Shown in pieces: positions 1-64,000 of a stretch of DNA of 64,000 bases. The position numbers were made by a program, and so were the translations under genes. Position 1 is the first letter of the stretch, and every line of letters starts with the position of its first letter. Source of the stretch: Candidatus Zixiibacteriota bacterium (GTDB lineage Bacteria; Zixibacteria; MSB-5A5; GN15; FEB-12); the NCBI GenBank assembly GCA_022571845.1, contig JACZXB010000002.1, forward strand, positions 231,979 through 295,978, written 5' to 3'. Under the pieces are notes generated by a model that saw only the letters and a program-made list of their open reading frames with translations, made no database searches and was not told where the DNA came from.

Positions 1-57
1 AGCAAGGCAGAAACAGGCAATAACGGTGCAAAACCAAAATTCGTAACGTCGGCTTGA
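1..57 (+). CDS. 3' end of an unidentified gene (partial)
   Basis: Frame 1 is open from the window edge and ends at TGA 55-57, giving 18 residues ending in KPKFVTSA. The stop overlaps the possible TTG start of the next gene. Because FlgN-like and FlgM-like genes follow, this is probably the tail of another flagellar gene, but the fragment is too short to identify. Confidence 0.35.
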   Translation, partial: SKAETGNNGAKPKFVTSA

Positions 58-524
58 ATTTTATGGGATCAATGGACTACAAGGTGCTCAATCAATTAGA
101 ACAGGAACTTTTGACCGTTTTAAAGAAAGAATATACGTTTTATCAGTCGCTCTACATTATGCTCGATAAACAAAGAGATCAGATAAAATTTAACAAAGAT
201 GACCGCTTACTTGACCTGTTTGCTGAGATTCAAAGGTTTCACGCCCGAATCAAGCAATCAGATGAAAAGGTAGCGCTCCTAAAAGCCCGCAACCAGGAAA
301 TCTTTGAGATGGCCTCAACTTTGCCGGAAGTAAAAAAGCTGAGCAATAGTATTGCCACTCTGATTAAAAGGAGCATCGGTATTGTCAGCGACTGTGAAGA
401 ATATCTGCAGGGACGATACGACAGAATCAGGGAGGAGCTAAACAAGCTCAAAAATAGCCATAAAATCATAAACTATATGGGTGAGCCAGACAGCTCTCCA
501 TATTTTGTGGATGGAAATAATTGA
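54..524 (+). CDS. FlgN-like flagellar export chaperone
   Basis: A 156-aa, almost wholly helical, charged protein with a heptad-like pattern from about residue 10 to 135 and no signal peptide or membrane segment. Size, helicity and position directly before a FlgM-like gene match the FlgN family, cytoplasmic chaperones that hold the hook-filament junction proteins FlgK and FlgL before export. FlgN sequences are poorly conserved, so context carries most of this call. The start is uncertain: TTG 54 overlaps the upstream stop, and ATG 63 and ATG 72 are alternatives; none has a convincing ribosome binding site. The frame is closed upstream by TAA at 21-23, so the gene is complete. A generic coiled-coil protein remains possible. 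Confidence 0.5.
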   Translation: MNFMGSMDYKVLNQLEQELLTVLKKEYTFYQSLYIMLDKQRDQIKFNKDDRLLDLFAEIQRFHARIKQSDEKVALLKARNQEIFEMASTLPEVKKLSNSIATLIKRSIGIVSDCEEYLQGRYDRIREELNKLKNSHKIINYMGEPDSSPYFVDGNN

Positions 525-589
525 CCGGGTAAAAGGTAAGACGAATAAAAGCGGGAAGCACTGCCGCATGGGAAGAAGGAGGTGCAGAT

Positions 590-778
590 ATGCTTATGGG
601 AAGCCAACAGCAGCATGAAAATCCGAAGAAAACGAGTAGAAGGAATAAGTTAACTCAAAGCAAAGGTTCGGATAGAAGTGAAAAGATTGAGATGCTCAAA
701 AGGCGGGTTCAGTCAGGCTTTTACAAAAGTGATGATGTCATTGAGAAAGTTGTCAAGAGGCTGACCGGGGAGATATAG
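590..778 (+). CDS. FlgM-like anti-sigma-28 factor
   Basis: A 62-aa protein with a polar, probably disordered N-terminal half and a C-terminal helical part containing RSEKIEMLKRRVQSGFY and a final hydrophobic helix. That pattern (RxEKIxxLKxxIxxGxY) is typical of the sigma-28-binding C-terminus of FlgM, which holds FliA inactive until it is exported through the finished hook-basal body. The start is well supported: AAGGAGGTG at 576-584 lies 5 bases before ATG 590. It is shorter than enterobacterial FlgM (about 97 aa), losing mainly N-terminal sequence. The order chaperone then anti-sigma factor is the reverse of the common flgM-flgN order. Confidence 0.6.
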   Translation: MLMGSQQQHENPKKTSRRNKLTQSKGSDRSEKIEMLKRRVQSGFYKSDDVIEKVVKRLTGEI

Positions 779-808
779 ACTCTCTTCGCATAAACAGATG
801 GTAAATAT

Positions 809-1690
809 ATGGAAGCAGTAGCTATAGACAACAAAGTCAAACAAGTTATTTCAAATATTAATAACCTGCCGACTCCTCCGATCGTTTTTCAACAGATTCA
901 AAAAGCTTTAAGCGAAGATGATGCCAGCGCGGCACAGGTAGCGGCAATTCTTCAGGAAGACCCGGCCATCTCGGCCAAAGTGCTCAGACTTACCAACTCT
1001 GCTTTCTACGGTTTACCTCGTGAAATTGAGACTGTTAAACAAGCCGTAGTGATTATTGGTATGGAAGCGGTGCGTAATCTTGTTTTGTCTGCTTCGGTCC
1101 TCGACATGTTCCATGGTGATTCGCTCGACCGCCAGTACCAGGACCTTTTTTGGCGGCACTCGCTGGCTGTGGCTTCTGCCAGCCGACTGGTTGCCGCTAA
1201 GTCCAATACAAATGAACCGATTGATATTGACTCTTCATTCTCAGCAGGTCTTCTTCACGACATAGGTAAAATTGTAATTGCCTGTTATCTGCCTGACGAA
1301 TTTAGTCAATTGGTTGAACGCCGACAAACCGATACCACAACTTCGGATTACGATCTCGAAGAAATGGTGTTCGGTTATAATCATGCCCAGATTGGCGGGT
1401 TTTTGGGCAGTCAATGGAAACTGCCCACAAAACTTCAGCATGCCATTGTCTTTCACCACGAACCCAGCAAATGCCCGGTTGAACTGCTGTCCCCATACGT
1501 AGTTCACGTCGGAAACTTCATCGCCAAGAAGTCTTTCTTTGACGATGCTGAAGAACTGTTTAACGATAAGCTTGAAGACGGAGCTTTGGAAAGGCTCGGA
1601 ATCTCCGAAGATATGATACCGGACCTGTGTGAAAGGCTCAAGGAAGAGTACCTGAAAGCTGAAACATTTGTTCAGATAGCCGGTGTCTAA
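809..1690 (+). CDS. HDOD domain signalling protein
   Basis: A 293-aa single-domain protein. Residues about 15-215 match the HDOD domain: NNLPTPPIVFQQIQ at the start, ILQEDPAISAKVLRLTNSA in the first helices, then GLLHDIGK (H150, D151). HDOD proteins are HD-like regulators found around chemotaxis, flagella and cyclic-di-GMP signalling; most lack enzyme activity, but here the HD dipeptide is retained, so hydrolase activity cannot be excluded. There is no attached receiver or output domain. It follows the FlgM-like gene by 30 bp and may be co-transcribed. No strong ribosome binding site precedes ATG 809. Confidence 0.8.
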   Translation: MEAVAIDNKVKQVISNINNLPTPPIVFQQIQKALSEDDASAAQVAAILQEDPAISAKVLRLTNSAFYGLPREIETVKQAVVIIGMEAVRNLVLSASVLDMFHGDSLDRQYQDLFWRHSLAVASASRLVAAKSNTNEPIDIDSSFSAGLLHDIGKIVIACYLPDEFSQLVERRQTDTTTSDYDLEEMVFGYNHAQIGGFLGSQWKLPTKLQHAIVFHHEPSKCPVELLSPYVVHVGNFIAKKSFFDDAEELFNDKLEDGALERLGISEDMIPDLCERLKEEYLKAETFVQIAGV

Positions 1691-1810
1691 AGCTCTCGGC
1701 CCATATGTCCACGGAGCATGCCTTATCCGATGAGCCGCAGGTCATGAATCCTATTGAGAACCATCCAGGAATCAGAAAATCTCCCTAACTTTGGTCATAT
1801 CTTTATCTTA

Positions 1811-1876
1811 GGCTAAACTTAGCCTTGACATTATCGATATAAGCTTATATGAATTAGCCTTAGCGGCCATAGGCCG
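1811..1876 (+). promoter_or_regulatory. Promoter for tRNA-Val with flanking hairpins
   Basis: TTGACA at 1825-1830 and TATGAA at 1848-1853 are 17 bases apart, a near-ideal sigma-70 arrangement. A perfect inverted repeat, GGCTAA-AC-TTAGCC (1811-1824), abuts the -35 box. CGGCC-ATA-GGCCG (1864-1876) would form a hairpin at the start of the transcript, upstream of the mature tRNA. This is the only strong promoter seen before the thrS-infC-rpmI-rplT-pheST block. Confidence 0.6.
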
Positions 1877-1905
1877 TTTGTTAGTTTCGATTATAAACAG
1901 CATAT

Positions 1906-1982
1906 GGGCGATTAGCTCAGTTGGTTAGAGTACTTGCTTGACATGCAAGGGGTCAGTGGTTCAAATCCACTATCGCCCACCA
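1906..1982 (+). tRNA. tRNA-Val (GAC)
   Basis: A full cloverleaf is visible. The acceptor stem GGGCGAT (1906-1912) pairs with ATCGCCC (1972-1978), followed by discriminator A and an encoded CCA (1980-1982). The D arm carries AGCTCAGTTGGTTAGAG. The anticodon stem CTTGC/GCAAG encloses TTGACAT, giving anticodon GAC (1940-1942) for valine codon GUC. The T arm contains GGTTCAAATCC. It lies 81 bases upstream of thrS on the same strand. Confidence 0.96.
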
Positions 1983-2015
1983 TTATGTTGGTATGTTGTT
2001 GCGGAAATCGTAGGT

Positions 2016-2042
2016 GAAAAGAACTTTGAGTTCTTGCTTTTC
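2016..2042 (+). terminator. Terminator or attenuator-like hairpin before thrS
   Basis: AAGAACT and AGTTCTT pair around TTG, with an outer GAAAAG/CTTTTC extension, followed by a U-rich stretch. It sits between the tRNA and thrS, where it could end the tRNA transcript or modulate read-through into the synthetase operon. No T-box core sequence was seen, so tRNA-sensing control is not claimed. Confidence 0.4.
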
Positions 2043-2063
2043 TGTTTTAGGAACTGAAAAGAA

Positions 2064-3998
2064 ATGTCAAATGTGCAAATAAAATTTCCGGACGGCTCAG
2101 TAAGAGATTTCGAATCCGGCGTTACCGGTTTCGATGTGGCCAAGTCAATTTCGCCCCGACTGGCCAAAGAAGCCGTGGCTATAAAAGTTGACGGCAAAGT
2201 TACTGACTTAAGCCGGCCGGTTGCAGACAGCGCACCGGTGCAAATACTTACTTTTAATGATCCCGAAGGCCGCCAGGTGTTCTGGCATTCCAGTTCCCAC
2301 ATTATGGCACAGGCGGTACAGGAACTTTTTCCAAAGGTTAAGCTGGCCATAGGCCCGCCGATTGATACCGGCTGGTACTACGATTTCGAGGTCGATAAGC
2401 CCTTTACTCCTGAAGACCTGCAGCGTATTGAAAAGCGGATGAAAGAAATCGTCACCGAAAAGGCCGCATTCAGCTGTCAGGAAAAAACCCGCCAGGAAGC
2501 CATAGACTATTTCAAAGCGAAAGATGCCAATTATAAAGTAGAAATATTAGAAGACCTGGATGTTGAAAAAGTCACTTTCTACTACCAGTCAAGATTTGAA
2601 GACCTCTGCCGCGGCCCGCATATTCCCAGCACCGGTATCGTCAAAGCATTTAAGCTGACTTCAACTTCCGGTGCTTACTGGCGCGGAGATGAAAAAAGAC
2701 AAATGCTCCAGAGAATTTACGGAGTATCTTTTCCCAAGAAATCACTTTTAGATGAACATCTTCAACTTTTAGAAGAAGCCAAAAAGCGCGACCATCGACT
2801 GCTCGGCAAACAGCTGGAACTGTTTCTTTTTTCCGAGGAAGTTGGCGCCGGTTTGGTTTTATGGTTGCCCAAAGGCGCTCGTATTCGAAATGAAATAGAA
2901 AACTTCTGGCGGCAGGAACACCTGAAATATGGCTATGAGCTGCTCTATTCTCCCCATATAGCCCATCGTTCTTTGTGGGAGCGGAGCGGCCATACTGATT
3001 TCTACAATGAGAGTATGTTTGGTCCGATGGAAGTCGACCAGCACCTGTATCAACTCAAGCCAATGAACTGTCCATTTCATATTATTATGTATAAGTCCCG
3101 TCTCTGGTCATATCGTGATTTGCCGCTGCGCTGGGCGGAGCTTGGTACTGTCTATCGTTACGAACGCCCCGGAGTTCTGCACGGTCTGCTTAGAGTACGC
3201 GGCTTTACCCAGGACGATGCCCACCACTTTGTGGCACAAGACAAGATGGAAGAAGAATTAAGCTGGACGCTTGATTTTTGCACTCACATTCTTGCCGCGT
3301 TTGGCTTCAAAAACTACGATATAAGACTTTCCACCAGACCGGAAAAAGCGATAGGCGACCCGGCCGACTGGCTGCGGGCCGAAGCCGGGCTCAAAATGGC
3401 TCTCGATAAAGCCGGCTTAAAATATGAAATTGACGAAGGCGGCGGTGCTTTCTATGGCCCCAAGATTGATATTTTGATTAAAGATTGCCTGAACCGCTCC
3501 TGGCAATGCTCTACGATACAGTTCGATTTCTCTCTGCCGGAACGATTTGACATGAATTACATCGATTCCGACGGCAAACAAAAGCGCCCTTATATGATTC
3601 ACCGGGCTTTGCTGGGCTCAATCGAAAGGTTTTTCGGGGTGCTGCTGGAGCATTATGGCGGTAATTTCCCGCTCTGGCTGGCGCCGGTTCAGGTCAAGAT
3701 TCTGCCGATAACAGATAATTACATAGAGTTTGCTAAAGAAATTCGGGAAAAACTCCAATCTGCTGATATCAGAGCAGAAGTAGACGATCGCTCCGAAAAA
3801 ATTGGGGCAAAAATTCGCGTTGCGGAGTTGATGAAAGTGCCATATATGTTTATAGTGGGGGGCAAGGAAGTAGAGTCCAAAACGGTATCGGTCAGAAAAC
3901 ATGGCCAGGGTGACCAGGGACCTATGGCGATTGATGGAGTAATCGAAATGCTTGCCACCGAAATAGCTGGAAAAGGCTTGCAAGAAAACATTGACTAG
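2064..3998 (+). CDS. thrS: Threonyl-tRNA synthetase
   Basis: A 644-aa class II synthetase of normal bacterial length that charges tRNA-Thr in the cytoplasm. An N-terminal TGS domain (about 1-62) is followed by the editing domain with HSSSH (H75, H79) and CRGPH (C182, H186), which hydrolyses mis-charged Ser-tRNA. The catalytic core (about 245-535) contains the zinc-binding/motif 2 region LKPMNCPFHI and RYERPGVLHGLLRVRGF. The C-terminal anticodon-binding domain starts near LAPVQVKILPI. It begins the conserved order thrS-infC-rpmI-rplT-pheS-pheT. Its TAG stop overlaps the ribosome binding site of infC. Confidence 0.97.
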   Translation: MSNVQIKFPDGSVRDFESGVTGFDVAKSISPRLAKEAVAIKVDGKVTDLSRPVADSAPVQILTFNDPEGRQVFWHSSSHIMAQAVQELFPKVKLAIGPPIDTGWYYDFEVDKPFTPEDLQRIEKRMKEIVTEKAAFSCQEKTRQEAIDYFKAKDANYKVEILEDLDVEKVTFYYQSRFEDLCRGPHIPSTGIVKAFKLTSTSGAYWRGDEKRQMLQRIYGVSFPKKSLLDEHLQLLEEAKKRDHRLLGKQLELFLFSEEVGAGLVLWLPKGARIRNEIENFWRQEHLKYGYELLYSPHIAHRSLWERSGHTDFYNESMFGPMEVDQHLYQLKPMNCPFHIIMYKSRLWSYRDLPLRWAELGTVYRYERPGVLHGLLRVRGFTQDDAHHFVAQDKMEEELSWTLDFCTHILAAFGFKNYDIRLSTRPEKAIGDPADWLRAEAGLKMALDKAGLKYEIDEGGGAFYGPKIDILIKDCLNRSWQCSTIQFDFSLPERFDMNYIDSDGKQKRPYMIHRALLGSIERFFGVLLEHYGGNFPLWLAPVQVKILPITDNYIEFAKEIREKLQSADIRAEVDDRSEKIGAKIRVAELMKVPYMFIVGGKEVESKTVSVRKHGQGDQGPMAIDGVIEMLATEIAGKGLQENID

Positions 3999-4007
3999 GA
4001 GGAACTT

Positions 4008-4625
4008 ATAACAAGCAAAAAGAAGCTGCGCGTAAACGAAACTATTAGAATCTCTCCCATAAGGCTTATAGGAATGGAAGGAGAGCAGGTAGGTATAATT
4101 CCAACCAATGAGGCCATACAAAGAGCCAGGGATGCCGGACTTGATTTAGTCGAAGTTGCGCCAACCAGCCGCCCTCCTGTCTGCCGGATTCTCGATTATG
4201 GAAAATACAAGTACGAGCAATCCAAAAAAGAGCGCATATCCAAAAAGAAACAGCACTCTTTCCAGATGAAAGAGATGCGCTATCGGCCAAAAATCGACGA
4301 GCATGATTATCAGTTTAAAACTAAACATGTCAAAGAGTTTCTAAGCTCAGGCAGTAAAGTTCGGGCTTTTGTCATGTTTCGCGGCCGTGAAATGGCTTAT
4401 ACCGAAATGGGCAGAAAACTTCTGCAAAGGCTTGTTGAGGATGTATCAGAAATTGCCGATGTTGAGTCAGCACCCAAGATGGAAGGCCGGACAATGAGCA
4501 TGGTTGTGTCCCCTAACTCTCAGATAATGAAAGAGTTAAAGAAAGCTTACAGCGATAAGTCAGAAGACAAAAAGACTGAACCAGCTGATGAAGAAAAAGT
4601 TGAAAAAACAGCAAGCGAAGAGTAG
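4008..4625 (+). CDS. infC: Translation initiation factor IF-3 (AUA start)
   Basis: IF-3 binds the 30S subunit, prevents premature 50S joining and discriminates against non-canonical start codons. The conserved core begins KLRVNETIRISPIRLIG and continues through VGIIPTNEAIQRARDAGLDLVEVAP to the C-terminal domain RPKIDEHDYQ. The first ATG in frame (4074) would cut off the essential N-terminal strand. AGGAGG at 3997-4002 lies five bases before ATA at 4008, and no ATG, GTG or TTG suits, so the start is read as AUA, giving 205 aa. Rare starts in infC are known to give autoregulation (E. coli uses AUU). The tail after about residue 175 is a Lys/Glu/Asp-rich extension. Confidence 0.93.
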   Translation: MTSKKKLRVNETIRISPIRLIGMEGEQVGIIPTNEAIQRARDAGLDLVEVAPTSRPPVCRILDYGKYKYEQSKKERISKKKQHSFQMKEMRYRPKIDEHDYQFKTKHVKEFLSSGSKVRAFVMFRGREMAYTEMGRKLLQRLVEDVSEIADVESAPKMEGRTMSMVVSPNSQIMKELKKAYSDKSEDKKTEPADEEKVEKTASEE

Positions 4626-4667
4626 AAAAATTTACTATATTAGTCAGCTAGGAAGGAAATTTTAGAT

Positions 4668-4859
4668 ATGCCAAAGATGAAAACACGCCGCGCGGCCGCC
4701 AAAAGATTTAAGAAAACGGCCTCCGGTAAGATAAAAAGAAATCGTGCCTACAAGGGGCACATACTGACCAAGAAATCACCAAAGCGCAAACGCAAGCTGC
4801 GTAAGTCAACTCTGGTGTCCAAAGCTGATTTTAAGAGAGTAAATAGATTAATTCAATAG
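4668..4859 (+). CDS. rpmI: Ribosomal protein bL35
   Basis: A 63-aa, strongly basic protein beginning [20 protein letters not shown], the conserved bL35 N-terminus, with [16 protein letters not shown] in the middle. It is part of the large ribosomal subunit. AGGAAGGA lies upstream of ATG 4668. Length and position between infC and rplT are standard. Confidence 0.97.
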
Positions 4860-4890
4860 CTTGTTGGAATTGATTTAGGAGTAAAATTTA

Positions 4891-5241
4891 ATGCCAAGAT
4901 CCAGAAATACAGTTGCCGGCCATAAGAGACACAAAAAAGTCCTCAAACGTGCCCGGGGCAACTATGGCGCCCGCAGCCGCCTGTATAGAACAGCTGTTGA
5001 AACAGTCAACAAAGGCTTAAAATACGCCTACCGTGACAGAAGAAATAAAAAACGAGAATTCCGTTCTTTATGGATAACTCGTATCTCAGCAGCAGCCAAA
5101 ATTTGTGGTACAAATTATTCTACTCTTATGTTTGGACTAAAACAATCCGGCGTAAACTTAAACCGAAAGATGCTGGCAGATATAGCCGCCCGTGATATGG
5201 CTACTTTCAAAAATCTGGCAGAGATGGCTGCAGTCAAATAA
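4891..5241 (+). CDS. rplT: Ribosomal protein bL20
   Basis: A 116-aa basic protein, an early assembly protein of the 50S subunit. It has the typical N-terminus (VAGHKRHKKVLKRARGNYGARSRLYRTA) followed by the helical globular domain (RDRRNKKREFRSLWITRI). AGGAG is upstream of ATG 4891. In several bacteria bL20 represses its own operon by binding leader mRNA; no matching pseudoknot was identified here. Confidence 0.97.
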   Translation: MPRSRNTVAGHKRHKKVLKRARGNYGARSRLYRTAVETVNKGLKYAYRDRRNKKREFRSLWITRISAAAKICGTNYSTLMFGLKQSGVNLNRKMLADIAARDMATFKNLAEMAAVK

Positions 5242-5261
5242 ATTAAAATTCGAATATATAA

Positions 5262-6275
5262 ATGCCGCTTCTTGAACAGATTATTCAGTTAGAAAAAGAA
5301 GCTCTTGAGCGAATCGGAAACTCCGATTCGCTCGATTCGCTTAATGCCATTCAGGTTGAATATCTGGGACGAAAAGGAAAAGTTACTGCTGTTCTTAAAC
5401 AGCTAAAAGACGTCCCCCCCCAAAAACGCCAGCAGATAGGTGCTGCTGCTAACAAACTTAGAGTAAAGCTCGAAAACTTACTTAAAGAAAAGCAGGCTGC
5501 CTTTGCCGTTTCAGGCACCAAGACAGTCTTCGACCCGACCCTGCCCGGCACAGCCCCCAGGGTGGGCGCTCCCCATATTATCAATCAGGTCATGGGGGAG
5601 ATCTGCCAGATCTTTTATGGTATGGGTTTTGAAATTGCCCACGGACCCCATATTGAAACCGATTATTTCAATTTTGAAGCGCTGAATTTTCCGCGCGACC
5701 ATCCGGCCCGAGATATGCAGGACACTTTTTTTGTCGAAGGCGGACGGCTTCTTCGTACTCATACCACACCGGTACAGTCAAGAATACTGGCCAGCAGAAA
5801 ACCACCCATAAAAATAATAACTCCCGGACTCTGTTTCCGCTATGAAACAATAACCACCCGCTCCCATGTTGCCTTTTATCAGGTAGATGGTTTCATGGTC
5901 GACGAAGGAGTGACAATGGCTGACCTAAAAGGCGCTCTGGTGGCTTTCTGCCGAGAGTATTTTGGGAAAGGACTGAAATATAAATTCCGCCCCTCGTATT
6001 TTCCATTTACGGAGCCATCGGCGGAACTTGATATTTCCTGTTTTCTTTGCGATGGCAGAGGCTGTCAGCTTTGCAAGTATTCGGGATGGCTGGAAATACT
6101 TGGCTGCGGTATGATTGACCCCCATGTCCTGGAGCACGCTGGTATAGACAGCGAAAAATACACCGGCTATGCCTTTGGAATGGGCGTAGAGCGGCCGGCC
6201 ATGCTTAAACATAAAATAACTGATATCCGGATGTTTTTTAATAACGACGTTAGATTCTTAAGGCAGTTTCTCTAA
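5262..6275 (+). CDS. pheS: Phenylalanyl-tRNA synthetase alpha subunit
   Basis: A 337-aa class II catalytic subunit that, with PheT, charges tRNA-Phe. The N-terminal coiled coil (about 1-85) is followed by the catalytic core with HPARDMQDTFFV, RTHTTPVQ, the QVDGFMVDEGV region and the C-terminal GMGVERPAMLKH motif 3. Four cysteines in SCFLCDGRGCQLCKYSGW resemble the Cys-rich loop of many bacterial PheS. It is separated from pheT by one base. Length is usual. Confidence 0.97.
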   Translation: MPLLEQIIQLEKEALERIGNSDSLDSLNAIQVEYLGRKGKVTAVLKQLKDVPPQKRQQIGAAANKLRVKLENLLKEKQAAFAVSGTKTVFDPTLPGTAPRVGAPHIINQVMGEICQIFYGMGFEIAHGPHIETDYFNFEALNFPRDHPARDMQDTFFVEGGRLLRTHTTPVQSRILASRKPPIKIITPGLCFRYETITTRSHVAFYQVDGFMVDEGVTMADLKGALVAFCREYFGKGLKYKFRPSYFPFTEPSAELDISCFLCDGRGCQLCKYSGWLEILGCGMIDPHVLEHAGIDSEKYTGYAFGMGVERPAMLKHKITDIRMFFNNDVRFLRQFL

Positions 6276-6276
6276 A

Positions 6277-8673
6277 ATGAAACTTCCTTATAGCTGGCTT
6301 GTCGAACTTACCGGTTCCAAGTGGCCCGCTGAAGAGATGGGTGAGCGCCTGACTCTGTGCGGTATCGCCTGCGAAGATATAGAGCCTACCGCCAGATACT
6401 TTGACAAAGTTGTAGTCGGTAAAGTTCTCGATATCAAATCTATTCCGGGCGCTGACAAAATAAGACAGGCGACGGTCGACATCGGCAAAGAAAAGCTCGA
6501 CCTGGTCTGCGGCGCCCCGAATCTCAAAGTAGGCCAGAAGGTGCCGGTCGCTAAACTTGGTGCCAAACTTGCCGGCGGTATAGAAATAAAAAAAGCCCAC
6601 ATCAGGGGCATAGAATCATCAGGAATGATCTGCTCCGAATCCGAGCTTGGTATTTCGCAGGAGCACACAGGAATTTTAGTTCTTGATGATAAGTGCAGAG
6701 TTGGAGTTTCTCTGGCCAAAGCCCTTGATTACGACGACTATATTATGACATTTGAACTGACTCCAAACCGCGGCGATTCAATGTCCGCCATCGGCGTGGC
6801 CCGCGATATTGCAGCGCTGTCTTCATCAAAAATTATCCGTCCTAAATTCAAAATTAAGCCTTCTAAAGAGAAAGCCGGCAAATGTATAAAAGTTGAAATT
6901 GAAGACACAACTGCCTGCCCAAGATACGCTGCTCGTATTATCAAAGATATCACCATTGCTGATTCCCCCTGGTGGCTAAAGAAAAAGCTGCTGATGTGCG
7001 GCATCAGACCTATTAACAATGTTGTCGATATCAGTAACTTTGTAATGCTGGAATGCGGTCACCCGCTGCATGCTTTTGACTTAAATCGTTTCGGCTCAAA
7101 CAAAGTCGTCGTGCGCCGTGCCAGAAAAAATGAAATATTCAAAACCCTCGATGAAAAGGAACATAAGCTCAGCCCCGAAGTCCTTCTGATCACCAACGGC
7201 AAAAAAGCAGAAGCCGCCGCCGGGGTAATGGGCGGACTTGATTCTGAAGTGGGTGAAGCCACCACCGATATTCTTTTAGAGGCTGCTTATTTCAATCCTG
7301 CGGTTATTCGCAGAAGCCGCAAATTCTTGAACATGACCTCGGAATCGCAGGCTCGTTTTGAAAAGGGAGTCGACCCCAACGGCATCGAATACGCCATTGA
7401 CAGAGCCGCTTATCTGCTGCAGGAGCTTTGTGGCGGGAGTGTCTTGAGCGGCATGGTCGATTGCTACCCCAAAAAGATTAGGCCGTGCAAAGTCGCGTTC
7501 CGGCCTCAAAGATGTAACGACCTGCTGGGCACTAACTACAAGACCTCACTTATGAAAAAAGTCTTTAAAGACTTAGGCTTTAAAGTTGCAGGTACAAATT
7601 CAAATGATAAAAAGCTTTCGGTAATAGTGCCTACCTTCCGTCCCGACGTAGAAAGAGAAGTAGATTTAATTGAAGAAATTGCCCGTATCCGCGGATATGC
7701 AGAAATACCTGACGTAGCTAGCAATATGGGGCCGCTTTTTACGCCTGTTCATCCTCAGGATAAATTCAAAGAAGATATGCGCAGACTAATGACAGGGCAG
7801 GGTTTTGATGAAATAATGGGACATGGTTTTGATGACAGCCGTCTGGCATCACTTGTAAATCCCAATCAACCGCTTCTAAAAATATCAAATCCGAATTCTG
7901 TTGAGCTAAATGTCATGCGTAATTCGCTGATTTCCTTTGCTCTTACAGTTATAAAAAATAACATCGCTCAAAGAAATCTTGACCTATGTCTGTTTGAATA
8001 CGGTAAAGTTTATTTTCCTCCGGATGCCAAAGGCAACTGGTGCGAAGAATACAGGCTGCTAGTTCTTGCTACCGGTCAGACACGGCAGTCATGGCGAGAC
8101 TCTTCTCGCAAATACGATTACTATGACCTGGCCGGTGTTCTTGAAAACTTAAGCTCGCGTTTTAAGATGCCAGGATTCGAATTTTCAAATAGCAGTTTCA
8201 AATGCTTTGACAATCAGCTATCGTTTGAAATCAAGTCTGATGGAAAAGTCATTGGCAAAATTGGAAAAATTGATAATGCCATTGCAGCCAAATTCGACCT
8301 AAAGCAAGCGGTCTACATAGCAGAGCTGCCGATTCCAGGCTTAATTGAATTGAGCGACAACAAGAGGCTGTTTGAAGCTTTGCCTATTTATCCGGCATCT
8401 TCAAGAGATTTGGCTATAGTGGTTGACGAAACGGTAAAAGCAGGCGATATTGTTTTCAAGGTAAGAGAGGCTGCAGGCAAGCTGGCAGAGCATGTCTCAA
8501 TCTTTGACCTCTATCAAGGCAAGCAGATTGCCAAAGGAAAAAAGTCTTTGGCCATATCAATCAGCTACCGCTCGTCGGAATCGAGCTTGGAGAGCAATCA
8601 AGTGGATGAAAGACAAAGGCTTGTAGTTGGCAGCCTAAAGAAAGAGTTTAACGCTGAGATACGGGACAAGTGA
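6277..8673 (+). CDS. pheT: Phenylalanyl-tRNA synthetase beta subunit
   Basis: A 798-aa structural and editing subunit of PheRS. It has an EMAP-type tRNA-binding domain (about 40-150, with GADKIRQATVDIG and VCGAPNL), the B3/B4 editing domain (about 210-390, with RPINNVVDISNFVMLECGHP), B5 (DLIEEIARIRGY), a catalytic-like core, and the C-terminal FDX-ACB anticodon-binding domain starting near LPIYPASSRDLAIVVDE. The gene starts one base after pheS and its TGA overlaps the next reading frame, so the operon continues. Confidence 0.97.
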   Translation: MKLPYSWLVELTGSKWPAEEMGERLTLCGIACEDIEPTARYFDKVVVGKVLDIKSIPGADKIRQATVDIGKEKLDLVCGAPNLKVGQKVPVAKLGAKLAGGIEIKKAHIRGIESSGMICSESELGISQEHTGILVLDDKCRVGVSLAKALDYDDYIMTFELTPNRGDSMSAIGVARDIAALSSSKIIRPKFKIKPSKEKAGKCIKVEIEDTTACPRYAARIIKDITIADSPWWLKKKLLMCGIRPINNVVDISNFVMLECGHPLHAFDLNRFGSNKVVVRRARKNEIFKTLDEKEHKLSPEVLLITNGKKAEAAAGVMGGLDSEVGEATTDILLEAAYFNPAVIRRSRKFLNMTSESQARFEKGVDPNGIEYAIDRAAYLLQELCGGSVLSGMVDCYPKKIRPCKVAFRPQRCNDLLGTNYKTSLMKKVFKDLGFKVAGTNSNDKKLSVIVPTFRPDVEREVDLIEEIARIRGYAEIPDVASNMGPLFTPVHPQDKFKEDMRRLMTGQGFDEIMGHGFDDSRLASLVNPNQPLLKISNPNSVELNVMRNSLISFALTVIKNNIAQRNLDLCLFEYGKVYFPPDAKGNWCEEYRLLVLATGQTRQSWRDSSRKYDYYDLAGVLENLSSRFKMPGFEFSNSSFKCFDNQLSFEIKSDGKVIGKIGKIDNAIAAKFDLKQAVYIAELPIPGLIELSDNKRLFEALPIYPASSRDLAIVVDETVKAGDIVFKVREAAGKLAEHVSIFDLYQGKQIAKGKKSLAISISYRSSESSLESNQVDERQRLVVGSLKKEFNAEIRDK

Positions 8674-8918
8674 CTATGAAAGAAAAGCTGAACCTGATTA
8701 GTGAAAAAGTTGACGATGTAGTAGCTCTGGTAGAGCAGCTAAGATCCGAAATCGTTGACCTGGCCAGGGATAACCGGACACTCAAAACTCAGATAAGCCG
8801 CCTCCTCAAAGAATCCAAAGAGGCCGATCTTGACAATGTAGACCGTAGAGATTCTGTCAGAACAAAGCTGAATTTGGTCTTAAATCGCCTCGAAGAGCTG
8901 GAATCTCTGGCAGGCTGA
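8670..8918 (+). CDS. Small coiled-coil protein (ZapB-like)
   Basis: An 82-aa protein, almost entirely one long coiled coil (leucine/isoleucine heptads from about residue 5 to 80). GTG 8670 overlaps the pheT stop; ATG 8676 is an alternative start. Small coiled-coil ORFs of this type commonly lie between pheT and zapA and are often labelled ZapB-like, suggesting a divisome or Z-ring accessory role, but the sequence alone does not prove that. Confidence 0.6.
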   Translation: MTMKEKLNLISEKVDDVVALVEQLRSEIVDLARDNRTLKTQISRLLKESKEADLDNVDRRDSVRTKLNLVLNRLEELESLAG

Positions 8919-8929
8919 CCTTTTTTTTC

Positions 8930-8969
8930 TTGACTGAAACGCAGTTATACCGATACTTATTAATAAGTA
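8930..8969 (+). promoter_or_regulatory. Promoter with 16-bp palindrome upstream of zapA
   Basis: TTGACT (8930-8935) and GATACT (8952-8957) are 16 bases apart. A perfect 16-bp palindrome, TACTTATTAATAAGTA (8954-8969), overlaps the -10 box and the expected transcription start, where a repressor would sit. This gives zapA-rny a second promoter independent of the pheST operon. Confidence 0.45.
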
Positions 8970-9021
8970 AAAATCGGAATATGAATTTTAATAAGAATTA
9001 GTATTCGTTTATTTTTTAGAG

Positions 9022-9318
9022 ATGTCATTAGATAAAGATAATAAGGTGATTGTGAAAATTTTTGGAGAAGATTATCCCATTATAGGTGTATCTGACACAG
9101 CCCATATTTCAAAAGTCGCCGATTACGTTGACACAAAGATGAATGACATAGCCAAGACCAGTCGCATCCAGTCAAGAGACAAACTGGCTATTTTGACGTC
9201 ATTATCCATAGCCTCGGAACTTCATGAGAAGGCCGATATAGTTAGCCAGGGTGACCAGCAGTATAATCAACAGTTGGATTCTATGATTGCCCGGCTGGAT
9301 AATGCTCTGAGGACTTAA
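9022..9318 (+). CDS. zapA: Cell division protein ZapA
   Basis: A 98-aa protein with the ZapA pattern: N-terminal VIVKIFGEDYPIIG strand-turn-strand, VADYVDTKMNDIAK helix, RDKLAILTSLSIASEL, and a C-terminal coiled coil. ZapA binds FtsZ and bundles protofilaments at midcell. Placement between pheT and rny is seen in many bacteria. Length is normal. Confidence 0.88.
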   Translation: MSLDKDNKVIVKIFGEDYPIIGVSDTAHISKVADYVDTKMNDIAKTSRIQSRDKLAILTSLSIASELHEKADIVSQGDQQYNQQLDSMIARLDNALRT

Positions 9319-9426
9319 TAATCCTTTCATTCTGCCTTTCTCGAATACTCCTTCATTAATTCCTAATCCGTTTCAATATAAACATCCTTGCTGAATTCGG
9401 TCAGCTTGGCCGAAGCGGAGACTGAA

Positions 9427-10992
9427 ATGGAAAATCCTGTTTTGTATATAATTGTTGCCTTAGTAATCGGGGCGGTCTCGTTTTTTGTAGCCAGAATGCT
9501 GGCGCTCAAAAGTATTTCACATAAACTCAATGATGCCGAAAGCCAGTCCAAACGGCTGATAGAGCAGGGAGAAAAAGACGCTGAAATCAAAAAGAAAGAA
9601 GCGATTTTAGAGGCCCGCGAAGAATGGATGAAAGTCAAAGTTGATTTCGAAAAAGAGATCGAATCCAGAAGACGCGAAATAGAATCATCAGAAAAGAGAA
9701 CCGGCGACAAAGAAGCTGATGTCAATAAGCGCCTTGAATTTCTGGACCTGAGAGAGAATGAACTGAGCGGCCGCGAGACTACCATTCAGGGCAAAGAAAA
9801 GGGGCTGGAAATAAGGCAGGAAGAGCTGGAGAAGATTATCTCTCAGCAAAATGAGCGCCTTGAGAAAATTGCTCAGATGACTCCCGAAGAAGCCAAAAAA
9901 CAGCTGATGGAAAATATGGTCAGCGCCGCCAAGATGGAGGCTGCCTCGCATATCAAAGAGATAAAAGAGAAAGCTGAAAAGGATGCTGAAAAAGAAGCCA
10001 AAGAAATAATTTTAGGCTCCATCTATCGCTGCGCTGCCGACCATACTGCCGAGACCACTGTCTCAGTAGTCAATTTGCCCAGTGAAGAGATGAAAGGCCG
10101 GATTATTGGCCGCGAGGGTCGCAATATCCGTTCGTTTGAAACCTTGACCGGCATCGATGTAATTGTTGATGATACCCCCGAAGCTGTAATTTTGTCCGGC
10201 TACGACCCGGTCCGCCGCGAGATTGCCCGAATGGCTTTAGAAAAACTTGTCTCAGACGGCCGTATCCACCCGACCAGAATTGAAGAAGTCGTGGAAAAAT
10301 CGAAGCAAGAGATGGAAGTAAAAGTCCGTGAGGCCGGCGAGCAGGCTTGTTTTGAGCTGAGTATCCACGGTCTTCACGAGGAAATAGTCCACCAGTTGGG
10401 TAAGCTCCACTTCAGAACTTCCTATGGACAGAACGTACTGACGCACTCAAAAGAAGTCTCAATGCTTTGCGGGCTGATGGCAGCCGAACTAGGGCTTGAC
10501 GCTGTCATGGCCAAGCGCTGCGGACTGCTTCACGATTTAGGCAAGGCCATAGACCGTGAGACCGAAGGAACTCACACCCAAATCGGCGCCGAGTATTTAC
10601 GCCGCTATAAAGAGCATGAATTTGTCTCAAACGCGGCCGAGTCGCACCACGATGATGTGCCTATGATTTCTCCCTATCCGGTCCTGGTGCAGGCGGCAGA
10701 TGCTATCTCAGGCTCCAGACCAGGCGCCCGCAGAGAGCCGCTGGAAGCTTATATCAAGCGACTGAAACAGCTCGAAGAACTGGCCGACAGTTTCAAAGGT
10801 GTGGCCAAAGCGTATGCTATTCAGGCCGGCCGCGAAATTCGTGTTATAGTCGAGAATCACGAGCTCGATGATCTGGCCGCAGAAATTCTGGCCAGCGATA
10901 TTGCCGAAAAAATCGAAGGCGAGATGCAGTATCCGGGTCAGATTAAAGTTACAGTTATCCGGGAAACCCGGGCAACTGAATACGCCAGGTAG
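9427..10992 (+). CDS. rny: Ribonuclease Y
   Basis: A membrane-anchored endoribonuclease that initiates mRNA decay. From ATG 9427 (CGGAG seven bases upstream; a longer TTG 9388 start is less likely) the 521-aa protein has one N-terminal membrane helix (VLYIIVALVIGAVSFFV), a long coiled coil (about 25-200), a KH domain (MKGRIIGREGRNIRSFE), and an HD domain with LLHDLGKAIDRE. The C-terminus reads VTVIRETRATEYAR; most family members end in ...EYAK. In other bacteria the next gene is ymdB, which here lies 5.1 kb away beyond an accessory island. A ghost of its last 15 codons lies at 11254. Confidence 0.96.
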   Translation: MENPVLYIIVALVIGAVSFFVARMLALKSISHKLNDAESQSKRLIEQGEKDAEIKKKEAILEAREEWMKVKVDFEKEIESRRREIESSEKRTGDKEADVNKRLEFLDLRENELSGRETTIQGKEKGLEIRQEELEKIISQQNERLEKIAQMTPEEAKKQLMENMVSAAKMEAASHIKEIKEKAEKDAEKEAKEIILGSIYRCAADHTAETTVSVVNLPSEEMKGRIIGREGRNIRSFETLTGIDVIVDDTPEAVILSGYDPVRREIARMALEKLVSDGRIHPTRIEEVVEKSKQEMEVKVREAGEQACFELSIHGLHEEIVHQLGKLHFRTSYGQNVLTHSKEVSMLCGLMAAELGLDAVMAKRCGLLHDLGKAIDRETEGTHTQIGAEYLRRYKEHEFVSNAAESHHDDVPMISPYPVLVQAADAISGSRPGARREPLEAYIKRLKQLEELADSFKGVAKAYAIQAGREIRVIVENHELDDLAAEILASDIAEKIEGEMQYPGQIKVTVIRETRATEYAR

Positions 10993-11109
10993 AGCCTCTG
11001 TCATTCCCGCCAATCTTGTCATTCCCGAGGTTCGTTGTCGGGAATCCAGTTCCCCAAATTTCGAAAGGGTTGAATATATTCAACCCCTACGGGCTCTAAG
11101 CTCCTGTAG

Positions 11110-11132
11110 GTCAGGACTCTTGCAGTCCTGAC
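11110..11132. repeat. REP-like hairpin 1
   Basis: GTCAGGACT pairs perfectly with AGTCCTGAC around loop CTTGC. It is the first of three related hairpins in which both arms changed together. Confidence 0.8.
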
Positions 11133-11253
11133 GCTTTGAGATTGCCGCGTCGTCCCGATTTAAATCGGTTCTTCTCGCAATGACTGTTTTTCAGTACTGC
11201 CGGGTCACAATCCTCCACAGAGTGGAGAATCAAGACCCCGCAGAACGCGCAAA

Positions 11254-11299
11254 GTTACGGTTATCCGCGAGACCCCGGGCAACTGAGTATGCCAAGTAA
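11254..11299 (+). pseudogene. Ghost of the rny 3' end
   Basis: This 46-base stretch repeats the last 15 codons of rny (10948-10992) with one inserted C. Six of seven substitutions are third-position synonymous changes (ACA/ACG, CGG/CGC, GAA/GAG twice, TAC/TAT, TAG/TAA); the seventh changes Arg to Lys, the residue most RNase Y proteins have there. The copy therefore diverged while coding. It is too short to do anything itself. Confidence 0.85.
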
Positions 11300-11328
11300 A
11301 TTCTAATTTTCTAACACTTTTCCTGTAG

Positions 11329-11351
11329 GTCAGGAGTCTTGTACTCCTGAC
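11329..11351. repeat. REP-like hairpin 2
   Basis: GTCAGGAGT pairs perfectly with ACTCCTGAC around CTTGT. Compared with hairpin 1 the stem has a compensated C-G to G-C change. Confidence 0.8.
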
Positions 11352-11366
11352 GGTTGGCTGCGAATA

Positions 11367-11389
11367 GTCAGGACCACAAGGGTCCTGAC
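11367..11389. repeat. REP-like hairpin 3 (inverted orientation)
   Basis: GTCAGGACC pairs perfectly with GGTCCTGAC around ACAAG. Read on the minus strand it is the same element, with loop CTTGT and another compensated stem change. Confidence 0.8.
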
Positions 11390-11495
11390 CTACAATGAAG
11401 ATCTGACATTTTGAGATTGCCGCGTCGTCCCCGACAAATCGGGTTCTCCTCGCAATGACAGTATGTGGCCGCGCCCTCGAAATGGGTTCGTTTTG

Positions 11496-12062
11496 TCATA
11501 TCTTAACATCTTTTTTTGAACGTTTTTTGGATTCGATTGAAGTTTTTCTTTGGATTGTCCTCAGAAGTTTATATGTACGATAGAGTTCACGGTCGAGTCT
11601 CCATTCGTAGCGGAGCAATACCTGTCCCATGCTGCCGTAGGGTATCGAGCGGACGCATGCGCGGGCGCGTTGGGTGGACTCGTGGGGCTGGTCGGGGGAA
11701 TCGACATCATCGGATACTATGGGTAGCGGGGCCAAAAAAGAGGCGGTTAACTGCTCGTTTACGGTGGCGGATTCGGCGTTTATGGCACGGCGGTAACGCC
11801 AGATGCAGTTGGCGATTTTGAGTACGAGATGTTGCTGGAAGATGCCGCTTGGTTTGAGTTCTTCGAACAGAGAATCGACTAACTGGTCGTAGAGTGTGCG
11901 GCTTTCTTTAAGGTGGGGGGAATTGATAACGATATCGGTGGCGTGGAGGCCGTGGGTTATGGCATTTAGGCTGGAGATTTTTTTGCCGGCTTCGGTCTTG
12001 GGTCCGGTTGACTTCTGGGCATTTTGCCGGTTTGCTTCTATCTTTTTTTCACTTGTGGACAT
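11496..12062 (-). CDS. KSTGPKT-type protein of unknown function
   Basis: A 188-aa soluble, basic protein. Its N-terminus has the NRQNAQKSTGPKT...GKKISSLNAITHGLHA signature of a widespread family of unknown function that often occurs in many copies in genomes of environmental bacteria. The rest is helical and charged, ending in a Lys-rich tail. No catalytic motif is evident. On the minus strand TTGACC and TATAAC lie just upstream with little leader. The gene lies between REP-like cassettes and a G-rich repeat, suggesting it belongs to a mobile or repeat-associated module. Confidence 0.6.
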   Translation of the reverse strand: MSTSEKKIEANRQNAQKSTGPKTEAGKKISSLNAITHGLHATDIVINSPHLKESRTLYDQLVDSLFEELKPSGIFQQHLVLKIANCIWRYRRAINAESATVNEQLTASFLAPLPIVSDDVDSPDQPHESTQRARACVRSIPYGSMGQVLLRYEWRLDRELYRTYKLLRTIQRKTSIESKKRSKKDVKI

Positions 12063-12097
12063 AGTTATAGGTCTCTTTACTTAACAAGGTCAACCGA

Positions 12098-12136
12098 GTA
12101 TTTTGCGGGGATTTGGTGGGGAATCTGTGGGGGGGG
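12098..12136. repeat. G-rich direct repeat, copy 1
   Basis: Starts GTATTTTGCGGGGATTTGG and runs into several G tracts ending in eight consecutive Gs. A close direct copy lies at 14072-14110. The two bracket the TIR-caspase operon. The G runs could form a quadruplex on the plus strand. Confidence 0.7.
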
Positions 12137-12185
12137 AACTCATTATATTATAGCGGACTTCCCCGGACATAAACACCATTGAAAT

Positions 12186-13145
12186 TTATAACAAATGTCC
12201 CATTGCCATTCTCCAATAGTGCTGTCCTAGCGGAGTCAGCCGGCACGATTTGGAATTGAGAGCCGCGTAATACATATGTTCTCCTCCGACAGTTTCAACA
12301 AGCTTTGCGTCCCGAAACCGTTGTAAAATTTCAAAGATTCCTTCATTTGTTGCGTTTCGGGGCTGTTCTGTAGGCTCGAACGAAGGATCTAGGTTCATTT
12401 CGTCGTCATAATTTAAGAAGAATTTAGGTAATTTTCGCAGTTCCTCAACAGTTACGCTAGGAAAACAAGACCGAAGGACATGTAGTCGGTTTAAACTTGC
12501 CTTAAAGGTCGGACGCTGATCCCAAGGACCAAAAGATTCATCCAGATATGAATAGATTCCGGCAAGAGTTACCTTGCCAATGACATCCGCCGCTCCACCA
12601 TCCAAAGCTGCACAAAAATATACCGAGAATAAACCACGACCAGTTGGTGTTTCAGTAGATATCTGGTCAGAGCGGCTTGCTGTGAGAATTGCAACTCCTT
12701 GTTTCAACACATCAACATCTGACGCTAATTGAGGCACCCCACCCGCGGCACCTGAGAAACAGCAATCCAGTATTATAATGATTTCTCCAATAAGTGAATT
12801 GTTAACTTTTCCCATAATAGCTGATAGTGGTACACCTAAATCAGAATTATCTCCATCTTGTGCAACTATAATTACATCATTATTAGTTGCAGAACCATGT
12901 CCAGCAAAATAGAATAGTGCTACGTCCGCACCAGGCTTGAACAATTCGTCAAGATGTTCTAGAACGTTTTTTCTATTAATTCGGGAGTCTTTTGTCGTGT
13001 AAGAACGACAATGAAAATTAGGAGAGCCGTCTTGATGATTCGCAAGTAATTGAGTAGTAGCCAAGACATCGTTTACACATCCCTCCAATGTCCCAAAATT
13101 CTCGTAGTCGTCTATGCCAATCAAAAGGGCACGTTTCATTCCCAT
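12186..13145 (-). CDS. Caspase-like protease (peptidase C14 fold) with winged-helix-like C-terminus
   Basis: A 319-aa soluble protein. Residues 3-230 form a caspase/metacaspase domain: KRALLIGIDDYENFG start, catalytic histidine in FAGHG (H83), catalytic cysteine in LDCCFSG (C129), then ILTASRSDQISTE and the QRPTF segment. The last 60 residues (about 262-319, EGIFEILQRFRDAKLVE ... RLTPLGQHYWRM) look like a winged helix. The start ATG shares one base with the TAA of the upstream TIR gene (TAATG), so the two are translationally coupled. By analogy with type IV Thoeris this would be the death effector, an indiscriminate protease activated by a TIR-made nucleotide; that role is inferred. A stand-alone metacaspase is the alternative. 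Confidence 0.88.
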   Translation of the reverse strand: MGMKRALLIGIDDYENFGTLEGCVNDVLATTQLLANHQDGSPNFHCRSYTTKDSRINRKNVLEHLDELFKPGADVALFYFAGHGSATNNDVIIVAQDGDNSDLGVPLSAIMGKVNNSLIGEIIIILDCCFSGAAGGVPQLASDVDVLKQGVAILTASRSDQISTETPTGRGLFSVYFCAALDGGAADVIGKVTLAGIYSYLDESFGPWDQRPTFKASLNRLHVLRSCFPSVTVEELRKLPKFFLNYDDEMNLDPSFEPTEQPRNATNEGIFEILQRFRDAKLVETVGGEHMYYAALNSKSCRLTPLGQHYWRMAMGHLL

Positions 13146-13525
13146 TACAAACTGTCAATAAATTCAGCAATCCCGTCCCACGTCCAAACAATGATCCGGT
13201 AACCCTGCATTACTACTGGCTTTGTTCTGTCATCTGAATATGCCCAAAGACCAATGAGCTTTTTACCTTCTTCTTTGGCACATTTGATTTCCCACTTCTC
13301 ACCGCTTGAATTTTGAGTATTCTTGCTTACCAAAGCAATAACACCATCAGAACGTTTGATTCTGGTTCGGACTCTTTCTTTCCAATCCTCGTCATAGGGT
13401 TCTTTTACGGACATATCCACGTACTCGAATGGCGAATCTGTATTTAGAGATTGCCCTTTAAGTAAATCCCTTTGACGAACATCTTCTATTGCAAATGCAA
13501 CGAAAACAATCTTTTTATCGGCCAC
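13145..13525 (-). CDS. ThsB-like TIR domain protein
   Basis: A 126-aa protein made of a single TIR-like domain of the DUF1863/ThsB type. The order is KIVFVAFAIEDVRQRDLLKG (strand A and first helix), FEYVDMSVKEPYDEDWKERV, RIKRSDGVIALVSKNTQNS, then the helix with KWEIKCAKEEGK, where E79 is the expected catalytic glutamate, and KLIGLWAY. TIR domains of this family in Thoeris systems convert NAD+ into cyclic ADP-ribose isomers after phage infection. It starts at GTG 13525 behind AAGGGGA. It is the first gene of a two-gene operon with the caspase. No membrane segment or other fused domain. Confidence 0.85.
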   Translation of the reverse strand: MADKKIVFVAFAIEDVRQRDLLKGQSLNTDSPFEYVDMSVKEPYDEDWKERVRTRIKRSDGVIALVSKNTQNSSGEKWEIKCAKEEGKKLIGLWAYSDDRTKPVVMQGYRIIVWTWDGIAEFIDSL

Positions 13526-13829
13526 ATTTGTCCCCTTTCTACATTAATGATTTACTTGGTACTGAATTCGCCCAATTGCTCACTTTATTCACAAGATTAT
13601 ATCAAAATATAGAAATATGGGAGAAATTAGTCAATAACAAATCGAGGTTACTTGTAAACAAATGACCATCTCATTGAGGCATCCTTTCAATCGGCCAACG
13701 ACTTGATTTATGCCGTTACTTTCTTTTTCGCAGGTAGCTCGCCTTCTAGGTGGGTTCCCGTCTAACTGCCCAAATTTATTTAAACCCACCATAAATGGTG
13801 GGGCACCCACGACTACACCTTGAAATATT

Positions 13830-14030
13830 CTATTGCGCATATACTATAGATATATTAAACTCTACTCTAAGTTATATTAAGCTAATGGTTTGGTGTATGG
13901 CGATGCACCGACCTTTCGACCCCCATCCGACAAGTCGGACTTGGGACTAATGCAGGCTCAGGGCGACGGATTCTGACGCCTAGAAGATGGATTCCCGACT
14001 ACGGATCTCCCCGAGGCATTGCTCGGGACT
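13830..14030. repeat. Direct repeat flanking propeller gene, copy A
   Basis: Two blocks recur as copy B at 15706-15855: CTATTGCGC...TGTATGGCGATGCACCGA (13830-13911) and ATGGATTCCCGACTACGGAT...CTCGGGACT (13987-14030, one mismatch over 44 bases). Copy A carries extra bases between the blocks. Confidence 0.75.
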
Positions 14031-14071
14031 TCGTCCGCTCAGGACAGGCCTTTGTTCTAATAGGTCTGCTG

Positions 14072-14110
14072 GTATTTTGGGGGGATTTGGTGGGGATTTT
14101 GTGGGAGGGG
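14072..14110. repeat. G-rich direct repeat, copy 2
   Basis: Starts GTATTTTGGGGGGATTTGG and is a near copy of 12098-12136 in the same orientation. Both copies also have an ATAGGTCT/AATAGGTCT element shortly upstream. Confidence 0.7.
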
Positions 14111-14124
14111 TAGGGCGTTTTCCC

Positions 14125-15486
14125 TCAACAGCCTGGCGGTACCGGGCCTCCTCTGAATATGACATCGACCAGATATGTCAAATCCAGAATATCTGCTGAA
14201 TTGCCATCTCCATTGACATCACTTTCCCCGTCGCACGGGCCGGAGTTTCCACTGCCACGAAATATGAAATCCACCAAAAACGTCAAATCCAGGATGTCGG
14301 CATTATTTCCGTCATAGTTGACGTCACCTCGCTTTCCGATACAGCAACTAATCTTTGTCCAGCGCGCCAGGTTTGCGCAAGGTTTACCTCCTGCAGTGTC
14401 AAAGCTGCCCCCCACAATCAGGCTGTTTTCGTATTCTATCAGGGCTTGTGCATATCTATCAACTCCAAGACCGATTCCCGAACCCAGAGGCGACCACGAA
14501 GAACCATCCCAGGAGGCTATACCGATGGCGGGGAAAGTTCCAGCAGAGTCAAAATCACCAACCACTATCAATTTGGCGTCATAATTGGTTAGAGCGACAC
14601 CCCACGCCCACACACTGGAGGTTTCCAATCCTGTTCCTAATGCCGACCAAGACACGCCGTCCCAGGAAGCTATACTACTGGCGTGGACTACTTCAAATCC
14701 AATCCAGTCAAAGATTCCGCACGCTATCAGTTTATTGTCGTAAACAATCAGGTCGGAGACTCCGCCGTACAGTAATTTTTCAAATGTTGTCCAGTTCGTA
14801 TCGTTCCAGGAAGAGAAAACGTATTCCCAATTCGTTTCATAAAACAAGTATCCGGCCACTATTAAATTGTTCTCGTAAACAGTCGCGGCGAATGGCAGAC
14901 TGTAAGGTCCCAAACCCAGATTGTTCCAGGTAGATCCGTCCCAGGAAAAGACGGCGCCACCGGCATCGGCATACTCGAATATAGTGAATGCTGCTGTGGC
15001 GAAGAGGTTACCTTGAAAGACTGCAAATTCATTTACCTGAGCAGATAAGACCGGTTCCTCAGAATTGATTCCCTTTCCTAATAGGGTCCACGTAGACCCG
15101 TCCCAGGCGGCAACGTTATAGACTGTATCCCCAAGGACGTAGGCGCTCCCCCCGGCGATCAGTTTCCCACTGTGAACTGTCAGAGCTTCTACTCGAAATG
15201 TCGTCCCGTTTCCCAATGCCGACCAGGTGGAACCGTCCCAGGCAGCTACGTGATTGACAGTATCACTGCCGGCGAGCTCAAAATATCCCCCTGCAATCAA
15301 TTTATTGTCGTAAACGGTTAAAGCACGAACTGTCCCATTCAATCCGTTTTCAGGAGTAGAAACAGAAACGTCCCAGTAAATGTCATCGGGGTCGGGGTCT
15401 GATGCTGAGGCACTCGAAACCTGCACCAGCAGGGCTGTACAAATGAAGAGGATTAGTGTGATGTTAAAATATATGAGCTTCTTCAT
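14125..15486 (-). CDS. Secreted beta-propeller protein with dockerin-like C-terminus
   Basis: A 453-aa protein with an N-terminal signal peptide (hydrophobic FNITLILFICTALLVQV, cleavage near SSASA). Residues about 45-380 are six or seven repeats of the form AAWDGSTWSALG ... VEALTVHSGKLIAGG, consistent with a beta-propeller. The last 70 residues hold two dockerin-type repeats: GDVNYDGNNADILDLTFLVDFIF and SDVNGDGNSADILDLTYLVDVIF, each followed by an RG-rich turn. These D-x-N-x-D-G loops resemble calcium-binding dockerin loops and in this lineage probably serve as a surface-sorting or attachment module rather than a true cellulosomal dockerin. The gene is flanked by direct repeats. Substrate or partner unknown. 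Confidence 0.82.
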   Translation of the reverse strand: MKKLIYFNITLILFICTALLVQVSSASASDPDPDDIYWDVSVSTPENGLNGTVRALTVYDNKLIAGGYFELAGSDTVNHVAAWDGSTWSALGNGTTFRVEALTVHSGKLIAGGSAYVLGDTVYNVAAWDGSTWTLLGKGINSEEPVLSAQVNEFAVFQGNLFATAAFTIFEYADAGGAVFSWDGSTWNNLGLGPYSLPFAATVYENNLIVAGYLFYETNWEYVFSSWNDTNWTTFEKLLYGGVSDLIVYDNKLIACGIFDWIGFEVVHASSIASWDGVSWSALGTGLETSSVWAWGVALTNYDAKLIVVGDFDSAGTFPAIGIASWDGSSWSPLGSGIGLGVDRYAQALIEYENSLIVGGSFDTAGGKPCANLARWTKISCCIGKRGDVNYDGNNADILDLTFLVDFIFRGSGNSGPCDGESDVNGDGNSADILDLTYLVDVIFRGGPVPPGC

Positions 15487-15705
15487 AAATCTTAATGCAA
15501 GCGGCTTGTCAGTAGGCGATTACAGCAAGCCTCGTGCGGTGAACTGGCGATGAAATGAAACTAAGGCTGCCTTTCAGGGCAAACAGAATAACCCCTCGTG
15601 ACCTTCTCAATTTCTACAAATATATGGTGTTTTAAGTCTCCATGCAAGACTTATTTCATCAGTTAAAGTTAGCCGGTTCTTACGTCTCAACTCTGATAAT
15701 CAATC

Positions 15706-15855
15706 CTATTGCGCTTTATGCTGTAATATATTAAACTCTACTCTGAGTTATATTGTGCTAATGGTTTGGTGTATGGCGAGGCACCGAAGATGGAATCCAG
15801 CCGACTATTGTATGGATTCCCGACTACGGATTTCCCCGAGGCATTGCTCGGGACT
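15706..15855. repeat. Direct repeat flanking propeller gene, copy B
   Basis: Same orientation and block order as copy A: 15706-15787 matches 13830-13911, and 15812-15855 matches 13987-14030 with one mismatch. Confidence 0.75.
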
Positions 15856-15938
15856 AAAGCGGGAATGACAAGAGGAAGATGGGTTCCAGCCTACGCCCCC
15901 TATGGGGACTAAAGCGGGAATGACAAGAGGAAGATGGA
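15850..15938. repeat. Tandem REP-like repeat, two units
   Basis: GGGACTAAAGCGGGAATGAC followed by AAGAGGAAGATGG occurs at 15850 and again at 15905, a 55-base period. The second unit runs into a GATTCCCGCCTGCGCGGGAA palindrome, the same palindrome type that the IS30 element has entered at 39069. Confidence 0.7.
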
Positions 15939-16108
15939 TTCCCGCCTGCGCGGGAATGACAGATAATGGGCGGGAATGACAGGGTGGGGCAGATGAGGAC
16001 ATCTGCCGCCCACATATTCTGGCGCCCATGAAGAAGGGGCAGATGAGGACCAGTCTTGCGCTGGCCGCCCACAACGTAGAATAAGAATCGCCTTAGAAAG
16101 TACGGGTA

Positions 16109-17014
16109 ATGTCCGTATTCACAATTCTCTTTATTGCTGATATTTGCGGTAAGGCCGGCCGGCAGGCGACCGCACATCTGACAATCCCACTCAAAGAAAA
16201 ATATGCCGCCGATTATGTTATCGCCAATGTCGAAAACTCTGCCGGCGGTTTCGGTGTCACCCCCGAAATGTCTCAAAAAATTTTCACCTATGGAGTTGAC
16301 CTGCAGACTTCAGGCAACCATATCTGGGACAGAGTAGATATCTTAGAGTATATTGCTCAGGAGCCAAGACTTCTGAGGCCGGACAATTACCCCCACGGAG
16401 TACCCGGTTCCGGTGTGTTTGTTGACCATGTTGACGGCGTCAAAATTGGGGTCTTAAACCTGATGGGCCGAACTTATATGGCAGACATAGACTGTCCTTT
16501 CAAGAAAGCCAGCCGCCAGCTGGCAGCTATGAGTGAGCAGGCGAAGATCATCTTTGTCGATTTCCACGCCGAAGCTACCTCTGAGAAACAAGCTATGATG
16601 TATCACCTAAACGGCAAAGTTTCGGCGCTTATTGGCACTCATACTCATGTACCGACCGCCGACGAAAAGGTGACATCGCGAGGCACCGCCTATATCAGTG
16701 ATGCCGGCATGACCGGTCCTTATGATTCGGTTATCGGTATGGAAGTCGGCCCCAGTCTTGGTCGTTTTATGACCGGCATGCCCAAGCGGTTTACCACCGC
16801 CAAAAACGATGTTAAAATTGCCGGTGTAATTGTCAGAGTAGAAACAGAGACGGGCAGGGCGATAAGCATCGAACGTTACCAGTTTGGTTTTGATATTGAA
16901 GATGCCGAAGGCAGCAGGGACGCGATATTCAAGAGAGACAAGTCAGAATCGCCAGACGCTGATTCTGAAAACGATAATGACAATGATATCGCCGAAAAGG
17001 CGTCCGAAGCATGA
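16109..17014 (+). CDS. ymdB: YmdB-family metallophosphoesterase
   Basis: A 301-aa calcineurin-like phosphoesterase of the YmdB family (2',3'-cyclic nucleotide phosphodiesterase in Bacillus). Metal-binding motifs are visible in order: FIADICGKAG near the start, NVENSAGG, TSGNHIWDR, VDFHAEATSE, and GTHTHVPTAD. The core ends near residue 265; an acidic, low-complexity tail (KSESPDADSENDNDND) is extra. YmdB genes usually follow rny directly; here the pair is split by the island. The TGA overlaps the ATG of folD. The ribosome binding site is weak. Confidence 0.9.
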   Translation: MSVFTILFIADICGKAGRQATAHLTIPLKEKYAADYVIANVENSAGGFGVTPEMSQKIFTYGVDLQTSGNHIWDRVDILEYIAQEPRLLRPDNYPHGVPGSGVFVDHVDGVKIGVLNLMGRTYMADIDCPFKKASRQLAAMSEQAKIIFVDFHAEATSEKQAMMYHLNGKVSALIGTHTHVPTADEKVTSRGTAYISDAGMTGPYDSVIGMEVGPSLGRFMTGMPKRFTTAKNDVKIAGVIVRVETETGRAISIERYQFGFDIEDAEGSRDAIFKRDKSESPDADSENDNDNDIAEKASEA

Positions 17015-17895
17015 CAGCTGCAATTATTATAGACGGCAAAGAAGTTGCCAAATCTATCAGGCAGGGCCTTAGGCCCCGAATCGCCAAGTTAAAAGAGAAT
17101 GAAATTGTACCGGGACTGGCAGCGGTCTTAGTAGGCGACAATCCCGCTTCTCAGACTTACGTTAACAGCAAGGCCAAAGCCTGTGATAAATTAGGAATGT
17201 ATTCCGAAGTCATCAGAAAGCCGGCTTCGCTCTCTCAAGAGGAGCTAATTGAAATTGTCGAAGGTCTCAATGCCAACCGAAAAATTCACGGTATCTTAGT
17301 GCAGTCGCCACTGCCTGAGCAGATAGATGAGCCTGAAGTTACGGTTCATTTAAGCCCCGAAAAAGATGTCGATGGCTTCCATCCTTTCAACGTCGGTCAG
17401 ATGCTTATCGGCCGGGGAAAGCTGCTGCCCTGTACTCCTCACGGCATCATAAAACTTCTGGAATATTATGAGATAAGCACTGAGGGGAAAGAGGCAGTCG
17501 TGGTCGGCCGCTCAAATATAGTTGGAAAACCGGTAGCAGTATTGCTGATGCAAAAAGGGAAGATGGCCAATGCTACGGTTACTATTGCTCATTCCCGGAC
17601 CAGTAACTTAAGAGAAGTATGCGGCCGGGCTGATATTCTTATTGCCGCTATCGGACGGGCTAATTTCATTAACGCAGATATGGTTAAAGAAGGGGCGGTT
17701 GTTATCGATGTGGGCATTAATCGTATTGACGACCCAAACAGAGAAAAAGGCTACCGGCTGGTTGGCGACGTAGATTTTGAGTCAGTCAAAGAAAAAGCCT
17801 CGTATATCACCCCGGTTCCGGGTGGAGTGGGGCCGATGACCATAGCTATGCTGCTATCCAACACTGTCACGGCCGCTGAAAATATCGGCTGTTAA
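17011..17895 (+). CDS. folD: Methylene-THF dehydrogenase / methenyl-THF cyclohydrolase
   Basis: A 294-aa bifunctional cytoplasmic enzyme of one-carbon metabolism that interconverts 5,10-methylene-THF and 10-formyl-THF using NADP. Signature motifs: ASQTYVNSKAKAC with the catalytic lysine, VQSPLPEQID, PCTPHGIIKLLE, the nucleotide-binding VVGRSNIVGKPVA, and C-terminal PGGVGPMTIAMLLSNT. Length is normal. ATG overlaps the ymdB stop (ATGA), indicating coupling. Confidence 0.97.
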   Translation: MTAAIIIDGKEVAKSIRQGLRPRIAKLKENEIVPGLAAVLVGDNPASQTYVNSKAKACDKLGMYSEVIRKPASLSQEELIEIVEGLNANRKIHGILVQSPLPEQIDEPEVTVHLSPEKDVDGFHPFNVGQMLIGRGKLLPCTPHGIIKLLEYYEISTEGKEAVVVGRSNIVGKPVAVLLMQKGKMANATVTIAHSRTSNLREVCGRADILIAAIGRANFINADMVKEGAVVIDVGINRIDDPNREKGYRLVGDVDFESVKEKASYITPVPGGVGPMTIAMLLSNTVTAAENIGC

Positions 17896-18012
17896 AATCT
17901 CAAACGTGGTTGCCAAAAGAGTAAGCCTTGCTTAACTTTACTATAAGTAGTTGTAACCTTACTTTAAGTACAAATCAAAACCGCCCGGCGCAAAAATAGA
18001 GGCAGGGAATAT

Positions 18013-18891
18013 ATGAAACTTAGAAACCAACCGCTAATGAATCACCCCAGCTCAAGTCGTTACGTTTTAAGCTGTTGTCTTACAATAGCTTTAGTGCTGT
18101 CAATTCAAGTATCGATTAAGGCTGAGGAGCTTTCAATCGATAAAATAGGCAAGGCCAAGTCAGCAGAAAAAAAGAAAGCAGAAAGCAAAACCAATACAAT
18201 CGAACAGAAAATCTTGATAGACGCCTATATTTTGCAGGCAGACTCATTTATCAAAAAGAAATATTATATAGCGGCCTTAGCGCTATTGGATTTTGTAAAG
18301 AATCTGGACCCTTCGAACAAGACTGCCTTTGCTCTGGAACAGCGCATCAAAAATGATCGTGAAAAAGATATCAAAAAGTATATCCAGACCGCCACCCTGG
18401 CTGAACATAGTTTCGATTATGCCGCCGCGCTCGACTCTTACTACAGAGTCTTAGAACTTAACCCATTCAACAAAGCGGCTATCGACTACCGCCGAAAACT
18501 TTTCAAAAAACTGAGCCGCAACGAGCAGCTTAATCTGGCTATTAAAAGTTTTCAACAGGGCAATACCAGTCGGGCCAAAATTCTTTTCAAAGGTGTTGTA
18601 GCAATAGAGCCGGATAACCAGGTCGCTCTCGGTTATCTTGGGCGCTTAGACAGGAGCAGTTCCAAAGCAAGCCCCCAAATCAAGACAGAGTCGGCAACTC
18701 TGGAGACTCTTCAGGCCGACAAGAAAATCTGGCCGCTTTATCTGGAGGGCTTAAAATTAATGCGCGATAAAAAATACAGTGAAGCTATCGATGTCTGGGA
18801 AAAGGTTCTTAAGGCCTACCCTGACAACCTTAATACGATAAACAATATCAATCAGGCCAGTCTCAGGCTCCAGGCAGAAGAAAAGAATTGA
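18013..18891 (+). CDS. Exported TPR protein
   Basis: A 292-aa protein with an N-terminal hydrophobic export segment (YVLSCCLTIALVLSIQVSIKA), then a Lys-rich linker and four or five degenerate TPR units: YYIAALALLDFVKNLDPSN, DYAAALDSYYRVLELNPFN, NTSRAKILFKGVVAIEPDN and KYSEAIDVWEKVLKAYPDN. GAGGCAGGGAA precedes ATG 18013. TPRs mediate protein binding, probably in the periplasm. It lies 60 bp before the phosphatase fusion, so it may belong to that signalling operon. Specific role unknown. Confidence 0.72.
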   Translation: MKLRNQPLMNHPSSSRYVLSCCLTIALVLSIQVSIKAEELSIDKIGKAKSAEKKKAESKTNTIEQKILIDAYILQADSFIKKKYYIAALALLDFVKNLDPSNKTAFALEQRIKNDREKDIKKYIQTATLAEHSFDYAAALDSYYRVLELNPFNKAAIDYRRKLFKKLSRNEQLNLAIKSFQQGNTSRAKILFKGVVAIEPDNQVALGYLGRLDRSSSKASPQIKTESATLETLQADKKIWPLYLEGLKLMRDKKYSEAIDVWEKVLKAYPDNLNTINNINQASLRLQAEEKN

Positions 18892-18950
18892 TATAGCTTT
18901 AGCTGTAATTTTTAGTAGACTCCGGGTTTCCCTCTCGGCTTCTTTTTGGC

Positions 18951-20969
18951 ATGTTTTGGGGTGCTATAAAAGAGATCAATGCCGCCTATCCGGCTGATTA
19001 CTCGCAGCTTGATGAAATGAAGCGGGTGGTCAAAGAAAACTGCCTGGCTGCAGACTATTCCAGCCGTGATATTCACGCTCTACAGCTGGTTGTCGAAGAA
19101 GTAGCCACCAATATTATCAGACATTCCTATAAGTATGAAAAAGGGAAAATCGCGCTAAAACTGGTAATTTATAAAAACAAACTGGTGCTCTCTCTGACAG
19201 ATTTCGGCCGTTCATTCAAACCGGATTTCGCCGGTTCAATTGACTTAAAAAGACTTATCGAGACCGGCCGCAAAGGCGGGCTTGGCTTTTACATGGTTCA
19301 AAAAATTATGGACTCAGTTGAGTATATCTCAACTCCCACCAAAAACGAGATGCGCATGGTCAAGCGCCTCAAACCGGAGCCGGAAAGAATCGGCTCTTTC
19401 GGCAGAATGATGCCTCTCAGGGTAAAATTCTCGGTCTCTACCTTTATCATACTGGCGGCCATAATCGGGGTCTCGTATTACTTCATAAATCACCAGACGA
19501 CTCAGCAGGTCTACGCCAATCTCAACGACAAAGTGGTTGCCTTAGGCACTACCATAGCAGACCAGACAGCCGGCTATATGCTAAACAGCCGCTCGGATGT
19601 AGAATTTGATGAGCTGATAGTAAGCTACCTGCGGGCCAACCCCGAACTAAAACTAATTGTAATCACCGACACTAACAGTATTGTCTTGGCTCACTCCGCA
19701 GATATAAGAAACATACGCAAGAGTTTCGAGCCGCCTGAGTCAATGACCAGCAGCGCCATTGTTACAGGAGACAAGCCTCTCAAACATTCGGCCGACTTAA
19801 ATTACATGAGCATGCCGGTTAAAGCCGGCCAGAACAGGCTGGGAACAGTGCACGTTACCTTCAGTACCGCAGCTGTCGCCGAACAGCTGCTAAATGCCAG
19901 AGTAGCCATTGTCCGGCTGACTATGGTTCTGCTTTTGTTCGGGATGTTGGGAATTTATCTGTTGTCAAATTACTTTGTAGACCCTATCGCCAGAATCACC
20001 CGGCGGGTGAAACGGTTTACATCCGGCGAATCCGAATCAGAGCTGCCGCTGGAAGGCGCCGAGGAATTCTTTGAAATCTCCAAAGCTTTTAATCAGATGA
20101 TAACCCGTATCAATCGGGACCGTAAAATTGCCATAGAGCAGGAAGGAGTGGCCAAAGAGATTGAAGTAGCCTCGCAGATTCAAAAGTCGCTTCTGCCCAA
20201 AAAACTGCCTGAGCTGCCGGGATTAGAGCTTGATGCCTACTACAAATCGGCCTCGCAGGTTGGTGGCGACCTTTATGATGTTATGGAGGTAGGCGACAAT
20301 AAATACTGCCTGGTCATTGCCGATGTTTCAGGAAAAGGGGTGCCGGCTTCGATGGTGATGTCGATGCTCCGTACGGTTCTGCGTATATATTCTCAGGGGC
20401 AGTCTTCAGCTAAAAAAGTATTGCTTAAAACCAATGCTTACTTAAAAGACAACATCCCCCCGGGGATTTTCATCACTGCCTTTGTCATACTCTATGAAGC
20501 CGACAAGAAAGTCATGACAGCCGTTTCCGCCGGTCATAACCCAATGCTCTACCGCCACGGCAAAAGCGGAAAAATTGAGCGAATTAATCCGGGAGGAATG
20601 CCGCTGGGAATGCCGGGCAAGTCCGAAGATGATTTTGCCAGAAGTCTCAAAGAGGTAAAACTCGAAATTGGAAAAGGCGACACTTTCCTGCTATACACCG
20701 ACGGAGTCACCGAAACGTCCGATAGCGAAGGGGTTCAGTTCGGGATAGACCGGCTGCTGGAAACCTTTGAGGGGGTAACCATGAGTCTTAATGGCAACTC
20801 GGTTAATAAGTTGTCATCAAAGATCATCAGGAAACTGAAGAAATATTCGGGAGACAAACCATTTTCCGATGATATAACAATGCTGCTTGGCCGTTTCGGA
20901 TCTCCTCCTAAAAAGAAAACTGACTCAAAAAAGATAATATTAAGAGCGTTTGCAGAGAATAGAGCCTGA
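18951..20969 (+). CDS. Fused RsbW-like kinase and RsbU/SpoIIE phosphatase, membrane-bound
   Basis: A 672-aa protein joining two normally opposing enzymes of sigma-factor partner switching. Residues 1-140 are an RsbW/SpoIIAB-type GHKL ATPase, with N-box EEVATNIIRHSY (E50, N54) and a G-box GGLGFYMVQKIMD. TM1 is about 160-180, an extracytoplasmic sensor domain about 180-320, TM2 about 323-343 (MVLLLFGMLGIYLLSNYF), then HAMP (DPIARITRRVKRF) and a PP2C/SpoIIE phosphatase (about 430-650, with SQVGGDLYDV, VIADVSGKGVPASMVMS, AGHNP, YTDGVTE and SDDITML). The STAS protein 73 bp downstream is the obvious substrate. The same polypeptide could phosphorylate and dephosphorylate the antagonist. Confidence 0.88.
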   Translation: MFWGAIKEINAAYPADYSQLDEMKRVVKENCLAADYSSRDIHALQLVVEEVATNIIRHSYKYEKGKIALKLVIYKNKLVLSLTDFGRSFKPDFAGSIDLKRLIETGRKGGLGFYMVQKIMDSVEYISTPTKNEMRMVKRLKPEPERIGSFGRMMPLRVKFSVSTFIILAAIIGVSYYFINHQTTQQVYANLNDKVVALGTTIADQTAGYMLNSRSDVEFDELIVSYLRANPELKLIVITDTNSIVLAHSADIRNIRKSFEPPESMTSSAIVTGDKPLKHSADLNYMSMPVKAGQNRLGTVHVTFSTAAVAEQLLNARVAIVRLTMVLLLFGMLGIYLLSNYFVDPIARITRRVKRFTSGESESELPLEGAEEFFEISKAFNQMITRINRDRKIAIEQEGVAKEIEVASQIQKSLLPKKLPELPGLELDAYYKSASQVGGDLYDVMEVGDNKYCLVIADVSGKGVPASMVMSMLRTVLRIYSQGQSSAKKVLLKTNAYLKDNIPPGIFITAFVILYEADKKVMTAVSAGHNPMLYRHGKSGKIERINPGGMPLGMPGKSEDDFARSLKEVKLEIGKGDTFLLYTDGVTETSDSEGVQFGIDRLLETFEGVTMSLNGNSVNKLSSKIIRKLKKYSGDKPFSDDITMLLGRFGSPPKKKTDSKKIILRAFAENRA

Positions 20970-21041
20970 GCAGTTTCTGGAGACAGGTAGACATTTTTGT
21001 GTTTCAAATTTATTGGTTTTGGGATATATTTATAGTTAGTT

Positions 21042-21713
21042 ATGGCAAATCTTTCAATATCTTTGTCAGAGTCTGACAAGAGCAAAGTTTCTGAGATACG
21101 CGTTGATGGCGTTATTGATACGACCACTTCAACGGAGCTTGAAGAAACCATAGATTCGCTGCTTAGTCGCGGACGTTTTCAAATTATTCTGGATCTGGCG
21201 GGGGTCGATTATATCTCCTCGGCTGGCTGGGGAGTGTTAATCTCAAAGATTGGGGATATACGCGACAATAACGGCGACATTCTGCTGGCCGGTATGGTAT
21301 CTAATGTCCTGGAGGTTTATGAACTTCTGGAATTCGACAGTGTCCTGAAGCATTTTGAATCAATTGAAAGTGCCCGCAGCTCTCTGGGAGTTGAAAGCGA
21401 GAGGGAGTTCTCAAAAAAAAAAGAGCCACAAGTAAACCGTCTAAAAGTAATAGAGAGCTTAAGTAATAATGGAAGCAGCCCTGAGTTTTTTAGCATCGGA
21501 GAAGTTAGAGAAGATTCTGAGGACAAACTTTTAGTCAGCGCCATTTTGCGTGACCCCTTTCAGACGATTGGCGAGCTGGCCGAGCAGATAAATATTGATT
21601 CTAATACAAGCTCCGTAGGCTGGTGGAGGGTTTTCAAACTTTTGAGGAAAAACAAGCTGTTATCGAGGCGCTCCCGGTTCAGGCTGACAAGGCAAAAGCA
21701 ATTTCAGAATTAG
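21042..21713 (+). CDS. STAS anti-sigma factor antagonist with C-terminal helical domain
   Basis: A 223-aa cytoplasmic protein. Residues 1-110 are a STAS domain of the SpoIIAA/RsbV type, with the phosphorylation segment DYISSAGWGVL (S59 or S60). Residues about 155-220 (LRDPFQTIGELAEQINID ... WWRVFKLLRKNKLLSRR) look like a winged-helix or similar helical domain, an unusual addition to an antagonist, suggesting a direct output. A Ser/Lys-rich linker joins them. It sits between the kinase-phosphatase fusion and a GGDEF gene, so it is probably the switch between them. Confidence 0.8.
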   Translation: MANLSISLSESDKSKVSEIRVDGVIDTTTSTELEETIDSLLSRGRFQIILDLAGVDYISSAGWGVLISKIGDIRDNNGDILLAGMVSNVLEVYELLEFDSVLKHFESIESARSSLGVESEREFSKKKEPQVNRLKVIESLSNNGSSPEFFSIGEVREDSEDKLLVSAILRDPFQTIGELAEQINIDSNTSSVGWWRVFKLLRKNKLLSRRSRFRLTRQKQFQN

Positions 21714-21764
21714 GCTAAACACAATTTTAGAAAGCTATCCCGGGGAGGGATAGTCGGGGCATTT

Positions 21765-23411
21765 ATGAAAATAGAAATTATCCTGATTATAGCCTTAGCT
21801 GTTTCAGTTATTCTGCTTACAGTTTTTCTGTTTATAAAAATAAAAAGAGAGAAACGGCAGCTCGGTCTGCTGGATAAAATGAACCTTCCGGAGTTTTCTG
21901 ATTTCCTTCGCACCAATAGTTCAGTCGGAAATATTCAGGCGGTGGCCAGCAAAGTATCCACTCTGCTGACTACTCTGTTTGGCTGCAGCAAGATAATTTT
22001 CTTGAGAAAGAAAAGGGGACTTTTGGAGCTCAACTATTATTACGGCCTTAAGAATTTTAACCGTTCAGATTTTCGTATTCCATTCAGCAATAAATTGGGT
22101 GGGCTTTTCAGCGAAGATTTCCTGCCGCGAAAGATAAACAAGCTGAAATCAATTGTTTCTGAAGAATTTCTGCTGACGCTCGACAATTTAGGGCTGGACA
22201 CCTATTTTCCCGTTTATTGGCGCAGCAACCTCTACGGCGTATATTTTGTCAGCAGTAATTTGGAGACTAAGTCGCCGTCGTTCACTTTGCTGGTGGCAAG
22301 TCTGGCGCATTCCTTGTCTGCCGCCTACCACATCAAATGGCACGAATCAAGATATTCGAATCTCGAGAAGAAATTAGAAGCGAATACTTTCAAATCTGAA
22401 AAAACAAGCCCGGTCTTAATTTCCGAAGATCTGCTGGCACTGGCGAAAATAAGAAATTCTGATAAACTGTTAAAGGCGGTCATGGAGCCGCTCAGCAGAA
22501 GACTCGGTACAAACAAAGTGGTGCTGATGTATATTTCCGGCAAGAATAACAGTTCAGGTTTGCAGCGGCCTCCTAAAACGAAAAATTCAATTTCCATCCC
22601 CGCAGATACTGTTCTCGAAAACCTGATTAAGATAGTCAAAGGTAAAAGTCCGCAGCCTCTGAATGAAATTAATAGTCAAAACGAACCATTGGCCGGCTGG
22701 CTTAAGGAAGTACAAAGCAGCGGTTTTACTCATGCACTTGAATTCGATCTGGATCCAAGCCAAAAATCTGTCTTGTTATGGGAATGTCGGGGTCAACCCG
22801 GCCAGGTAGAACCTCAGCTAATTCAGTTTAAGGCCTATGCCTCAGACCTGATGACTACCGCCAAAGCCTACGAGATAGCCGAGGAGCTCTCTTTTACAGA
22901 TGCTTTGACAGGTCTGGCCAATCAAAGATACCTGTACAAGCGTCTGAGAGAAGAGATAAGCCGTGCCAAACGCTTCAAAAGACATCTTGCATTTGTCCTG
23001 TTTGATCTCGATGAACTAAAAACGGTCAACGATTCTTTTGGTCATCAGGCCGGTGATACGGTATTGAGACAGGTCGGGCAGTCTCTCAAGAAGTCAATCA
23101 GAGAAATCGATATTATAGCCCGTTACGGCGGAGATGAATTTTGTGTAATTATGCCCGAAGCCGATAGCCAGACCTGTGCCAAATTTATGGACAGAATTCT
23201 GGAAACTATCTCCAAGACCAATATTATGCTGGAGAATTCATCTGAACCTCTTTATTGCACTGTTTCCCTGGGAGGAGCAGTGTTTCCGATTCATGCCTCA
23301 GATGGAAAAAGCCTCGTTTATAAGGCTGATATGGCCCTTTTGAGAGCTAAAAACAGCGGCCGCAACCGCTCTGTCATGTATATTGCCGAATCCTCCGAAA
23401 ATCTCTCCTGA
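21765..23411 (+). CDS. Membrane-anchored diguanylate cyclase (GGDEF)
   Basis: A 548-aa protein with an N-terminal membrane helix (IILIIALAVSVILLTVFLFI), a middle region of about 330 residues containing one or two degenerate GAF-like segments, and a C-terminal GGDEF domain (about 380-540). The active site is RYGGDEF, and RxxD (REID) five residues before it forms the inhibitory I-site, so an active, product-inhibited cyclase is expected. It would make cyclic-di-GMP from GTP. Placement after the STAS gene suggests that partner switching controls it. Confidence 0.88.
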   Translation: MKIEIILIIALAVSVILLTVFLFIKIKREKRQLGLLDKMNLPEFSDFLRTNSSVGNIQAVASKVSTLLTTLFGCSKIIFLRKKRGLLELNYYYGLKNFNRSDFRIPFSNKLGGLFSEDFLPRKINKLKSIVSEEFLLTLDNLGLDTYFPVYWRSNLYGVYFVSSNLETKSPSFTLLVASLAHSLSAAYHIKWHESRYSNLEKKLEANTFKSEKTSPVLISEDLLALAKIRNSDKLLKAVMEPLSRRLGTNKVVLMYISGKNNSSGLQRPPKTKNSISIPADTVLENLIKIVKGKSPQPLNEINSQNEPLAGWLKEVQSSGFTHALEFDLDPSQKSVLLWECRGQPGQVEPQLIQFKAYASDLMTTAKAYEIAEELSFTDALTGLANQRYLYKRLREEISRAKRFKRHLAFVLFDLDELKTVNDSFGHQAGDTVLRQVGQSLKKSIREIDIIARYGGDEFCVIMPEADSQTCAKFMDRILETISKTNIMLENSSEPLYCTVSLGGAVFPIHASDGKSLVYKADMALLRAKNSGRNRSVMYIAESSENLS

Positions 23412-23533
23412 AAATTCTTTACCATACAACAGTATACTCCATTAAACTCTTTGCTTCGTATTGCCGATTTTATAAAGGTGAATAAGCTTTAAGTAATTAT
23501 CCCCAAAAAGGGACCAGAATATAGGTAGGCATA

Positions 23534-24655
23534 ATGGAAACCTTTAGAATCAATAGCAAGCTAATCGAAAACGAAAAAGAGATTCTCATACAGACATCAA
23601 ATAATCCTGCGGAAGGTACAATAACTTCGACGATCTATATCGATGGTGTCTTAACTGAGCTTTTCAAAATGCCTCACCCCATAGAGGAAAACCCCGACAG
23701 GATAATGTCTTTAGTCAGGTCTACTCATGGTGAAAGAAAAGAAGAACTTGAGGCTCTGCTGGCTGCCTACCGGGGAGCGCTCTCAAGCAGCGAAGCTAAA
23801 GAGATCAGCGAGCTGGGGCTGGCTCTTTACTTCAAGAGATTTTATGTAGAAGCAAAAGACCTGCTTCGCTCGGCAGTTACCCTGGACCCGGAATTCCATT
23901 CTGCCCGGCAGACTCTGGCATTAGTTGAAATGGAATTGGGGAATCTGGATAGCGCCGAAAAAAATGCCGCTGAGTCGGTTCTGCAGTGTCCCACCTACGC
24001 CGATTATCATAATACTCTTGGTGAGATTCATCTGGTCCAGGAAGACTATGAAAAGGCAGTTTCGGCTTTCAGCGAAGCAATAAAAATCAATCTCTATTAC
24101 TCCAGAGCCTATTTTAATCTGGGCATCAGCATGCTGCATAGAATAGTTTCAGACTCCAAGGCTGAAACTGCCTCAAATGAAATGACTCGCTGCCTGGATG
24201 CTTTCCGGAAGTCAGCCATGATAGACAGCGAGTTTGCCATCTCCCCTTATGAACAGGCTCTTAAAGCTCTCGAAGATTCCCAGTATTCCAGCGCATTAGA
24301 GCAGTTTCTGGCAGTAGGGCAGAAAGTAAAAGAGAAAATCAGAGCCGACCAGGCCTCATATTTCATGCACTTTATAGTTTTAAGAGATGCGGCCGAAGAT
24401 GCTTCGGTTGAATCCCGCATCCAATATCTCGAATCTGAGATTAATAAAAACCCATCCTACGTTGATTTGTATGCAGAACTTGCCAAATCCTATCTTGAGC
24501 AGTCGAAGAAATACTGGCAAAGAGGGATATCTATGTACCGCAAAACTCTGAAACTGAACCCGGGCTATGGCAGCGCCAGACGTTGTTTGGAAGAGGCTGA
24601 AAAGAGGTACGGCGAGATCTGCAATACCCTGGATATTATAGCGGCGCGCTCCTGA
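23534..24655 (+). CDS. TPR repeat protein
   Basis: A 373-aa protein without a signal peptide. The N-terminal 60 residues (TFRINSKLIENEKEILIQTS ... YIDGVLTELFKMPHP) look like a small beta domain. TPR units then run from about 85: ALYFKRFYVEAKDLLRSAVTLDPEF, LGNLDSAEKNAAESVLQCPT, DYEKAVSAFSEAIKINLYY, and a final YWQRGISMYRKTLKLNPGY. It probably acts as a cytoplasmic scaffold. The signalling genes upstream and TPR genes downstream suggest a shared process, but no partner can be named. Confidence 0.7.
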   Translation: METFRINSKLIENEKEILIQTSNNPAEGTITSTIYIDGVLTELFKMPHPIEENPDRIMSLVRSTHGERKEELEALLAAYRGALSSSEAKEISELGLALYFKRFYVEAKDLLRSAVTLDPEFHSARQTLALVEMELGNLDSAEKNAAESVLQCPTYADYHNTLGEIHLVQEDYEKAVSAFSEAIKINLYYSRAYFNLGISMLHRIVSDSKAETASNEMTRCLDAFRKSAMIDSEFAISPYEQALKALEDSQYSSALEQFLAVGQKVKEKIRADQASYFMHFIVLRDAAEDASVESRIQYLESEINKNPSYVDLYAELAKSYLEQSKKYWQRGISMYRKTLKLNPGYGSARRCLEEAEKRYGEICNTLDIIAARS

Positions 24656-24755
24656 ATTTCACTCTTAAAGTAATACTTTCAATTCTTGCCCCAATCAGAA
24701 ATTGGCTAAGCATTAGTCTGACCAATCTCACTCCATTAATCGTCATAAAATATTC

Positions 24756-24783
24756 TTGACTCTCAGGTGTATAAGTGTAGACT
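24756..24783 (+). promoter_or_regulatory. Sigma-70-type promoter
   Basis: TTGACT (24756-24761) and TAGACT (24778-24783) are separated by 16 bases, about 35 bases upstream of ATG 24820. Confidence 0.5.
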
Positions 24784-24819
24784 GAAGCGATAGGAAATTC
24801 ACCATATCGGGAGTTTAAT

Positions 24820-25536
24820 ATGAAACGAATAATCATAACCTGCCTTTTGATAATTTTTGCTGTCAGTATAGCTGATGCCGGCCGCCGCAGACCGCAATCA
24901 GGGAAAGTTAAAGATAGAGTTTATATAGACAGTAAATACGGCTTCAAGATTACCATAGACGAGGGCTGGAAGCATTCGCTTCGCAAAGAAAACGACAATT
25001 TCCGTCTTCTTTTGACCAAGAGAAAATACGAGATTCCTGCTGAATATATCAATGCCCCTGATTATACACAAATTCCGAGAATCATTATCTGGACAGACAC
25101 TACTTCTCTTCCGACATTCGCCTTTCTTGATTCGCTGGTCAGCAAGACATGGAATACCAAGCAGAAAAAAGAGCTACTTAAAGAGTTTGAAATTATAGCT
25201 TCGGATATTTCATCCGGATCTCGGCGGGAAAAATTTATTCCCAGAGGACGCAAGCCGGTACGGCTCAGCGGAGAGCAAGCCATCTTGTGGCAGGCAAAAT
25301 CTACTTATGTTAAGGATGTGGCTGTTACCTCTTCGGGCCTGGCCAGTAAAAGAGTCTATGGAGCGTATGGCGGGGCGATTGTTGTTGTCAAAAAAGGAAA
25401 CAGAGCTTTTGTCTTTCACCTGATGACAGAGTGGTCCTACTTTGAAAGCAATTTAAAAGAAACTCTGAATATTATTTCCACGTTTGAGTTTTCAGGCGAA
25501 AGCAACAAAGAAAAGGCTGACAAAAGTGAGGGTTAA
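24820..25536 (+). CDS. Exported protein, PsbP/Mog1-like fold
   Basis: A 238-aa protein with an N-terminal signal peptide (IIITCLLIIFAVSIADA). After it comes YIDSKYGFKITIDEGWKHSL, the opening strand pattern seen in PsbP/Mog1/DUF1795-like proteins, followed by alternating strands and helices and a C-terminal LKETLNIISTFEF helix-strand. It is probably periplasmic or surface-exposed. Function unknown; the fold call is by eye and moderate. Confidence 0.6.
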   Translation: MKRIIITCLLIIFAVSIADAGRRRPQSGKVKDRVYIDSKYGFKITIDEGWKHSLRKENDNFRLLLTKRKYEIPAEYINAPDYTQIPRIIIWTDTTSLPTFAFLDSLVSKTWNTKQKKELLKEFEIIASDISSGSRREKFIPRGRKPVRLSGEQAILWQAKSTYVKDVAVTSSGLASKRVYGAYGGAIVVVKKGNRAFVFHLMTEWSYFESNLKETLNIISTFEFSGESNKEKADKSEG

Positions 25537-25646
25537 CTGCCCAAAATTGTGATTGTCTACCGGTGTTTTTCTTTTTAATTGACCCTCAGGCAGAGCCGTA
25601 GTATTTTAAAACTCTGTCATATACTTGAGGAATTTCCGGAGGAATC

Positions 25647-26018
25647 ATGTGGGCACTTAGAGCGATTCTAATAGTTTTCGTAATTGTTTGTGTTGTCGCA
25701 TTCGCGTATCATAATTCAAGTCCAGCTGAAATAGTCAATGTAGACCTGATTTTTGCCAAGTACATCGACGTACCGCTGGTTATAGTTGTGTTCTGGTCGT
25801 TTTTGTCAGGACTTCTGATCTCACTTCTGATATTCATTCTGGTTTATTTACGGCAGTCTGTTCAGATTCATGGTCTCCATAAACATGTCAGGGCGCTTGA
25901 GTCGGAAGTTACCGCCCTGCGTAACAGACCTATTGAAGAGTCTGCCGAGCTTCTTAAAGGGGAAGATGAGAAAGCCACAGGAGTCAGCTCAACGCTGGTA
26001 GAGTCGGAAGATCAATGA
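25647..26018 (+). CDS. LapA-like inner membrane protein
   Basis: A 123-aa protein with two membrane helices (about 5-20 and 43-68), a short intervening HNSSPAEIVNVDLIFAKY segment and a cytoplasmic coiled coil, the layout of LapA (DUF1049). GGAGG lies 6 bases before ATG. LapA works with the TPR protein LapB in E. coli to control LPS synthesis through FtsH and LpxC. The next gene overlaps by four bases and encodes a LapB-like TPR protein, which supports the call. Confidence 0.72.
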   Translation: MWALRAILIVFVIVCVVAFAYHNSSPAEIVNVDLIFAKYIDVPLVIVVFWSFLSGLLISLLIFILVYLRQSVQIHGLHKHVRALESEVTALRNRPIEESAELLKGEDEKATGVSSTLVESEDQ

Positions 26019-27112
26019 TAGAATATATCCTCATTTTTGTACTTCTTTTTGTAGTAACAGTTGGTCTCTACGCTTTATACAGCAAATACGTTGACAAGAA
26101 ATCCAGCAATGAATCCGGAGTTTATGTCAAGGCTCTGCAGGATCTGCTTGATGGTCGAATAGAATCAGCCTTTTCAAATCTTCGCCAGACAGTAAGTGAA
26201 GATTCAAGCAATATCGATGCTTACCTGCGTCTTGGTCAGATACTGCGTGAACATGGTAAACCGGAGCGGGCGCTTCAGGTTCATAAAGACCTGACACTGA
26301 GAGACGGCTTAACAGCCGGCCAAAAAGCCACAGTTTTAAGAGAACTCTTTTTAGATTACAGTACGTTAAAAGATACAGACATGGCCGAAGCCGCCTTAAA
26401 GGAACTCCTCTCTTATGACTCCGGTAATCGCTGGGGACATGTTAAGCTCATGGAACTCCAGAAAGAAGAATCCAAATGGGAAGAAGCCTACGACAGCGCC
26501 GTAACAATTTTAAAACTTGAAGCGGATAAATCAAAAAAGCCTCTGGCGGTCTTTAAGTACAAAATCGGCATGGACCTTACCAAAAAACGTGATTATCACA
26601 AAGCACGGATTCTTTTCAAAGAAGCGCTGGGACTTGACCCTAAATACAGCGACGCCTTTATCGCGATCGGGGATTCTTATGCCCAGGAAGAACGTTATGA
26701 AGACGCAGTTAATTTTTGGGAGAAACTTATAGAAGCTGTTCCGTCGGATGGTGGCCGGGTAATCGACAGACTGAAAAGGTCTCTGTTTGACCTGGGGCGA
26801 TTTGGCGACATAGAGTCTATCTGCGAAAAGATACTCGAGCAGGTGCCCTCAGATAGAAAAGCAAAATTGACTCTGGCAGAAATTTATAAGAAAAAAGGTG
26901 AATTGGATTCTGCCGAACGGCTGCTATTTGATCTGGTCGAAGAGTCCCCCAAAGATGTCAATATCGTAATGCAGCTGGTGCGTCTTTATTTGGAAAAAAA
27001 CGAAAACGAAAAATTGGACCGTCTTTTTAGAAACATAGAAAAACAAACAAAAGCAGCAGCCGGTCTGCTTACCCAGGACAATGATATTAAGGCTGCTTCT
27101 ACACAGGGATAG
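26015..27112 (+). CDS. LapB-like membrane-anchored TPR protein
   Basis: A 365-aa protein with a single N-terminal membrane helix (YILIFVLLFVVTVGLYALY) and TPR units throughout, starting YVKALQDLLDGRIESAFSNLRQ, as in LapB/YciM. It overlaps the LapA-like gene by four bases (ATGA). LapB proteins carry a C-terminal rubredoxin-like metal site with two CxxC pairs; none is visible here, so the LPS-control function is less certain and a general scaffold is possible. Confidence 0.7.
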   Translation: MIEYILIFVLLFVVTVGLYALYSKYVDKKSSNESGVYVKALQDLLDGRIESAFSNLRQTVSEDSSNIDAYLRLGQILREHGKPERALQVHKDLTLRDGLTAGQKATVLRELFLDYSTLKDTDMAEAALKELLSYDSGNRWGHVKLMELQKEESKWEEAYDSAVTILKLEADKSKKPLAVFKYKIGMDLTKKRDYHKARILFKEALGLDPKYSDAFIAIGDSYAQEERYEDAVNFWEKLIEAVPSDGGRVIDRLKRSLFDLGRFGDIESICEKILEQVPSDRKAKLTLAEIYKKKGELDSAERLLFDLVEESPKDVNIVMQLVRLYLEKNENEKLDRLFRNIEKQTKAAAGLLTQDNDIKAASTQG

Positions 27113-27140
27113 AACTGTTTCAGCATTTCTGAGATTGAAT

Positions 27141-28136
27141 ATGAGAAAAATCTTTTTAGCCTGTGCTCTGTTAGTTATTTCGGCAGGAGATGTAAACTCC
27201 GGCGATATCTACTCTATGATAATAAACGGGGATATAGATGCTGCCCGTGACTCCCTCTCAAAACTTTCCACGGCAGCACAACGTGATGGTAATTACCTGT
27301 TCTATTTGTCATTGGTTGAGCGCGATGCTCAAAAGTCAGTGGAACTGATGGAAGCAGCCCAAAAGTCAGGCGTCTCGGCAATTTATCGTGAGGAAATCAA
27401 GTATCGGCTGGCTCAGTTCATGATACTAAGTGGAAATATCAGGAAGGCCTCAAAAATCACGACAAACTATCTGACTCAGCATGAAGGAGGCAAGCGTCGC
27501 CCGCAGTTTATGAGATATTCGGCGCTGATAGATGAGCGGGATAAACGCTACGATGCGGCCATCAGACAAATTGACAGATTCCTGCTGCAGTATGATTCAG
27601 ACAACCTGCAGACGCTGGGGCAAATCGACAAAGCCCGTATAATGATGTCGTACAGGAAAACAATTGCAGCCCGTGCTTTGCTTCGCAAACTCTCCAGTAA
27701 AAAATCAGGTGAGGGAGTAGCCCCGGCCCTGTATTACCTGACTCTCGATGCCACCAATAGAAAGCGCACCGATGACGCTGTCTTTTTCTATAACTTACTT
27801 AAAGAAGGTTACCCGGCCTCAATCGGTCTTGATGCCCTCTTAGATAATATGTCCGGTCTCAGCAGTTACTCCAAAAGGGAAAGAATTGCAGACCAAAGAA
27901 CCGGAACTTATTATTCGGTTCAGCTCGGAGTTTTTGCTGACAGGAAAAATGCCGAGCGTTTTTCCAAAAAATTCAAGAAGTATGGACACAAAGTAGAGAT
28001 TAAATCAAAGTCTATCTCAGGCAGAACTTACCGCGTAGTATATGTCGGCCAATTCAATTCCTATGAGGAGGCGGCAATATTTGAACAAAAATTAGAAGCT
28101 GAGCATAAGGAAGTATTTCAGGTCGTTGCTCGATGA
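27141..28136 (+). CDS. Exported SPOR-domain protein
   Basis: Starting at ATG 27141 (an upstream frame-open region to 27081 would bury the signal peptide), the 331-aa protein has a signal peptide (IFLACALLVISAGDVNSG), a helical TPR-like middle, and a C-terminal SPOR domain (about 255-330: YYSVQLGVFADRKNAERFSKK ... YRVVYVGQFNSYEEAAIFEQKL). SPOR domains bind glycan strands stripped of stem peptides at the division septum, so a cell-wall or division role is likely. Its stop overlaps the ATG of mutS. Confidence 0.8.
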   Translation: MRKIFLACALLVISAGDVNSGDIYSMIINGDIDAARDSLSKLSTAAQRDGNYLFYLSLVERDAQKSVELMEAAQKSGVSAIYREEIKYRLAQFMILSGNIRKASKITTNYLTQHEGGKRRPQFMRYSALIDERDKRYDAAIRQIDRFLLQYDSDNLQTLGQIDKARIMMSYRKTIAARALLRKLSSKKSGEGVAPALYYLTLDATNRKRTDDAVFFYNLLKEGYPASIGLDALLDNMSGLSSYSKRERIADQRTGTYYSVQLGVFADRKNAERFSKKFKKYGHKVEIKSKSISGRTYRVVYVGQFNSYEEAAIFEQKLEAEHKEVFQVVAR

Positions 28137-30742
28137 GACCAACTGCAGACAGTTCGCAATCTAAAGATTCTCCGATGATGAGGCAGTTTCAGGCCATCAA
28201 AGAGAAACATCCGGACAAAATTCTTTTTTTCAGAATGGGGGATTTTTATGAGATGTTCGGCGAAGACGCCATCAAAGCTGCTCCGATTCTCGGCATAGCT
28301 CTGACATCGAGGTCAAAGGGTAACTCCGAAAAAATTCCGCTGGCAGGCGTGCCGTACCATTCCTATGAGAAATATCTGGACAAGCTGCTTAAACATGGTG
28401 AAAAAGTCGTCATAGTCGAACAGGTCGAAGACCCCAAAGAGGCCAAAGGCTTAGTCAAAAGAGAGATTGTTGAAATTCTAACTCCCGGTACCGCCGCCGT
28501 GGGGATTTCAGAAACTACCGCTTCACTCTGTCTGGTCGCTTTGTGCAAAAGTGACAGAAATAAAATCGGTCTGGCGGCGCTTGATATATCGACCGGCAAG
28601 TTTTTAGTGGATGAAGGAAACATCGGCGACCTTTCTGAGAGGCTCAAAGTGCTTGAACCCTCCGAGATTCTTTACCCCGACAACTACGACCTTGAGCAGT
28701 TCAAGAGGGAGTTTGGCTTAAGCAACGGTTCAGCAAATTTTACAAAAATGGAAAGCTGGAATTTTGAAAGCAAGACTGCCCAGAGAGAATTGACCGAGCA
28801 TTTTGGCACCAGTTCGCTGGCTGGCTTTGGGCTGGACAATGCCCGGCTGGCTATCGGCGCTGCCGGAGCGATATTCCGCTACTTAAAAGAAAACCACCGG
28901 CAGCAGCTCTCACATATTAACAAAATCAGGCGCTTTGATAATAACGAGTTGATGGCTCTTGATTATTCTACCGTAAGGAATCTTGAGCTGATTAAGAATA
29001 TTTCAAACTCCACCGAAGAAAACACCCTCTTTTCGGTGATGAACCACTGCTATACTGCGGCAGGTGCGCGCAGGCTGCAATCGGCGCTGCTGCGTCCATT
29101 CAAGGTAAAGGCAAGAATAGAACGTCGCCTGTCCGGTGTGGCCGAACTGTTAAAAAACAACCAGCTCCAGACAGAAATCAGAAATCTTACCAAAGGACTG
29201 CCGGACCTTGAAAAACTTGGCGGAAAACTTGGCCTAGGCAAACTCAATCCTCGCCAGATGTCTGCTATCAAAGACGCCCTTGAAATATCGCTAAAACTAA
29301 AGAGCACTCTGGAAAGCGCCTCAAGTCCCCATTTAATTATGATAGGTCCTGCGCTGCCGGATTGTTCTGAGCTTATCAAAAAAATCAGCCAAGCCCTAAG
29401 CGATGAACCGCCGCTTTTAACTTCCGGCGGCAAAATCATAAAGCGCGGCTTTTCAAGCGAACTTGACGACTTAAACGATTCGATTAAAGAAGCCAGACTG
29501 TATATCGCTTCACTTCAGAAAATCGAAAGAGAAAAAACCGGTATCAATACGTTGAGGGTAGGCTTTAATAAAGTCTTCGGATATTATCTGGAAGTCACCC
29601 GCTTAAATTCGCATCTGGTGCCTGACGATTATATCAGAAAACAAACGCTGGTCAATGCCGAGCGCTACATTACGCCTGAGCTAAAAGAAAAAGAGAGCCT
29701 GATATTTTCCGCCGAAGAAAAGATCTTTGCGCTGGAATCCAGACTTTATCAGGAACTGTTAGACTATGCCGAGACTCACATGGCAGATATCATGCTTACC
29801 GCCGAGCTGTTAGCAGAGATTGATCTCGTTTCGGCTCTGGCAGATTTGGCAGTTCAAAATAACTACTGTCGACCGGAGATTTTCGAAGATACCAGGCTGG
29901 AAATAAAAAACGGACGGCACCCGGTAATTGAGTCAGTCATCCCTTCAGGCTCGTTTGTGGCCAATGACCTGGCGTTAAACAGCACCAGCAGGAGACAGAT
30001 AATTCTTACCGGCCCCAATATGTCGGGTAAATCGACTTACTTACGGCAAATCGGGCATATAATTATCATGGCCCAGATAGGCTCGTTTGTGCCGGCCGAC
30101 TCGGCAGAAATTGGTCTGGTAGACCGGGTTTTCACCAGAGTCGGTACAATGGATAATCTGGCCAGAGGGCAGTCGACTTTCTTAGTCGAAATGATAGAAG
30201 CTGCTAATATTTTAAACAATGCCACGGACAAATCCGTTGTTCTTTTAGACGAAGTCGGCCGGGGAACTTCTACCTTCGACGGTCTCTCGGTTGCCTGGGC
30301 TGTGGCGGAATTTATAAATGACGAACTAAATTCACGCACAATTTTTGCCACCCACTACCATGAGCTGACCGGCCTGGCTCAGATTTATGAAAAGATTCAC
30401 AACTATCAGGTCGCGGTAAAAAAGTGGGAAGACAAAGTTGTCTTTTTGCACAAGATTATTGAAGGGGGCTGTGACGACTCCTACGGTATCGAAGTTGCCA
30501 GGTTGGCCGGTCTGCCCCGAAAAGCTCTCAGCCGGGCCAGACAAATTCTGAAACTACTGGAGTCAGGCAAATTTATCAAAAGCGAACTTGGCCGCGAAAT
30601 ATATCAGGCAAAAGTGCAGACATCGCTTTTTGACAGACCCAGCTCTAAGGTTGAATCGAGACTGAAAGATACAGAAATTGAGACGATGACACCTGTCGAA
30701 GCTTTAAATCTTTTGCAGGAATTAAAAGAAGAGTTAAACTAA
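28133..30742 (+). CDS. mutS: DNA mismatch repair protein MutS
   Basis: An 869-aa mismatch sensor and ABC-type ATPase. The mismatch-binding FFRMGDFYEMFGEDA motif is near residue 35; connector, lever and clamp domains follow; the ATPase carries Walker A GPNMSGKSTYLRQ, the signature STFLVEMIE, Walker B VVLLDEVGRGTSTFDG and ATHYHEL. Length is standard for MutS1. ATG overlaps the previous TGA, and mutL follows after five bases. Confidence 0.97.
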   Translation: MRPTADSSQSKDSPMMRQFQAIKEKHPDKILFFRMGDFYEMFGEDAIKAAPILGIALTSRSKGNSEKIPLAGVPYHSYEKYLDKLLKHGEKVVIVEQVEDPKEAKGLVKREIVEILTPGTAAVGISETTASLCLVALCKSDRNKIGLAALDISTGKFLVDEGNIGDLSERLKVLEPSEILYPDNYDLEQFKREFGLSNGSANFTKMESWNFESKTAQRELTEHFGTSSLAGFGLDNARLAIGAAGAIFRYLKENHRQQLSHINKIRRFDNNELMALDYSTVRNLELIKNISNSTEENTLFSVMNHCYTAAGARRLQSALLRPFKVKARIERRLSGVAELLKNNQLQTEIRNLTKGLPDLEKLGGKLGLGKLNPRQMSAIKDALEISLKLKSTLESASSPHLIMIGPALPDCSELIKKISQALSDEPPLLTSGGKIIKRGFSSELDDLNDSIKEARLYIASLQKIEREKTGINTLRVGFNKVFGYYLEVTRLNSHLVPDDYIRKQTLVNAERYITPELKEKESLIFSAEEKIFALESRLYQELLDYAETHMADIMLTAELLAEIDLVSALADLAVQNNYCRPEIFEDTRLEIKNGRHPVIESVIPSGSFVANDLALNSTSRRQIILTGPNMSGKSTYLRQIGHIIIMAQIGSFVPADSAEIGLVDRVFTRVGTMDNLARGQSTFLVEMIEAANILNNATDKSVVLLDEVGRGTSTFDGLSVAWAVAEFINDELNSRTIFATHYHELTGLAQIYEKIHNYQVAVKKWEDKVVFLHKIIEGGCDDSYGIEVARLAGLPRKALSRARQILKLLESGKFIKSELGREIYQAKVQTSLFDRPSSKVESRLKDTEIETMTPVEALNLLQELKEELN

Positions 30743-30747
30743 AATTT

Positions 30748-32583
30748 ATGGCTGAAGTTAAAATATTTGAAAAACGTTGGATAAAGCCGCTGCCAAAAAA
30801 CGTAATCAATAAGATTGCCGCCGGCGAAGTAGTGGAACGGCCGGCTTCGGTCTTAAAAGAGCTGGTAGAAAACGCGGTTGATGCCGGCTCGGATAGAATC
30901 GACATTGTCATTGAAAAATCCGGCTCTACTCTGATACGGGTAGTTGACAACGGCTGCGGCATAGACGAAGAGCAGCTGGAGATAGCCTTTTCGCGCCACA
31001 CAACTTCGAAAATAACCAATTTTGCAGACTTAGACCGTCTCTCAAGTTATGGCTTTCGGGGTGAAGCGCTGCCTTCTATTGCTTCAGTCTCAAGACTTCG
31101 TATGGTATCCCGTACGCCTGATTCAGATTCAGGCACCGAGATAATCATTGAGGGAGGCATTCTGCAGTCGAAAAAACCGATTGCCGCTCAGGTTGGAACA
31201 ACTATCGAAGTTGAGGATTTGTTTTTTAATACGCCGGCCCGCAGAAAATTTTTGAAATCACAATCTACCGAAACCAGGTATCTGGCCCGCATAGCTACGG
31301 CCATGGCTATCAGCAGTTACCGCATTGCTTTTTCAGCAACACTGAATGGCAAAAAGATTTTTGCGCTGCGGCCGGATAATTCTCTAAGCGACCGGGCTAC
31401 AGCTCTATTGGGAAATAATAATAAGTTCATCGCACTCATCGGACAGCTGGGACCAGTGCGCCTTGAAGGCGCTATCTGTCTGCCGGAAAACGTACGCAAC
31501 AATCGCTACGGCCAGTATCTTTTTATTAATGGCCGTTTTATTTCATCGCCTACGATATCGCACGCCTGGGTCTCCGGCTATGGCGAGCTGATTCCGCGCG
31601 GTCTGTTTCCGGTCGGAGCGCTGCTATTGACCATCGACCCCACCCAGGTTGATGTCAACGTGCATCCCTCGAAAACTGAAGTACGTCTGGCGCACGAACG
31701 AGAAGTTTACGACACTGTCAAGAAGCTTGTCGGCGAGTCTCTGAGACAGGACGGCATTATTCCGAATCTGAGACCGACAGCCCAGCAGCAGGGAATCTCC
31801 GGCTCCGGCTCAAATCAGAAAGATTATATTCCAATCTCCGGCATCGCCAACAATGCTGCTGCCAAACCTGAGTTGATAGCGCAGCTATATAAGACGGTAT
31901 CGATAGACGATGAAGATTCAGTCGCTGATTCAAATCGACCAATAGAAATCGATAAGAATACCGGAGAGGTCATCACTCCATCAGTTGCTGTTGACTCTGA
32001 TTTCGGACCGGCCTCCGGTTTTAGATTCATAGGCAGATTTGACAATCTCTACTTGTTAATCGCAGCAGGCGATGCCCTCTTTATAATAGACCAGCATACT
32101 GCGCACGAGAGAGTCTTGTACGAAGAGATGCTTGAAAAAGTTGAAAAACAAGCGGTCAATGCCCAGCATCTATTATTCCCGGTACAAGTAGAGCTTGACC
32201 CGGAGCAGTACGCCGTCTTTGAAGAGTCGCTCGAAATGTTAAACGGCAGCGGTTTTACGGTATCTCCGTTTGGTGGCAGGATGGTTAATATCGAAGCTGT
32301 GCCGGCCATAATGTCAAAAAAATCTCCGGAGAAAATGTTCAGCAAAGTAATCGACGACATCATGTCGCTTCGTAAAACCGGCTACGATATTAAAAAAGCA
32401 ATGGCGCAGTCGATCGCCTGTCGCTCAGCAGTGATGGCCGGCGACTTTCTCACAGAAGCTGAAGCTATCGGGTTGATGGAACTGCTCTTAAAATGCCAAG
32501 ACCGTTACAGCTGTCCGCATGGCCGGCCAACTTTTTTGCGCTTCAGCCGCAAAGACCTGGATAGACAATTCGGCCGTACATAA
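30748..32583 (+). CDS. mutL: DNA mismatch repair protein MutL (endonuclease type)
   Basis: A 611-aa GHKL ATPase linking MutS to strand removal. N-terminal motifs: KIAAGEVVERPASVLKELVENAVDAG region, DNGCGID, GFRGEALPSIASVS. After a variable linker (about 340-425), the C-terminal domain has DQHTAHERVLYEE, matching the metal-binding endonuclease motif DQHA(x)2E(x)4E with Thr for Ala, plus a CPHGRP motif near the end. This type nicks DNA itself, so no MutH is needed. The end of the gene does not overlap miaA if miaA starts at 32600. Confidence 0.96.
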   Translation: MAEVKIFEKRWIKPLPKNVINKIAAGEVVERPASVLKELVENAVDAGSDRIDIVIEKSGSTLIRVVDNGCGIDEEQLEIAFSRHTTSKITNFADLDRLSSYGFRGEALPSIASVSRLRMVSRTPDSDSGTEIIIEGGILQSKKPIAAQVGTTIEVEDLFFNTPARRKFLKSQSTETRYLARIATAMAISSYRIAFSATLNGKKIFALRPDNSLSDRATALLGNNNKFIALIGQLGPVRLEGAICLPENVRNNRYGQYLFINGRFISSPTISHAWVSGYGELIPRGLFPVGALLLTIDPTQVDVNVHPSKTEVRLAHEREVYDTVKKLVGESLRQDGIIPNLRPTAQQQGISGSGSNQKDYIPISGIANNAAAKPELIAQLYKTVSIDDEDSVADSNRPIEIDKNTGEVITPSVAVDSDFGPASGFRFIGRFDNLYLLIAAGDALFIIDQHTAHERVLYEEMLEKVEKQAVNAQHLLFPVQVELDPEQYAVFEESLEMLNGSGFTVSPFGGRMVNIEAVPAIMSKKSPEKMFSKVIDDIMSLRKTGYDIKKAMAQSIACRSAVMAGDFLTEAEAIGLMELLLKCQDRYSCPHGRPTFLRFSRKDLDRQFGRT

Positions 32584-32599
32584 AGGCCGCTTCGTTTTT

Positions 32600-33532
32600 A
32601 TGTCAAAGTCCAGCGGCATTATAATCCCCATAATCTGCGGCCCGACAGGATCGGGGAAGACGTCAATAGCGCTGCAATTGGCCAGCGAATTTCCCATTGA
32701 AATTATTTCAGCAGACTCACGGCAGGTCATTCGAAAACTTGATATCGGAACTGCCAAGCTGACCAGACAAGAACAAAAATCAGTCCCTTTTCATCTTCTT
32801 GATATAATCGAGCCGGGTGAAAAATATACGGCCTTTAAATTTATAGAAGACGCCGAGAAAGCAATCTCTGATATTCTGCGCAGAAACAAGTTGCCTGTTT
32901 TGGTCGGCGGCACCGGCTTATATCTCAAGGCGCTGACAGTCGGGATTTTGAAAATAGAAAACGAGAATATTGAAATTAGAGCTGAACTCGAAAAAGAACT
33001 GGCAGAAAAAGGCAGCGAAGAGATGTACCGCCAGCTTTGTGAAATTGATGCGCCCGAAGCAGAAAAGTTTCATCCCCATAACAAAGTACGCATTTTGAGA
33101 GCTTTGGAAATATACAGACTTACAGGACGGCCAAAGTCGGAGCTTGTGAAAAGTTCGGACTATAAAAAGAGTTCATATGATTTTAAGCATTTCTGTCTTT
33201 TACCTGACAGGGAAAAACTTTACAAAAAGATTGAAGAAAGAGTAGATAAAATGATAGCAGACGGCCTGTTAGATGAAATAAAGAGCTTAGCCGCTAAAAA
33301 TTTAATAGAACCGGTCAGAAGTATGAACGTAATAGGTTACGATGAACTCATAAAGCATCTGGATGGTGCGCTGTCATTAGAAGAAGCTCTGGCAATGATC
33401 AAACAAAACAGCCGCAGATATGCCAAGCGACAGTTCACCTGGTTTAGAAACCAGCTGGAGGGAGAGTTTTTTGTGGATAGCAAGAGCCTGATAGCACAGT
33501 TTAAGAGTGACTATGCAAATTTTGAACAATAG
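32600..33532 (+). CDS. miaA: tRNA dimethylallyltransferase
   Basis: Transfers the dimethylallyl group to A37 of tRNAs reading UNN codons. From ATG 32600 the 310-aa protein starts MSKSSGIIIPIICGPTGSGKT, with a P-loop, then ISADSRQVIRKLDIGTAK and the LVGGTGLYLKAL motif, and later FTWFRNQ. A longer start at 32519 would overlap mutL by 65 bases and add an unrelated 27-residue leader, so it is rejected. mutL-miaA adjacency is common. Confidence 0.95.
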   Translation: MSKSSGIIIPIICGPTGSGKTSIALQLASEFPIEIISADSRQVIRKLDIGTAKLTRQEQKSVPFHLLDIIEPGEKYTAFKFIEDAEKAISDILRRNKLPVLVGGTGLYLKALTVGILKIENENIEIRAELEKELAEKGSEEMYRQLCEIDAPEAEKFHPHNKVRILRALEIYRLTGRPKSELVKSSDYKKSSYDFKHFCLLPDREKLYKKIEERVDKMIADGLLDEIKSLAAKNLIEPVRSMNVIGYDELIKHLDGALSLEEALAMIKQNSRRYAKRQFTWFRNQLEGEFFVDSKSLIAQFKSDYANFEQ

Positions 33533-33673
33533 CAGCCCAAAACCAGCCTTCCCTGAATACCGTTATATGTTATATCGTAATGACTTAGCTAAAACACGTC
33601 AAGGTCTTAGCCGGCCGCACCGATAAATACCTTAACTGATTATAGGATGTAACTTTAATAATTAAAGGTGCTT

Positions 33674-35899
33674 ATGAGAATTTTTAGAAAATTATTGATA
33701 TACCTGACAGCCTCAATATTGGCAGCAGCGCTAATTTCGGGCTGTGGCGGGGCCAAGTCCAAATCGTCACCTACTCTTTACGCCGAGCCTAAAACAGAGA
33801 ACACAAGCTCATCGGATAAAAAGAAATCTGACGGGCAGGAAGAGATTAGTAAGAAGACTGTAGTAGTTCCCAGAGGGGATAGTCGCCAGACTTCTTCACC
33901 TAATTCCCAGACGGCTGCCGATTCCAGCGGCTCAGATAAATTGTCGGCCTCGGCAAAACTGAGGAGCCACCAGCAGCAGCCTCCGGTGGTCCCTTATCAG
34001 CAGTTTGATCTGGCTGACAGCGAAGATTTAGCTTCGGCTGTAGATGACGACATCTGGCGTCAGCTTGATCTGGCTGATGAGTACCATGCTCTGGGAGTAA
34101 TTGCCAATCGTGAGGGCAGCTGGGAAGAAGCTCAGTACTATTTTGAGAAAGGCTTAAAAATTCTGGCAACTATGGATATTGAGGCGGACCAGCGGCCTTC
34201 CCCCGAAGCTACCAAGTACACTCAGATCCTAAATAATACTGTTGCTGATTACCGGGTCGCTCTTCGTTCACTGGGACGCTTAGAAGAAAACGTGTCCGCC
34301 TCGGTATTAGTTGAGCGCTTCGGAGATTTAGGAGCCAATCTTAAAGATACCATTGCCGTCTATAGCACAGAAACTAAAAGAGTAAAGTATGATATACCGG
34401 TAGTATATAATGACAGAGTTAGAAGATCTATCGTCTATTTTCAGACTGTGGCCCACGATGCTTTCGTGAAATATCTAAAGCGCTCTAAGAAATATACACC
34501 AATGATGAAGAGGATACTGAGAGAGCATGGACTTCCGGATGACTTGATTTATTTGTCCCTGGTTGAATCGGGTTACAATACCAACGCCTATTCCTGGGCC
34601 AGAGCGATGGGGCTCTGGCAGTTTATATCTTCCACCGGAAGAATGTATGGTCTTAAAAGGAGCTGGTGGATTGATGAACGCAAAGATCCAATTAAGTCAA
34701 CTCACGCTGCCTGCGTATTCTTAAAAGAGTTGTATATTAAGTACGGCAGCTGGGAGCTGGCCATGGCCGCTTATAATGGCGGACCGGGCCGGGTCAGTAA
34801 AACGATCAAGCGGCAGAAAACCAGAGATTTTTGGAAATTGAGACTCCGTCGCCAGACGATGGATTATGTACCGCTAATAATGGCAGCTACCATAATCGCC
34901 AAGAACCCCGAAAAATACGGATTCTATGTTAAAGATTTCGAAGCTGAGGTTGTCTGGGAAGAAGTCAAAATCGACCGCTGCCTGGATCTAAAAACGGTTG
35001 CCAAAGGGGTGGGTTGTTCTCTTTCCGAAATGAAAATGCTCAACCCGGAACTACTCAGAAATTATACTCCGCCCAGCGCCAAGTCTTACATGCTGAAAAT
35101 TCCTGTAGGAAAATCAGATAAATTCTGGGCCGCCTACCCCAAGATGCAGTCGCCCAAAGAGACCAGCTGGGTCAGGCATAAAATCAGAAGAGGCGAAACA
35201 GTCTCGACTATAGCCTCCCGCTATGGCGTCTCACAGTATGCTATACTTGAAGCTAATAACCTGCGCAGCTCAAGAATTTATTCCGGGAAAACTCTGATTG
35301 TACCGGTCCCGCTCGGACGCAGCTATAGATCCTCTCGTAAACAAAGCTATGCGGAATACTCTTCAAACAATTCTATCTACGTTGTACGCTCCGGGGATAC
35401 CATGTGGGATATTGCCAGGGCTTTCGGAACATCAGTATCTGCGCTTCGCAGATCCAACTCCATAGGCCGCGGTTCAAGAATTTATGTCGGGCAGAAATTA
35501 AGAATTCCGTCGAATGCGACTAACCTTAAAAGGAAAAACTCAGCCTCGTCACAGCCGCGAATAGCAGCCCAGCGGCAATCCACTTCCACTAAGAAAACTT
35601 CCAGCTACAAAGTACGTCGAGGTGACACTCTCTGGGATATAGCCAGGAATCATGGTACTACTACTGCCACCATAAGAGTCTTAAACGGGCTGGGTCGCTC
35701 AAGTAGAATTTATCCGGGACAAATACTTGAAATCCGAGGAAGTTCTGATTATATATCCCACAAGATAAGACGGGGTGAGACATTGAGTACTATAGCCCGA
35801 AAGTATTCAACATCAATAGCCAAGATTATGGCACACAATAATATTGACAACCCCAATCAGATTTCTGTCGGGTACAGATTAAGGATTTATACCAGATAG
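33674..35899 (+). CDS. MltD-like lytic transglycosylase lipoprotein with four LysM domains
   Basis: A 741-aa lipoprotein. Signal peptide with lipobox LISGC (C24), a Ser/Lys-rich linker, a helical region with one TPR-like unit, then an SLT (lysozyme-like) domain at about 275-420: LVESGYNTNAYSWARAMGLWQF, where the glutamate is catalytic, and ELAMAAYNGGPGRV. Four LysM domains follow (about 498-545, 573-618, 650-694, 700-741), each with a GETV/GDTLxxIA motif. It cleaves peptidoglycan glycan strands to 1,6-anhydro products. AAAGGTG favours ATG 33674 over GTG 33668. sppA starts at the next base after its stop. Confidence 0.9.
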   Translation: MRIFRKLLIYLTASILAAALISGCGGAKSKSSPTLYAEPKTENTSSSDKKKSDGQEEISKKTVVVPRGDSRQTSSPNSQTAADSSGSDKLSASAKLRSHQQQPPVVPYQQFDLADSEDLASAVDDDIWRQLDLADEYHALGVIANREGSWEEAQYYFEKGLKILATMDIEADQRPSPEATKYTQILNNTVADYRVALRSLGRLEENVSASVLVERFGDLGANLKDTIAVYSTETKRVKYDIPVVYNDRVRRSIVYFQTVAHDAFVKYLKRSKKYTPMMKRILREHGLPDDLIYLSLVESGYNTNAYSWARAMGLWQFISSTGRMYGLKRSWWIDERKDPIKSTHAACVFLKELYIKYGSWELAMAAYNGGPGRVSKTIKRQKTRDFWKLRLRRQTMDYVPLIMAATIIAKNPEKYGFYVKDFEAEVVWEEVKIDRCLDLKTVAKGVGCSLSEMKMLNPELLRNYTPPSAKSYMLKIPVGKSDKFWAAYPKMQSPKETSWVRHKIRRGETVSTIASRYGVSQYAILEANNLRSSRIYSGKTLIVPVPLGRSYRSSRKQSYAEYSSNNSIYVVRSGDTMWDIARAFGTSVSALRRSNSIGRGSRIYVGQKLRIPSNATNLKRKNSASSQPRIAAQRQSTSTKKTSSYKVRRGDTLWDIARNHGTTTATIRVLNGLGRSSRIYPGQILEIRGSSDYISHKIRRGETLSTIARKYSTSIAKIMAHNNIDNPNQISVGYRLRIYTR

Positions 35900-36802
35900 A
35901 TGGCCAGGAAAAGAGACATAATAATTGGAGTCATCATTGCCGGCTCATTCATAGCAGCTTTCGGTTTTTTCGCTTTGATAATGGTCGGATTCATGGGCGG
36001 CTCGGGAGATTTTAGTTTTGCCGGACTTGGCGAGAGTATAGGTGTAATTGAAGTATATGGCACGATCACCGATGCCAGCAGCCGGCCGGTGATAAAACAG
36101 CTCAAAAAATGGACTGATAATAGTTCCATAAAAGGTATAGTTATTCATATTAATTCCCCCGGTGGGGGAGTGGCAGCTTCACAGGAATTGTACGATGCTA
36201 TTTTACGTACCCGCGAAAAAAAAATTGTAGTTGCCTCGATGGCTTCGGTGGCTGCTTCCGGCGGCTATTATATTGCCTGTGCAGCTGACAAAATCATAGC
36301 CAACAAAGGCACCCTGACAGGCTCAATAGGAGTCATTCTCCAGTTTCATACAGCAGAAGTTCTTTTGAAAAAAATTGGTCTGGAAACCGAAACTATCAAA
36401 TCCGGAAAGCTTAAGGATGTTGGCAACTACTCCAGAGAAATGACTGAAGACGAAGAGCTGATGCTTCAGGCGGTGGTAATGGATACCTACGAGCAATTTG
36501 TTGAGGCAGTAGCCGAAGGCCGTTCCAGGTCCAAAGAAGAGATTTATCCCCTGGCCGACGGCTCAATCTATACTGGTCTTCAGGCCTACAATTTGGGTCT
36601 AATTGACGCTTTGGGCGGACTATATGAAGCAATCGAACTAGCCGCTGATCTTGCTGAAATTGAAGGAGATCCTCACGTAGTAAGGCCAATAAAGCGTAAA
36701 AAAGTGGGTTTTTGGGATATTTTGAGCAAAATTTCGGAAAAACTAAATATGGCAGTTGAGCAGGAATTGACAGGCCCTAAACTGTTGTATCTTTATAAGT
36801 GA
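35900..36802 (+). CDS. sppA: Signal peptide peptidase SppA (short form)
   Basis: A 300-aa inner-membrane serine protease that degrades cleaved signal peptides. One N-terminal membrane helix (DIIIGVIIAGSFIAAFGFFAL), then the ClpP-fold S49 domain: GVIEVYGTITDA, IHINSPGGGVAASQELY, SVAASGGYYIACAADKI, the nucleophile serine in TLTGSIGVI, and the general-base lysine in IKSGKLKDVG. The length is that of the single-domain (36K) type. It is coupled to the transglycosylase gene with no gap. Confidence 0.93.
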   Translation: MARKRDIIIGVIIAGSFIAAFGFFALIMVGFMGGSGDFSFAGLGESIGVIEVYGTITDASSRPVIKQLKKWTDNSSIKGIVIHINSPGGGVAASQELYDAILRTREKKIVVASMASVAASGGYYIACAADKIIANKGTLTGSIGVILQFHTAEVLLKKIGLETETIKSGKLKDVGNYSREMTEDEELMLQAVVMDTYEQFVEAVAEGRSRSKEEIYPLADGSIYTGLQAYNLGLIDALGGLYEAIELAADLAEIEGDPHVVRPIKRKKVGFWDILSKISEKLNMAVEQELTGPKLLYLYK

Positions 36803-36996
36803 CTTAATTCTAATAATTTAAATGCTAAGGTTTCATTTTTTTGCTTTTCAATCGCTTGATTACATTGTATCTTCCCCCCCTACAAGAAGTTATCTTCTCA
36901 AATCACTAAGTGTGTTGAAGTGGAAGGATATAACGAAAGTGGAAGAATTGAAAAATAACATGAATATAGATAGTGACAAAGCCGAGGGAGGTTGTT

Positions 36997-37281
36997 GTGA
37001 CTAAAGCTGATTTAGTTGAAAGGGTGGCGGAGAAAACAGGTTTGACAAGAACCGATGTGGCAGTCGTAGTTGATTCTTTTCTGGACACAGTCAAGAAATC
37101 ACTGGAGAGCGGCCACAACATTGAGATCAGAGGATTTGGTACTTTTAAGGTGAAACTTCGCAAAGCCCGCAAGGCGCGCAACCCCCGTACAGGTGAAGTT
37201 GTCCCGGTACCAGACCGAAAAGTCCCTGTTTTTAAGCCGTCGAATGAATTCAAAAATATGATTACGAAACTCTCGATATGA
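36997..37281 (+). CDS. HU-family DNA-binding protein
   Basis: A 94-aa histone-like protein that bends and compacts DNA. Starts at GTG 36997 with GGGAGG at 36986-36991; the longer frame from 36973 adds non-homologous residues. Motifs: TKADLVERVAEKTGL, GHNIEIRGFGTFKVK, RKARNPRTGEVV and VPVFKPSNEFK. A basic 30-aa ribosomal-type gene follows after 24 bases. HU versus IHF subunit cannot be separated with confidence from sequence alone. Confidence 0.92.
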   Translation: MTKADLVERVAEKTGLTRTDVAVVVDSFLDTVKKSLESGHNIEIRGFGTFKVKLRKARKARNPRTGEVVPVPDRKVPVFKPSNEFKNMITKLSI

Positions 37282-37282
37282 T

Positions 37283-37411
37283 AAACAGAGATTAATGGAG
37301 GATTAATGCCCTGCGGAAAAAAGCGTAAACGTCATAAAATCAATACTCACAAGAGGAAAAAGCGCAGGCGCGCCAATCGTCATAAAAAGAAGAAATAATT
37401 AATCTCTGTTT
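37283..37411 (+). promoter_or_regulatory. Long-range inverted repeat enclosing the COX24-like mini-gene
   Basis: AAACAGAGATTAAT at 37283-37296 is perfectly complementary to ATTAATCTCTGTTT at 37398-37411, which is followed by two more Ts. The 101-base loop holds the whole small gene, with its GGAGGA ribosome binding site directly after the left arm and the right arm beginning inside the stop codon. It may stabilise or terminate the transcript. Confidence 0.65.
37306..37398 (+). CDS. AURKAIP1/COX24 (mS38-like) small ribosomal protein
   Basis: A 30-aa, extremely basic protein beginning MPCGKKRKRHKINTHKRKKR and ending NRHKKKK. This KKRKxHKxxTHKxKKRxRxNRHKKK pattern is that of bacterial AURKAIP1/COX24-domain proteins, counterparts of mitochondrial small-subunit protein mS38, known mainly from Bacteroidetes and relatives. 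It would bind 16S rRNA in the small subunit. GGAGGA (37297-37302) lies three bases before ATG. It is too short for ordinary gene finders. Confidence 0.85.
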   Translation: MPCGKKRKRHKINTHKRKKRRRANRHKKKK

Positions 37412-37649
37412 TTAGCCGATTAGAGTTTCAATTTTCTTAACTTTCCGACCAGATTTTCCCTGATTCAATGATTTAGGAGCTTTTACTTAAGAGCAGCCTG
37501 ACGGTGACTTCTGTTTGGTCCTGTCTGGTGAGGAGAAACTCCCGATAAAGCATTTTATTGAAGCAAATTTTATTGGCAAAATCGAAACCTATATCCTCAA
37601 GCTGCGTAACTATTAGGGTCAGATAAAGGGAATGATAACTGGAGGAATA

Positions 37650-38885
37650 ATGGACTTTTTGAAAATATTTTTAATTATCCTGGGAATCATAGCAGTTGCA
37701 CTAATCGCCAACGCCGACAGTGGACGAATCTACGGCAAAATTTATACTTTAGATGATGAAGTCTACGAAGGCCTTATACGTTGGGATAGAAACGAAGTCA
37801 GCTGGGTCGATGTGCTGGACGGAAGCAAAGATATCCCCAGGAAGAATCAGAGAGAGTCCAGGAGGTCAAGGCGGGGCAGAGACCGCGAGCGGTCGTTTGA
37901 GATATTTGGTTTCAAATTTAAAAGCAGAGGCATTAGTTTCTGGTCTTCAAACGCCCAATCCGGAATTCGTTTCGGACATATTAAGACAATGGAAGTTATC
38001 GATGAAGACCGGGTCTTGTTGATTCTTAAATCAGGCGAGGAGTTAGAGCTTGAAGGCGGCTCAACTGATATCGGTGATGATATCAGGGAGATTATCATAG
38101 AAGACAAGAACGAGGGTGAGATTGAATTTGTCTGGGATGATATTGAAAAAATTGAATTTTCAGCCACAAAACCGAACCTGAAATCGAAGCTGGGCTACAG
38201 ACTCTACGGAACCCTGACTACCCGCCGGGGCGATGAATACCAGGGATTTGTCTGCTGGGACATCGATGAAACTTTGTCAGAAGATATACTTGATGGTGAC
38301 TCTCGTAAGCGGCGCCGGAAAATTAAGTTCAAAGATATCAAAGCAATCGAAAGATACAGTTCAAGCGCTGCCACGGTTATTTTCCATGACGATGAAGAAA
38401 TTGTCTTGCGGGGAACCAACGATGTTGATGATGACAACCGCGGCATCATAATTTGCGACCCGGGCTTCGGACAAGTGCGTGTCAGCTGGGACGAATTTGA
38501 ACGACTGGATTTTTCTCCGATGGGAAAAGCCGTCAGCTATGAGCAATTCGACGGCGGCAAAAAACTACGCGGAACAGTTTTTACCGATGAAGATGAATCA
38601 TACACCGGCGATATCCGCTGGGACAATGACGAAGAGTACACCTGGGAATTCCTGAACGGTAACTACCGCGGTGCGGACTTTTATATAGAAATGGGACTGA
38701 TTAAATCAATCGAAAAGAAATCGCGCCGTACTGCTTTGGTGACAGTTAAAGATGGACGGACATTTCGCCTGCGCGGTTCCAACGACGTTGACCAAGACAA
38801 CAAAGGCATATTTATCATGCTCGCCAACGGCGATGTTGAAGTGGTCGAGTGGGACGAGTTCGACAGAGTAGAGTTCTCACATTAA
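37650..38885 (+). CDS. Exported acidic protein with three internal repeats
   Basis: From ATG 37650 (GGAGGA at 37641-37646) a 411-aa protein with a signal peptide (FLIILGIIAVALIANA). Three repeats of about 110-130 residues follow, each opening G-x-(I/L/V)-x-T-x-(D/R)-(D/G)-(D/E)-x-Y-x-G with a W-D pair (IYTLDDEVYEGLIRWDRNEV; TRRGDEYQGFVCWDIDET; TDEDESYTGDIRWDNDEE) and closing with a conserved R-G-x-N-D-V-D-x-D-N-(R/K)-G-I segment and WDEFxRxxFS. The repeats look like small beta-barrels. It is very Asp/Glu-rich. No known family recognised; surface or periplasmic location is inferred. Confidence 0.75.
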   Translation: MDFLKIFLIILGIIAVALIANADSGRIYGKIYTLDDEVYEGLIRWDRNEVSWVDVLDGSKDIPRKNQRESRRSRRGRDRERSFEIFGFKFKSRGISFWSSNAQSGIRFGHIKTMEVIDEDRVLLILKSGEELELEGGSTDIGDDIREIIIEDKNEGEIEFVWDDIEKIEFSATKPNLKSKLGYRLYGTLTTRRGDEYQGFVCWDIDETLSEDILDGDSRKRRRKIKFKDIKAIERYSSSAATVIFHDDEEIVLRGTNDVDDDNRGIIICDPGFGQVRVSWDEFERLDFSPMGKAVSYEQFDGGKKLRGTVFTDEDESYTGDIRWDNDEEYTWEFLNGNYRGADFYIEMGLIKSIEKKSRRTALVTVKDGRTFRLRGSNDVDQDNKGIFIMLANGDVEVVEWDEFDRVEFSH

Positions 38886-38933
38886 GTCGGATTCAAATTA
38901 AGAATCGAAGTGATGCCCCGCTTGTATGCTTCC

Positions 38934-39027
38934 GTCATTGCGAACCCCGATGAAATCGGGGTGTGGCAATCTCGCTTTCATCTGCTGAGGCATGAGATTG
39001 CTTCGTCACTTCGCTCCTCGCAATGAC
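38934..39027. repeat. Inverted pair of CAATGAC repeats
   Basis: A GTCATTGCGA...GGCAATCTCG block (38934-38975, containing CCCCGATGAAATCGGGG hairpin) faces a GAGATTGCTTCGTC...CGCAATGAC block (38994-39027). Each is a relative of the blocks at 11138 and 11413, so this repeat family is scattered through the chromosome. Confidence 0.75.
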
Positions 39028-39073
39028 TGATAACTGGCGTGGGATTAGAACGACAATATGAAGATGGATTCCC

Positions 39074-40102
39074 TAACTTCACAAACGAAGTGCAACACCT
39101 TATTAAGGTGTTGTTATGGGACAAAGATATCAACAAATTACCATTGAAGAGAGATGTGAAATTTCCCGTTTACGTTGCTCTGGGCACTCAATCCGGAAAA
39201 TCGCATCAGCTTTGGATCGCTCGCCATCGACAGTTGCTCGGGAAATAAAGCGAAATTATAGTCGCAAAGGCTACCAGCCAGTATATGCCGATCAGCAGAG
39301 CCGCGCCCGTCGCTGGAGTGGCTCCAAACTGGACCGAGATAGCACTTTACGAGAGACGGTGCTGTTACGACTGGCACAAGGCTGGTCCCCGGAGCAAGTG
39401 GCCGGACGGCTGGCCCGGGAAACCGGCATGCGAGTGATATCTCACGAGACCATTTACCGCTTCATTTACGCCCAGATAGTCCGCACCAAGAACTATTCTT
39501 GGCGTCATTATTTGCCACGCGGCAAGTCCAAACGAGGCTGGCGAGGTCGCAAGGGTGGCAGTCCGGCCTCGTTTATAGCTCACCGCCGTCCTTTAAGTGA
39601 ACGGCCGGATGAGGCCAACGACCGACAGACACCTGGACACTGGGAAGCTGATCTAATGCTGTTTAGTACTTATGGACAGGCTATTCTTACTTTACACGAA
39701 AGACACTCGCGCTTGCTCATCGCAGTCCGAGCACCCAGCAAAGCTGCCAAACCGATAGCTAAAGCCATAACCAAAATATTGGCGCCGTTGCCACCGTCAT
39801 GGCGACAGACTGTAACCTTTGATAATGGAACAGAGTTTGCACGCCACTACCATCTCCATAAACTCAACATCCAGACATTCTTCTGTGATACCTATTCACC
39901 ATGGCAAAAGGGAGGCATCGAGAATGCCATCGGACGTATGCGCCGCACCCTTCCCAGAAAAACTGACTTGGCCACCCTTACTTCTGAACGATTTATCAAA
40001 CTCGTACAGGCATACAACAATACACCAAGAAAATGTCTGGACTTTCAAACCCCAGCAGAACTATTTTGGAATAAACTGTTGCACTTCAAATGTGAATCCA
40101 CC
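39074..40102 (+). mobile_element. IS30-family insertion sequence
   Basis: About 1,029 bp. Left TTCACA-N3-GAAGTGCAACA (39078-39097) and its complement at the right end (40077-40096) form terminal inverted repeats with mismatches only in the three central bases. TTCCC occurs on both sides (39069-39073 and 40103-40107), apparently a target duplication within a GGATTCCCGCCTACGCGGGA palindrome, which can be rebuilt by removing the element. It carries one transposase gene. Confidence 0.82.
39094..39112 (+). promoter_or_regulatory. Hairpin over the transposase ribosome binding site
   Basis: AACACCTTA and TAAGGTGTT pair perfectly around one T, burying AAGGTG four to nine bases before ATG 39116. Such structures in IS elements limit translation from read-through transcripts. 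Confidence 0.6.
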
Positions 40103-40123
40103 TTCCCGCCTACGCGGGAATGA
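39116..40123 (+). CDS. IS30-family transposase
   Basis: A 335-aa DDE transposase. N-terminal helix-turn-helix (TIEERCEISRLRCSGHSIRKIASALDRS, then REIKRN), followed by the RNase H-like core with HWEADLM (first D), TFDNGTEF (second D) and WQKGGIENAIGRMRR (E), the standard IS30 spacing. All catalytic residues are present and the frame is intact, so it may be active. The last residues (about TFPPTRE) and the stop codon come from the flanking palindrome beyond the element's right end. Confidence 0.93.
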   Translation: MGQRYQQITIEERCEISRLRCSGHSIRKIASALDRSPSTVAREIKRNYSRKGYQPVYADQQSRARRWSGSKLDRDSTLRETVLLRLAQGWSPEQVAGRLARETGMRVISHETIYRFIYAQIVRTKNYSWRHYLPRGKSKRGWRGRKGGSPASFIAHRRPLSERPDEANDRQTPGHWEADLMLFSTYGQAILTLHERHSRLLIAVRAPSKAAKPIAKAITKILAPLPPSWRQTVTFDNGTEFARHYHLHKLNIQTFFCDTYSPWQKGGIENAIGRMRRTLPRKTDLATLTSERFIKLVQAYNNTPRKCLDFQTPAELFWNKLLHFKCESTFPPTRE

Positions 40124-40191
40124 CATGTTAGGTGGGAATGACAAAAGGGTGGGAACGACAAAAGAACGGCAGATATGAGATAGTGTAAAAG

Positions 40192-40254
40192 ACAAAAAAC
40201 CCCGAATCGTCGGGGCTTTTTATATCTGTTACGAACTAAACTATTACTGTAAGT
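40192..40254. repeat. Ghost copy of the TPR gene tail and terminator
   Basis: This block repeats 40341-40404, which holds the last codons, stop and terminator of the minus-strand TPR gene, with about six differences in 63 bases. In the copy the last codons read TTA-CAG-TAA on the minus strand, against TTA-CAG-TAG in the gene. It includes its own hairpin CCCCGA-ATCG-TCGGGG with A and T tracts on either side (40194-40221), which could terminate transcripts from both directions, including that of the IS. Confidence 0.8.
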
Positions 40255-40342
40255 TTCGTGGGCGGCAGATGTCCCATCTGCTCCTTGTCAACGCGAGATG
40301 GGCTCCTGCCTACGCAGGAAAAACTGACAAGAATCTCGGGAC

Positions 40343-40371
40343 AAAAAAACCCCGAACAGTCGGGGCTTTTT
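40343..40371. terminator. Bidirectional terminator of the TPR gene
   Basis: CCCCGA-ACAG-TCGGGG with seven As on the left and five Ts on the right. On the minus strand it ends the TPR transcript 22 bases past the stop; it also works on the plus strand. Confidence 0.8.
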
Positions 40372-40393
40372 ATATTGTCTGCGAACTAAACTA

Positions 40394-41290
40394 CTACTGT
40401 AAGTCGGCCTGTCTTTTGGCCTCTTTTAATTCTTTAAGATGTCCTTCGGCGCTGGACATTTCCTTGCGCGCTCTGGGGTTTTTCTTGGCAATCTTAATAA
40501 ATCTTTCCCAGGCCGAAATGTTTTTCACATAATTTTCCGGGTCACTGGATTCAATTGCAACAGCATAGTTATAAGCTGCTCTATGTTTTTTGGGATTGGC
40601 TTTGAGCGCTTTATTGAATGCACCCGCCGCCGACTGAAATTTCTGCTGGCTTAAGTAAATCTGCCCTATGGCAAACTGGGCATTGTAGTTCTTCTTCTTC
40701 AAGGTCACTGATTTTTTAAAAGCCTTGATAGCCTGCTCACTTTTTTCGGTTTTCTGGTAACCTTTACCGAGCATATAGTGTGTCAGATGACTGCCGCCGC
40801 CAAGTACGTGACATTTATTCAAGGTCTTGACCAGCTCTTTGTAATCGCGCTTGGCATAATATACTTTGCCCAAATCCTTAAACAAATTTGCATCCTTAGG
40901 AGTAATAGAGATGGCCGCCTTAAAATTTGTTTCGGCTTCAGCATATTTTTTCAGCTTGTATTCTACATTGCCAAGATTGGAGAAAGCTGTTGCATTCTTG
41001 TCGTCTTTTTCAACAGCCGAACGGTACATTTTGAGTGCGTTCTGGTAGTCTTTTTGCTTAAAATAAATTGCGCCCAGATTGATATAAGCGTCGATAAAAT
41101 TAGGGTCCTCAGCTATGGCAGCCTGATAGGACAGCGCAGCTTCTTCGGTCTTACCGTCTTGTTCAGCAGTCAGGCCGTAGTTAAAATGTTCTTTGGCTTT
41201 TTCCGGATCAGCCATAACAGCCGACAAAGCAAAGCCTAAAATAAAAATCAGAATAATCGAAAAGTATATTCTGTTGTTTTTTTGCATCAT
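40394..41290 (-). CDS. Exported TPR protein
   Basis: A 298-aa protein with a signal peptide (IYFSIILIFILGFALSAVMA) and about six canonical TPRs: KTEEAALSYQAAIAEDPNFID, DYQNALKMYRSAVEKDDKN, KYAEAETNFKAAISITPKD, DYKELVKTLNKC, KSEQAIKAFKKSVTLKKKN and KFQSAAGAFNKALKANPKK. A charged C-terminal helix ends in ADLQ. AGAGGATATA precedes the first ATG. Probably periplasmic scaffold; no partner known. Its 3' end and terminator are duplicated at 40192. Confidence 0.75.
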   Translation of the reverse strand: MMQKNNRIYFSIILIFILGFALSAVMADPEKAKEHFNYGLTAEQDGKTEEAALSYQAAIAEDPNFIDAYINLGAIYFKQKDYQNALKMYRSAVEKDDKNATAFSNLGNVEYKLKKYAEAETNFKAAISITPKDANLFKDLGKVYYAKRDYKELVKTLNKCHVLGGGSHLTHYMLGKGYQKTEKSEQAIKAFKKSVTLKKKNYNAQFAIGQIYLSQQKFQSAAGAFNKALKANPKKHRAAYNYAVAIESSDPENYVKNISAWERFIKIAKKNPRARKEMSSAEGHLKELKEAKRQADLQ

Positions 41291-41348
41291 TATATCCTCT
41301 TGTTTTGACTCTATCTTCTACAAGGTTTAAGGTTAGAATGTTCCCGGT

Positions 41349-41798
41349 CTATTTAAGGGACTCTCGGTGGGTAATCAACTTTTTCTTTACATCATCATGT
41401 TTTAAGGCCAGAATTCGTGCAGCCAAAACAGCCGCATTTTTGGCACCAGGAGAGCCGATTGCAACAGCAGCTACCGGAATTCCGGGAGGCATCTGCACAG
41501 TCGCCAGAAGAGCATCCATGCCATCTAAGGCGGCCGGCAGAGGTACTCCTATTACAGGCAGGTTTGAATGGGCAGCAGCTACGCCCGGCAGGGCGGCTGA
41601 TAATCCGGCCATGGCTATTATAACTTCAAATCCGCTGGCCGCAGCGCCGGCGGTCAGCTTTTCAGTTTTCTGCGGATTCCTGTGGGCCGAAGAAACCTCA
41701 ATTATTGACTCTATTCCGAAATCATCCAGCTGAGTCTTGCATATGTCGGCATAGTCCATATCCGACTTTGAGCCGATTATAATAATAACTTTTGCCAT
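41349..41798 (-). CDS. purE: N5-carboxyaminoimidazole ribonucleotide mutase
   Basis: A 149-aa cytoplasmic enzyme of purine synthesis that converts N5-CAIR to CAIR (class I). Motifs: IIIIGSKSDMDYA, SSAHRNPQKT with the catalytic histidine, AMAGLSAALPGVAAAHS, PVIGVPL, and MPPGIPVAAVAIGSPGAKNAA. Length is standard. It lies 15 bp downstream of purD on the same strand, so the two share a transcript. Confidence 0.96.
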   Translation of the reverse strand: MAKVIIIIGSKSDMDYADICKTQLDDFGIESIIEVSSAHRNPQKTEKLTAGAAASGFEVIIAMAGLSAALPGVAAAHSNLPVIGVPLPAALDGMDALLATVQMPPGIPVAAVAIGSPGAKNAAVLAARILALKHDDVKKKLITHRESLK

Positions 41799-41813
41799 AC
41801 TTATTCGCTGCTG

Positions 41814-43115
41814 CTAAGCCTGCAGGCTTCTGAAGCCAATATCCTTTCTATACATGGCGCCATCAAACTTAATATTTTTAACCATCCGGTAAGCCTTGTC
41901 CAAAGAAAGCTTCAGATTGCTTTCAAGTCCAACAACATTTAATACTCTGCCTCCGGCGGTTACCCAGTTATTGCTTTTTCTGCCGGTACCGGCATGAAAA
42001 ATATAATTGCCGTTACCGAGTTTAATATCCAGACCCCGTATTGTTAAGCCTGTCGGATATTTTCCAGGGTAACCTTTGGAGGCCATCACCACGCAAGCCG
42101 ATGTTTGCTCCCGCCAGCTTAGTTTGCCCATAGACTGCAGCTTACCTGTGGCAGTAGCCATCAGTATATCAAAGAAGTCAGTTCGCAGCAGGGGCAGTAC
42201 CACCTGTGTCTCCGGATCCCCAAAACGGCAGTTGAATTCGAGAACTTTTAATCCCGAGGAAGTCAGCATTATGCCGGCGTATATGACGCCTCTAAATATC
42301 AGGCCCTCTTTTTCCAGTCCCTTTAAGAAAGGATTCAAGACATAGACCTCAATTTGTTCCATAATTTCCGGTGTTACAAAAGATGTTGGACAATAAGCGC
42401 CCATGCCGCCAGTGTTGGGACCTTTATCTCCGTCGTAAGCCTGCTTATGGTCCTGGCTGGGCAGCATCGGGATGATAGTTTTGCCGTCGCAAAAAGCCAT
42501 AATAGAAACTTCCTGCCCCCGCAAAAATGATTCCACTATTATTTTATTGCCGGCATCACCAAATGTTTTAGTCTCCATAACTTTGGTAATTGTATCTGAG
42601 GCCTCGTCAAAATTATCGACTACAAAGACACCCTTACCGGCAGCAAGACCATCTACTTTTATTACAACCGGATATTCTACCGATTTACAGAAGCCAATGG
42701 CGGCTCCCGAAGATGAAAATTTCTTAAAGGGAGCTGTCGGAATGTGATATTTACGCATGAACTCTTTGGCGTAAACTTTGCTGCTTTCAAGTCTGGCGGC
42801 GTTCTTATTCGGTCCAAATATTTTTATGCGATGTTTCTGAAACTCATCAACTATGCCCGCCTCCAGAGCTACCTCGGGACCGACTACGGCCAAATCTATT
42901 CTATTTTTGACGGCCAGATCGGCCAGATTTCTTGTTTTGACCGGATTAATATCCACGCAACGGGCAATCTTGGCTATGCCGGCGTTACCGGGGGCGCAAA
43001 TCAAGCGGTCAACTTTTCGTGACTGTTTAAGTTTCCAGGCTATGACATGCTCTCTGCCGCCGCTGCCTATAATGAGGACTCGGGCGCCTTTTGGTCTGGG
43101 TCTTGGCTTATTCAT
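41814..43115 (-). CDS. purD: Phosphoribosylamine-glycine ligase
   Basis: A 433-aa ATP-grasp enzyme making GAR from phosphoribosylamine, glycine and ATP. It opens RVLIIGSGGREHVIAWKLKQS, followed by GPEVALEAGIVDEF, VKVDGLAAGKGVFV in the ATP-grasp region, GDKGPNTGGMGAYCP, and EFNCRFGDPETQVVLPLL. Ten extra basic and proline residues (MNKPRPRPKG) precede the usual start. It begins the minus-strand purDE unit; the upstream region is shared with the divergent carboxypeptidase gene. Confidence 0.97.
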   Translation of the reverse strand: MNKPRPRPKGARVLIIGSGGREHVIAWKLKQSRKVDRLICAPGNAGIAKIARCVDINPVKTRNLADLAVKNRIDLAVVGPEVALEAGIVDEFQKHRIKIFGPNKNAARLESSKVYAKEFMRKYHIPTAPFKKFSSSGAAIGFCKSVEYPVVIKVDGLAAGKGVFVVDNFDEASDTITKVMETKTFGDAGNKIIVESFLRGQEVSIMAFCDGKTIIPMLPSQDHKQAYDGDKGPNTGGMGAYCPTSFVTPEIMEQIEVYVLNPFLKGLEKEGLIFRGVIYAGIMLTSSGLKVLEFNCRFGDPETQVVLPLLRTDFFDILMATATGKLQSMGKLSWREQTSACVVMASKGYPGKYPTGLTIRGLDIKLGNGNYIFHAGTGRKSNNWVTAGGRVLNVVGLESNLKLSLDKAYRMVKNIKFDGAMYRKDIGFRSLQA

Positions 43116-43305
43116 AATGGAAGCATAATTATGGCTTTTCAGCTGGAAAATTCAAGATGTTTTTTATAAAAGCGAATATTAAACGTTCCATAATTATAGT
43201 TGCTCAGACTGAAAAAATGATTACTTTTGACAAAAGAAGAAATACTCACCGAGCTTTCTGAATATCGAGAATGGACCGCCGTAAGTATCAAGCCAGGAGA
43301 AAGAC

Positions 43306-45477
43306 GTGAAAACCAGTAAGTCATTTATTGCAATTGCCCTGATATTGATGATTTCGACAGCTTTCGTTTTTGCTGAACAGCTATCACAGGTAACAGTGCT
43401 CAGTTTAGACAAGAGCGATTTTCTGGAAATCCACCGGCTGGGAATGGATGTTCTCGGCTATAAAGGCGACAGTATAGAAATGATTGCAAACCAGGCTGAT
43501 CTGGAATGGTTTGACAGTCGAGGCATAACTTATCGGATAGATATCCCTGATTTGAAAGCTCACTACCGCTTAAGGAACAAGAGCGGTCTGACAATGGGTG
43601 GCTTTAAGACCTTTTCAGAGATAGAATCATTTTTGGACTCTCTGGCCGCTGCCTATCCGAGTCTTATGACTGTAAAATTTTCAATAGGTACGACGATTGA
43701 AGGCAGGGATATCTGGGCTATTAAAATATCTGATAATCCCAATGTCGATGAAGACGAGCCATCAGTTCTTTACATAGGTTTGACCCATGCCCGCGAGCCT
43801 GCTGCAAGTGAAGTATTGATGAATTTTATGAATCACTTACTATCAAATTATATTACAGATACTGCCATCGCAAATATTATAGACAACCGCGAGCTTTATT
43901 TTATCCCTGTTTTTAATGCCGACGGCTACGTCTGGAATGAATTTACTGATCCGTTCGGCGGCGGCTTGTGGCGTAAAAATCGCCGTCTAAACGGGGACAG
44001 CGTAAGTATCGGCGTCGACATGAATCGAAACTGGGGCTTTAAGTGGGGCTATGATAACATGGGATCATCACCGGTTATGAGTGGCCAGACATATCGGGGC
44101 ACCGCACCCTTTTCTGAGCCGGAAAATCAAGCTATGCGAGATTTCATTATCTCAAGAGATATTAAAATTATCCATAACAGCCACAGTTATTCAAATTTAG
44201 AGCTTTGGCCTCCGGGCTATGACCGGGTTTTCAGTACCTATGACGATATGTTTAGAACTATTGGCGATTCATTGACAAAGTATAATGGCTATGTACCGCA
44301 GATTGGCTGGGAATTGTATCCTACCAATGGAGAAGCCGACGGCTGGGCCTGGGGGGATACTATCTTAAAGCCGAGAATCATTTCGTTTACTGCCGAAGTC
44401 GGTAGCTTTTCAGATGGCTTCTGGCCGAATCCATCAAGAATCCCGGCTCTAAATGCGGAAAATATTTGGCCAAATCTTTTTCTGGCCAAAATTGCCGACA
44501 ACCCTTACAAATTCAGCCCGCCGTTGCCGCCCACAATTTCTACGCCAGAGACGACAGTTGTAAGTAGTTATAATGTTGAGTGGAATCTGGAAGATTCAAT
44601 CAATCCTGCAGTTTCATATAGACTCTTTGAGCTGACCGGCAAGCAAACCATAATAGACAGCGCCGAGTTTAACAATGGTCATTGGGAGCCAGAAAAATTC
44701 TTTTTAACAACCACCAAACAGCATACAGGCCTTTCTTCATGGCATACTCTTAACTGGAACCGCGCCAATCACTGGCTTCTGGCCCAAACGCCCTATCTGG
44801 TTCAGCCGGATGACACCCTGAAATTCTGGATCTGGTACGCTATCGAAACCGATTGGGATTATTTCTATGCCCAAATATCTACTGATGGTGGCTATGACTA
44901 TTCTAATCTGCCCAATAATATGACTACCAATACAAATCCCAATGGTACCAATTTGGGCAACGGCATAACCGGTTCTTCCGGAGACTGGGTACAAGCCAGA
45001 TTTGATCTAGCAGCTTATGCCGGACAGCAGGTTATTTTTAGACTGACATACTTTACTGATTTCTCATTTACACTAGATGGTGTATATATTGATGATATTG
45101 AAAATGTTGACTTCTTCTCAACTGAAGTACTAATAGCTTCCGGAATCACAGATACTTTTTACAATTTTGACAGCATCCCGGGAGGGGAATACTGGTATCG
45201 CATGACAGCCACAGATGCCGAAAGTCAGGAGAGCCGCCTGTCAGAATTGGCTTTGGTATCAGTCGCAGATGCCTTTATTAAAGGGGATGCCAACAATGAT
45301 GGGGATATTAACATTCTGGATTTGACATATATGGTTGACTATATCTTCAGGGGAGGCCCGGCTCCTGACCCGTTATTGGCAGGAGATGCAAACTGTGATG
45401 ATGATACGAATATCCTCGATTTAACCTATCTGGTGGACTATATTTTCAGGGGAGGTCCCAAACCAGACTGTACTTAG
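43306..45477 (+). CDS. Secreted M14 zinc carboxypeptidase with dockerin-like C-terminus
   Basis: A 723-aa exported protein starting at GTG 43306 (AGGAGA at 43294-43299). Signal peptide (FIAIALILMISTAFVFA), a propeptide-like region to about 95, then the M14 domain (about 100-400): zinc ligands in THAREPA (H, E) and IIHNSHSY (H), substrate-binding DMNRNWGFKWG, and the catalytic glutamate in SFTAEVGSF. An immunoglobulin/MAM-like beta region follows (about 410-640), and the last 65 residues carry two dockerin-type repeats (GDANNDGDINILDLTYMVDY; GDANCDDDTNILDLTYLVDY). It probably digests peptides at the cell surface. Confidence 0.92.
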   Translation: MKTSKSFIAIALILMISTAFVFAEQLSQVTVLSLDKSDFLEIHRLGMDVLGYKGDSIEMIANQADLEWFDSRGITYRIDIPDLKAHYRLRNKSGLTMGGFKTFSEIESFLDSLAAAYPSLMTVKFSIGTTIEGRDIWAIKISDNPNVDEDEPSVLYIGLTHAREPAASEVLMNFMNHLLSNYITDTAIANIIDNRELYFIPVFNADGYVWNEFTDPFGGGLWRKNRRLNGDSVSIGVDMNRNWGFKWGYDNMGSSPVMSGQTYRGTAPFSEPENQAMRDFIISRDIKIIHNSHSYSNLELWPPGYDRVFSTYDDMFRTIGDSLTKYNGYVPQIGWELYPTNGEADGWAWGDTILKPRIISFTAEVGSFSDGFWPNPSRIPALNAENIWPNLFLAKIADNPYKFSPPLPPTISTPETTVVSSYNVEWNLEDSINPAVSYRLFELTGKQTIIDSAEFNNGHWEPEKFFLTTTKQHTGLSSWHTLNWNRANHWLLAQTPYLVQPDDTLKFWIWYAIETDWDYFYAQISTDGGYDYSNLPNNMTTNTNPNGTNLGNGITGSSGDWVQARFDLAAYAGQQVIFRLTYFTDFSFTLDGVYIDDIENVDFFSTEVLIASGITDTFYNFDSIPGGEYWYRMTATDAESQESRLSELALVSVADAFIKGDANNDGDINILDLTYMVDYIFRGGPAPDPLLAGDANCDDDTNILDLTYLVDYIFRGGPKPDCT

Positions 45478-45544
45478 AAAGACTGCAAATTGGCTGCTGA
45501 TAATGATTTTTTCTCCAAAGCAGAATTGAATTGAACATATTCGG

Positions 45545-45573
45545 TTGACAAATCGTCTTTGTGACGCTTACTT
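45545..45573 (+). promoter_or_regulatory. Sigma-70-type promoter
   Basis: TTGACA (45545-45550), a 17-base spacer and TTACTT (45568-45573), about 65 bases upstream of ATG 45638. Confidence 0.4.
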
Positions 45574-45637
45574 TTCGGCTTTCCAATTTGGGAATACAGG
45601 TTATTGCTTTAATTAAATTTTTTATGTAATAGAGGTT

Positions 45638-46294
45638 TTGATGAAGAATTTGTTTTTTATTGGATTGTCACTGCTTATGATAAGCGGAACTGCCCTGGCG
45701 CAGGATGAAGATTTTTTTGTTAAGGATGTCCTTGAAGTCAATTTCTATGGTGGCGCCGGTATTCCAAGCGGGAGCTTGAGCGATTTTAGCGGCTCGCTGG
45801 GAGCCGAAACTGGTTTCAACTACGGTTTGGACATCGGCTATTTTTTGACAAATGATCTGGTCTTCGGATTTAACTTCTCGCATACACAGTTTTCTATAAA
45901 AAACAGCGATGAAACCGGTAACCTGAATCACAAACTCTACAGTCCAAATCTTTATCTGAAATATTATTTTACAGGAGAATCAGATTTCATCCCTTACTTG
46001 AAAGGCTCGGCTGGTCTTGAGTTCGCCAAATTCACTACTTTTGTAGATAATCCTAAAGGCCGCCGCTATCGCGAGATTTCTTACGACCCTGTTCTTGCTT
46101 ATGGGGCCGGAGCAGGATTTTTCTACTTTGTCTCAGACTTTAGCGGTCTATTTCTGGAAGCGAATTACCGTGCAGCGGTTTCTGCCGCTGAAACTGAAGC
46201 CACCTACCAGGATGACATTTATTTGTTTGGCTCTGACCTTGTTCGTATAGATATTCATGCAGGGGTAAGAATTTTGATTGGCCCTAATGAGTAA
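45638..46294 (+). CDS. Outer-membrane beta-barrel protein
   Basis: A 218-aa protein with a signal peptide (LFFIGLSLLMISGTALA), then alternating hydrophobic/polar strands with frequent Gly and aromatic residues (VNFYGGAGIPSGSL, FGFNFSHTQFSI, LYSPNLYLKYYF, LAYGAGAGFFYFV, LFLEANYRAAVS) ending in IHAGVRILIG, typical of eight-stranded OmpA/OmpX-like barrels. Monocistronic, with a terminator immediately after it. Function unknown. Confidence 0.78.
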   Translation: MMKNLFFIGLSLLMISGTALAQDEDFFVKDVLEVNFYGGAGIPSGSLSDFSGSLGAETGFNYGLDIGYFLTNDLVFGFNFSHTQFSIKNSDETGNLNHKLYSPNLYLKYYFTGESDFIPYLKGSAGLEFAKFTTFVDNPKGRRYREISYDPVLAYGAGAGFFYFVSDFSGLFLEANYRAAVSAAETEATYQDDIYLFGSDLVRIDIHAGVRILIGPNE

Positions 46295-46320
46295 TCATTG
46301 AAACTATAATTTTTTATCGA

Positions 46321-46347
46321 GTCCGCCGATCATCGGCGGACTTTTTT
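46321..46347 (+). terminator. Rho-independent terminator
   Basis: GTCCGCCGAT and ATCGGCGGAC pair around one base and are followed by six Ts, 26 bases after the barrel gene stop. Confidence 0.9.
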
Positions 46348-46389
46348 ATGTTTGCGCTCAAGGTCGGCTTATTTGTTTAATAATTAGCT

Positions 46390-47742
46390 ATGAAAAAAAT
46401 CCTGATTGTAGACGATGAAGAAAGTCAACGTGAACTGCTTAAGGGCTATCTAAGCAAAAACGGCTACGAAGTAACTCTGGCAGGTGACGGGGAAGAGGCA
46501 CTATCAGTATATCGTAATATATTTGCTCCGCTCGCTCTGGTAGATTTGAAAATGCCCAAAATGAACGGGCTGGAGCTGCTGGTCGAGCTAAAACAGATAA
46601 ATCCGTTTATCCAGGTTATTATGCTGACCGCTTTTGGTTCAGTAGAAACAGCAGTTGCAGCCATGAAAGCGGGTGCTTCGGACTATCTCACCAAACCGAT
46701 AAATGACTTAGAAGAGCTGCTGCTTAAATTGAATCGCGCTTCACAGCAAAATCAACTTATTGTCGAGGCAGAAGTGATGCGCGAAAGTTTGTCTGATGCC
46801 TTTCCGAAAACAGAGATAATTGGCGAGTCAAAAGTTATTAAAGAAGTTGGCAGGATGATTGCGACTGTCGGTCCCAAAGACACGACTGTCTTGATTACCG
46901 GTGCTTCCGGTACCGGTAAGGAATTAGTGGCGCGCGGCATTCATGCCTTGTCAGGGCGGGCTGATAAAAATCTGGTCTCATTAAATTGTGCGGCACTGCC
47001 TGAAACATTACTGGAGTCAGAACTTTTCGGATACGAAAAGGGAGCCTTTACCGGTGCCGACAAAATTAAACTGGGAAGATTTGAACTGGCAGAAGGCGGC
47101 ACTATGTTTCTTGATGAAATTGGCGAGATGTCACTTTCGATGCAGGTCAAACTGCTGCGTGTCATTGAAGACCACACTATCGAGCGGCTGGGCTCGACCA
47201 AATCAATTTCACTGGACATAAGAATAATTGCAGCTACCAACAGAAATCTTCCTGAAATGATCAAAGAAAAAACGTTCAGGGAAGACTTGTATTACAGACT
47301 AAACGTAGTAGAAATAAAACTGCCGTCTCTAAAAGAAAGAGGCGGAGACATACTCTTGATTGCCAAACATTTTCTGGAGAAGTTCTCCAAAAAACACAGC
47401 AAGCAGATGGACGGTATTGACAGCTCCGCCGCTAAAATTCTTTCCAAATATCATTGGCCGGGAAATGTCAGAGAACTTGAAAACGTGCTTGAAAGAGCTG
47501 TCATTCTTTCGACTACCAGCAAAATTAACGCTTCGGACCTTTCCGGTCTGAGTGACAAATCAAGCAGCCTGACTGTATCTCAGTCTGAGATTCCTCTGGC
47601 CGAAGTTGAAAAGAAGCATATCGAGTTTTGCTTACGAGCCAATGACTGGAATATAGGCCAGACTGCCGAAATTCTAAAAATCCATAGAAATACTCTCAGC
47701 GCCAAAATCAAAGAATATAGCCTCTCAGAGAATTCACAATAA
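46390..47742 (+). CDS. NtrC-type sigma-54-dependent response regulator
   Basis: A 450-aa cytoplasmic activator. The receiver domain (1-120) has DDEE, the phospho-acceptor aspartate in LALVDLKMPKMNG, T in VIMLTAFGS and K in SDYLTKP. The AAA+ domain (about 140-375) has Walker A GASGTGKE, the sigma-54-contacting loop GAFTGADK, and Walker B GGTMFLDEIGEM. The Fis-type helix-turn-helix is at 405-445 (NIGQTAEILKIHRNTLSAKI). No histidine kinase is adjacent; the NtrB-like kinase at 61843 is a possible distant partner. A sigma-54-like promoter follows within 110 bp. Confidence 0.95.
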   Translation: MKKILIVDDEESQRELLKGYLSKNGYEVTLAGDGEEALSVYRNIFAPLALVDLKMPKMNGLELLVELKQINPFIQVIMLTAFGSVETAVAAMKAGASDYLTKPINDLEELLLKLNRASQQNQLIVEAEVMRESLSDAFPKTEIIGESKVIKEVGRMIATVGPKDTTVLITGASGTGKELVARGIHALSGRADKNLVSLNCAALPETLLESELFGYEKGAFTGADKIKLGRFELAEGGTMFLDEIGEMSLSMQVKLLRVIEDHTIERLGSTKSISLDIRIIAATNRNLPEMIKEKTFREDLYYRLNVVEIKLPSLKERGGDILLIAKHFLEKFSKKHSKQMDGIDSSAAKILSKYHWPGNVRELENVLERAVILSTTSKINASDLSGLSDKSSSLTVSQSEIPLAEVEKKHIEFCLRANDWNIGQTAEILKIHRNTLSAKIKEYSLSENSQ

Positions 47743-47761
47743 TCGTGCGTCATAGTTGGAG

Positions 47762-47787
47762 AATGCACAATAATAGTGCATTTTTTT
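47762..47787 (+). terminator. Rho-independent terminator
   Basis: AATGCAC and GTGCATT pair around AATAATA and run into a T tract, 19 bases after the regulator stop. Confidence 0.8.
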
Positions 47788-47844
47788 GAGGTGAAAAGCA
47801 CTCTAAATCAGCATAATTACTTTAATAACAACGACTTAAGGTCT

Positions 47845-47861
47845 TTGGCACAGCTTTTGAT
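47845..47861 (+). promoter_or_regulatory. Sigma-54-like promoter
   Basis: TTGGCACA-GCTT-TTGAT matches the -24/-12 consensus TTGGCACR-N4-TTGCT with one deviation at the -12 GC (GA here). It lies 45 bases upstream of the lipoprotein gene and directly downstream of a sigma-54 activator gene. Confidence 0.55.
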
Positions 47862-47905
47862 ACTATGTTGATTGAAATTAACTTTTATGGATGAGGATAA
47901 TTGAA

Positions 47906-48784
47906 ATGAAACTGAAGAAATTGATTGTTTTGCCAATTCTCTTGATTCTGGCAATAGCCCTGGGCGGCTGCTCGGATGACGAAATTTTGATTATTAACGA
48001 ATTTCCACCTGCACCGCAGGGAGTTTTTTCGATAACCGGTGACAATGCTGTGTTTATTTTCTGGAACGCCCCATATGAAGCTGATTTAGCTGAATTTTTC
48101 GTTTATAGGTCAAATGAGCCGGTTAATAATTTTGTGGTTATCGGAACGGTTATTGCCGACGATAACCCCAATCTTGACCTGGTGCTTCATCAATTTACTG
48201 ACAGTACAGTCGTCAACGGCCAAACTTATTACTATGCCGTGGCCAGTGTCGATTTTGCCGGGCAGGTGTCCGAATTATCAGCAGAGGATGTCTTCGACAC
48301 GCCACGACCAGAAGGCACAATCATTATACCTGAGATTTCTACAGACCCAACCATAGCCGGATTAGATTTGTCTACTCAAAGTCGTGTTCCCTGGAATGAT
48401 CCGAATGCGGATATCTATCTAGATACGGTAGCGGGAATTTTCTATATCAACGCTACTGATACTTTGACTGACTTGCAAGATATGGGCTACACTGAAGATT
48501 TTGATGCTATTGGTTTTGCACCTACTGTAGGCTGGTCAGAAAACGGCTGGGCCGAGGTTATACTCGGACATACTTATGTCATATGGACCCGCGATTTGCA
48601 CTACGCCAAACTTCGTGTTACTACGATCACCTCAAGCTTTGTAGACTTTCAATGGGCTTATCAGCTGGATCAGGACAACCCTGAGCTGGTAGGCGGTAAC
48701 AATATAACTCAGAAGCCTGTTCGTGGTTCTGATTATCTAAGAAGACCCAACGGGGATAAAGTTTCTATTAATAGTGGAAAGTGA
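47906..48784 (+). CDS. Lipoprotein with fibronectin type III-like domain
   Basis: From ATG 47906 (GAGGA at 47893-47897) a 292-aa protein with a lipobox signal peptide (LILAIALGGC). Residues about 35-125 match a fibronectin III fold (APQGVFSITGDNAVFIFWNAP ... TYYYAVASVDFAGQVSELS). The rest is beta-rich without known motifs. It is co-transcribed with the DUF4384-like gene 11 bases later, probably from the sigma-54-like promoter. Role unknown; likely cell envelope. Confidence 0.75.
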   Translation: MKLKKLIVLPILLILAIALGGCSDDEILIINEFPPAPQGVFSITGDNAVFIFWNAPYEADLAEFFVYRSNEPVNNFVVIGTVIADDNPNLDLVLHQFTDSTVVNGQTYYYAVASVDFAGQVSELSAEDVFDTPRPEGTIIIPEISTDPTIAGLDLSTQSRVPWNDPNADIYLDTVAGIFYINATDTLTDLQDMGYTEDFDAIGFAPTVGWSENGWAEVILGHTYVIWTRDLHYAKLRVTTITSSFVDFQWAYQLDQDNPELVGGNNITQKPVRGSDYLRRPNGDKVSINSGK

Positions 48785-48795
48785 GGTAACCAATT

Positions 48796-50361
48796 ATGTT
48801 ACACAAACTGCTAAAACCGATTATGCTGATGCTGCTTTTCAGTTTTGCATCAACAGCAACCATTTGGTCACAGAAATTGCAGCAGCAACCCCGTGACCAG
48901 AATAACAACTCCGATAACTCTTATGACCGCATCAGAATCGACCGCTATCTTGATGTCGAAATCTGGTCGGATCATAGCGACGGCGAGTATTACGAGGGAG
49001 ACAGGATTACCTTGTTTTACCGTGTCAACCGCGACGCCTTTGTTGTTGTCTACAGCATCGACTCGCGTGGCCGGGTCAACATGCTCTTTCCGTCGAACCC
49101 AGGTCAGGACAACTTTGTAGCCGGCGGTGAAACACACCGGCTGCCGGGCGGCCATGATGATTATGATCTGGTAGTGAGCGGTCCTGAAGGTGTCGAATAT
49201 ATTCAGGTTATCGCTTCCCGCGAGAGATTCACTATTCCCGACTGGTATCCGAACTCAGGCCTGATTGCGGAAACGGATGACGTTCATGATTACATGGACT
49301 GGCTCAATGACCGTTATTTTGTGAAGTACGAAGGCCAGCGCTTTGCCTTTGACAGAACTGCCTTATATATCAATGAATGGGAACAGTATTATTTCCGACC
49401 GATTTATCGGCCGTACTACCCCAGCTGGACTGTCAGCGGCAACATTTACTTTGACTATTGGTATGGTTCTTCGATATATATCGACGGCATCTACTGGGGC
49501 ATCGCGCCTCTTTATATCCCAAGATTATATGTCGGCTGGCATACTTTTACTGTCTATGACAGACACGGACACGTCTGGGAATATGACCATCACGTCTCGC
49601 GCTATAGCACGGTAGTGTTTGACCATACGATTATTAACACCTCACCTCAGGTAAGGTCAAAATACAAAAAAGTCAGAGAGGCCGGGTACAGAGCGCCAAC
49701 AAGTGCCGGTTACCCTAATTACAAGAAAAAGGTCAAGGCAATTAAATCTTCCGGCGCCTGGAAAACCAAATCGTACACTCGGTCAGGCTCGCAAACAACT
49801 GTCAGCAAGAAATCGCAGTTTGTTTATAGCGGCACCAAGAAGTTTGTAAAAGGCTCCGATTCGGATGCGGCCATCGGGAAATCTAAGGCTGACAAAAGAA
49901 GTTATAATTCTTATCGCAAAGACTCACGTGATTTGAAAACCACAGCTGACAAAAGAGGCTCTTCATACCGGGGATATGATAAGAAGAGCAGCAGCGGCAC
50001 ATCGGGCTACAAAAAGCGCAGCTCTTCATATAAGAAAAGAGAAGCCAGGACCGGCAGCAAGAAGAGCACTTATAAAAGCAGCCAGCGTTCTTCTGGTGAG
50101 TATCGCTCAAGTAACCGAGGCTCAAGCAAGAAAAGCTCTTCCAGTAGTGGTCGGATAAAGAGCAGCCCCCGAAAATCATCTGGCTCAAAAGCTGCTTCGA
50201 AGCAGGGCTCTGTCGAGAAAAAGAGTAGCGGCAGTAAGAAATCTAGCGGGACTTCTAAAGGGTATAGTGGCAGTAAGAAATCTTCGGGCTCAAAAAGCAG
50301 TGGTTCCGGCAGCAAAAAGTCATCATCGGGCGGTAAGACCAAAAAAGCAGGCAGGCGATAA
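48796..50361 (+). CDS. DUF4384-like exported protein with Ser/Lys/Gly-rich tail
   Basis: A 521-aa protein with a signal peptide (IMLMLLFSFASTATIWS). Residues about 50-145 match the DUF4384 pattern (GDRITLFYRVNRDAFVVVYSID, RVNMLFPSN, HRLPG, GVEYIQVIASRE). A middle section is rich in Tyr/Trp (FRPIYRPYYPSW, SIYIDGIYWGIAPLYIPRLY), probably beta-strands. From about residue 285 to the end is a low-complexity tail of Ser, Lys, Gly and Tyr (KKSSGSKSSG-like repeats), highly basic and probably disordered, suited to binding polyanions such as LPS, DNA or teichoic-like polymers. GAGGTAA precedes ATG 48796. Confidence 0.75.
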   Translation: MLHKLLKPIMLMLLFSFASTATIWSQKLQQQPRDQNNNSDNSYDRIRIDRYLDVEIWSDHSDGEYYEGDRITLFYRVNRDAFVVVYSIDSRGRVNMLFPSNPGQDNFVAGGETHRLPGGHDDYDLVVSGPEGVEYIQVIASRERFTIPDWYPNSGLIAETDDVHDYMDWLNDRYFVKYEGQRFAFDRTALYINEWEQYYFRPIYRPYYPSWTVSGNIYFDYWYGSSIYIDGIYWGIAPLYIPRLYVGWHTFTVYDRHGHVWEYDHHVSRYSTVVFDHTIINTSPQVRSKYKKVREAGYRAPTSAGYPNYKKKVKAIKSSGAWKTKSYTRSGSQTTVSKKSQFVYSGTKKFVKGSDSDAAIGKSKADKRSYNSYRKDSRDLKTTADKRGSSYRGYDKKSSSGTSGYKKRSSSYKKREARTGSKKSTYKSSQRSSGEYRSSNRGSSKKSSSSSGRIKSSPRKSSGSKAASKQGSVEKKSSGSKKSSGTSKGYSGSKKSSGSKSSGSGSKKSSSGGKTKKAGRR

Positions 50362-50412
50362 TTGGTCTTGCGTAGGCAGGTTTAATATGCCTATTTTAGG
50401 GGTGTGGTACTT

Positions 50413-50751
50413 ATGATTAAGAGATTATTTACATTTCTGATAGCTGTGGTTATTTCGTTTTCTCTGGCTGTGCCTGCATTTGCAGTTGACAAGAAGGAGA
50501 AAAAGGTAACGAAAAAGACCAGTATCGAAAAAAAGAGCGAAAGCAAAAAGAAGGCTGTAACTAAAAAGCAGCCTTCTAAAAAACTCAAGCCAATCTCGAA
50601 AAAAAAATATGACAGTTTTATCGACCGCAATAAAAACGGCATCGATGATCGCGTTGAAAAGAAGAAGCTGAAAAAACAGCCACCCAAAAAGACTGTCAAA
50701 AAGATCAAGAAGCTAAAAAAGAGTACTAAGAAGAAAAAGAAGGGCTCATAG
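50413..50751 (+). CDS. Small exported Lys-rich protein with EF-hand-like loop
   Basis: From ATG 50413 (preceded by GGGGTG) a 112-aa protein: signal peptide (FLIAVVISFSLAVPAFA), then almost half lysine. One ordered-looking element, DRNKNGIDDRVE, fits a calcium-binding DxNxNGxDDxxE loop. It follows the Ser/Lys-rich DUF4384-like gene by 51 bases and shares its basic composition, so the two may act together at the surface. No family recognised. Confidence 0.65.
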   Translation: MIKRLFTFLIAVVISFSLAVPAFAVDKKEKKVTKKTSIEKKSESKKKAVTKKQPSKKLKPISKKKYDSFIDRNKNGIDDRVEKKKLKKQPPKKTVKKIKKLKKSTKKKKKGS

Positions 50752-50778
50752 TAGATTTGATATTTCGCCTCTAGTAAT

Positions 50779-50832
50779 TTATCAAAATTAACGGATATTT
50801 GGGTCAGATGTAAATCTGGCCATTTTTGATAA
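50779..50832. terminator. Double hairpin after the Lys-rich gene
   Basis: TTATCAAAA (50779-50787) pairs with TTTTGATAA (50824-50832), enclosing a second stem GGTCAGAT/ATCTGGCC (50802-50809, 50814-50821). Probable transcript end. Confidence 0.5.
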
Positions 50833-50841
50833 AAGACACAC

Positions 50842-50861
50842 CTACAGGGCTTGTTGAAAAA
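50842..50861. repeat. Left inverted repeat of the 50.8-54.4 kb segment
   Basis: CTACAGGGCTTGTTGAAAAA is an inverted copy of 54406-54425 (18 of 20 bases). The pair encloses the split metalloprotease and three lipoprotein genes. Confidence 0.65.
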
Positions 50862-50951
50862 CCCGAAGAAAATGGAAGAAAAATTGCGAAATAGTTCATC
50901 CTGAGCGTAGTCGAAAGATGGGATACCCAGCCCTAAATGCTTGAGCTACTT

Positions 50952-52628
50952 CTATGGCAGCGTATGACAGCAGGTCGGTGCAGGTCCACCACGATAAAAG
51001 AAGTCCACCATGATAGTTAAGTCAAGGGCACTGCTGCTAACTCCATCACAATTAAGATCTAATGAGGCAGGATGGAGGGGATACGGACCACCACGGAAAA
51101 TTAGGTCAACAAGGAACGTCAGATCAAGCAAATTAAATATCCCATCATTGTTAGCATCTCCACAGAGATAATTGATGAAAATAAGGGTTGAAACGTTTGA
51201 TTGGGTCCCACTTGGCTGCCACCCAAATACTTCGGAGGTATAAATGCCGTCTTCATAACCTAAAATATTAGTATTGATCGTTGTCAGGTGGTTGGTCATT
51301 ACATCAAATCTTGGCCGGCTGTAGAGATTGCCCAGTGAATCGTAAATCGTATGTCTAATATAAAGTGCTCCATAGCTATTAGTATAAGTTAGTATATCAA
51401 TCTGATAGGAATGATCGGATATCATACCTACAAACCCGCTGGAAAAGTTCAAAAGGAAAGTTGCCAAATCACTGCCGTTTTTTGACACTGGGTAAAGTCC
51501 ATATCCAGCGAATAGATCATTGTACATCGAACCATCCCAAAATATCCAATCATTGTTTGCACCAACAAGCATGTCGGGGCTGACGGATATCAGGTTAACA
51601 AATTGTAGTCCCACGGTGGCTATTGTTATCAGATCTCCTGCAGCAACTGGGTGTATCCACATAAACATTCCAGTATTCTGGTCGATCGGGTCCATTGGGC
51701 CGTCTCCATCAGAGTCGCGCCAACCGAGCTCAGCAGGAGTGAACACACATATAAGGTCTGTATCTTCTCCCTTCATATAGCAGAATTCGGAGCTTCCATT
51801 ACAAAATTCGTAGTTTCCGTTTACGGCAGGAAAGAAGGACAAGAACGCTCTTTGATAACCGCAGCTGCTAGATTCCTCGCAAGTAGAAGGAATAAAATCA
51901 GGCGGGTTGTAATACTCATCTGAAGCTCCGAAAGTATGACTTATCTCATGTGCTATGACCCTATCCATTCTGCTAGGTCCCCAGCTATTGTTGTTATATG
52001 TCATTACTACTAATGGCGAACGATGCTCTGATAAACCCCAGGGTACGTCAACAGTCTGATAGTCCTTAACCCAAGCGAATTTACCTCCCCAAAAAGCATG
52101 ATCTGGATCATTTGCGTCCATAACGACCGCTATCTCTACAGCCCAATTTGTTTTATATGTTTTCCTAAGCCCGTTTGCAAGAGCATAGGCTCCGTCCCAT
52201 TCATCAGGATAACCCTGCGAAGTGTAGATATCATCAAGCCAGTCAAAAACCCAGTTAAGAAACTCCCATTTGGGAAGTTTCTCACCCAGTATGGGTTCAA
52301 ATGACGTAGAGATCTTTTCTACTGGAGGAAACACCCAAACTAGTTTGGTGCCTCTGTTGAAAGCAGAATCTGCAAGCCTGTCTAATCCCTCCACTATTTC
52401 GTTAAAAGTCTGTTGTTCAGCAGCAGGCCACCAGTCTTCAACTGATCCAACTGACTCCATAAGATAAATTCCAACAGCAACGTACCCAATCATGTACTGG
52501 CCGTTAAACCTATTTGCAGCGGATGTCAGACTTTGAGTTGGTGCTCGTTTTGTGCCACCATAAAGACCAAGGTCTTCCATACAATTTAGAAAATAAGGTT
52601 CTATACTGGATTCATTCAATCTGTCCAC
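50952..52628 (-). CDS. Metalloprotease with dockerin-like C-terminus (3' part of a split gene)
   Basis: A 558-codon frame from GTG 52628. The zinc site is HEISHTFGASDEY (HExxHxxGxxD, metzincin-like). The last 75 residues have two dockerin-type repeats (GDANNDGIFNLLDLTFLVDL; LNCDGVSSSALDLTIMVDFF). It lacks a signal peptide. The upstream 106-codon gene, which has one, is in the same frame and separated only by TAA and one codon, so this is most likely the larger part of a single 666-codon secreted protease interrupted by a nonsense codon. It may be a recent pseudogene or still make a cytoplasmic fragment. Confidence 0.8.
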   Translation of the reverse strand: MDRLNESSIEPYFLNCMEDLGLYGGTKRAPTQSLTSAANRFNGQYMIGYVAVGIYLMESVGSVEDWWPAAEQQTFNEIVEGLDRLADSAFNRGTKLVWVFPPVEKISTSFEPILGEKLPKWEFLNWVFDWLDDIYTSQGYPDEWDGAYALANGLRKTYKTNWAVEIAVVMDANDPDHAFWGGKFAWVKDYQTVDVPWGLSEHRSPLVVMTYNNNSWGPSRMDRVIAHEISHTFGASDEYYNPPDFIPSTCEESSSCGYQRAFLSFFPAVNGNYEFCNGSSEFCYMKGEDTDLICVFTPAELGWRDSDGDGPMDPIDQNTGMFMWIHPVAAGDLITIATVGLQFVNLISVSPDMLVGANNDWIFWDGSMYNDLFAGYGLYPVSKNGSDLATFLLNFSSGFVGMISDHSYQIDILTYTNSYGALYIRHTIYDSLGNLYSRPRFDVMTNHLTTINTNILGYEDGIYTSEVFGWQPSGTQSNVSTLIFINYLCGDANNDGIFNLLDLTFLVDLIFRGGPYPLHPASLDLNCDGVSSSALDLTIMVDFFYRGGPAPTCCHTLP

Positions 52629-52631
52629 TTC

Positions 52632-52952
52632 TTAAGTTGTTGTTATATGTAGGAAGGCATTCTTGATAGCAGGATTTTCGAAATCTGCCTTGGATTGAAG
52701 ATCTTCAGGACGATAGACTTTATATTCTTGTGAACTTAATTGCAAATAGTCTACATTCAATTCATGTGCATCCAAGACAGCAAAATTCGGTGCAAAGATA
52801 TGTCTTGTTGTAAAACCTCTGGATTCAATCTCGCTTAATAGAACCAGCAATGAATCGTAATTATTTGTTTGGAATTCAACTAGAACGAGATTTTTTCCAA
52901 AAGCGGGTGAGCTAAACAAGACAAGCAAAAAGATTACAACAAGTCTTTTCAT
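52632..52952 (-). CDS. Signal peptide and N-terminal part of the split metalloprotease
   Basis: A 106-aa protein with a clear signal peptide (MKRLVVIFLLVLFSSPAFG) and a short alpha/beta region (NLVLVEFQTNNYDSLLVLLS ... IFAPNFAVLD), which looks like a propeptide. It ends at TAA 52634-52632; GAA and GTG of the protease frame follow directly in phase. It is best read as the 5' part of the downstream protease gene. If translated alone it would give a small exported protein. Confidence 0.75.
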   Translation of the reverse strand: MKRLVVIFLLVLFSSPAFGKNLVLVEFQTNNYDSLLVLLSEIESRGFTTRHIFAPNFAVLDAHELNVDYLQLSSQEYKVYRPEDLQSKADFENPAIKNAFLHITTT

Positions 52953-53083
52953 TTTCGTACCTCCTCAAGCAATGAGCTTAAATTAGACAAACGCTAAGAT
53001 TTTATTGTTAACAGCACTAAAATAGACATAAAGCTGCTCTTAAAGAACCTACTGTAGCTACAAAGTTCTTTGGAGATAAGTAG

Positions 53084-53440
53084 CTAATTTGAATCGGGCA
53101 CAAGACGAAAATCGATTCTAACGACAAATTGACCGGACTGTCGTTTTCCTGATTTAGTTATGTACCCGGACTTCTGAACGAATAGGTTGTCAAAACCACC
53201 GAACATAACTCCTTCGTAAAATCCTGTGCTGTCGGTGTAAAGAGAGAATCCTTTCAAAGTATCATCCAAAGAAATGCGAGCCGAATCAATCGGCAAATCA
53301 GATATTGAGTCTGTGACAAATCCAGAAAATCCAGTAGAACCATCACTGCAACATGTTTCTCTGTCGCAGGCACTCAATAACAGAACAAGAAGCACAAGAA
53401 AGACGAGAATGACTACTTTGTTGTTGATGTTTGTGTTCAT
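53084..53440 (-). CDS. Carboxypeptidase-regulatory-like lipoprotein, paralogue 3
   Basis: A 118-aa lipoprotein: lipobox signal (LLVLLLSAC), then one carboxypeptidase regulatory-like beta-sandwich (FSGFVTDSISDLPIDSARISLDD ... YTDSTGFYEGV ... FVQKSGYITK). It is the most diverged and last of three tandem copies. Such domains often sit on surface or TonB-linked proteins; here they stand alone. Confidence 0.75.
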   Translation of the reverse strand: MNTNINNKVVILVFLVLLVLLLSACDRETCCSDGSTGFSGFVTDSISDLPIDSARISLDDTLKGFSLYTDSTGFYEGVMFGGFDNLFVQKSGYITKSGKRQSGQFVVRIDFRLVPDSN

Positions 53441-53455
53441 TATCTACGACCCCAT

Positions 53456-53812
53456 TCAATCAGGAATCATTTTTAAATTGATATTAGTTAAGTTCCTGTT
53501 TAAGACAATATCTTGCTGCTGGGTGTCGTAACCTGTTTTCTGTACGTAGAAGGTCTGAATTCGAGAACCTCGAATCGAAACCCCTATATAGTAACCTGTA
53601 CTGTCAGTAAACCAAAATGCCCCATTGATACTGTCATTTAACGCAATTATTGCTGAATCAATGGGCAAACCGGTGATAGAATCGGTTACGAAGCCTGAAA
53701 AAGAATAGGTCTTGTGACCTATAATAGCCCCTTTATCGCAAGCGTTCAATAACAGAACAAGGTGTACAAAAAAAATGAGAATGACTACTTTGTTTTTGAT
53801 CTCTGCGTTCAT
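53456..53812 (-). CDS. Carboxypeptidase-regulatory-like lipoprotein, paralogue 2
   Basis: A 118-aa lipoprotein (lipobox LLLNAC) nearly identical in plan to the next copy upstream: FSGFVTDSITGLPIDSAIIA, WFTDSTGYYIGVS and TNINLKMIPD. Only 15 bases separate the genes, and the short spacer is also repeated, so the array arose by tandem duplication of a unit of about 373 bases. Confidence 0.78.
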   Translation of the reverse strand: MNAEIKNKVVILIFFVHLVLLLNACDKGAIIGHKTYSFSGFVTDSITGLPIDSAIIALNDSINGAFWFTDSTGYYIGVSIRGSRIQTFYVQKTGYDTQQQDIVLNRNLTNINLKMIPD

Positions 53813-53827
53813 TTTCTACGACCCCAT

Positions 53828-54187
53828 TCAATCAGGAATCATTTTGAAGTTGATATTAGTTAAGTTCCTGTCTAAGTCGATATTTCGAGACTGCGTGTCA
53901 TAACTTGTTCTCTGTACGTAGAGGGTCTTGAGGATTTGAGAACCTTGAAACCCTACCCCTATATAGTAACCTGAACTGTCAGTAAACCAAAATGGCCCAG
54001 TGATACTGTCGTCTACCGAAATTCTTGCTGAATCAATGGGCAAACCGGTGATAGAATCGGTTACGAAGCCTGAAAAAGAATAGGTCTTGTGACCTGTAAT
54101 AGCCCCTTTATCGCAAGCGTTCAATAACAGAACAAGAAGCACAAGAAAGAGGAGAATGACTACTTTGTTTTTGATCTCTGCGTTCAT
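53828..54187 (-). CDS. Carboxypeptidase-regulatory-like lipoprotein, paralogue 1
   Basis: A 119-aa lipoprotein and first gene of the array: lipobox LLLNAC, FSGFVTDSITGLPIDSARIS, WFTDSSGYYIGVG and TNINFKMIPD. The signal peptide and first 60 residues closely match paralogue 2; differences cluster after about residue 70, in the loop region near LYVQRTSYDT. Function unknown, envelope-located. Confidence 0.78.
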   Translation of the reverse strand: MNAEIKNKVVILLFLVLLVLLLNACDKGAITGHKTYSFSGFVTDSITGLPIDSARISVDDSITGPFWFTDSSGYYIGVGFQGSQILKTLYVQRTSYDTQSRNIDLDRNLTNINFKMIPD

Positions 54188-54405
54188 TATCTACGCCCCC
54201 AAATATTAATCACTAGAAACGTGGGTGTTAATAACAATGTTGTTAACAATTAGCTGACGAAAGATAGAAAGGTTTTGTTTAATTGTTAATTGAAGTATAA
54301 TGGCATGTTAAGTCGTTCTTTTCGAGAGATGTCGGCCAATTCGATTCTACCCCCGACCCTTTATCTTCGCTCCCTCGGCTGCTCCCGCAATGACTGGTAT
54401 GGACC

Positions 54406-54425
54406 TTTTTCAACAGGCCCTATAG
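54406..54425. repeat. Right inverted repeat of the 50.8-54.4 kb segment
   Basis: TTTTTCAACAGGCCCTATAG, inverted relative to 50842-50861 with two mismatches. No target duplication was recognised outside the pair. Confidence 0.65.
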
Positions 54426-54449
54426 CAAACAATTCTGAAACCATTTATC

Positions 54450-54477
54450 TTGACTATTGTTATAAATAAGGTAAATT
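54450..54477 (+). promoter_or_regulatory. Sigma-70-type promoter of hrcA-grpE-dnaKJ
   Basis: TTGACT (54450-54455) and TAAATT (54472-54477) with a 16-base spacer. Operator-like repeats begin two bases downstream, covering the expected transcription start. Confidence 0.6.
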
Positions 54478-54478
54478 A

Positions 54479-54514
54479 TTAGCACTATGGCACTTGTACT
54501 GCCAAAATGGCAGT
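54479..54514 (+). promoter_or_regulatory. Degenerate CIRCE and overlapping palindrome
   Basis: TTAGCACTA-N9-TACTGCCAA (54479-54505) has the exact 9-9-9 geometry of CIRCE (TTAGCACTC-N9-GAGTGCTAA), with the left half nearly perfect and the right half 6 of 9. A second perfect repeat, ACTGCCA-AAA-TGGCAGT (54498-54514), overlaps its right half. HrcA is expected to bind here and repress its own operon. Confidence 0.6.
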
Positions 54515-54534
54515 CGTTGAGTAGATAAGATATT

Positions 54535-55593
54535 GTGAAGAAATTATTTGAAAAGCTCTCAGATCGAGAAAGAGAAGTCCTGGCAAGTTTGATAACTCAG
54601 TATATCGCTTCGGCTGACCCGGTCGGCTCGCGGCTGATAGCCAACAAATTTATGACAGACCTCTCCTCGGCGACAATCAGAAATACGTTGCAGGATTTAG
54701 AAGAGCAGGGACTTTTGAAACAGCCGCATACCTCGGCCGGCAGAGTACCCACAGATCTGGGTTACAGGTTTTACGTAGATTTCTTGCTCCAGCCGGAAGA
54801 ACTGTCTCAGGAGATCAAAGATGAGATTAAGAGCAAAATCTTAAAAGAAGGGCAGGGGATAAACGAAATTCTGGGGCAGACCTGTCGTGTTCTGAGTGAT
54901 ATCACCAAACAACTGGGCGTTACCATGGCTCCAAAATTTGATGCCGGAATTCTGAAACGATTTGAGCTGATTCCCATAGCCGAAGACCGGCTGATGGCGG
55001 TGGTGGTTGTGCGTTCGGGACTAGCCAGGTCTGTGATTATCGAAATCGAAGCAGCTGTATCAGACAGCATTCTTACTGAGCTTGAACAGGTATTAAACGA
55101 AAGACTGACAGGACTGACTCTGGGCGAAATAAGAAAAACAGTAGTTCAAAGACTGGCTGATGTCTCCGGTCATGGAAAGCTGCTTAATCTATTGATAGAT
55201 TCAAAGGATAATATCTGGACTGAGTCCGAGGACTCGGGCCTGCACCTCTCTGGCGCTGGTCAGCTGGTGACTAAGCCGGAGTTTGCCAGTCAGGAGAAGT
55301 TATCGGAACTGCTGAAAGTAATGGAAAATGGCAAGATCCTCTCGGACTTTTTAAATCAGCAGGAGGAAGAAGGACTTCTGATTACAATCGGCAATGAGAG
55401 CAAGTTTTCAGAAGTGCTCAACTGTTCGCTGGTGACATCATCTTACCGGGTGGGAAACATAAAAGGAACAGTAGGCATAATCGGGCCGACCCGGATGCCT
55501 TACAGTCAGCTGGTCTCGGTGGTTGAATACACCGCCCGAACTATTTCAGAAACATTGAGCGGCCTGAATAAAAATGACCGGCGCCTAAATTAA
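54535..55593 (+). CDS. hrcA: Heat-inducible transcription repressor HrcA
   Basis: A 352-aa repressor of class I heat-shock genes. N-terminal winged helix with REREVLASLITQYIASADPVGSRLIAN and SSATIRNTLQDLEEQGLL, then PHTSAGRVPTDLGYRFYVD, and a C-terminal dimerisation domain ending in GIIGPTRMPYSQLVSVVEY. GTG start at 54535; the ribosome binding site is weak. It heads the operon hrcA-grpE-dnaK-dnaJ-prmA-rsmE. Confidence 0.96.
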   Translation: MKKLFEKLSDREREVLASLITQYIASADPVGSRLIANKFMTDLSSATIRNTLQDLEEQGLLKQPHTSAGRVPTDLGYRFYVDFLLQPEELSQEIKDEIKSKILKEGQGINEILGQTCRVLSDITKQLGVTMAPKFDAGILKRFELIPIAEDRLMAVVVVRSGLARSVIIEIEAAVSDSILTELEQVLNERLTGLTLGEIRKTVVQRLADVSGHGKLLNLLIDSKDNIWTESEDSGLHLSGAGQLVTKPEFASQEKLSELLKVMENGKILSDFLNQQEEEGLLITIGNESKFSEVLNCSLVTSSYRVGNIKGTVGIIGPTRMPYSQLVSVVEYTARTISETLSGLNKNDRRLN

Positions 55594-55610
55594 TTTCAGA
55601 GGGAAAAGAA

Positions 55611-56204
55611 TTGCCAGAAAACAAGACAGACAAATTGAACGAGTCATCAGATTCTCAGGAGATAGATGTTGAAGAATCCTATTCAAAGGAGAAGCCCGAA
55701 GAAGCGGATTCAATTGAAATAGCAGATGACACTGATATAAAAGAGCTGTTAGCCCAAAAAGAAGACAAGTATCTCAGGCTGGCGGCTGAATTCGAAAATT
55801 ATAAGAAGCGGATATTCCGTCAGAGCGAAGTACTGATTCATAATGCCGAGGCCGGAGTTCTGATAGACGTGCTTGGCGTACTGGACAATTTTAAAAGGGC
55901 GCTGAGTTCTGCAGGTGACAAAAAAGATTTCAAAGCCTTCAAAAAAGGCGTCAAGATGATATTGGAGCAGTTAAAAAAGATTCTGGATGACCATAACGTT
56001 TCGCCAATAGATACTGTCGGCAAGACATTTGACCCGGAACTGCATGAAGCTGTCATGCAGATTGAAACTGATGAACAGCCCGAGGGAGTAATCGTTCAGG
56101 AACTTTCAGGCGGCTACAAAAAAGGGAATACAGTTATCCGTCATGCCAAAGTTGGTGTCAGCAGCGGCAAGAAAAACGACAATAAAAATGATGAAGGTAA
56201 GTAG
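55611..56204 (+). CDS. grpE: Nucleotide exchange factor GrpE
   Basis: A 197-aa DnaK co-chaperone that releases ADP. TTG start at 55611 with GAGGG upstream. An acidic N-terminal tail (about 1-50) is followed by the long coiled coil (DKYLRLAAEFENYKKRIFRQ) and the beta-wing head (GKTFDPELHEAVMQIETDE, GYKKGNTVIRHAKVGVS). Normal length and position. Confidence 0.95.
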   Translation: MPENKTDKLNESSDSQEIDVEESYSKEKPEEADSIEIADDTDIKELLAQKEDKYLRLAAEFENYKKRIFRQSEVLIHNAEAGVLIDVLGVLDNFKRALSSAGDKKDFKAFKKGVKMILEQLKKILDDHNVSPIDTVGKTFDPELHEAVMQIETDEQPEGVIVQELSGGYKKGNTVIRHAKVGVSSGKKNDNKNDEGK

Positions 56205-56241
56205 TTTACAAATATTGCAAATAAATCTAAGGAGATAAAGC

Positions 56242-58167
56242 ATGGCTAAAATTATAGGCATAGATTTAGGAACGACTAATTCCTGCGTGGCAGTGATTGA
56301 AGGTCAGGAACCAACGGTAATACCAAATTTGGAAGGAGCACGGACGTCGCCATCGGTGGTAGCCTTTGCCAAAGACGGCGAGAGGCTGGTCGGAGCTTCG
56401 GCCAAAAGACAGGCGGTAACTAATCCAGAGAATACAATTTCTTCGATAAAACGTTTTATGGGACGTCGTTATGACGAAGTAGAACATGAAAAAGGAATTG
56501 TTCCCTATAAAGTCACTTCATCCGACAGTGCCGGAGCTGTGGTAGAAATTCAGGGCAAGAAGTACAGTCCGCCGGAAATATCTGCCATGATTCTTGGCTA
56601 TCTCAAAAAATCCGCCGAAAGGCATCTGGGACAGGAAGTAACACAGGCGGTCATCACGGTACCGGCTTATTTCAACGATGCCCAGAGACAGGCCACTAAA
56701 GATGCCGGGAAGATTGCCGGGCTGGAAGTGTTGAGAATAATCAATGAACCCACCGCAGCCTCACTGGCTTATGGTCTGGACAAGAAGACAAACGAAAAAA
56801 TAGCGGTTTATGATTTAGGCGGCGGTACGTTTGATATTTCTATTTTAGAAATTGGCGATGGTGTTTTTGAGGTCCGCTCCACCAACGGCGACACGCATCT
56901 CGGGGGAGATGATTTTGACCAGGCTATTATAGAGTGGATGGCGGATGAATTCCAAAAATCCCAGGCTATAGACCTTCGCAAAGACCGCATGGCTCTGCAG
57001 AGACTTAAGGAAGCTGCAGAAAAAGCAAAGATTGAACTTTCTTCAACCATGCAGACTAATATCAATCTGCCTTTTATAACTGCCGACCAGTCCGGCCCCA
57101 AGCATCTTGATCTGACCTTAACCAGAGCCAAGCTGGAACAGTTGACCGATGACTTGATTGAAAGAACTGTCGGTCCCTGCAAGACTGCGCTGGCGGATGC
57201 CAAACTGTCAGCCTCAGATATTGACGAAGTCGTTTTAGTCGGCGGCATGACCCGCATGCCCAAAGTTATCGAGACAGTTAAGAATATATTCGGAAAAGAG
57301 CCGCACAAAGGAGTCAACCCGGATGAAGTAGTGGCTATTGGCGCTGCCATTCAAGGGGGGATTTTGACTGGTGATATGAAAGATGTGGTTCTGCTTGATG
57401 TAACGCCGCTGTCTCTGGGTATTGAAACGTTGGGCGGTGTCATGTCACAACTTATTGAGCGTAACTCAACCATACCGACCAAAAAGTCACAGGTTTTTTC
57501 GACCGCTTCAGACAATCAGCCTTCGGTTTCCATTCATGTTCTCCAAGGGGAGCGCAAAGTGGCGATTGATAACCGTACGCTGGGACGGTTTGACCTGGTA
57601 GGCATTCCGCCTGCAGCCAGAGGCATACCGCAGATAGAAGTTACATTCGACATTGATGCCAACGGCATCGTCCATGTTGGCGCCAAAGATATGGCCACCG
57701 GCAAGGAGCAGTCGATTCGAATCGAGGCTTCATCAGGTCTGTCAGATGAAGAAATTGATAAGATGGTGCAGGACGCTGAAAAGCATGCCGATGAGGACAA
57801 AAAGAAAACGGATTTGATAGCCGCCAGAAACGAAGCCGATCAGCTTGTTTACTCGACCGAAAAAACGCTTAAAGATGCTGGCGACAAAATATCTGACGAA
57901 GAGAAGACGAAGATCGAAGAAGCCAGCAAGAAACTTCAGGATGCTCTTTCCAGCGAGAGCCTTGAGACTATCAATAAAGCCAAGGAAGAGTTGATGGCGG
58001 TGTCACACAAGCTGGCCGAAGAGATGTATAAGCAGGCTCAACAACAGCAGGCCGGCGGACAGGACGAGACCGCCCAGCCCGAAGCTGAGCCGGAGGCAGG
58101 CGGCAGCGCCAAAAGTGACGGTGCAGTAGACGCTGATTTTGAAGTAGTTGATGATGACAAGAAATAA
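56242..58167 (+). CDS. dnaK: Chaperone DnaK (Hsp70)
   Basis: A 641-aa Hsp70. ATPase motifs: [50 protein letters not shown]. The substrate-binding domain begins at about 390 ([19 protein letters not shown]), and the helical lid ends in a Gln/Gly/Glu-rich tail with the terminal EVVDDDKK motif. AAGGAG lies upstream of ATG. It folds and protects nascent and stressed proteins with DnaJ and GrpE. Confidence 0.98.
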
Positions 58168-58177
58168 TTTTGGGTAG

Positions 58178-59347
58178 ATGACGACACCAAGAGATTACTA
58201 TGAGATTCTCGGTATCGGCCGGGAATCAGGTGAAGCCGAAATAAAATCAGCTTATCGCAAGCTGGCTTTAAAATATCACCCGGACCGTAACCCTAACGAC
58301 AAATCGGCAGAAGATAAATTCAAAGAGGCTACGCAGGCCTACGAAATCTTGAAAAACCCTGATAAGCGGTCATCTTATGACCAGTTTGGTCATGCCGGCC
58401 TGGGACAGGGCGGCGGTTTTGGAGCGGGTGGATTTGGGGGATTCGGTGGAGGCTTTGACGTCAGCGATGCGCTGAGAGCGTTCATGCGTGATTTTGGAGG
58501 CGGTTCGGTTTTTGAAGACCTCTTCGGCATGGGTGGCGGCGCCGGCAGCCGCCGCGGCAATCGCGGTGAAGACTTGCGGGTTACACTCAAGTTGACGCTT
58601 GAAGAAATCACAAGCGGCGTTGAAAAATCAATCAAGGTTAAGCGATTGGTGAAGTGCAATGACTGCTCCGGCTCGGGCGTGGCGGCAGGTTCTTCAAAAA
58701 AGACTTGCGGACAATGCCGCGGAGCCGGCCAGGTTAGAAGAATTTCCAAAACATTTCTGGGAACAGTTCAGCAGATTGCTACCTGCGATGTCTGCCGCGG
58801 AACAGGCGAAATCATTTCTGACCCCTGCAGAAGCTGCCGCGGTGAGGGACGAATCCGTGGTGAAAGCAATGTCAAAGTGAACGTTCCGGCCGGAGTGTCC
58901 AGCGGCAACTATATGACGATTGACGGCATGGGCAATATGGCTGCGCACGGCGGAGAACCGGGAGATCTGCTGGCAGTATTTAAGGAAAAAGAGCACGATT
59001 ATTTTGTCCGCAACGGAGACCATATCATTTGTGAACTTTCGATTTCCTTTACAACTGCAGCCTTAGGCGGCATGGTCAGTGTGCGCACAATCGACGGAGA
59101 GTATGAGCTTAAAATTCCGTCCGGCACACAACCAGGCAAAGTGATAAAGCTCAAAGGCAAAGGCATACCGCACTTAAACCGGCATGGTCGCGGCGATCAA
59201 TTGGTGCACTTAGTTGTCTGGGTGCCAACCAGGCTTAGCCCGGATGAGAAAGAGATTCTCAATAAATTGTCTGAACAGGAAAATATGATTCCTCCAAAAG
59301 GTAACAAATCATTCTTTGAAAAACTCCGCCAGTCACTCGGCGTATGA
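58178..59347 (+). CDS. dnaJ: Chaperone DnaJ (Hsp40)
   Basis: A 389-aa type I J-protein: J domain (about 5-70) with YHPDRNPND, carrying the HPD motif; a Gly/Phe-rich linker; four CxxCxGxG zinc repeats (CNDCSGSG, CGQCRGAG, CDVCRGTG, CRSCRGEG); and the C-terminal substrate-binding domains. It stimulates DnaK ATPase. It lies 10 bases after dnaK and overlaps prmA by four bases. Confidence 0.97.
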   Translation: MTTPRDYYEILGIGRESGEAEIKSAYRKLALKYHPDRNPNDKSAEDKFKEATQAYEILKNPDKRSSYDQFGHAGLGQGGGFGAGGFGGFGGGFDVSDALRAFMRDFGGGSVFEDLFGMGGGAGSRRGNRGEDLRVTLKLTLEEITSGVEKSIKVKRLVKCNDCSGSGVAAGSSKKTCGQCRGAGQVRRISKTFLGTVQQIATCDVCRGTGEIISDPCRSCRGEGRIRGESNVKVNVPAGVSSGNYMTIDGMGNMAAHGGEPGDLLAVFKEKEHDYFVRNGDHIICELSISFTTAALGGMVSVRTIDGEYELKIPSGTQPGKVIKLKGKGIPHLNRHGRGDQLVHLVVWVPTRLSPDEKEILNKLSEQENMIPPKGNKSFFEKLRQSLGV

Positions 59348-60231
59348 ACGAAGAAAATTCTGATACCGGCAGCTATCTCGAAATTATTATCTACGTCCCG
59401 AAAACTTTAGCTGACCCGGTAAGCAGCTACCTGACTGATAACATAACGACCAGCGTAGTCTTTGAGGAAACAGAAAACTCCGGGATAACCGGCGTAAAGT
59501 CTTTCATCAAAGAGCCGGCGGATATAAATCAGCTGAACCGCTTGCGCCTTTACCTGGCTCAGATAGCAGAAATAAATAATATAGCCATACCTGAGATCCG
59601 TGAGAGGTCAGTTAAAGCTGTTGATTGGGAAGAAGAGTACCGGCATTCGGTCAAGCCGGTGGAAATAAGCCCGGAACTTTTAATTCGCCCTCCCTGGGCC
59701 AAGGCAGAGAATCAATACAAGTACGAAATCGTTATAGAACCGAAGATGGCTTTCGGTACCGGCAATGATGAATCTACCGTTAATTGTCTGAAACTTATGC
59801 AAAAATATTTCGATAGCGGTCAAAGATTTCTGGATTTTGGCTGCGGCTCAGGGATTCTGTCGGTTTTTGCGGACAGATTAGAGGCCTCCTATATCAAAGC
59901 GATAGATAACGATCCGGTGGCAATAGATAACTGCCTCGAAAATTTTGAGTTGAATGCGGTCGCTGTCAGGCATGATATTATAGGCGGTTCTATCGGAGAA
60001 ATTAAGTCGGAAGAAAAGTTTGATATGATCTGTGCTAATATTGCCTTGAAACCGATTTTACAGTTTTTAAAATCCTTAATTGAACATACCATAAAAAATG
60101 GTTACTTAGTTCTATCGGGAATATTTGTTAATGAACTTGAAGAAATTCAAACAGCCTTAAAGCAGGCCGAACTGGAGACAGTTGATTTTATTCAAGGTAA
60201 AATGTGGCTTACTTACTGTATCAGAAAGTGA
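59344..60231 (+). CDS. prmA: Ribosomal protein L11 methyltransferase
   Basis: A 295-aa SAM-dependent methyltransferase that methylates ribosomal protein uL11. The substrate-recognition N-terminal domain (about 1-95) is followed by motif FGTGNDESTVNCLKLM, the SAM-binding FLDFGCGSGILSVFA, and motif IV MICANIALKPIL (the usual NI...L). Slightly divergent but full length. ATG overlaps dnaJ TGA; dnaJ-prmA-rsmE order is widely conserved. Confidence 0.92.
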   Translation: MNEENSDTGSYLEIIIYVPKTLADPVSSYLTDNITTSVVFEETENSGITGVKSFIKEPADINQLNRLRLYLAQIAEINNIAIPEIRERSVKAVDWEEEYRHSVKPVEISPELLIRPPWAKAENQYKYEIVIEPKMAFGTGNDESTVNCLKLMQKYFDSGQRFLDFGCGSGILSVFADRLEASYIKAIDNDPVAIDNCLENFELNAVAVRHDIIGGSIGEIKSEEKFDMICANIALKPILQFLKSLIEHTIKNGYLVLSGIFVNELEEIQTALKQAELETVDFIQGKMWLTYCIRK

Positions 60232-60234
60232 TTT

Positions 60235-60984
60235 ATGGAAGCACCTGTTTTTTTTGCACCACCCGAGGCAGTTCAAGGCGAAAATATAATACTTCCTGCG
60301 ACAGAAGCCCATCACGCCAGGACTGTTCTCAAACTGAAAAAGAATTCTCAGGTGATAGTGGTCGACGGACTTGGCAAAGCTTTCCGCGGTACAATCGGAA
60401 GCCTGAGCAGCCGCAAAGAGACGATTGTTGAAATTCAAAATGAGATACGAGGATTTGGTGAGCCGTTTGCGAATGTAACCCTGGCGGCAGGATTGTCTGA
60501 GGGTTTCAAATTCGATGAGGTCGTTCAGAAATGTACCGAACTGGGAATTAAGAAATTTGTGCCGCTGGTCACTGAAAAGTCTAAGATAAAAATGTCAGCG
60601 GCAGCGAAATTTGATAACAAGCTCAAAAGACTAAAGAGAGTGGCGCTTGGCGCCATGAAGCAGAGCCGTCGTTCATTTTGTCCTCGGATTCTGCCTATTG
60701 TGAAGTACAGTGATTTCCTGAATTCAGAAGATGGAGATTCCTGCAAGATTATTTTCCATCCGGTCAAGCAACAAAGAAAAACTGACCCGGCAAAACTTCT
60801 GAAAAACTGCAAAAACGTCACAATTCTGATAGGTCCGGAGTCTGGATTTACTGATTCAGAAGTAGAAACGGCTCTCGAAAAAGAATTTTCACCGATATCC
60901 CTGGGAGATAGAATACTTAGAACAGAGAACGCCTCTCCGGTTGCTTGCGCCCTGGTCATGTATTGGCTGGGGGAGTTGAGCTAA
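60235..60984 (+). CDS. rsmE: 16S rRNA m3U1498 methyltransferase
   Basis: A 249-aa SPOUT methyltransferase. An N-terminal PUA-like domain (EAHHARTVLKLKKNSQVIVVDG) is followed by the knotted catalytic domain with EVVQKCTELGIKKFVPLVTE, KQSRRSFCPRI, ILIGPESGFTDSEVE and the SAM-binding ISLGDRILRTENASPVA. Length is normal. It is the last gene of the heat-shock operon, starting three bases after prmA. Confidence 0.95.
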   Translation: MEAPVFFAPPEAVQGENIILPATEAHHARTVLKLKKNSQVIVVDGLGKAFRGTIGSLSSRKETIVEIQNEIRGFGEPFANVTLAAGLSEGFKFDEVVQKCTELGIKKFVPLVTEKSKIKMSAAAKFDNKLKRLKRVALGAMKQSRRSFCPRILPIVKYSDFLNSEDGDSCKIIFHPVKQQRKTDPAKLLKNCKNVTILIGPESGFTDSEVETALEKEFSPISLGDRILRTENASPVACALVMYWLGELS

Positions 60985-61012
60985 CAGTACAATTGCCGAT
61001 ATTAAGGCTATT

Positions 61013-61795
61013 ATGCCCGATGTGATTATAGTCTTAATAGGCGTGCTCGGACTAGCTATAGGGTCGTTCTTAAACGTTGTGATTTATAGACTTCCCCGGA
61101 AAATTCCTTATATTTCCGACCGTTCCAGATGTCCCGGCTGTGACGCTCAGATAAAGTGGTACCAGAACATTCCCCTGATTAGTTATCTTTTCCTGGCGGG
61201 CAAGTGCGCAAATTGTAAGAAAAGGATTTCCGTTAGATACCCGCTTGTCGAAACTCTTAATGCAATATCTTACCTCTATTTCTACTGGCAGTTCGGGCTG
61301 TCATATGAGTTTGCTGTATTTTCATTCTTACTGACTATGCTGCTGGTCATTTTCTTTATTGACCTGGACTTTCAAATTATCCCCGATGTCATAACTCTGC
61401 CGGGCATACTGTTTGGACTGGGCCTTTCTTTTCTGCCCGGAGGAATTGGTATTTACTCAGCATTAATAGGACTGTTAGCAGGTGGCGGCTCGCTGTTTTT
61501 GATAGCAATTTTGGGCGACTGGCTGTTTAAGAAAGAATCGATGGGTGGCGGTGATATCAAAATGGCTGCTATGCTGGGTGCCTTTCTGGGCTGGGAAAAG
61601 ATACTTCTCATATTTATCAGTGCTTCTGTGATAGGATTAGTAGTATCTCTAGTTATCATGTGCTTTTCGGCCAAACTCCGTAAAGAACGGATGATTCCTT
61701 TTGGGCCATTTTTAGCCGTAGCGGCTGTATTAGCGATTTCGTATGGCGACCAGATAATCGATTTCTACGTCAATAATTTTCTGACAGTCCGATAA
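61013..61795 (+). CDS. Type IV prepilin peptidase / N-methyltransferase
   Basis: A 260-aa polytopic inner-membrane aspartic protease that cleaves and N-methylates type IV pilins and pseudopilins. The N-terminal domain has GSFLNVVIYRLP and two CxxC pairs (CPGC, CANC) of the methyltransferase zinc site; catalytic aspartates lie in FFIDLDFQIIPD and GGGDIKMAAMLG. About seven or eight membrane segments. This implies that type IV pili or a type II secretion system is encoded elsewhere. Confidence 0.92.
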   Translation: MPDVIIVLIGVLGLAIGSFLNVVIYRLPRKIPYISDRSRCPGCDAQIKWYQNIPLISYLFLAGKCANCKKRISVRYPLVETLNAISYLYFYWQFGLSYEFAVFSFLLTMLLVIFFIDLDFQIIPDVITLPGILFGLGLSFLPGGIGIYSALIGLLAGGGSLFLIAILGDWLFKKESMGGGDIKMAAMLGAFLGWEKILLIFISASVIGLVVSLVIMCFSAKLRKERMIPFGPFLAVAAVLAISYGDQIIDFYVNNFLTVR

Positions 61796-61842
61796 TTTCC
61801 GCTGAATCAGTTTCAGACTATTCCGATAATCTACAATAGATT

Positions 61843-63684
61843 ATGACTGCAATTAAATCATCCAGATTTGAGCTACAGGTCCATGCCGGGCTGCTGCTGC
61901 TTATTACCCTGCTGATAGGGCTGAGTATTACCTCTAACTTTGTAATTTTTAATGCCAGAACCAGCAGGAAATCTAATCTGGTAATTAAACTTGAGTCATC
62001 AGCCTTCGCAATCTCCCGGACTCTTTCATATTTTTCGACCCTGAATTCAATAAAAGAAATTGAACATTTCAAAAACAAATATCAGCTGAGCGGTCTGATG
62101 GTTTTGCCGTCGATGCCTGCGGATCCGTCTGAAGCGGCCAGACGGAAATGGCTCCTGGAATTCGCCAACGAACTTCCCATAACGCAGCTGCCGGAACTGG
62201 CCCGTAAAATACTAAGTGCGGATTTTCGGACTCTGGCCCGGGGAGAAAGAGAAGAATATTTCTATGTCTATCCGGTTTCATCTGTAAATAAAAATCATCT
62301 GCTGATTCTTTCAGTTGATTCGCCGGATCTGGCCTATCTGGATGACGCCAGCAAGACAGTAATGGTTCTGACTGTTATATCTACCTTGCTGATTATTTTT
62401 GTTTATCTGTTGCTGGTTCGCTACATTTTTGCGCCCTATCGAAAACTCAGGCAGCAAGCGCTTGATTCGGGCAGGGCTGTCGCTGGCGGAGATAACGAAG
62501 CAGAGGAAGTAGTCGAAGATTACCGCCGCGTAATAAACGAGCTCAAAGAAAAGGAACAGAAACTGATCGAACTTAACCGGCAGGTAACATCACGGGCTGA
62601 CTCTCTTGAGCAGTTTAACGACTATCTTCTGGAATCTTCTGATTCCGGAATCGTGACTCTTGACAGAGAAGGCAGAATTCTCTCCATCAATGATTCCTGT
62701 TCCGAGATATTTGGATTAAGTAAAGAAGATTTTATTGCCTCAACATATCGGGAACTTTTTGCTGAGCAGCAACAGCTTGTCGAAGCTATCGAGAAAGTTG
62801 TTTTTCAAAAGGAGAATCTGCCGTACAGTGAACTGCTGCTGACACTAAATAACGGCAGCAAAATCACAGTCGGTTATACAGTTTCTACTGTCTCAGATAG
62901 TCATCAGCAGCCTATCGGAGCGTCGATAATTTTCAGTAATATTAATGAAATTGCACGGCTGAGAAACGAACTTGAGATAAAAAAGCAACTGGCTGCTCTG
63001 GGTGAAATGTCCGGGGGACTGGCGCACCAGCTTCGTAATTCAATGGGAGCGATATCAGGATTTTGCAGACTCTTAAAAAATCAGGTCTCAGAGAGTTCTC
63101 TGGAAAACGAGTACTTGACCGACCTGCTGAATGAAACTAAAGAAACCGAAGAGCTGGTTGAGAGGTTTCTTAGCTTCGCCCGGCCGCTGGAATACAGGCC
63201 GGAAAGCAGTTTACTCTCTGAGCTGTTTAAGGAGATTGAGCTAACTCTCAGGCCACAGCTGGAGCAGAAAAAGATTAGCCTGTGCTTTGGACCAGTTGCC
63301 AGTAAGGGACAGGAAGTTAAAATTGAAATTGACGCTCTATTGATTAAGCAGGCGCTAATTAACATTATCGAAAACGCCATAAATGCCTGTGATGAGACAG
63401 AAGGCGTGGTGTCAATAAAGGTAGAGCTATCGGATAACGAGGCTTTGATTATTGTTACCGACAACGGTTCGGGGATTTCAAGCGAACATCTGCAGAGTAT
63501 CTTTACGCCGTTTTTCTCTTTGAAACCATCTGGGACAGGGCTGGGCTTACCGCTGGCTGCCAAGATAGTTAATCTTCATGGCGGCCAGATCAAAGTGAGT
63601 TCTACCGCAGGCTCCGGGTCAAAATTCGAAATCTACCTGCCGTTGAATAAGAGCAGCGAATCAAAACCAGTCAGTTTAAATTAA
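61843..63684 (+). CDS. NtrB-type sensor histidine kinase with PAS domain
   Basis: A 613-aa membrane kinase. TM1 about 13-32 (AGLLLLITLLIGLSITSNFV), an extracytoplasmic domain to about 170, TM2 about 173-195, a linker with a coiled coil, a PAS domain (about 260-375, with YLLESSDSGIVTLDREGRIL), the phospho-acceptor in GGLAHQLRNSMGAISGF, and a HATPase domain (NIIENAINACDE, DNGSGIS, GTGLGLPLAAKIV). This class usually pairs with NtrC-type regulators; none is adjacent here, but one sits at 46390. The sensed signal is unknown. Confidence 0.9.
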   Translation: MTAIKSSRFELQVHAGLLLLITLLIGLSITSNFVIFNARTSRKSNLVIKLESSAFAISRTLSYFSTLNSIKEIEHFKNKYQLSGLMVLPSMPADPSEAARRKWLLEFANELPITQLPELARKILSADFRTLARGEREEYFYVYPVSSVNKNHLLILSVDSPDLAYLDDASKTVMVLTVISTLLIIFVYLLLVRYIFAPYRKLRQQALDSGRAVAGGDNEAEEVVEDYRRVINELKEKEQKLIELNRQVTSRADSLEQFNDYLLESSDSGIVTLDREGRILSINDSCSEIFGLSKEDFIASTYRELFAEQQQLVEAIEKVVFQKENLPYSELLLTLNNGSKITVGYTVSTVSDSHQQPIGASIIFSNINEIARLRNELEIKKQLAALGEMSGGLAHQLRNSMGAISGFCRLLKNQVSESSLENEYLTDLLNETKETEELVERFLSFARPLEYRPESSLLSELFKEIELTLRPQLEQKKISLCFGPVASKGQEVKIEIDALLIKQALINIIENAINACDETEGVVSIKVELSDNEALIIVTDNGSGISSEHLQSIFTPFFSLKPSGTGLGLPLAAKIVNLHGGQIKVSSTAGSGSKFEIYLPLNKSSESKPVSLN

Positions 63685-63766
63685 TTAAATCATAATATAT
63701 TGTTGGCTGGCCGCCGGTATTATATATATTGGACGACTTAGAGTAGGATAAGGAGACAGAAAGCGA

Positions 63767-64000
63767 ATGCATTCACCTTCAGATTTTCGCAAAGGCCTGA
63801 GAATAATGGTCGATAGCCAGCCATATTATGTAGTGGAGTTTCAGCATTTCAAAATGGGTCGCGGTAAAGCTAATATCCGCACCAAGCTAAAACATATTAA
63901 AACCGGTGCAATTGTCGAGAAAGTATTCGGGAGTAATGATTCTTTTAAAGCTCCGGATGTCCAGAACAGAGAGATGCAGTATCTTTATGAGAATTCCGGC
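63767..64000 (+). CDS. efp: Translation elongation factor P (5' part)
   Basis: The first 78 codons of EF-P, cut by the window end. It opens MHSPSDFRKGLRIMVDSQPY and continues YVVEFQHFKMGRGKANIRTK, the domain I tip, where K34 is the residue that is modified in lysine-type EF-P and reaches the peptidyl-transferase centre to rescue polyproline stalling. AAGGAGA lies 10 bases upstream of ATG. Confidence 0.95.
   Translation, partial: MHSPSDFRKGLRIMVDSQPYYVVEFQHFKMGRGKANIRTKLKHIKTGAIVEKVFGSNDSFKAPDVQNREMQYLYENSG

Follow-up and report, generated by a model that had tools for sequence, protein, structure and literature searches.

Translation of infC in this operon of a Candidatus Zixiibacteriota bacterium cannot be assigned to any of the usual initiation codons without truncating its product, which raises the question of where synthesis of initiation factor IF3 begins and whether the start codon itself could control it. 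The gene was found in the window, that is, the whole stretch of 64,000 nucleotides that was analyzed, within the order thrS-infC-rpmI-rplT-pheS-pheT (2064-8673), which is the usual one, as in E. coli (compared for thrS-infC-rpmI-rplT-pheS). The sequence across the putative start reads GAC TAG GAG GAA CTT ATA ACA AGC AAA AAG AAG CTG CGC GTA AAC GAA, with only GAG GAA CTT between the thrS stop codon and ATA. Since this stop codon lies in the infC frame, that frame can open only after position 3998. The overlap between the stop codon and the Shine-Dalgarno sequence also suggests that infC is coupled to the translation of thrS.

Table 1. Features around the putative infC start, in window coordinates.
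Feature	Position	Strand	Basis or remark
thrS, threonyl-tRNA synthetase	2064..3998	+	ORF; product sequence and E. coli gene order
thrS stop codon TAG	3996-3998	+	same frame as infC
Shine-Dalgarno sequence AGGAGG	3997..4002	+	overlaps the thrS stop codon TAG
Putative infC initiation codon ATA	4008..4010	+	5 bases (AACTT) after AGGAGG; conservation in Zixibacteria
infC, translation initiation factor IF3, 205 aa from ATA	4008..4625	+	TIGR00168, IF3 structures, PF05198
First in-frame ATG, rejected as infC start	4074..4076	+	22 codons past ATA
rpmI (L35), ATG start	4668..4859	+	product sequence and synteny with E. coli
rplT (L20), ATG start	4891..5241	+	product sequence and synteny with E. coli

The protein translated from ATA was identified as IF3 by its match to TIGR00168, the NCBIfam equivalog for infC (224.5 bits over residues 4-171, against a cut-off of 60), by the presence of both IF3 domains, and by full-length alignments, from residue 5 or 6, with the IF3 structures 8jsg (E=7.6e-50) and 5lmn. 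The only match to PF05198 (IF3_N) in the whole genome begins at codon 4032, so that the equivalog and domain matches both reach upstream of ATG 4074. An in-frame scan after the thrS stop codon detected no ATG, GTG, or TTG before 4074, which places the first canonical start inside a conserved domain. Under genetic-code table 11, on the other hand, ATA is among the permitted starts and yields the complete protein. Thus, three claims of a preliminary description of this DNA were borne out: that an AGGAGG lies five bases before ATA, that the protein from that codon matches IF3 from its first conserved residues, and that initiation at ATG 4074 would remove 22 residues including KLRVNE. Gene finders restricted to ATG, GTG, and TTG will clip those residues from IF3 in this genome.

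The combination of AGGAGG and ATA is no evidence by itself, since the pattern AGGAGG-N4-7-ATA occurs at 49 sites in the 2.75 Mb genome versus 53 for the reversed pattern. What carries the case for the ATA start is its position, where this essential gene has no other plausible start, and, more strongly still, its conservation.

This conservation was assessed by comparing infC starts in related genomes, as the preliminary description had advised. A total of 117 infC loci from the same phylum (Zixibacteria, to which the source was assigned by its nearest named hits) were analyzed, considering only ATN and NTG codons and requiring AGGAGG or a one-mismatch form of it 3-13 bases upstream of the called start, a requirement under which 116 of the 117 loci carry such a Shine-Dalgarno sequence. 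The called starts were ATA (92), ATC (19), ATT (2), and NTG (3), with no call for one locus on a truncated contig; as these loci derive from related genomes, many of them draft MAGs, the counts do not represent independent events. ATA, ATC, or ATT is therefore the start in 113 of the 117 loci, and within the family of the window only ATA (38/46) and ATC (8/46) were called. The same picture emerged from two less constrained comparisons. When the codon eight positions ahead of the conserved Asn was simply read, whatever its identity, it was ATA in 35 and ATC in 6 of the 46 loci of this family, while the neighboring codons were mixed. When sites were chosen by Shine-Dalgarno match and spacing alone, blind to the codon, ATA was recovered in 75/117 loci and ATC in 10/117, and several of the remaining picks were off by one codon, the neighbor standing at a slightly better spacing. 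The form TAGGAGG, as found here where the thrS stop codon meets the Shine-Dalgarno sequence, was present at that place in 27 of 112 relatives.

Among 112 relatives, the called start had A as its third base in 91, C in 19, T in 2, and G in none. Inside the same IF3 genes, the ATN codons were distributed as ATG 730, ATC 516, ATT 470, and ATA 249, so the start column cannot be put down to isoleucine codon usage or to a hidden ATG. A tree of IF3 proteins requires no fewer than 14 changes of start state, three of them involving a canonical start. Thus, AUA is the prevailing predicted infC start of the phylum Zixibacteria, and a start at ATA 4008-4010 is strongly supported by the comparison across these 117 relatives. 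What the conservation shows is constraint on the start codon, not feedback as such. The NTG calls were limited to two distant Zixibacteria families, whose three loci (L036, L040, and L045) have no clear ATN start; these may use ATG, GTG, or TTG and would then be possible losses of the non-canonical start.

Other locations of the start fare poorly against these data. ATG 4074 is the earliest canonical start in the infC frame and would produce a short IF3 of 183 aa, but KLRVNE and the beginning of the IF3_N domain would be lost, the only candidate ribosome-binding sequence is a partial AAGG (4061-4064) nine bases ahead, and both the residues upstream of this position and the arrangement of Shine-Dalgarno sequence and ATA are kept in relatives; we consider such a start very improbable. 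The near-cognate codons CTG 4026 and ATT 4044 are no more credible. Both are in frame and allowed by table 11, yet neither is preceded by a Shine-Dalgarno sequence, and the position of CTG 4026 varies within the family of the window (CTT, TTG, CTG, GTA, ATT, or CCG). The source assembly is a draft of 21 contigs, in which ATA might be a sequencing or assembly error for a true ATG. Nevertheless, the other two genomes of the genus (L024 and L139) carry the identical ATA, as does most of the phylum, and these independent genomes refute an error, the probability of which we regard as negligible.

With the start placed at ATA, we analyzed the initiation machinery encoded in the genome. A single initiator tRNA was found, with a CAU anticodon and the GGG/CCC stem. 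A search of the genome for the same stem-loop with a UAU anticodon returned nothing, and an altered initiator tRNA reading AUA was rejected on this basis. The IF3 protein keeps Y75, R99, K110, R131, R133, R147, and R168 (E. coli numbers), residues with a role in start selection in E. coli IF3. An mRNA structure hiding the start was also rejected, as each of 200 shuffles of the region 3950-4070 folded more stably than the region itself. Rfam matched no leader RNA in the operon, and none of the ribosomal-protein type in the stretch from infC through rpmI to rplT (4626-4890).

Initiation of infC at AUA 4008-4010, with negative feedback of IF3 through the start codon, is in our judgment very probably the best explanation of this arrangement; it is inferred from the sequence together with its conservation, and from the finding that the necessary parts are encoded in the genome. 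The 30S subunit would be recruited by the strong Shine-Dalgarno sequence that overlaps the thrS stop codon, and the ordinary CAU initiator tRNA would read AUA as formyl-methionine while mispairing with the third base of the codon. IF3 would then destabilize 30S complexes on a start codon that lacks a 3' G, and AUU, AUC, and AUA are indeed triplets against which it discriminates (PMC4611024). In this way, infC mRNA would be initiated less when free IF3 is available and more when IF3 is scarce. The preliminary description had proposed that a rare start allows autoregulation by IF3; its reasoning fits the literature (PMC5472188, PMC13009471), while the feedback itself remains an expectation for this organism.

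It is also conceivable that AUA serves only to keep IF3 synthesis low through weak initiation, with no meaningful feedback. Non-canonical starts in S. aureus gave about 10% of the expression of an AUG reporter (PMC13009471), and the measurements made here would fit a low set level as well as feedback. On the other hand, because IF3 itself discriminates against such codons (PMC4611024), its level should alter initiation at AUA, and autocontrol of E. coli infC is reportedly lost when its AUU is replaced with AUG (Butler 1987, cited in PMC5559785). We therefore consider weak initiation alone to be quite unlikely, and retain feedback through AUA as the preferred reading.

The preference for AUA over AUU and AUC might further reflect a tuned set point, in which the A-C mismatch at the third base would alter the strength of feedback relative to AUU. 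This proposal is tentative and rather doubtful. The third-base preference described above departs widely from isoleucine codon usage in these genes, but it is partly explained by base composition, since loci starting with ATC have a higher G+C content (mean 0.56 versus 0.49). The distribution of AUA, AUC, and AUU makes the relation between codon choice and feedback strength a testable question.

Outside Zixibacteria, infC loci were taken from the 80 nearest loci, a sample chosen by similarity, in which Alphaproteobacteria used ATA in 29/48 and ATC in 11/48 loci; in these, the conserved Asn is preceded by a longer N-terminal stretch than in the gene described here (about 17 codons versus 8). 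ATA was also found in single infC loci from Desulfobacteraceae, Synergistota, WOR-3, and TA06. Among the spirochaetes, 12 of 13 loci (L067, L075, L080, L084, L092, L107, L114, L117, L120, L126, L127, and L133) carry TTG four bases after the Shine-Dalgarno sequence. TTG is a canonical start tolerated by IF3, and autocontrol by an AUN-type start codon may be absent in this group.

Among characterized systems, E. coli infC is the same gene in an operon of the same order, and it too has a non-canonical AUN start behind a Shine-Dalgarno sequence that overlaps thrS: on the K-12 record infC starts with ATT, as the preliminary description had stated, and GGAGG overlaps the thrS end. It differs in using AUU instead of AUA, and in that autocontrol was established by experiment (Butler 1987, cited in PMC5559785), whereas it is predicted from sequence here. 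In Streptomyces, infC starts with ATC and is autoregulated, and sigR starts with GTC and is repressed by IF3 (PMC5472188); the non-canonical start is common to these genes and ours, but the codons are others, sigR is not infC, and the repression by IF3 shown there would be expected here. The closest parallel in codon and gene is S. aureus infC, for which retapamulin ribosome profiling detected initiation at AUA and autoregulation was proposed by the authors (PMC13009471). That organism belongs to an unrelated phylum, and its AUA start is documented by ribosome density, ours by sequence. The description of AUA as a less usual choice was thus overstated, given its majority in Zixibacteria, its frequency in the sampled Alphaproteobacteria, and the profiling in S. 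aureus (PMC13009471). As AUA at infC has already been published for S. aureus (PMC13009471), it is not a new kind of start; what is added here is its phylum-wide conservation, which would add a whole uncultivated phylum, with AUA and not AUU as its usual predicted codon, to the textbook example of autoregulation through the start codon.
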